DNA of 20,417 bases from a virus: IMG/VR virus record IMGVR_UViG_3300044821_000045, positions 1 through 20,417 of that record; one strand, written 5' to 3'. Made by a program: the position numbers and the translations under genes. Under the pieces are notes generated by a model. It did not search any database. It was not told the origin of the DNA and was given only the letters and a program-made list of their open reading frames with translations. Shown one piece after another: positions 1-20,417 of the stretch (positions are counted from its first letter, which is position 1; every line of letters starts with the position of its first letter).

Positions 1-98
1 CGGCTGAGACTGTCAAGCGCCTTCTCCATGCTCTGGATGGGCGCCGTCGCCGAGTCGACGACCTTTACGATCAGCTCTACGACGTTATTACTTGCCAT
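1..98 (-). CDS. Tape measure protein, N-terminal fragment (runs off left edge)
   Basis: An ATG at 98-96 opens a frame that stays open to the window edge (32 full codons). It begins MASNNVVELIVKVVDSATAP and continues with a helical stretch ending ...MEKALDSLS. Tape measure proteins often start this way: a short beta segment, a 'D.A' turn, then a long helix. Tape measure proteins set tail length and scaffold tail-tube assembly. The position directly after the frameshifted tail chaperone pair is the standard one for this gene. The start overlaps the end of the chaperone extension (stop at 90-88) by 11 bases, which suggests translational coupling; no strong Shine-Dalgarno sequence is visible. Only the first residues are present, so the call rests mostly on position. 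Confidence 0.75.
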   Translation of the reverse strand, partial: MASNNVVELIVKVVDSATAPIQSMEKALDSLS

Positions 99-656
99 CT
101 TGTCTATTCGCCTCGACGTACATCGACATGATAAGACCAAACACCTCGACCGTCAGCGCGGACTGCTGCAACAGTGACCCGCCGTCTGGCCACGCCGTTC
201 GCACTACGCCGCCAACGCCGTTCACGGAGTGGCACTCGTTCCAAAGCATCACCCACGCCGGGATCGATAGCCCGCCAACCATCGGGTCTTTCGGCTCTGC
301 CGCCGCCGGCAGCCCAGCAAAGACCCGCCGGACTAGCGTGCGGGCTGCTGAGGGTTTTTGGGCGTGGCACTTTGCACCAGCGCAATCCCAGCATTGACGA
401 TCAACTGAGTAAAGTACGCGCTCGAGAGCACCTCCTCGGTTGATAGCTCAGTGCCGTCCGCATCCTTTATTGCAGGCACAATACCGGTGACGTGGCGGCG
501 CAGCACCGGCACGATGGCCGAGAGGAATGCGTTTTGATCAGCGCCCACCGAGCGGATATGCAAGATGTCCTCGACGGTCAGCGGGGTCATGGTCAACTCC
601 ACCGACTGACCGTCGAAGTCCTGTGCGTGCTTCACATGTTTGACGTAGCCACTCAT
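88..656 (-). CDS. Tail assembly chaperone, -1 frameshift fusion (GT-like), about 189 residues
   Basis: The frame ending at 90-88 (TAA) lies -1 relative to the 333-656 gene and is open through the end of that gene. Its only early ATG (282) has no ribosome-binding site. Slipping at AAA AAC (359-354) would join residues 1-100 of the first product to an extension reading ...KKPSAARTLVRR and, further on, AWVMLWNECHSVNG and VEVFGLIMSMYVEANRQDGK. In lambda and most siphophages a small fraction of ribosomes make such a GT fusion, which binds both tape measure and tail tube. The organization is typical. The exact slip site is inferred and non-canonical. Confidence 0.65.
333..656 (-). CDS. Tail assembly chaperone, unshifted product (lambda gpG-like role)
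   Basis: This is a 107-residue protein starting MSGYVKHVKHAQDFDGQSVE, with a Shine-Dalgarno AGGAGGG six bases before ATG 656. It is small, mostly helical, and lies between the tail tube gene and the tape measure gene, where long-tailed phages encode a chaperone that coats the tape measure during tail assembly. The line 'TPLTVEDILHIRSVGADQNAF' (residues about 24-44) resembles the 'dwp.l.v.di..i' style of tail chaperones, but I assign the role mainly from order. Its C-terminus contains CCC AAA AAC in frame, and an open -1 frame continues past its stop (TAG at 335-333), as expected for the G/GT arrangement. Confidence 0.75.
   Translation of the reverse strand: MSGYVKHVKHAQDFDGQSVELTMTPLTVEDILHIRSVGADQNAFLSAIVPVLRRHVTGIVPAIKDADGTELSTEEVLSSAYFTQLIVNAGIALVQSATPKNPQQPAR
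354..365 (-). promoter_or_regulatory. Candidate -1 ribosomal frameshift site in the tail chaperone gene
   Basis: In the zero frame the minus strand reads ACG CCC AAA AAC. A run of five A after CCC is the only homopolymeric slip candidate in the overlap of the two chaperone frames. Re-pairing AAC to AAA in the A site is perfect. Re-pairing AAA to CAA in the P site has a first-position mismatch, so this is not a textbook X XXY YYZ heptamer. Confidence 0.5.
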
Positions 657-669
657 TGAAACCCTCCTG

Positions 670-1665
670 TTAGAAGCCAGCCTGGTAACTAGTTATCGTG
701 GTGAACTGAATTGCGTAGAAACTGGTCGGGTCAATCACGCCGCGCGCCTGGAACGACACGCTTACCTCACCGGGACCTTGGGCGCCGGGCTTGAATTGCG
801 AGATGCGCAGCTGCGGGATGTCGACCGTGAGCGAATTGAAGTACCCGCTTTGGATCGCGGTCTTGGTGTTGACCAGCGTCAGCAGCAGGCGCTGAATGGA
901 CTCAGCGCCGAAGTTGTTGAGCATGGAGCGGTCGTTCATGTAGAACGTGCCCTTGACCGTCACCTCGCGGAACCCGGTGCGCGTGTACTTGAATGGGGCG
1001 AGCGTCCCGTTGATCGTGTACAGTGAGTCCATGTTCTCGTTCATCGTGATGGTCAGGTCGGAGGCCTGGCTCATGGCCGCGCCGCCGTAGCTGAGTGAGG
1101 CCACATTCCACGGGAACAGCTGGCCCACGTCCGAGGCGTTGGGCACGATGTTGGCCGAGCCAACGCCATTGGCCGCGCGCACGCCGCCGACGGCGGTGAG
1201 TTTGCCCTTCAGGAACTGACCCTGTCCCACTGACAGTTCCAGCTGCCCGAACTGCACGTCGTAGAACTGTTCGGCGGACGCCGCGTCCGTGAACTGCTTA
1301 TACACTGTCCACGGCGACTTCACGTATGTACCATCGTAGTCCTGCGTGTTGGGCAGGAAGGTGTGCGCCACGATGCTGCCGCTGAGCACCGCCACCGGCG
1401 ACCAGTTGACACAGCTGGCCAGCGCGGCCAGCATGTTGCGCGGCGTGAGTTCGAACTCAATGGTGCCCGCAATACGCGCCACACCGGCGAACACCGCTCC
1501 TTGCTCAAATCGCCCGATCAGGTTCTGGCTGATCAGCTCTCCCTTCTCCAGACCCATGTCCTCGTTGAGAAGCGGCAGTGGGTGAAACGAGGTGGCCAGC
1601 GTCACCGCCGTGCCGCCCGCCGTCTGCCGCGCCATCCCGAACTTGACTTGTGCTCCGTAACTCAT
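670..1665 (-). CDS. Major tail tube protein
   Basis: This 331-residue protein starts MSYGAQVKFGMARQTAGGTA. Its start is set by the Shine-Dalgarno AAGGAGG, which overlaps the previous stop codon, with about 11 bases spacing. It begins with a 'GxxVxxGxA.Qtagg' stretch, and alternating polar/apolar beta strands follow throughout. C-terminal segments such as LTVDIPQLRISQFKP and GPGEVSVSFQARGVIDPTS are typical of beta-sandwich tail tube proteins, which stack as hexamers into the tail lumen. The gene lies between the tail terminator candidate and the tail chaperone, the usual tail tube slot. No sheath gene accompanies it, which supports a non-contractile tail. The family name is not certain, but the role is well supported by order and composition. 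Confidence 0.8.
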   Translation of the reverse strand: MSYGAQVKFGMARQTAGGTAVTLATSFHPLPLLNEDMGLEKGELISQNLIGRFEQGAVFAGVARIAGTIEFELTPRNMLAALASCVNWSPVAVLSGSIVAHTFLPNTQDYDGTYVKSPWTVYKQFTDAASAEQFYDVQFGQLELSVGQGQFLKGKLTAVGGVRAANGVGSANIVPNASDVGQLFPWNVASLSYGGAAMSQASDLTITMNENMDSLYTINGTLAPFKYTRTGFREVTVKGTFYMNDRSMLNNFGAESIQRLLLTLVNTKTAIQSGYFNSLTVDIPQLRISQFKPGAQGPGEVSVSFQARGVIDPTSFYAIQFTTITSYQAGF

Positions 1666-1671
1666 TCAGCT

Positions 1672-2136
1672 CTAGCCTCCTTTCACTGTGGTTACTGCCG
1701 TAAATTGAGTCACGGCTGTTTGCAAATAGACGCCTGCGTTCTTGCCCCAGGCAGGGTAGTCTGTCCTAAAATCCTCAATCGTGTCGACCGTGCCACCGAG
1801 TGACGTGTCACTGAGCACGGCACTGTTGGCTGCCTGCACCAGTAACTCCAGTTTGCGGGTGCACTCCTCCCCGGAAACCGGGGACTGCTCCACGCACACT
1901 ACCCAGAACTGCATTTTCTGGTACCGGAACCCGGCCCCGTACCCGATGGTGCGCAGTTCGTAGGTCACGCCGACGCAATACACCCCGATCCAAGGGCACT
2001 GGTTGTCCGAGACGGCGATGGCCTCACCGTGCTGGATGGATAGCTGGGTCATGTCGGCCAAAGTGCCGTCGTTGGTCAGGATAACGCCAAGCGCGGCCTG
2101 CACGTCGGCCACGTTGACGGTCTTGATTGCGGTCAC
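1672..2136 (-). CDS. Tail terminator / neck protein (Mu gp37-like, tentative)
   Basis: This is a 154-residue alpha/beta protein starting MTAIKTVNVADVQAALGVIL. It starts at a GTG that overlaps the previous gene's stop in GTGA, so it is translationally coupled. An N-terminal helix, a strand pattern around IGVYCVGVTYELRTIGYGAG and a later helix ending ...ELLVQAANSAVLSD are compatible with the tail terminator fold, and the product lies just before the tail tube gene. Such proteins cap the tail tube and join it to the head. No sequence motif proves the function, so the assignment comes from order and size. Confidence 0.6.
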   Translation of the reverse strand: MTAIKTVNVADVQAALGVILTNDGTLADMTQLSIQHGEAIAVSDNQCPWIGVYCVGVTYELRTIGYGAGFRYQKMQFWVVCVEQSPVSGEECTRKLELLVQAANSAVLSDTSLGGTVDTIEDFRTDYPAWGKNAGVYLQTAVTQFTAVTTVKGG

Positions 2137-2600
2137 AGGTTCACCTGCCCACGGGCGCGCGATATAAAGTTGGTGTACACATCCACCGCGTCACGAAGGG
2201 CCTGTTCAGGCGGAGGCAGCATCGGGCGGGCAGGCAGGTTGCCGCCGCCCTCCTCGTGGTACACCGCGAACGGGATCGCCGTGCCGACGGTGGCCGAGTC
2301 GTTGTCGTAGCCAAACTTCTGGAAGCTGGCGCGCAGCACCCCAGTCACCACCAGGATATGTTCGTACCCGCGCCGTGCTCCCGCCTTTGTGACTTTGCTG
2401 TTAGCGGTGCTGGGCTTGAGCTTGGCCCAGGGCTGGTTGAGCGCTCCCTCCGCCGCGAAGTTGCGCGCCACCCACGAGCTCATCTGCACCGCGAGTTGGC
2501 GATTGGGCACGCGCCGGTCGCCCAACTGCCGGGCAAGGTCACGCAGCGCCTCGCTGGTCTGCGTGGCGCGGACCTCGACATGGATGCCGCCCTCAGACAT
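2133..2600 (-). CDS. Tail completion / virion morphogenesis protein (Mu G / P2 S-like)
   Basis: The protein is 155 residues, starting MSEGGIHVEVRATQTSEALR. ATG 2600 is chosen over an upstream frame because GGAG sits six bases before it and it overlaps the DUF1320-type gene's stop by eight bases. Family hallmarks are an N-terminal strand plus helix, a central W-A-x-L-K/S pattern (GALNQPWAKLKPSTAN, preceding a basic segment), 'VTGVLRASF', and a C-terminal 'PFAVYHEEGGGNLPARPML' segment (H-xxG....PaRpfl). This family acts late in head or tail completion at the neck. The PARPML signature makes the family call fairly secure. Confidence 0.85.
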   Translation of the reverse strand: MSEGGIHVEVRATQTSEALRDLARQLGDRRVPNRQLAVQMSSWVARNFAAEGALNQPWAKLKPSTANSKVTKAGARRGYEHILVVTGVLRASFQKFGYDNDSATVGTAIPFAVYHEEGGGNLPARPMLPPPEQALRDAVDVYTNFISRARGQVNL

Positions 2601-3066
2601 CGTTGTCTCCAATGCGGGCTGAGGCGTAATCGTCCTGCCAGGCGCTTGACACGGTCCAGTTTTCTGGGGCATCAACGCCAAAGCTGCTCCGCGTCCCATC
2701 ACTCGTTGCGGCGGCGAACGGCGGCCCTTGGTAAATGGTGCCATTCACGTCCGTGAGCAGGATGGTGCCATCCATGAATTGCTTCAGCCGTGCGTCAATG
2801 TACGCCTTTTGAATGGGTCCTAGTTTCTCGTTCTGCCACCCCATGGCTTTCCAGTAAGCCAGGTCGACGCAGATGTCTCGTACCAGGTAGGGCACGTTGG
2901 AGGATCCTGGGATGAACGGTGCACCGTACTTGTCGACCAGCGCGGCGTCCACCTCGCCCTCGGCACCCTGGATGTAGCCCTCGGCCTCTGCGGAGCCCGC
3001 GCCAACCTTATCTGCCACTTTGGGGTAGCGGTTGGCAACGTCCTGCCAGTTAATGTAGCGGCTCAT
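2593..3066 (-). CDS. DUF1320 / Mu gp36-like head-tail connector protein
   Basis: The protein is 157 residues, starting MSRYINWQDVANRYPKVADK. ATG 3066 lies one base after the previous stop. An N-terminal segment of this type, followed by a helical region with 'EGEVDAALVDKYGAPFIPGS' and then 'VRDICVDLAYWKAM', is characteristic of DUF1320 (Mu gp36) proteins, which resemble gp6-type adaptor proteins that join the portal to the tail. The C-terminal third (about residues 105-157) is longer and more polar than the core. Neighbouring genes encode other neck components, which fits. Confidence is high for the family and moderate for the precise role. Confidence 0.85.
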   Translation of the reverse strand: MSRYINWQDVANRYPKVADKVGAGSAEAEGYIQGAEGEVDAALVDKYGAPFIPGSSNVPYLVRDICVDLAYWKAMGWQNEKLGPIQKAYIDARLKQFMDGTILLTDVNGTIYQGPPFAAATSDGTRSSFGVDAPENWTVSSAWQDDYASARIGDNDV

Positions 3067-3067
3067 G

Positions 3068-3349
3068 TCAGTCGGTCTCCATGGTCCGGATGCGGACGAA
3101 CTGGCGCTCGACGTACGTGTTGGCGGCGATCGTGGCACGCCACTCGTTGATCATCCACTGCGCCGAGCCGGGCAGAAGGTGGTTGGCGTAGTAGAAACCG
3201 TTCAGGCTGTCGGTCGCCGCGACGCTGCTCACCAGCACCTCCGACGCATTGAATAGCGCCGAACTGATGGGGGATGCGGTGGTGCCCGAGTTCACGAAGG
3301 TGACCTTGAGCGTGGTCCCGGCAATCTTCTCAATGACGGGTGGTCTCAT
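3068..3349 (-). CDS. Small structural protein upstream of neck genes, unknown function
   Basis: The protein is 93 residues, starting MRPPVIEKIAGTTLKVTFVN. Its ATG overlaps the repeat protein's stop in ATGA. The sequence is beta-rich, with a central 'LNGFYYANHLLPGSAQWMIN' stretch followed by EWRATIAANTYVERQFVRI. Short proteins of this style (beta strands, 'G.Y...P..pG.y..eW.a....ty..r..f.v') often appear beside phage neck and tail genes and are probably single-domain Ig-like structural proteins. That resemblance is from memory and the function is not known. No catalytic motif, signal peptide or membrane segment is visible. Confidence 0.75.
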   Translation of the reverse strand: MRPPVIEKIAGTTLKVTFVNSGTTASPISSALFNASEVLVSSVAATDSLNGFYYANHLLPGSAQWMINEWRATIAANTYVERQFVRIRTMETD

Positions 3350-4485
3350 GCTCCAATTCCTATAACGATTGTGGGCTGGTAGCCGAGGCGGATTGGAACG
3401 TCATCGCCGAGGACGATGGGCACGCTGAACCCAAGCATGTTGGGTGTGTCGGTGCCCAGGACGTTGAGCTTGATGCGCTCAGACCCGATGATGATACGCA
3501 CCGTGAACGTCACGCCCGGGATGAAGGTCTTCTGCAGCTCGTCGGACAGCGTCAGAAACTCCGTTATCGAACGCACGTCGATGCGGTAATTGACGGTGCC
3601 CTCGGCGATAGTGACGGAATCCAGGGCCTGCCGCACCAGCGCCCGCCAGAACACGAGCTGGTCCGGGATCACAAGCGCGTCGATGATCTCGCGGCGGCGG
3701 AACACCCAATCGGCCGCGCCGTCGGTCATCACCAGGTTCTCGCCCACCACCTTGATGGTAATGCCACCGCCCGTCACGACGTTCTTGATGAACTCGTCAA
3801 ACATGACGAGCGTGTTCTCGCGCAGCGCCACGAACGTGAAGGACCGAGCGTCGTTGACCGCGAGCGAGTCTGTCACGTACTTGATGTGCCGGATGCCGTC
3901 AACGATAGAGTCAACGATCGTCAGGTCGTCCTCAACCTGCCGCCGCTTCCACAGCACTGAGAGGAACGAGTCGTTGAGCGCGATGGACTCAGTCAGCGTC
4001 GAGACCCGGCGCGCCCAGAACTGGCTGTTGTCGAGGATCGTCAGCAACTCGGACAGGTCGCGGCGACGGTACACCCACTCGACCGCGCCGTCGGTCATGA
4101 GGATGTTCTCGCCGATGACCTTGGTGGTGATGGAGCCACCGCCTGTGATGACGGTCTTTACGAACTCGTCAAAGATCGTCAGCGCGTCCTCGCGTAACTT
4201 TATCAGCTTGAAGAAACGGAAGTCCTGAACCGTGAGGTCTTCTTCCCGGAGGTACACCCGGGTCAGGAACCGTTGGTCAACCAGCGTCAGGTCGGCCTCG
4301 GCGGTGACGAGCCAGTTCGTGGTCTTGGTGCCGGTGTCCTCAATGGTGATGGTCTCGGCGGCCATCAACTTCCGCTCCATCATGTACCGGAAGTCGGCCA
4401 CAGTCAGGTCTTCCTTGAGAGCCTTGACCCAGTTGGTCGACTCGCTGCCGTTGATGTCCGTGCCATTGATGTCTTCGAAGTTCAC
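3346..4485 (-). CDS. Tandem 'LTIxD' repeat protein, probable tail or virion appendage
   Basis: From GTG 4485 (GTGA overlap with the previous stop, GGAG nine bases upstream) this encodes 379 residues; an alternative GTG at 4500 adds five. About fifteen imperfect units of roughly 17-26 residues fill the first 85%. Each has the core E-x-LT-I/V-x-D followed by an aromatic/basic stretch and 'R-x-x', for example EDLTVADFRYMMERK, EEDLTVQDFRFFKLIK and EDDLTIVDSIVDGIRHIK. Two ~65-residue blocks duplicate each other at a higher order. The last ~55 residues lack repeats and are strongly beta, ending VLGDDVPIRLGYQPTIVIGIGA. Such repeats suggest a beta-solenoid or an elongated stalk. No enzyme motif is seen. 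An appendage role is inferred from position among structural genes. Confidence 0.75.
   Translation of the reverse strand: MNFEDINGTDINGSESTNWVKALKEDLTVADFRYMMERKLMAAETITIEDTGTKTTNWLVTAEADLTLVDQRFLTRVYLREEDLTVQDFRFFKLIKLREDALTIFDEFVKTVITGGGSITTKVIGENILMTDGAVEWVYRRRDLSELLTILDNSQFWARRVSTLTESIALNDSFLSVLWKRRQVEDDLTIVDSIVDGIRHIKYVTDSLAVNDARSFTFVALRENTLVMFDEFIKNVVTGGGITIKVVGENLVMTDGAADWVFRRREIIDALVIPDQLVFWRALVRQALDSVTIAEGTVNYRIDVRSITEFLTLSDELQKTFIPGVTFTVRIIIGSERIKLNVLGTDTPNMLGFSVPIVLGDDVPIRLGYQPTIVIGIGA
3637..4197 (-). repeat. Higher-order duplication inside the LTIxD repeat gene (4003-4197 and 3637-3822)
   Basis: The protein segment encoded at 4197-4003 (starting LREDALTIFDEFVKTVITGG) matches that at 3822-3637 (starting LRENTLVMFDEFIKNVVTGG) nearly unit for unit. 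Both continue through 'GENxxMTDGAxxWVxRRR' and end in a 'FWAR/FWRA' segment. The DNA copies differ mostly at synonymous positions, so the duplication is old and maintained. Confidence 0.8.
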
Positions 4486-5474
4486 GAGACCCAGCTCCAC
4501 GCACCCAGCTCAATAGCATTGGCGCTCGTGACCATCGTAGAGTGGGCCAACATCGGGCTGAGCCACAAGGAGTTGGCGGGGAGCACGGCGGTCTGCACTC
4601 CGGTGGAATCTGCGATACTAGAAACATCCAACCGACGTACCACCCAGTCTACGCGCTGCAGCCCGGTGTAAGCATACCACTCCACCTCGTACCACGCCGA
4701 GGTGTTGACGTTGAAGTACGAGCCGAGGTCAGTCTTGGTTGCCGGCCCGGCCCCGGAGAAGTACATGGCGAGGTTCGTGCCCTGCAGTGACCCCGCGTTG
4801 TCCCATCCGATCGCCAGTGCCTGCGTCAGCGAACTGGGTGGATGCACCGAGTTCATCGCGCCCGTCGTATTGACGAGGCCAAGGAACATGTGCGAACTAT
4901 TGGCCAAGAACGCAACGCCGAACCGCGCATTAAACCGGAAGCCTTTGGTTATCTCAACACAGGGCTGCGGCACAAATAGCCGCGATGGATTCTGCGCACT
5001 GTTGGCCATCGTGAGGCGCACCCGCTCGGACTGCTCGCGCACCGAACTGTTGGTCAGCGTTGCGGCCACCTGCGAGTTAGTCAACGTCGGCACCACCACG
5101 CCAACCATGGAGAAGGAGGCGACGTTACCTACCGCCTTGACGAACTTCATGTCCAGGATGGAGGATATTTCCTGCCGGATGGCCGTATCCCGGGTCCAGC
5201 GCAACTGCACCCGGGTGCCGATGGCAAATGATGACTGGGCCGTGGTGCCCTCGATGCCACGCAGCACCGTGAGCGCGTCGCTGGCGTTGGCCACCACGCG
5301 GCAAATCTCGACGTTCGTTCCGTCGTCTAGCGTCACCTCACAGTAGTCCCCGGGTTGGATCACCGGGAACCGGGCGCCATGCCCACTTTGGAGCGTCAAC
5401 GAGGGCTGCGTGTTTGTGGTGACCGCGACCGACAGCGTGCTGCGGGCGTTGTTTGCTAGTAATTGTTGCCACAT
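4482..5474 (-). CDS. Probable tail fibre / appendage protein
   Basis: The protein is 330 residues, starting MWQQLLANNARSTLSVAVTT. Its N-terminal ~95 residues ('NNARSTL...', 'ATGTRVQLRWT'-like ending at GTRVQLRWTRDTAI) resemble a beta-rich domain often found at the start of phage baseplate or fibre proteins. It contains 'GDYCEVTLDDGTNVEICRV' and 'LTVLRGIEGTTAQSF'-type text, with 'RG.eGT.a..f..G..v' as its most recognisable signature. The rest (about 110-330) is a beta-sandwich-like segment with repeated strands such as WYEVEWYAYTGLQRVDWVVR, consistent with a carbohydrate- or receptor-binding domain. The function is inferred. The start has only a weak ribosome-binding site, six bases after the previous stop. 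Confidence 0.7.
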   Translation of the reverse strand: MWQQLLANNARSTLSVAVTTNTQPSLTLQSGHGARFPVIQPGDYCEVTLDDGTNVEICRVVANASDALTVLRGIEGTTAQSSFAIGTRVQLRWTRDTAIRQEISSILDMKFVKAVGNVASFSMVGVVVPTLTNSQVAATLTNSSVREQSERVRLTMANSAQNPSRLFVPQPCVEITKGFRFNARFGVAFLANSSHMFLGLVNTTGAMNSVHPPSSLTQALAIGWDNAGSLQGTNLAMYFSGAGPATKTDLGSYFNVNTSAWYEVEWYAYTGLQRVDWVVRRLDVSSIADSTGVQTAVLPANSLWLSPMLAHSTMVTSANAIELGAWSWVS

Positions 5475-5480
5475 GGCGCG

Positions 5481-6221
5481 CTACCCCGCTATCGCCTTGG
5501 GGCGCACAAGCAGCAGGCTGGCATCGCCCACAGGCGGCGGCGCAGTACCTTTGTAGCTTACCAGGATCTGTCCAATGATGGTGTTGCCAAAGGTCCAACT
5601 ATCTTGCGCGTCGTCCGTGGCAGCGGTGGAGTTGATGCGGTAGTCGGCGGTGCCGTTGGAGCGGCCCGAGTTTGTGGTGTCTTGAAACACCGCGAGGTTT
5701 GTGAATGCGCCACCACCCGTGGCGCAAGGAGCGGCGTAGCCCGCGGTAGCCGTGAACCCAGACGTGGTCAGCGCGTGTAGCACAAGGTCGTAGCTCGTCG
5801 TATCCGCGCCGCTCGAGGTGAGCGTCTGCGGACTCGCCTGCGAGCCACCTGCCGAGCTGTGCACATTTGACAGGTCCACCGCGGTGATACCGCTGGCCTC
5901 CATCCACGCTACATTTATCGTCGCGGTGCCCCCTGTGAAGGTCAGCGTGATGGCCTGCGTGCCCGCGGTGGGTGCCAAGCAGCTCGCCGCGAACACGCCC
6001 GAAGAGTCGCCGCCACCAGGATCTGTCTTGGCATCAATTGTCCAGGTGTTGCTCTTGTCGTCAGTCACGCCAATGGTGGTAGAGGACGCCGCGACGCTGC
6101 TCTTGAACGATCCCCATATGAGCAACGAATTGCTGCTCGAGGACGGCGCGGTGATCGTCACCCCTTGCGTTGCCGCCTTGGAGGTGGTCTGGACGGAGCC
6201 ATTCTGAACTGACGCGGTCAC
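5481..6221 (-). CDS. Ser/Thr-rich beta-sandwich protein, possible appendage or decoration
   Basis: The protein is 246 residues, starting at a GTG that overlaps the radical SAM stop (GTGA). The sequence is rich in Ser, Thr, Gly and Ala and consists of short strands: a 'DDKSNTWTID' turn, 'GTQAITLTFTGGTATINVAW' then 'MEASGI', 'YDLVLHALTTSGFTATAGYA', and a final 'QILVSYKG' strand. The order 'D..sNtwt...ga...itltf...a.i.v.e.sG' matches a recurring secreted or phage single-domain beta-sandwich that I recognise by pattern only. A C-terminal tail (about 228-246) is distinct. Many Ser/Thr make it a plausible acceptor for the nearby glycosyltransferases; that is speculation from adjacency. Confidence 0.65.
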   Translation of the reverse strand: MTASVQNGSVQTTSKAATQGVTITAPSSSSNSLLIWGSFKSSVAASSTTIGVTDDKSNTWTIDAKTDPGGGDSSGVFAASCLAPTAGTQAITLTFTGGTATINVAWMEASGITAVDLSNVHSSAGGSQASPQTLTSSGADTTSYDLVLHALTTSGFTATAGYAAPCATGGGAFTNLAVFQDTTNSGRSNGTADYRINSTAATDDAQDSWTFGNTIIGQILVSYKGTAPPPVGDASLLLVRPKAIAG

Positions 6222-6946
6222 GCGCTGCGCGCCTCCAGCAAATGCTCATGCGGCATCGCGCCCGCGTCCTCCTCAAACTCTACGCCCACGTTCTGGTGGC
6301 AGGTGCGGCACAGCGAATAGGGCGACGTCCACGGCTGCACGTCATCCATTACGTGGCCAATGACTCCCACGCCCGTTGCATCAAACGAGCAACGCGTGAT
6401 GCGCCCATCACTCAGCACCATGCCCCACCCGCCCTTCACCCAAGGACAATCCGTGGTGGGGGCCGATACGTGCCACTTGATCTGCCCGGCCCAGTCCGTG
6501 GCCGAAACGGAAGGATCTGCGCTGACGCCTGCAAGCAAGCCAACTTTCTTGAGGGCCTCGACGGCGAAGCTGGCTTTCTCGGGGCGGTGGAGTGAGACGA
6601 AGACAGTGGGGCGGTACGGAGCCATCTGGGCTGCAAGGTTGTCGTTGACAAGAAGACCATTGGTGGCGAGCACCAGCTGATGGTCTGCACCAAGTTGCTC
6701 GCGCGCATAGGCCAGCATCCTTATGAAGTGCGGGTGCATGGTGGACTCACCGATGCCCGCAAGGTTGAGTGGTCCTTGGGTACCGTGCTTCTTACACCAC
6801 ACCGCCAACCTGATCGCCCGCTCAAACACCGCCCACTCCATATCGATCTTGGCGCGCGCCATGGTCGGATGACAGCAATACTTGCACCTCAAGTTGCACC
6901 GCGAGGTGATCTCGATCTGGTGGATCTGCTGGAGCGGGACTTTCAC
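6218..6946 (-). CDS. Radical SAM protein with SPASM/twitch-like C-terminal cysteines
   Basis: The protein is 242 residues, starting at a GTG in a GTGA overlap with the small basic gene. The canonical 4Fe-4S/SAM motif CNLRCKYC is at residues 17-24, after the leading strand IHQIEITSR. A GGE-like GIGES lies at 64-68 (SAM amino-group binding). 'VLATNGLL' and 'VFVSLH' mark later barrel strands. C167, C186, C213 and C216 (the last two as LCRTC) form a CxnCxnCxxC set that could bind an auxiliary cluster. Such proteins modify peptides or proteins, act on small molecules, or mature other enzymes. No substrate is evident. The protein is short for a full SPASM enzyme (often above 350), more like the twitch class. 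The radical SAM call is secure; the substrate is unknown. Confidence 0.92.
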   Translation of the reverse strand: MKVPLQQIHQIEITSRCNLRCKYCCHPTMARAKIDMEWAVFERAIRLAVWCKKHGTQGPLNLAGIGESTMHPHFIRMLAYAREQLGADHQLVLATNGLLVNDNLAAQMAPYRPTVFVSLHRPEKASFAVEALKKVGLLAGVSADPSVSATDWAGQIKWHVSAPTTDCPWVKGGWGMVLSDGRITRCSFDATGVGVIGHVMDDVQPWTSPYSLCRTCHQNVGVEFEEDAGAMPHEHLLEARSA

Positions 6947-7083
6947 TTGCGGTTCTTCTTGCGTGAGGCGGCAGCCAGTTTCGAACGGACGCGACCGTGC
7001 TTGCGCTTCTTGGTGAACTCCTGAGTCTCACCCTGATAGCGCTGCCGTGGGTCCAGCCCAAAAGGTCGCATCTGGAGGCTCAC
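6943..7083 (-). CDS. Very small, highly basic protein coupled to the radical SAM gene
   Basis: The frame from GTG 7083 to TGA 6943-6945 encodes 46 residues. It overlaps the upstream stop in GTGA and the downstream radical SAM start in GTGA, so it fits exactly in a chain of coupled genes; the alternative start is ATG 7071 (42 residues). The peptide begins MSLQMRPFGLDPRQRYQGET and the second half is a run of Lys and Arg with one short Ala-Ala-Ala-Ser stretch; it ends NRK. There is no cysteine. It could be an RNA- or DNA-binding or virion-associated basic protein, or conceivably a substrate of the radical SAM protein. The coding case rests on the double GTGA overlaps and the filled gap. I do not recognise a family. 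Confidence 0.65.
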   Translation of the reverse strand: MSLQMRPFGLDPRQRYQGETQEFTKKRKHGRVRSKLAAASRKKNRK

Positions 7084-7265
7084 GCGCTCAGCTCCACACC
7101 TCCGACCATCACCTCACCGTTGGGCCCCTGCTCGGCATCAGGGTGAACGCTGCGCAGCGAGCCCAACAGCCGCGCCGCACCCTCAAGGTCGCCCGCCTGA
7201 TAGGCGGCCTTGCTGTTCTGTGCCACGGTCTTGATGTCTGCCGTGGTCGCTGTATCATCTGCCAT
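7080..7265 (-). CDS. Small acidic helical protein, unknown function
   Basis: The protein is 61 residues, starting MADDTATTADIKTVAQNSKA. ATG 7265 is selected because GAGGAG lies about seven bases upstream and inside the gap after the previous stop; an in-frame upstream start at 7280 would place this ribosome-binding site inside the gene. The N-terminal half forms a helical hairpin-like pattern (YQAGDLEGAARLLGSLRSVH), somewhat TPR-like in spacing, and the C-terminal third turns to beta (NGEVMVGGVELSA). It is coupled to the basic peptide gene by a GTGA overlap. No domain is recognised. Confidence 0.65.
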   Translation of the reverse strand: MADDTATTADIKTVAQNSKAAYQAGDLEGAARLLGSLRSVHPDAEQGPNGEVMVGGVELSA

Positions 7266-7276
7266 TGCTGTTCTCC

Positions 7277-7795
7277 TCAAGTGCTCTGCGAAAGATTGTG
7301 TGACCCGACGCGGATGCGGTACGTCAGGTCCAGCAGGTCCGAGCCCTGCAACGTGACGCCAAGCCCATTGGTTAACGCCCCAACGATGCCAGACGCGGCA
7401 CTGCTGTTGACAAAGTCACTCATAAACACAGTGTCGAGCGCGCTCGCCGTGAGGCCGTCCGCTGCGCCACCCCACGTGGCCTGCGCAAAGATCCATTCAC
7501 GCGACTGCGCATTGGTGCCTGTGAAGTTGCTCGTCTTGCGCAGCACCTCGCCCACGCCCGCCTGCACAGAGTCGAGCGAATGCGTCGCAGTGACCGTGCC
7601 TACGCCGATCATGTACAGCGGGCTGGTGCCCGTGGCATTGACTGCGCGGTTGGCAATGCGGTTGAGCCCGGCGCGCGTGACGACGTTCTTGAGCGTCTTG
7701 CGCTCTACTGAACCGTCGGCGCGGTAGACTGTGACATCGATATAGCCGAACGGCGATATGCTGTCACTAATCAAGTCACAAGTATCTGCTTTCAT
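7277..7795 (-). CDS. Tail fibre-like or minor virion protein (phage 'VVTxxGLN' type)
   Basis: The protein is 172 residues, starting MKADTCDLISDSISPFGYID. ATG 7795 overlaps the end of the glycosyltransferase fusion by 20 bases and has AGGAGAG about twelve bases upstream; the longer reading from 7936 lies inside the fusion gene in another frame. The block VTVYRADGSVERKTLKNVVT, then 'RAGLNRIANRAV' and 'YMIGVGTVTATHSLDSVQAG', is typical of a widespread small phage tail/appendage domain ('NvvtnaGln.ia......mavGtGt......dt.l..E'). It then passes through 'REWIFAQATWGG' to a beta C-terminus. A structural role is inferred from this resemblance. Confidence 0.75.
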   Translation of the reverse strand: MKADTCDLISDSISPFGYIDVTVYRADGSVERKTLKNVVTRAGLNRIANRAVNATGTSPLYMIGVGTVTATHSLDSVQAGVGEVLRKTSNFTGTNAQSREWIFAQATWGGAADGLTASALDTVFMSDFVNSSAASGIVGALTNGLGVTLQGSDLLDLTYRIRVGSHNLSQST

Positions 7796-10751
7796 ACAGC
7801 TTAGTGCTCTCCTGAAGAAATTTGTTGGCGACTTTGTTGTAGAAGTCCCGCGAGTGGAACCGCCCCTTGAAGTTGAACGACGCTGCGAGGTCTGGGGCCA
7901 CCTCGTTGAGCGAGCGAATGGTGACCTCGGCGTCAAACCCGCCGCCCGTCGTCACGACGCAGTGCGAATAGTACTGCATGCAATCGCCAATCATACGGAT
8001 CTGCTCAGCCCCGTCCACGAGCCGCTCGAATAGCTTGATGCCTTCCTGTGCGCGCTCGATCTGCCCGTGAAGTCGCCGCCCACCCGTCTGCTGGTGCTCG
8101 AACATGAGACCCTGCGCAATGTCGCGCAGCATCAAGAACGAGTTCAGCTGGCGGGTGGGGTATTTCTCGCGGTCCCGCATCAACAGCGGAAAGTTGCGCT
8201 CATACCGCTTGCGCCGCGTCTCCTCGTCCACGTACCCGCCGTGGAGGAATTTCATCTCGTGACGCACGAGCGACCACGTGATCGCCTTGCCAAGCACTGT
8301 TTCGGGATGTTCATGGACGACGCCGTAGAACTTCGCCCCTTGGTTGTTGCGGAACAAGCGGCAAGGAAAATCGGTAGTCAACACCTGGTCTGGGTCTGCG
8401 CTGTAGTGCACCTGTGGGAATCCAAATCCATTGTGCATGGACGGACGCAAGAACAAATGCATGCGGTCTGCGTGGCGCAGCTCTTCGTCTGCGTCGATCC
8501 ACAGGATCCAGTCACCCGCGGCCTGCGCAATGCTCTCATTACGCGCCTCATCGAAACCATCCTTCATCGCTGACTTGCGTGCCATCACGTGCACAATCTC
8601 GCGGTTGGGGAAGTCTTCGATCAACTGCTCGCACACCTGCGCGGTACGGTCAGTGGTGGCGGGGTCAATGTAGATGCGCACTTCATCCACAAAATCTACA
8701 AATGACTCAACGCACTTGCGCAGCGTTTTCTCCCCGTCCTTCACAATCATGCACGCCGTCACCGTCTCGCGTGGCGCGTACTCTGCGAACTTGCGCGCGT
8801 AGTCAATCTCGCCAAACGGCTCCCGCGGCCACACAGCCCACACCCAGGAACCATTGGGCCTCCCACCCGCGTCCACCCCCGCGGGCGCGTGCAGCACAGT
8901 CTTGTCATTCTTACCGCAGAGATCCTCAATGTCTTTGCGCTCATAGTGGCGCAGGTGTTCCCGGCCCGAGCGGAACGGTACCGTGCCTGTCCACTCCCAC
9001 CGCCCATTGGGCGTAGTGAATATGATGGCGCCGTCCTCTGTGAGCAACCCACGCAGCTCCTCGAGCAGCACGCTGGCATCGCGCACATGCTCGAGGACCT
9101 CCGCAGCAATGATAATGTCATACTTCTGCTGGCGCCACGTAACGTCCTTCAGGGCGTGAATGTTGGCATTGGGGAGCTTCTCGATCTCCACCCACTTGCG
9201 GGCAGCGAGAACCGCACGGTCACTGATGTCCACGCCGGTAAACTCGCTGTCTGAAAAGAGCTTGGCGAGTGGAACGAGGTAATGCCCGTGAGCACATCCA
9301 TAATCAAGTACTCGGGAACCGCGTGACTGTCGGTTGCGGATTTCGGCCATTGCATTGAGCACCCCGCGGAACCGCGTGGTCCCTGTTACGTCCTCGCCAA
9401 TCACCGCCTGCTCGTTGGCGTCGTAGTAAACGCCTTGGTGTTTGGCGTAGTGCGCGGCGTAGGCCGTGTCACTGGTCGTAAAAGCGTACATGCGGTTGAT
9501 TTCCCGCGCGACGCTTTTGGAGATGGGGTCGGTGGCATCTTGCGTGCGCAACACCCACCGCGCGAAGTCGATGTCGCTGTGCTCGACAGCGTGCTTCAGT
9601 GCTCGGGGGACGGATACCTTGTCCGCCATGAGCTTGTGACACAGGGTCTCCAGTGCGGTGACAGGGTCTTCCCAACTGCGCAGCCGCGCGGCCGTGGCCT
9701 GAGCTTGCGCCAGCTCCTCGAGCGTGAGGCGCGTGTTGTCGCTGAGCAGCTCCTCTTGGCCGAATAAGTCATGCAGCTCAGCGACGAAGGCATCCTCGTC
9801 CGCCTTGTCGTCCTTGAGCGGTATGAGGATCGTCCCCGAGTCCTTGCACGTCTCCGCAAGGGCGGCTTGATCACTGGTGAGCATGGGCAGCGATGCGTGC
9901 ATGGCCTCCATCGCCGTGATGCAGCTCACTTCCTGAAACTCCGTGGGGTATAGCAGTAGGTCGCACGAGCGCTGAAGCGTGGCAAGCTGGGGCTTACTCA
10001 GCGCCGGGAATTGCACGACGTTGGGCAGTGCGTGGCCCCACGCCTCGAGCTGCGCGTAATAACCACGCATCTGTTCGACTGTGTTGTCGTAGGTAGTCAC
10101 GATCAACTTGACGTTGAGATCACGACACCGATCCATAATGCCCCCAGGGCGTACCAGGTGCTCGAGGCCGCGCTCCGGGCGGCTCTGGTACAGGAGCTTG
10201 AAGCAGTTCTGGGGTAGCGGGGCGGGCAGCTCGACCCTATCACCTGCGTACAGTGCGGCGTCTACCCCGTTACGCACCACATGGATGGTATCAGGGTTGA
10301 TGGTCCAGACGTCGAGCAGTTGCCGCTTGTGCCAATCACTCACCGTGGTCACGGCATCGATCTGCCACATCCCGCCCATCATCGATGACGAGAAGCGGTA
10401 CAACGCCAGGTCGTGCAACTGCCAGATGTTGACCTTGCTAGCATAGGGTTTGTGAAACGCGATGGCGCCGCGCTGCACGATGAGCACGTCATGCGGGGTG
10501 TTGCGAGCGTAGTGCTCAAAGCGTTCACCCAGCGGTGCCTCTGGCGAGGCCTTGCCGCAGGCCAACCACGCCACGCCGTCCTTGGTGGAGTCGTGGTCAA
10601 TGTTGGTCCAGCAGTTGACCTTATGCCCCCGGGCGGCGAGCCCACGGGCCAGGTAATAGGCGGCGGACTCAGAACCGCCGAGTGACTTGGTGGCCACGGT
10701 GTCGCCGTCGAACGGCATCCCCATGGCATGGATATTGATGGAGAGGCTCAT
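7776..10751 (-). CDS. Three-domain glycosyltransferase (GT-B) - methyltransferase - glycosyltransferase (GT2) fusion
   Basis: The protein is 991 residues; ATG 10751 overlaps the upstream stop (ATGA) with AAGGGG five bases before it. Residues 1 to about 375 form a GT4/GT-B-like glycosyltransferase with LGGSE near 24-28 and an EX7E motif E274-E282 in 'EFQEVSCITAMEAMHASLPM'. Residues about 440-620 are a class I SAM methyltransferase with motif I VLDYGCAHGH (481-490), acidic loop GVDIS (506-510) and EVLEHV (551-556). Residues about 662-860 are a GT-A/GT2 transferase with TACMIVKDGEKTL (665-677) and DxD in WIDADEE (D753, D755). The rest is helical. All key residues are present, so all three domains may be active. 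The enzyme would use nucleotide sugars and SAM; acceptors are unknown. Its place in a virion operon suggests glycan building on phage proteins, which is inference. Confidence 0.93.
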   Translation of the reverse strand: MSLSINIHAMGMPFDGDTVATKSLGGSESAAYYLARGLAARGHKVNCWTNIDHDSTKDGVAWLACGKASPEAPLGERFEHYARNTPHDVLIVQRGAIAFHKPYASKVNIWQLHDLALYRFSSSMMGGMWQIDAVTTVSDWHKRQLLDVWTINPDTIHVVRNGVDAALYAGDRVELPAPLPQNCFKLLYQSRPERGLEHLVRPGGIMDRCRDLNVKLIVTTYDNTVEQMRGYYAQLEAWGHALPNVVQFPALSKPQLATLQRSCDLLLYPTEFQEVSCITAMEAMHASLPMLTSDQAALAETCKDSGTILIPLKDDKADEDAFVAELHDLFGQEELLSDNTRLTLEELAQAQATAARLRSWEDPVTALETLCHKLMADKVSVPRALKHAVEHSDIDFARWVLRTQDATDPISKSVAREINRMYAFTTSDTAYAAHYAKHQGVYYDANEQAVIGEDVTGTTRFRGVLNAMAEIRNRQSRGSRVLDYGCAHGHYLVPLAKLFSDSEFTGVDISDRAVLAARKWVEIEKLPNANIHALKDVTWRQQKYDIIIAAEVLEHVRDASVLLEELRGLLTEDGAIIFTTPNGRWEWTGTVPFRSGREHLRHYERKDIEDLCGKNDKTVLHAPAGVDAGGRPNGSWVWAVWPREPFGEIDYARKFAEYAPRETVTACMIVKDGEKTLRKCVESFVDFVDEVRIYIDPATTDRTAQVCEQLIEDFPNREIVHVMARKSAMKDGFDEARNESIAQAAGDWILWIDADEELRHADRMHLFLRPSMHNGFGFPQVHYSADPDQVLTTDFPCRLFRNNQGAKFYGVVHEHPETVLGKAITWSLVRHEMKFLHGGYVDEETRRKRYERNFPLLMRDREKYPTRQLNSFLMLRDIAQGLMFEHQQTGGRRLHGQIERAQEGIKLFERLVDGAEQIRMIGDCMQYYSHCVVTTGGGFDAEVTIRSLNEVAPDLAASFNFKGRFHSRDFYNKVANKFLQESTKLYESRYL

Positions 10752-11053
10752 GGCGTCCCCTTGCCCATCAACGCATCTGCGATAGTAGATTCTATCGCCC
10801 CGAAGCGCTTTTCATAGCTGGCGAGGGCAGCGCCAACTCGAAAGTCGAAATTCTGCAGGTGGAATGCCACGATCTGCATGTCACCGTACATGCCATTCAA
10901 CGTGGTGTAATTACGGCACAGTCCCTTCTCCTTGTCCTCAGCTAGGTTCAGGTGAACTACGATGCCGAGCAGCTTGTCCCCAGCTTCGCGTGCATGCGCC
11001 AAAGCAGCTTCCAGCGACTCTATCAACGTCACGTTTTTGACTACCTCATTCAT
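10748..11053 (-). CDS. Small hypothetical protein upstream of the glycosyltransferase fusion
   Basis: The protein is 101 residues, starting MNEVVKNVTLIESLEAALAH. ATG 11053 is preferred because AGGAGGG lies six bases upstream; a longer start at 11074 would place that site inside the coding region. The fold looks alpha/beta: a helix with EALAAHAR-like spacing, strand 'LLGIVVHLNLA', then helical segments including 'MYGDMQIVAFHLQNFDFRVG' and 'ALASYEKRFGAIESTIADAL'. Its stop overlaps the fusion's ATG. It is the first gene after the terminator-like hairpin that follows the capsid gene, and so starts the accessory block. I recognise no family. Confidence 0.7.
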   Translation of the reverse strand: MNEVVKNVTLIESLEAALAHAREAGDKLLGIVVHLNLAEDKEKGLCRNYTTLNGMYGDMQIVAFHLQNFDFRVGAALASYEKRFGAIESTIADALMGKGTP

Positions 11054-11070
11054 CTCAACCCTCCTGTTTG

Positions 11071-11107
11071 GCAAAAGGCCCGGGACGGTTTTGACGCCGC
11101 CCCGGGC
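11071..11107 (-). terminator. Rho-independent terminator or attenuator after the major capsid gene
   Basis: On the minus strand GCCCGGGGCGG (11107-11097) pairs with CCGTCCCGGGC (11088-11078) to give an 11-bp stem with one G-U pair and the 8-base loop CGTCAAAA, followed by CTTTTG. The G-U pair is valid only in minus-strand RNA. The U run is short, so partial termination, limiting expression of genes after the capsid gene, seems more likely than a full stop. Confidence 0.75.
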
Positions 11108-11131
11108 AACATGGCTACTGCATCGAATCGA

Positions 11132-12130
11132 TCAGGTCAGACCGTTGGCCTGGGCCGAACCCACGCCTGCGAGCACTGCGGCGTAGTCGAAGCCCGTGAT
11201 CACCTCGGTCTGGAAGTACCCAGCCTCGATGGTCTCGACCTTCTTGCGCGTATCGTACGCATGCCGCTCCACCGTGAGCGGTGCAGGGTACCCCGCGGGC
11301 GTCCAGCGGAAACTGTACATCCACGACGGGTCCTCACGGCTCGGAGCCAGCGGTGCGTAGTACACCACCACCTTGTCCTGGATCGGGTTCGCTGTGAGCT
11401 GGCCCGAGTTGATAGCGGCTTCGTTCGCCGTGTGCCAGAGCGCCTCGCTCACCAACAGGCGGTCAACCTCAAAGATCGACGCCACCTGGTCACGCGTGAC
11501 GGTGCCGCCACGGTTGTTGGTGCCGTTGATGAGGTTGCGCATGTTGAAGTTGCGGCGGCAATAGTTCCACGCCTTCCAGCCGAACAGAATGCTGTTCGGG
11601 CGCTGGCCGACCTGGCTCTGGATCTGCTCGATCATCTGCATGATCTGGCTGAACGGATCGCCGCCCGGGGCGGTGGCTGTGCCGGTGACGTTCCATGCCG
11701 AGGACGGCACAAACGTGGTTGACACCGAGGCCGCTGCATTGGCGAGCGTCAAGACCCGCTTTTCCCAGTCCAGCCCCAGCTTGCCGAGCAGGTACTTGGC
11801 GGCGCCAAGGTCCAGCTCGCCCCGGAACGCCTGGTCCATGTTGGCGAGATCTTCCACCGTCACATCGAACCCGAGTGCGAAGTTCTGCGTCTTGTAGTTC
11901 GCCGAACTCACGCTGCGGGTGACCTTCTTGGCCTCGGTGCCGCGCGAACGCGCCGTGTCCTCAACCGCAAAGTTTTCAAAGCGCGAAAAGATCGGGTAGG
12001 AATTGGATTCCTTGTCCACCGGGATGATGGGCGCGATCTGATCGGCGATGAAGTTCTGCGGGCGATAATTGATCGCCATATTGGTGAGGTGCGTATCAAT
12101 GTGCAGCTCACGTTGTGCTGAAAATGCCAT
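11132..12130 (-). CDS. Major capsid protein (HK97 fold, Mu T / phage capsid family)
   Basis: The protein is 332 residues, starting MAFSAQRELHIDTHLTNMAI; ATG 12130 has AGGAGAT about nine bases upstream. Features expected of this class are an N-terminal arm with 'YRPQNFIADQIAPIIPVDKE', a 'GFDVTVEDLAN' segment, a long spine-like helix region, 'PFSQIMQMIEQIQSQVGQRP' followed by NSILFGWKAWN (typical of the A-domain/P-domain transition), and a C-terminal segment 'TVERHAYDTRKKVETIEAGY'. Residues VVVYYAPLAPSR and the closing 'FQTEVITGFDYAAVLAG' are also usual. It forms the icosahedral shell. It follows the decoration and protease/scaffold genes and is followed by a terminator-like hairpin, which suits a highly expressed gene. 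Confidence 0.92.
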   Translation of the reverse strand: MAFSAQRELHIDTHLTNMAINYRPQNFIADQIAPIIPVDKESNSYPIFSRFENFAVEDTARSRGTEAKKVTRSVSSANYKTQNFALGFDVTVEDLANMDQAFRGELDLGAAKYLLGKLGLDWEKRVLTLANAAASVSTTFVPSSAWNVTGTATAPGGDPFSQIMQMIEQIQSQVGQRPNSILFGWKAWNYCRRNFNMRNLINGTNNRGGTVTRDQVASIFEVDRLLVSEALWHTANEAAINSGQLTANPIQDKVVVYYAPLAPSREDPSWMYSFRWTPAGYPAPLTVERHAYDTRKKVETIEAGYFQTEVITGFDYAAVLAGVGSAQANGLT

Positions 12131-12160
12131 TGTCTTTGAATCTCCTGTGAGTTGCTTGTG

Positions 12161-12538
12161 TTAGCCGCCCCAGATACTGGGCAGCTTGGCGTCGATGGCG
12201 ATAGGGATGCGGTCACCGGACGCCGTTGCGGCCTGCCCGATGTACCGCCCGATGACCTGGTCGCCGCTCGCCGCAGCTGCCAGCCAACCGGAGGTCACCA
12301 CCTTGAGCGGCCACCCTGCGGTGGACACCGCCGTCGAGCAATCACCCTTTGTCAAGCCCTCGACAATGACCGTGGCGGTCTGCCCCGAGTTCGCGTTGAA
12401 CTTGAGGATGCCCGCCGGGCGCTTGTTGTCCGGGGCAATGGTGCCCGCGAACGTGATGGCCTTGTACCGCATGGCCGCGGTGCTGAGGTCCTCGGTTGCG
12501 GTGACCTGCAGGGTCTCTTCACGAATGTGAGTCGTCAT
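12161..12538 (-). CDS. Head decoration / capsid-stabilising protein
   Basis: The protein is 125 residues, starting MTTHIREETLQVTATEDLST. AGGAG and AAGGAA precede ATG 12538. The sequence is beta-rich with 'MRYKAITFAGTIAPDNKRPA', 'VIVEGLTKGDCSTAV' and a glycine-rich 'GDQVIGRYIGQAATASGDRI' that ends PIAIDAKLPSIWGG. Small proteins with these beta blocks placed between the protease/scaffold and the major capsid gene are usually decoration proteins of the lambda D or Mu-like (DUF2190-like) kind that bind the mature shell. The precise family is not certain; the role follows from pattern and position. Confidence 0.75.
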   Translation of the reverse strand: MTTHIREETLQVTATEDLSTAAMRYKAITFAGTIAPDNKRPAGILKFNANSGQTATVIVEGLTKGDCSTAVSTAGWPLKVVTSGWLAAAASGDQVIGRYIGQAATASGDRIPIAIDAKLPSIWGG

Positions 12539-12559
12539 ATTCCTTGAGTCTCCTGCGGG

Positions 12560-13147
12560 TTAGGCCGCTTTGTCGTCGGTGGCGGGGGCCTCGTACTGCG
12601 CGGCATGATTCGCGAAGTACTGCGTGGCCAGGTGCCGATCGGCGGAAAGCACGTACCTCTGGGCGCGCTCCAGCGCATCAAAGTCCGTGATCTTCTCGCC
12701 CAGCTTCAACACGCGCTCGTGCACCCTGAACGTAACCACCTCGGCGGTGGACATCTCGGTGAACTTGGCGGTGTCCTCGGCCTCGGTGGTCTTGCCACGC
12801 TTGGGGGCACCGGGGCCCTTGTACTGCGGCATCTCCTTGGCATCTTTCACGAACGTCTCCGCCTGCGCCACCGTGGTCAGCATGACCTTGGTGTCATCGG
12901 TGAGACCGTTGAACGTGATGAACTTGTCCTTGGCCGCGGCGTTAAGCTCGCCGCTTTTGATGGCCGCCTCCAGCGGGGCCAGCACCGCGAATCGGTGCGC
13001 CGTGGCCTGGGCTTTCTTGGTCTCGGCCTCGGCCGTGCTCAGCTTGGTGGTCAGCTCGTTCACCTGCGCCGTGAACTTGGTCGTGAGTCCTTCGCTCGCG
13101 TCCTTCACGGCCTTGGCGATAGCTGCCTGAACTGCTGCTTCGTCCAT
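12560..13147 (-). CDS. Nested in-frame scaffold protein (Nu3 / Mu Z-like), predicted
   Basis: Inside the protease gene, ATG 13147 (residue M336) is in frame and preceded by AGGAGAT at 13163-13157, nine bases upstream. From it 195 residues begin MDEAAVQAAIAKAVKDASEG, followed by an amphipathic helical region and the C-terminal segment. In lambda (C/Nu3) and Mu (I/Z) the scaffold is made from an internal start in the same position relative to the protease. The ribosome-binding site is the sequence evidence; expression is not proven. Confidence 0.65.
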   Translation of the reverse strand: MDEAAVQAAIAKAVKDASEGLTTKFTAQVNELTTKLSTAEAETKKAQATAHRFAVLAPLEAAIKSGELNAAAKDKFITFNGLTDDTKVMLTTVAQAETFVKDAKEMPQYKGPGAPKRGKTTEAEDTAKFTEMSTAEVVTFRVHERVLKLGEKITDFDALERAQRYVLSADRHLATQYFANHAAQYEAPATDDKAA

Positions 13148-14152
13148 AACTGTCGTATCTCCTGTGGATGGGTTGACGTCTTCCCGCTTGAACGCCAGCC
13201 GCTCACCGCGGAAGCGGAGACCGCCTGCGCGCCGGAACGATTGCATGGACGTTGACAACTCTCGCAGGGTGCCCACGGCGGGAGCAGAGGCACCCAACAA
13301 AGCCACGGCGTCCAACACCCACGGAATCTGCCGTGTGTGTGCCTGGACGTTGCGTAGCAGCTCGATAGAAACAAACTTATAGGCTCCGGCCCGTATGCCC
13401 TCGGCCAGCTTGTCGGAGGTCAGCCGGATGTCGGCGAGCAGCTTGTTGCCGCTCCGCCGAACCGCCTCCACCCAACCCAGTGCCGGGGCAGAATCGCTCG
13501 TGCGTACATCCGCACCATCGTGGCCAAGTTTGAGTGGCACGCGACCCGCGAGGCTGAGGACGGAGAACGATGACACGATTGCATCGAGGTCACCCTCCGT
13601 GAACTGGACCTTACTGGCGTTCTGCCCGGGCCAGTTGCCGGCCTGAAAGATCTCGGCGTCTTTGAGCAGCATAGGTTGTTCAGCTCCGAATTTAGATTTG
13701 CCTTTTGGTGTAAGAAACAACACCGGCACACGTTCCATGCCACCGAGCCTTGCCGCAGCAACACGATGATTGCCCTGCGTGACAATGAGATTAGAGCCAA
13801 TTTTCATGACCTCGATGGGCTCGCCTCGCGTCCAGTCTTTATTGCCTGCGACCTGCGACAAGCGCTGCACATTCACCTCGGCCTGGATAGTTCGCAATGA
13901 GGGGTCAGTCGGACTGATAAACCCTTTTGCCCTTTCAACTTGCATATTACCGCTAGTGATCTGCGCGTCCGCTTCCCATATCCTGTTCAACTCACTGCGC
14001 GTGGCTTGCTTAATTGGATTAATTATCTGCGTATTCTTCGACCCAACCTTGCCAATGACAGCACCGCGTAATTCCGCGCCGCCACCACCCGTCCACTGAT
14101 TACCGTGGAATTCGTGACCGGGCACATCGCCGAATGTCACTGCGACCTTCAT
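12560..14152 (-). CDS. Composite head maturation protease/scaffold with ParB/Srx-like insert (Mu gpI-like)
   Basis: The protein is 530 residues; ATG 14152 overlaps the upstream stop in ATGA. Order: residues 5-21 hold the box VTFGDVPGHEFHGNQWT. About 105-150 form a ParB/sulfiredoxin-like domain with GNHRVAAARLGG (126-138). About 163-300 match Mu gpI-type capsid maturation proteases, with 'FQAGNWPG', H211 in 'KLGHDGAD', 'ALGWVEAV' and S262 in 'YKFVSIELL' as probable catalytic residues. From about 336 the chain is helical and coiled-coil-like, a scaffold segment, ending in a basic linker (GAPKRGKTTEAED) and a compact C-terminal region. Proteases of this family cleave scaffold and sometimes the capsid arms. 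The ParB/Srx domain is unusual here; its role is unknown. A nested scaffold start lies at 13147. Confidence 0.85.
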   Translation of the reverse strand: MKVAVTFGDVPGHEFHGNQWTGGGGAELRGAVIGKVGSKNTQIINPIKQATRSELNRIWEADAQITSGNMQVERAKGFISPTDPSLRTIQAEVNVQRLSQVAGNKDWTRGEPIEVMKIGSNLIVTQGNHRVAAARLGGMERVPVLFLTPKGKSKFGAEQPMLLKDAEIFQAGNWPGQNASKVQFTEGDLDAIVSSFSVLSLAGRVPLKLGHDGADVRTSDSAPALGWVEAVRRSGNKLLADIRLTSDKLAEGIRAGAYKFVSIELLRNVQAHTRQIPWVLDAVALLGASAPAVGTLRELSTSMQSFRRAGGLRFRGERLAFKREDVNPSTGDTTVMDEAAVQAAIAKAVKDASEGLTTKFTAQVNELTTKLSTAEAETKKAQATAHRFAVLAPLEAAIKSGELNAAAKDKFITFNGLTDDTKVMLTTVAQAETFVKDAKEMPQYKGPGAPKRGKTTEAEDTAKFTEMSTAEVVTFRVHERVLKLGEKITDFDALERAQRYVLSADRHLATQYFANHAAQYEAPATDDKAA

Positions 14153-14355
14153 CCCACACTGTCTCCTGTCGCCACGTTCTCGGTCACCGTGCGGCGGTAA
14201 ACGCGGGGACGCGCCAGCTCAAACCCGGCCAGCAGGTACAGCGCCTCCTGCGCGGTGAGCTTGGTCAAGGCTTGCGCCGCACCCGCCATGATCATGTCTC
14301 GCGGGTAGCCTTGCAGCGCGCGGAACACTTCAAGCTCGGTGGGCAGCTCAGCCAT
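14149..14355 (-). CDS. Small helical protein of unknown function upstream of the protease
   Basis: The protein is 68 residues, starting MAELPTELEVFRALQGYPRD; ATG 14355 is one base after the previous stop (TGA at 14359-14357), and its own stop overlaps the protease ATG in ATGA. Its text is helical: 'MIMAGAAQALTKLTAQEALY' then 'LLAGFELARPRVYRRT', ending in a Thr-rich tail. A longer in-frame reading extends into the previous gene but lacks sense in that setting. The exact fit between neighbours supports coding. No domain is recognised. Confidence 0.7.
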   Translation of the reverse strand: MAELPTELEVFRALQGYPRDMIMAGAAQALTKLTAQEALYLLAGFELARPRVYRRTVTENVATGDSVG

Positions 14356-14356
14356 A

Positions 14357-14974
14357 TCAGCACGGCTTCCCACCAGCGCCCATGCCCTTGGCGCCTGCGG
14401 TCTTCTGGCGCGCGAACTCCTGTACCACGTTACGCCCAAACTTGCCCGGGCCGTTCTTGGGTCCGCCTTTCGGTTTCCCGGGTGTGTGCACCGTCATGGG
14501 CGGTTTCTTGGGGAAGGGCATTGATGAGGTCATTGTTACCACCTGCTGTTCTGGGTAGACCTGACACTGGACCTGGCTGACGACGTTGCGACCAAACTGG
14601 CGTCTGCCAAATGGTGGCTTAATCGGGTTCTGCGCGTTTGACGCACGAAAGGCAGAAGCCGCGCGGGCATGCGCGTATGCTGCGGCAGTATGCAGGTCAG
14701 CAGCCTTAGGGTTGATCTTACTCAAGGCTTTGCCCGCCGCAAGGTGCGCTTTTTCGGCATCTGCGTTGTTACGTGCCCGCTCAGTCGGGCCATAGATCTG
14801 TGTAGCACCCTGTGACGCGGCATGCGCAACCTGTGAAAAAAGATCATTGTGACTGGCTGCCAGGGCTTTGCCTGACAAGGTCATTCCCTCTTTCATTGCC
14901 GTCATCCCCGCGGTCCACTGGTTCCCGTGGAAGTCGTGGCCAGGAACGTCGCCGAAGGTTACCTTTCTGTCCAT
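14357..14974 (-). CDS. Structural or head-associated protein sharing an N-terminal box with the protease
   Basis: ATG 14974 is chosen (AGGAG seven bases upstream; its first base is the A of the portal's TGA stop); GTG 14977 is one codon earlier. The protein is 205 residues. Residues 5-21 read VTFGDVPGHDFHGNQWT, identical but for one residue to the box at the same position of the protease. An Ala-rich helical middle (about 33-112) follows, with 'HAASQGATQIYG' and 'AYAHARAASAFRASNAQNPI'. The second half is basic and Gly/Pro-rich, with the hexapeptide FGRNVV twice (127-132 and 179-184) around 'TPGKPKGGPKNGPGK'. It ends MGAGGKPC. The function is unknown; a head-associated or processed protein is a guess from the shared box and position. 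Confidence 0.75.
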   Translation of the reverse strand: MDRKVTFGDVPGHDFHGNQWTAGMTAMKEGMTLSGKALAASHNDLFSQVAHAASQGATQIYGPTERARNNADAEKAHLAAGKALSKINPKAADLHTAAAYAHARAASAFRASNAQNPIKPPFGRRQFGRNVVSQVQCQVYPEQQVVTMTSSMPFPKKPPMTVHTPGKPKGGPKNGPGKFGRNVVQEFARQKTAGAKGMGAGGKPC

Positions 14975-17448
14975 CACTTCTCTCCTGCGCCGAAGCCATC
15001 GGCGGGTTGTAAATCAGCGGGAGGATCTGGGGATTCATTTCCGTCCCACTCACCTCGAGCCGTATCCACCTGCGTCACAGGGATGAGGATGGAGCGGCAG
15101 TTGAAATGGTTGGGTGGGCGGAACACATCCCAATTCGGGCTGTCCGCGTTCCACACCGAACCATCCAGCTGCATGCACAGCTCGGTGGTGCGGTCGTCCA
15201 ACACCGCCGAATACTCTAGCGCCTCCACAAACCCCTCCAGCGCGGGATCTGTGAACTCGGCGTAGCGGCCTTCGTTGAACGCGTCAAACAAGTTGGTGCG
15301 GATGGCGGTATTGAGGTACGCAGCGGCCTGCGCCTCGGTGTCGACCCACAGCGCATCCAGCGCAGCATTCACGCCCTCATCCGTCTCTACGCCCTGCACC
15401 GCCTCTGCGCTCGTCATGCCCTTGGCCACCAACCGGTTCCAGATCGCAGTGCGGATCTCGCCCGCCGTAGACCCGGCCTTTACGCCATTGAGCAGTTCCT
15501 GCTGGATGATGCCCTTCACCGCGTCTGAGGCGTTGCCCGCGATGCGGAAAGCATTGGAGTCGATGTAGTCGGCGGCAACGTTCCGGATATCGGTGAAGCT
15601 CAGCCGTGCCATCTTGGCCTTGGGCTGGAACCCGGCGCGGTCGAGCTCGTTCCGGCCCGTGCTCACGCCGTCAATGTACGAGTTCATGAGGCCAGCCTTC
15701 ACCGCGTTCTTCAACTTGCCCACTTCGTCGCCGCTGAACTTGATGGTCTGGATCTTCTCGGGTTGCGCCACTGCGTTCTGGATCTTGGAGTCGCTGGCGA
15801 TGCGCGAGACCACCTGCGCCACGATCTTAGCGGCATCGGCCACGGTGGACGCGGTAGCGGCCATCTGCCGCTGCTCGATGACCGAGAAGTTCACTCGCTG
15901 CGCTGCAGCCGTGAACGCGGCCAGTGAGCAGGAGCGTGGTTGCGCGTGTACGTGAACATGCCCTTCCGCCCTCGTGGCGTCATCGCCAGAGTGCGTGTGT
16001 GTTGCTGCGGTGCCCACGGAGGGCGGAAGGGTCACGTTGACGGTGTTGTCTTGCCGGGCGGCGAACTGCGCCGTTAGTCGTTCAAGACGAGATTCCAAGT
16101 CGGCCAGCTTGGCCGCAGCAGCGTCCTGTGCCTGCTTGGCCTGTTGTGCCTTGGCCTCAGCGTTGGCCTGCATCGTGTCCTGCGCCAGCTTCTGGGCGGG
16201 CGTGACGATGGGCGTAGACAGCTCGTCGCGCGCTGGCATATCGAGCAGGTTGCGGAGAAACGCCTCGTCCTCTTCTGTGGCCACTGCTGTGCCGGCGCTT
16301 ACCATCGCCGTCCACGTGGTGACCAACCAGCGGAGCCGCTCCTCGGACAGAGGCTTGAATGCAAAGCATGGGCCGTCGCCATCGGCAAAGTTGTACTTGG
16401 CCAGGGGCTTGAACAACTGCTCGTTGAGGCAGGCCTCGAGCCGAGCCTGGTCCTGCTGCAGCGTCCAATAGAACGACTCGAGCTGCGTCTGCGACTGCGA
16501 GTATGCACCCGTTTGCCCGGTGTGCGACGCACCCAGCAGGTTCGGCACCAGCATGGAGCGCGCGATGCCGAGGTCAAAGAACGTGATGGCTTCCTGGAAT
16601 GCCTGTGTGTCTCCTGGCATCTCGAGCTTGAACTCCATGCCCTGTGGCACCAGTAACCCGGCGGAACCCTTGAGATTGGCCAGCGTGGTCTGCATTGCGT
16701 AATAATCGTTGGTGCCGGCACGTGGCGCGCTGCTGTCCTTGGCCGTGAGCACCGGGAACCCACCCGCCAACCGCTCGAGGTGGATGAGCCAGTAGTCCTG
16801 GATGCGCCCCTTGGCATACCAGTACTTGTAGGCGGCGCGCAGATCCGAGCGACCGAAGTACGGGTCCTCTTCGGGGGCGTGCACGTAGTAGACAAAGTCA
16901 TTCAAGTCCAACGTCGTGAGCTGCCCGCCCGCCCGCTGCCTGAACTCCGTCAGCGTGCCGTACCCGTCCGTGACGAACTCAAAGGTGGTTGGGTCACGGT
17001 AGCGGAGCGAGGAGATGCCAATCGCTGTGCCCTCGTCAATCTCCACTGCGCTGAATACCTTCTCCACCAATGAGAACCCATAGTCGCGTCCCGCGGCAAT
17101 CGCGTTGAGCGCGTCCACGAAAGAACCTGGGTAGGCGTCGATGATCTGCTCGTAGATCCCCATACGCCGGGCCTGTTCCTCGGGGCTGAGTGGGCAGGAG
17201 TCATCGTACGAGAACGTCCAGCCACGGGATACGATGGCATCACGCTTGAAGGTGCTGGCGGCCTTGACCTGGTCGTCCAGCCTCATGAGGCCAAAGATCT
17301 TGAGGCCCTTCTGGCGGACGAGTTGATCGGGGTTGACACGCCACCACTCACTGGGGCCAACCGTGAACACGGACTCAAGGCTCGTGATGGTGTCGAGCTT
17401 AGGCTGCGCGGGCTGCTTGCCCGTCAGTGGTGTGACGTTGCCGGACAT
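14974..17448 (-). CDS. Portal (DUF935-type, Mu gp29-like) fused to Mu F-like head morphogenesis protein
   Basis: The protein is 824 residues; its ATG overlaps the terminase stop in TGATG. Residues about 30-400 match a DUF935 portal, with 'FKRDAIVSRGWTFSYDD', 'RDYGFSLVEKVFSAVE', 'HLERLAGGFPVLT', 'GMEFKLEMPGDTQAF' and 'QTGAYSQSQTQLESFYWTL'. Residues about 420-465 are an Ala/Gln-rich coiled coil. A His-rich patch (484-501, six His) follows. About 510-795 is the Mu F-like part, closing with 'LEYSAVLDDRTTELCMQLDG' and 'PPNHFNCRS', its C758 and C784 hallmarks. The portal forms the DNA entry ring; the F-like protein is a minor head protein that often travels with the DNA. These are separate genes in Mu; the fusion is seen in other phages. 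Confidence 0.92.
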   Translation of the reverse strand: MSGNVTPLTGKQPAQPKLDTITSLESVFTVGPSEWWRVNPDQLVRQKGLKIFGLMRLDDQVKAASTFKRDAIVSRGWTFSYDDSCPLSPEEQARRMGIYEQIIDAYPGSFVDALNAIAAGRDYGFSLVEKVFSAVEIDEGTAIGISSLRYRDPTTFEFVTDGYGTLTEFRQRAGGQLTTLDLNDFVYYVHAPEEDPYFGRSDLRAAYKYWYAKGRIQDYWLIHLERLAGGFPVLTAKDSSAPRAGTNDYYAMQTTLANLKGSAGLLVPQGMEFKLEMPGDTQAFQEAITFFDLGIARSMLVPNLLGASHTGQTGAYSQSQTQLESFYWTLQQDQARLEACLNEQLFKPLAKYNFADGDGPCFAFKPLSEERLRWLVTTWTAMVSAGTAVATEEDEAFLRNLLDMPARDELSTPIVTPAQKLAQDTMQANAEAKAQQAKQAQDAAAAKLADLESRLERLTAQFAARQDNTVNVTLPPSVGTAATHTHSGDDATRAEGHVHVHAQPRSCSLAAFTAAAQRVNFSVIEQRQMAATASTVADAAKIVAQVVSRIASDSKIQNAVAQPEKIQTIKFSGDEVGKLKNAVKAGLMNSYIDGVSTGRNELDRAGFQPKAKMARLSFTDIRNVAADYIDSNAFRIAGNASDAVKGIIQQELLNGVKAGSTAGEIRTAIWNRLVAKGMTSAEAVQGVETDEGVNAALDALWVDTEAQAAAYLNTAIRTNLFDAFNEGRYAEFTDPALEGFVEALEYSAVLDDRTTELCMQLDGSVWNADSPNWDVFRPPNHFNCRSILIPVTQVDTARGEWDGNESPDPPADLQPADGFGAGEK

Positions 17449-19058
17449 CAGTACCCGCCTCCAAAGTTCATAGCGCTATGGTCATCGCCCGGAATCGCAC
17501 ACAACGCCTGGGCCATGGAGTAGCCCTCGGGCACGGCAAACTTGGGCCGCTGGGTACCAAAGCTCATCGCTAGCGCGTCGGCAATGTCCGGGGACTGCTT
17601 GCCCTGCCGTTTCATCTCGGTCTTGGTCACCAGGTCCTCGACCCGCTCGCCACTGACTGCGTCACTCAGCTCCACGGACGCCAATTGTGCAAGAAACTCA
17701 TCAGTGTCCTCGGTAGAGGCAAAGCAGTCCTCAGCGAAGTCCAGTTTCCCGTCGCGCAGCGCATCGCGCAAACATAGATAAGACTGAACACGGCGATTGC
17801 GCCAACGAACAGGGTCGTCGCTGCCAGCGCCACCCATATACTCAACCACGCTATGACCGCGGCGAATAAGGATATCCCGTGCACCAGCCCCGACGCCAAG
17901 CGAGTCAACAACGATACGATCAATTCCCTTACGTCCACCAGCAGCATAGAACAACGCCTCTGCCTCATCGGCCGCCCGGGCCACAGCGTCGACTGCGGCG
18001 AAGTTGAACCGACGAACCTTGAGGACTACCTCATGGCTTTCCCAGACTTCTTTGACCGCGCAAACAGTTTCATCCTCACCGCCGTCTGCAACGTCGAGGG
18101 AAACGCAAAGGCTTCGTACAGAGCCGTCCGTTCCGCGGGCGTCCCGGTCCATCGCGTCCATGACCCACGCGGTCGGGATGAGCTGTCGAGGCGACGCGTC
18201 GGCAAAGTTCCCATGGGCCCGAATCTGTACAATCGGGGAGTCGACACCGTACTTACACTCGAGCTGCGCAACCCAGTCGCGGTTGATACGGCGGGAGTTC
18301 TCGAGGTTGATGTGGTAGCGATAATAGTTGCCCGCCTCCGACTGCTTGAGGTGTGACGCGGCAAACGACCCGGTCTGCTTCGTGGGGTTGGATATCATGA
18401 CCAAGACCTGCAGCTCGCCGGACGACAGAGCGCCGAAAATCACAGGGAACAGGTGCTCCGGAACGCCGGTGGCCTCATCGACGAGCACGAGCTGGAAGCG
18501 CGCGTGGTGGCCGGCCAGGTTCTCCGGGTGGCTGGCGGTCTCGGCCAGGATACACCAGTCCTTGTCTTCCTGGCCATCAGGGCCCCGCCAGTACACAGCC
18601 GTGTCGTGCACGACGTGAGTAGAGCGGTACCAGGGCTCCGCGCGCTGGTCGATCTTACGGAGCGCAGACCAAAGTCGGGTCCTGAGTTGCGCCAACTTTG
18701 GTGCCGTGCAGACCACCCGACCGTCGAATGCCGTATTGAACCAGTGCGCAATGAGGGCAATGATGTGCGTCTTGCCAGCCCCGTGACCCGAGCGGATCGT
18801 GATGTAAGGCACGCCCGCATGGTTGACTTTGGTAGGGAGCCCAGCCTTCTTTCGCCAGACGTCGGCCACAGCCTCGAGCAGTTCCACCTGGAACTGGTCC
18901 AGTTCCCAACTGGCGCCCGGGTTCTCGGTCAGCGTTGGCTCGCCTTTCAGGGCACGGTGGTTGAGGACGCGGCGGGCAAACTCCACCGGCTCGCGGCGGG
19001 TGGAGTCAATAAACCTCTTCTGCAGGTCAATGCTGGGTTTGCGCTGCGGTGATGCCAC
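17448..19058 (-). CDS. Terminase large subunit
   Basis: The protein is 536 residues; GTG 19058 is set by AAGGAG seven bases upstream. The N-terminal ATPase has Walker A SGHGAGKT (90-97), an adenine/strand region 'RVVCTAPKLAQLRTRLW', Walker B LVLVDEA (190-196) and coupling motif 'MISNPT'. The C-terminal RNase H-like nuclease has probable metal-binding aspartates in LDVADGG (D322), VVDSLG (D385) and SPDIADAL (D491/D494). It cuts the concatemer and drives DNA into the prohead through the portal encoded next. It overlaps the small terminase gene by 32 bases. All essential motifs are present, so it is likely functional. Confidence 0.96.
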   Translation of the reverse strand: MASPQRKPSIDLQKRFIDSTRREPVEFARRVLNHRALKGEPTLTENPGASWELDQFQVELLEAVADVWRKKAGLPTKVNHAGVPYITIRSGHGAGKTHIIALIAHWFNTAFDGRVVCTAPKLAQLRTRLWSALRKIDQRAEPWYRSTHVVHDTAVYWRGPDGQEDKDWCILAETASHPENLAGHHARFQLVLVDEATGVPEHLFPVIFGALSSGELQVLVMISNPTKQTGSFAASHLKQSEAGNYYRYHINLENSRRINRDWVAQLECKYGVDSPIVQIRAHGNFADASPRQLIPTAWVMDAMDRDARGTDGSVRSLCVSLDVADGGEDETVCAVKEVWESHEVVLKVRRFNFAAVDAVARAADEAEALFYAAGGRKGIDRIVVDSLGVGAGARDILIRRGHSVVEYMGGAGSDDPVRWRNRRVQSYLCLRDALRDGKLDFAEDCFASTEDTDEFLAQLASVELSDAVSGERVEDLVTKTEMKRQGKQSPDIADALAMSFGTQRPKFAVPEGYSMAQALCAIPGDDHSAMNFGGGY

Positions 19059-19482
19059 TGGGCATCTCCTTCATGGCCTGCGCAAAATCCCCGGCGAGCT
19101 GCAGGCTCCCACTGTGCTCGACGCGGACGTTACCGCCCCACGCGGAGGGCCTGCGGGCACGCAGGATGCCGAACATGGCGGTGAGGTTACCCTTGTTGGC
19201 CCGGTTGTCGTACGCCCTGGCCAGCATCCGTTCCTCCAGCACGTCGACGCTGGCACTCTGGGCCGCGGCGTATTGGGCCGCGAACTCGGGGTCCACGCGA
19301 CGGCGCTGGAAGAACGACTCGTGAGAGGCACCGCACTTCTTGGCGGCGGCCATCACAGTGAAGTTGCCACTGGCGTAGAGTTCCAAGAACTTGGCGCAAA
19401 CTGCGGGAGTCAGCTTCCCTGGGGTAGACTTGGCGCCTTTACGTCTTGGTACTTGTTTCTGTGCCGCCGCTTTTTTAAGCAA
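19027..19482 (-). CDS. Terminase small subunit
   Basis: The protein is 151 residues, starting at TTG 19482 with the strong site GGGAGGG about nine bases upstream; no better start is in frame. The N-terminus is basic (LKKAAAQKQVPRRKGAKS). Residues about 25-65 form a helix-turn-helix segment ('CAKFLELYASGNFTVMAAAK', then 'KCGASHESFFQRRRVDPEFA'), the DNA-recognition part that marks pac or cos ends. A central helix and the segment 'NLTAMFGILRARRPSAWGG' (a common terminase small-subunit text) follow, then 'VEHSGSLQLAGDFAQAMKEM'. It would form a ring that presents DNA to the large subunit. It is the first gene of the leftward operon. Confidence 0.88.
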   Translation of the reverse strand: MLKKAAAQKQVPRRKGAKSTPGKLTPAVCAKFLELYASGNFTVMAAAKKCGASHESFFQRRRVDPEFAAQYAAAQSASVDVLEERMLARAYDNRANKGNLTAMFGILRARRPSAWGGNVRVEHSGSLQLAGDFAQAMKEMPSGITAAQTQH

Positions 19483-19542
19483 CAGTGTTGACCCTCCCAG
19501 GCACGGCGGATATTACAGCAGCTGAGCGGCAAATGTACAGTC

Positions 19543-19735
19543 TGCACCGGCTGCACCTATAGGTGTAACTGGTTGGTGCAAGGGTAAACGGCTGATTATT
19601 ATGATCTTTATTATACTTGCACCTAAGCACTAAGAGAAAGAGATTGATTTGTATGTACCGAAAGCACATACATAAAAATAAATATACCCCTATATAGAAT
19701 TTAGGGGGCTAAAGTGCGAGTGCCGGTGCGGTGCA
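19543..19735. repeat. Cluster of GGTGCA/TGCACC boxes in the divergent control region
   Basis: TGCACC occurs at 19543-19548, 19552-19557 and 19618-19623. GGTGCA occurs at 19575-19580 and 19730-19735, with near matches GGTGTA (19562) and GGTGCG (19725). Two boxes meet in the perfect 12-bp palindrome CACCTATAGGTG (19554-19565); another pair forms an 8-bp inverted repeat, GGTGCAAG/CTTGCACC (19575-19582 and 19616-19623). A further 7-bp dyad TGTATGT/ACATACA lies at 19650-19672. Repeated short dyads in an AT-rich promoter region suggest operators for a phage repressor or activator, but no regulator gene is in the window. Confidence 0.6.
19603..19640 (-). promoter_or_regulatory. Candidate promoter of the leftward virion operon
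   Basis: The minus strand carries a perfect TATAAT -10 hexamer (19615-19610) immediately after the GGTGCAAG box, with a likely start near 19603 and a ~120-base leader before the terminase TTG. The -35 region (TTCTCT-like, about 17 bases upstream) is poor, as in a promoter needing an activator. A weak plus-strand promoter (TTGGTG 19573-19578, 18 bases, TATTAT 19597-19602) faces it across the same boxes. Confidence 0.45.
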
Positions 19736-19826
19736 AATTTTGGCAATTACCTTAGCAATCAATGAGTTACAAAAAAGGGCGTTCGCAGGTGTACGCGGCT
19801 CCGATTCTCGGCGCATCATCTCGGTC

Positions 19827-20014
19827 GCCCTGATCCGATCGACTCGTGTGCTGCCGGGAGCCTTTTCAAGACTACCCGGGAGTGCCTCCAGGCCTGCATC
19901 TGTGAGCCATTCTCCTCGTGAATGGAGGTCCAACGCTTCACCCGGGCGGTCGGATCGGGGCCTCTGGGGGCATCCCGTTGGTGTCCCCGGCACGCCGAAA
20001 ATGGGGAGACAGGT
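19827..20014 (+). ncRNA. Candidate structured leader RNA upstream of the DUF3854-type gene
   Basis: This plus-strand stretch has no convincing gene but strong folding signals. Helix P1: 19827-19841 (GCCCTGATCCGATCG) pairs base for base with 19947-19961 (CGGTCGGATCGGGGC), 15 pairs including two G-U. Inside it, CCATTC/GAATGG (19907-19912 with 19920-19925, 7-base loop) and CCGGG/CCCGG (19854-19858 with 19875-19879, or the CCCGGG blocks at 19875 and 19941) can form. Helix P2: CTGGGGGCATC (19964-19974) pairs with GGTGTCCCCGG (19980-19990), 11 pairs including three G-U, with loop CCGTT. The G-U pairs fit plus-strand RNA only. No U run follows P2, so it is not an obvious terminator. The Shine-Dalgarno GGGGAG (20003-20008) follows P2. 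A known family is not recognised. Confidence 0.55.
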
Positions 20015-20417
20015 ATGGTGACAGAGGTGGCCGAGCACCCGCAGTCCGCGATGTTGGCGGACTTGGCGAGGTCCGGATTGACGGCGACGGACGCTAAGAA
20101 GCTCAAGCTGAGGGTGCTGACCTCGGACGAAATGGCCGAGGTGTCAGGGAAGGCAAAGCTCAGAGCCAGGGCTGTAGAATTCCCCTACTTCGGGGTGGAT
20201 GGCCGGGACACGGGCACCAAGCGATACAGGTTCCTGGACGAGACCCGGGGGTTCGGGGAGAAGAAGGGCCAACGATACTACCAGCCGCCCGGCACGCTGC
20301 CGAGGGCTTATTTCCCGCCCACCAGGGACTGGGAGAAAGTCGCCGCCAGCATATCGGAAGAGGTGTGGATCACAGAGGGTGAGAAAAAAGCAGCGAAGGC
20401 CTGTAAGGAGGGCCTCG
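20015..20417 (+). CDS. DUF3854 / TOPRIM-like replication protein, N-terminal part (runs off right edge)
   Basis: ATG 20015 with GGGGAG six bases upstream opens a frame that continues to the window edge (134 codons). The N-terminus MVTEVAEHPQSAMLADLARS starts a region with 'SGLTATDAKKLKLRVLTSDE', then 'VEFPYFGVDGRDTGTKRYRF', 'GQRYYQPPGT' and 'YFPP', and finally 'VWITEGEKKAAKACKEG'. The order 'LaxSGlt...a...l', 'y...P.......YfP' and 'lxITEGEkKAlka...G' is the signature of DUF3854, a TOPRIM-related domain found in phage and plasmid primase or primase-helicase proteins; the acidic ITEGEKKA motif is the TOPRIM-type catalytic/metal site. It would serve phage DNA replication. It is transcribed away from the virion operon, so it probably begins the early or replication module. 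The C-terminus is not seen. Confidence 0.88.
   Translation, partial: MVTEVAEHPQSAMLADLARSGLTATDAKKLKLRVLTSDEMAEVSGKAKLRARAVEFPYFGVDGRDTGTKRYRFLDETRGFGEKKGQRYYQPPGTLPRAYFPPTRDWEKVAASISEEVWITEGEKKAAKACKEGL

Follow-up and report, generated by a model that had tools for sequence, protein, structure and literature searches.

The window analysed here is the whole of IMG/VR record IMGVR_UViG_3300044821_000045, 20,417 bases in length. The structural genes (terminase, portal and capsid) are read leftward, and a primase gene is read rightward from position 20015 off the end of the record. Among the leftward genes are those for a 991-residue protein with glycosyltransferase, methyltransferase and glycosyltransferase-2 parts (7776-10751) and for a radical SAM protein (6218-6946). 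The terminase small subunit and primase genes diverge from a gap of 532 bases, and the structured element described below lies inside it.

The primase portion in the window comprises 134 residues and has no Pfam match of its own. Its full-length relatives match PF12965 (DUF3854) and PF19263 (DUF5906), so a preliminary description of this DNA was correct in placing the element before a DUF3854 gene. These relatives also match the solved primase entries 6k9c/6k9e, which we take to be the NrS-1 enzyme (cf. PMC7102993). The same description saw no convincing gene in the stretch itself. The overlapping reading frames were considered as genes and rejected: they match no Pfam or PHROG family, and the open frames of the leader resemble none in the leader of the nearest relative (L006), whose primase frame opens only at its ATG.

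The region 19540-19740, between the divergent genes, is AT-rich and contains TGCACC/GGTGCA repeats; it could be an operator or an iteron-type origin. The corresponding region of L006 has TGTGAC/GTCACA repeats, and the 11-bp CGTATTATCGC is found there in either orientation, resembling a divergent pair of -10 elements.

The features of the leader, all on the + strand, are as follows.

19814..19819, +: CATCAT, a possible -10-like element analogous by position to TATTAT of L006 (position only; weak)
19827..19841, +: 5' arm of P1, the 15-bp helix that closes the domain (strongest + sense helix in the record; z 4.3; pairs kept in L006)
19843..19850, +: P1b, 5' strand, CUCG + GUG (predicted fold; 7 pairs also in L006 by hand alignment)
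19854..19879, +: P2 hairpin, CCGGG...CCCGG (predicted fold; L006 has a hairpin in the matching place)
19882..19892, +: candidate pseudoknot strand GUGCCUCCAGG, partner 19963-19973 (11 bp, offset 1; marginal)
19907..19925, +: 6-bp hairpin; its loop UCCUCGU could pair with the Shine-Dalgarno (SD) region 20001-20009 (from the sequence; SD pairing not above chance)
19939..19946, +: P1b, 3' strand (predicted fold)
19947..19961, +: P1, 3' arm (evidence: see 19827..19841)
19964..19990, +: 11-bp hairpin after P1, excluding the pseudoknot partner 19963-19973 (pair probabilities 0.8-1.0 for a transcript from 19826)
20003..20008, +: Shine-Dalgarno-like GGGGAG of the primase gene (sequence, 6 nt before the ATG)
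20015..20416, +, running off the record: N-terminal part of a primase-helicase gene of the DUF3854/DUF5906 type (phrog_849, DNA primase; relatives with PF12965 and PF19263)

The helix in the window leader

The window helix is real. Every element of the preliminary description is present where it was placed: the 15-bp helix 19827-19841/19947-19961, an inner hairpin of 6 bp (19907-19912/19920-19925), alternative ways of pairing CCCGGG, and a hairpin of 11 bp at 19964-19990. A T-run scan does not identify this last hairpin as a terminator. The G-U pairs had been taken to point to plus-strand RNA; the two in P1 fit the + strand, and this strand preference was right. Among all rightward-sense helices in the 20.4-kb record P1 ranks first (score 37, for spans of 50-200), and a helix as strong appeared in one of 12 dinucleotide-shuffled genomes. 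Within its own leader P1 has a z of 4.3, with its 3' end 53 nt before the AUG, and p is 0.033 against 60 shuffles of that leader.

The P1 domain folds with a z of -3.8 when read as + strand RNA, compared with -2.1 for the - strand; taken alone it gives -3.65 to -4.2. The segment 19740-20020, whose folding had been suggested as a check, did not pass it: its z of -0.46 is no better than that of shuffled sequence. Several of the 580 140-nt windows of the record also have a z below -4. Folding energy alone is thus weak evidence, and the argument rests on comparison. The lowest folding z of the record (-5.1) belongs to 15960-16032, inside the portal gene, where a 14-bp helix can be read on both strands.

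No match to the window was found in Rfam (release 15) at gathering or permissive thresholds, nor to 18 related loci, in agreement with the initial view that the element is no recognisable riboswitch, intron or tRNA-like structure. Searches of annotated phages, by BLASTN with the leader and by tblastn with the primase N-terminus, likewise gave no match.

The formation of P1 depends on where the transcript begins. Its probability is about 1 for a start at approximately 19820-19826 and 0.04 for a start at 19740; the obvious competitor is an 11-bp pairing of 19797-19807 with the P1 3' arm. No consensus sigma-70 site was found in the window region on either strand, nor any terminator. CATCAT stands approximately 8 nt before the 5' arm in the window and TATTAT approximately 10 nt before it in L006. 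Promoter-like hexamers end 4-7 nt before the 5' arm in L105, L106 and L013 and approximately 12 nt before it in L011. Transcription in the window probably begins a few bases upstream of P1.

The pairing is kept in L006, the nearest relative (the same record as L002). The two primases are 50% identical over 133 residues. The L006 helix has 13 contiguous pairs and a span of 135 nt, exactly that of the window helix; it ends 65 nt before the start codon, compared with 53 nt in the window, and its domain has a folding z of -5.6. On hand alignments, which favour the structure, 8 of the 13 aligned P1 pairs are the same, 3 are changed on one side, 2 on both sides and none is broken, and 7 bp of P1b also form in L006, 4 of them doubly changed. 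Pair counts from hand alignment are given here in place of a covariance model because the window structure has one clear homologue only and automatic alignment misplaced the P1 5' arm. Homologous leaders that do not conserve the pairing had been named as evidence that would speak against the structure; L006 keeps P1 with compensating changes. A comparable helix is absent from four near relatives in the same small clade as the window (L007, L100, L102 and L104). A functional RNA structure in the window leader is likely.

Stems in the primase leaders of related viruses

The leader survey covered 100 non-redundant viral leaders of DUF3854-DUF5906 primase-helicase relatives, with start codons chosen by rule and 40-60 shuffles each; relatives from genome contigs, mostly too distant, were left out. 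A contiguous leader helix with z>4 is found in 18 of the 100. Helices with a score of at least 37 end less than 200 nt before the AUG in 17 leaders, compared with 0-5 in every other 200-nt bin from -2000 to +2000. The same bin holds 5 in the opposite sense, and among helices of at least 15 bp the count is 15 in the mRNA sense versus 4 in the opposite sense. A helix precedes the primase in 17 of 80 cases versus 5 of 160 for other genes of the same loci (Fisher p 1e-5). One of those five, in L106, stands before the first gene of a primase operon; in both L105 and L106 the stem precedes another gene and the primase follows approximately 500-700 nt further on. In L144 and L012, inspection showed that the helices in front of other genes do not belong to the primase-leader kind.

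When operon-first cases are included, the helix trait occurs in 24 of the 100 rows of the primase tree, where it is clustered but patchy: 13 changes are required versus 21.9 after shuffling, and at least 7 are forced by well-supported branches. The leader stems lie at or near the presumed 5' end of the transcript, contain 15-29 contiguous bp and span 57-135 nt. The window carries a significant + sense helix ending less than 200 nt before the primase start, the feature by which the family is recognised. About one fifth of the related viruses have a similar stem in the same place, in many cases arranged so that the translation start would be hidden. An unexplained 41-bp contiguous helix in L161 spans 192 nt and ends 547 nt before the primase start.

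Compensating changes are also found away from the window, each time within a small group of related sequences. Twelve of the 15 P1 pairs of L105/L106 are doubly changed and none is broken; for L011/L131 the figure is 4 of 18, again with none broken. L136 has a perfect P1 of unrelated sequence around the loop common to L011/L131. In the clade of L137, L180, L143, L141 and L133, 74 of 75 cells of the inner helix are paired, with 3 doubly changed pairs, and RNAalifold on an automatic alignment reports 5 doubly changed pairs. The SD helix of L141, L133 and L143 is paired in 45 of 45 cells, with 2 pairs doubly changed. Sliding one arm by 1-3 bases lowers the paired fraction to approximately 0.2-0.7. 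A scan of viral contigs for a 17-base motif of L105/L106 returned only those two records and L289, where neither leader nor primase is visible at the motif locus.

Pairing around the ribosome binding site

In eight relatives (L143, L142, L137, L133, L148, L180, L015 and L141) an upstream strand is predicted to pair with the SD at -29 to -37 kcal/mol (z 5-7), and in some of them the pairing also covers the start codon region. In six others (L011, L131, L136, L140, L013 and L168) the SD is paired with a hairpin loop over 9-15 bp. RBS pairing with z>2 is found in 13 of 21 helix-bearing leaders versus 6 of the 79 others. It is at chance in the window (z 0.0) and in L006 (z 0.1), and SD pairing is claimed for neither.

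In L105/L106 a pseudoknot strand directly follows P1. The candidate pseudoknot of the window, 19882-19892/19963-19973, has this topology and is marginal, with uncorrected p-values of 0.026 (20-nt segment) to 0.11 depending on the segment. It and the 19964-19990 hairpin are mutually exclusive. A 13-bp leader helix (z approximately 4.5) also occurs in Stenotrophomonas phage AXL_3, which is cultured, and in Pseudoxanthomonas phage PW916. Its loop is complementary to GCUGAGGAG (p 0.09-0.14, likewise uncorrected), and GCUGAGGAG is likely the SD for a GTG that lies in frame and upstream of the annotated ATG. At L153:2864-2971 two partners are open to the 3' arm CAUUGGUU: the 5' arm AACCAAUG, or a second copy of AACCAAUG at the start codon. 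Such an exchange, as seen in the sequence, would hide or free the AUG.

Proposed control of primase-helicase translation and competing explanations

We propose, at a probability of roughly 0.6, that the element is the structured 5' leader of a replication-gene mRNA and controls in cis the level of primase-helicase translation. The transcript would start a few bases before P1, whose 15 bp would close a branched domain of approximately 105 nt, with the RBS approximately 40 nt downstream. In the wider family a rapidly diverging stem would hide the translation start, either through its 5' arm on the SD or AUG or through a loop-SD pseudoknot. Cleavage by RNase III might open the stem, as might an antisense RNA or a protein, for instance the primase. 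The sequences show where the helices lie, on which strand and with what covariation, and in relatives they show the pairing of the RBS; repression and an opening signal are inferred, and the leader of the window may work alike.

Such control has precedents. In the early mRNA leader of phage lambda N, a stem that is a target of RNase III lowers early-gene translation; the present stems also lie in a phage mRNA leader that may be early, before a different gene, and RNase III might act on them. Asano and Mizobuchi in 1998 and Athanasopoulos in 1999 are said to have described a long stem-loop leader in which a pseudoknot between the loop and the RBS region controls translation of a replication gene. 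In these repZ/repA leaders the pseudoknot reportedly turns translation on, an effect countered by an antisense RNA. The primase leaders resemble them in having a long stem-loop and a loop-RBS-region pseudoknot before a replication gene; they differ in that pairing of the loop would block the SD, they are not known to have an antisense RNA, and the gene product is a phage primase-helicase. The likeness claimed is one of architecture. Studies of the repZ/repA pseudoknots in IncI-alpha, IncB and IncL/M plasmids are listed among the references of PMC10724649. The gene 32 operator of T4/RB69 is a pseudoknot of approximately 28 nt bound by the gene's own ssDNA-binding protein (PMC535899). It too is a folded 5' leader near the RBS of a phage replication gene, and its structure can diverge or vanish among relatives (PMC535899); the primase leader stems, by contrast, are 57-135 nt long and are not known to bind a protein. 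By this analogy the window leader may work like the leader RNAs that control repZ and gene 32, and membership in neither group is claimed. Titles and abstracts on DUF3854/DUF5906, mostly from outside the subscription journals, include no paper about such a leader.

For the relatives, sequence evidence makes cis control of primase-helicase translation the most likely role. For the window we infer it: pairing of its RBS does not exceed chance, the pseudoknot is a marginal candidate, the start of transcription is a presumed one, and the helix is missing from four near relatives. Those four relatives, the unpaired RBS, the marginal pseudoknot, the missing promoter consensus and the loss of P1 with a start at 19740 weigh against a cis-acting leader. 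The unpaired RBS would suit a 5'-terminal stem that is an RNase III processing site or protects the mRNA end with no translational switch: the RBS lies outside the stem in the window, RBS pairing is absent there and in L006, and stems of 15-29 contiguous bp, placed at the presumed start of the transcript or close to it, are long enough for RNase III. Two clades, however, pair the RBS with stem or loop (z 2-7), which stability alone does not need, and we regard this explanation as unlikely. That the window pairing arose by chance in a G+C-rich leader is less probable again. The p of 0.033 against its own shuffled leader, the other 140-nt windows of equal folding z and the four relatives agree with chance, but L006 has a matching 135-nt element in the same place with compensating changes, and P1 is the best + sense helix of the record.

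The inverted repeat might also act as DNA or as a primer-RNA hairpin in a replication origin beside the primase-helicase gene, where it could serve in loading or priming. The repeats of the AT-rich stretch upstream and of L006 recall iteron origins, the gene product is a primase-helicase, and G-T pairs are formally compatible with a hairpin in one DNA strand. The mRNA-sense bias (17 vs 5, and 15 vs 4 for helices of at least 15 bp), the tight link of the helices to start codon and RBS, and the L105/L106 stem before another gene with the primase some 500-700 nt away make an origin element very improbable. Slighter still are the chances of a free phage ncRNA acting in trans, which the preliminary description had offered beside a cis-regulatory RNA. 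The domain is discrete and compact, and both in the window and in L006 it has apical loops with UCCUC/CCUCC that look like anti-SD loops; yet no terminator follows it, the helices track the primase start, and in relatives the partner is the SD of the same mRNA, the RBS often being part of the structure. The cis-regulatory half of that proposal, with a 5' leader read rightward into the DUF3854 gene, is supported by the covarying L006 homologue and by the position-specific, strand-biased enrichment of leader helices across the family.

Beyond cis control in this one leader, it is conceivable, if somewhat doubtful, that an undescribed and widespread class of switchable leaders controls the replication operon of many DUF3854-DUF5906 phages. 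Its architecture (a 5'-terminal stem with RBS sequestration or an adjacent pseudoknot) would be kept while the sequence is almost wholly turned over, and the window would be a member with two exclusive states, 19963-19973/19882-19892 or 19964-19974/19980-19990. In a few plasmids and phages, leader RNAs are known to limit the supply of a replication protein; a family of phage replication genes now appears to carry them as well. Varied modes of hiding the RBS with almost no sequence conservation would cause homology searches and Rfam to miss these leaders. The family offers a testable case of RNA control in phage replication, and the cultured phage AXL_3 has a related leader. At L294:906-969 (AXL_3; also PW916, L293) the primase may start at the in-frame GTG, which has a strong SD, GAGGAG.
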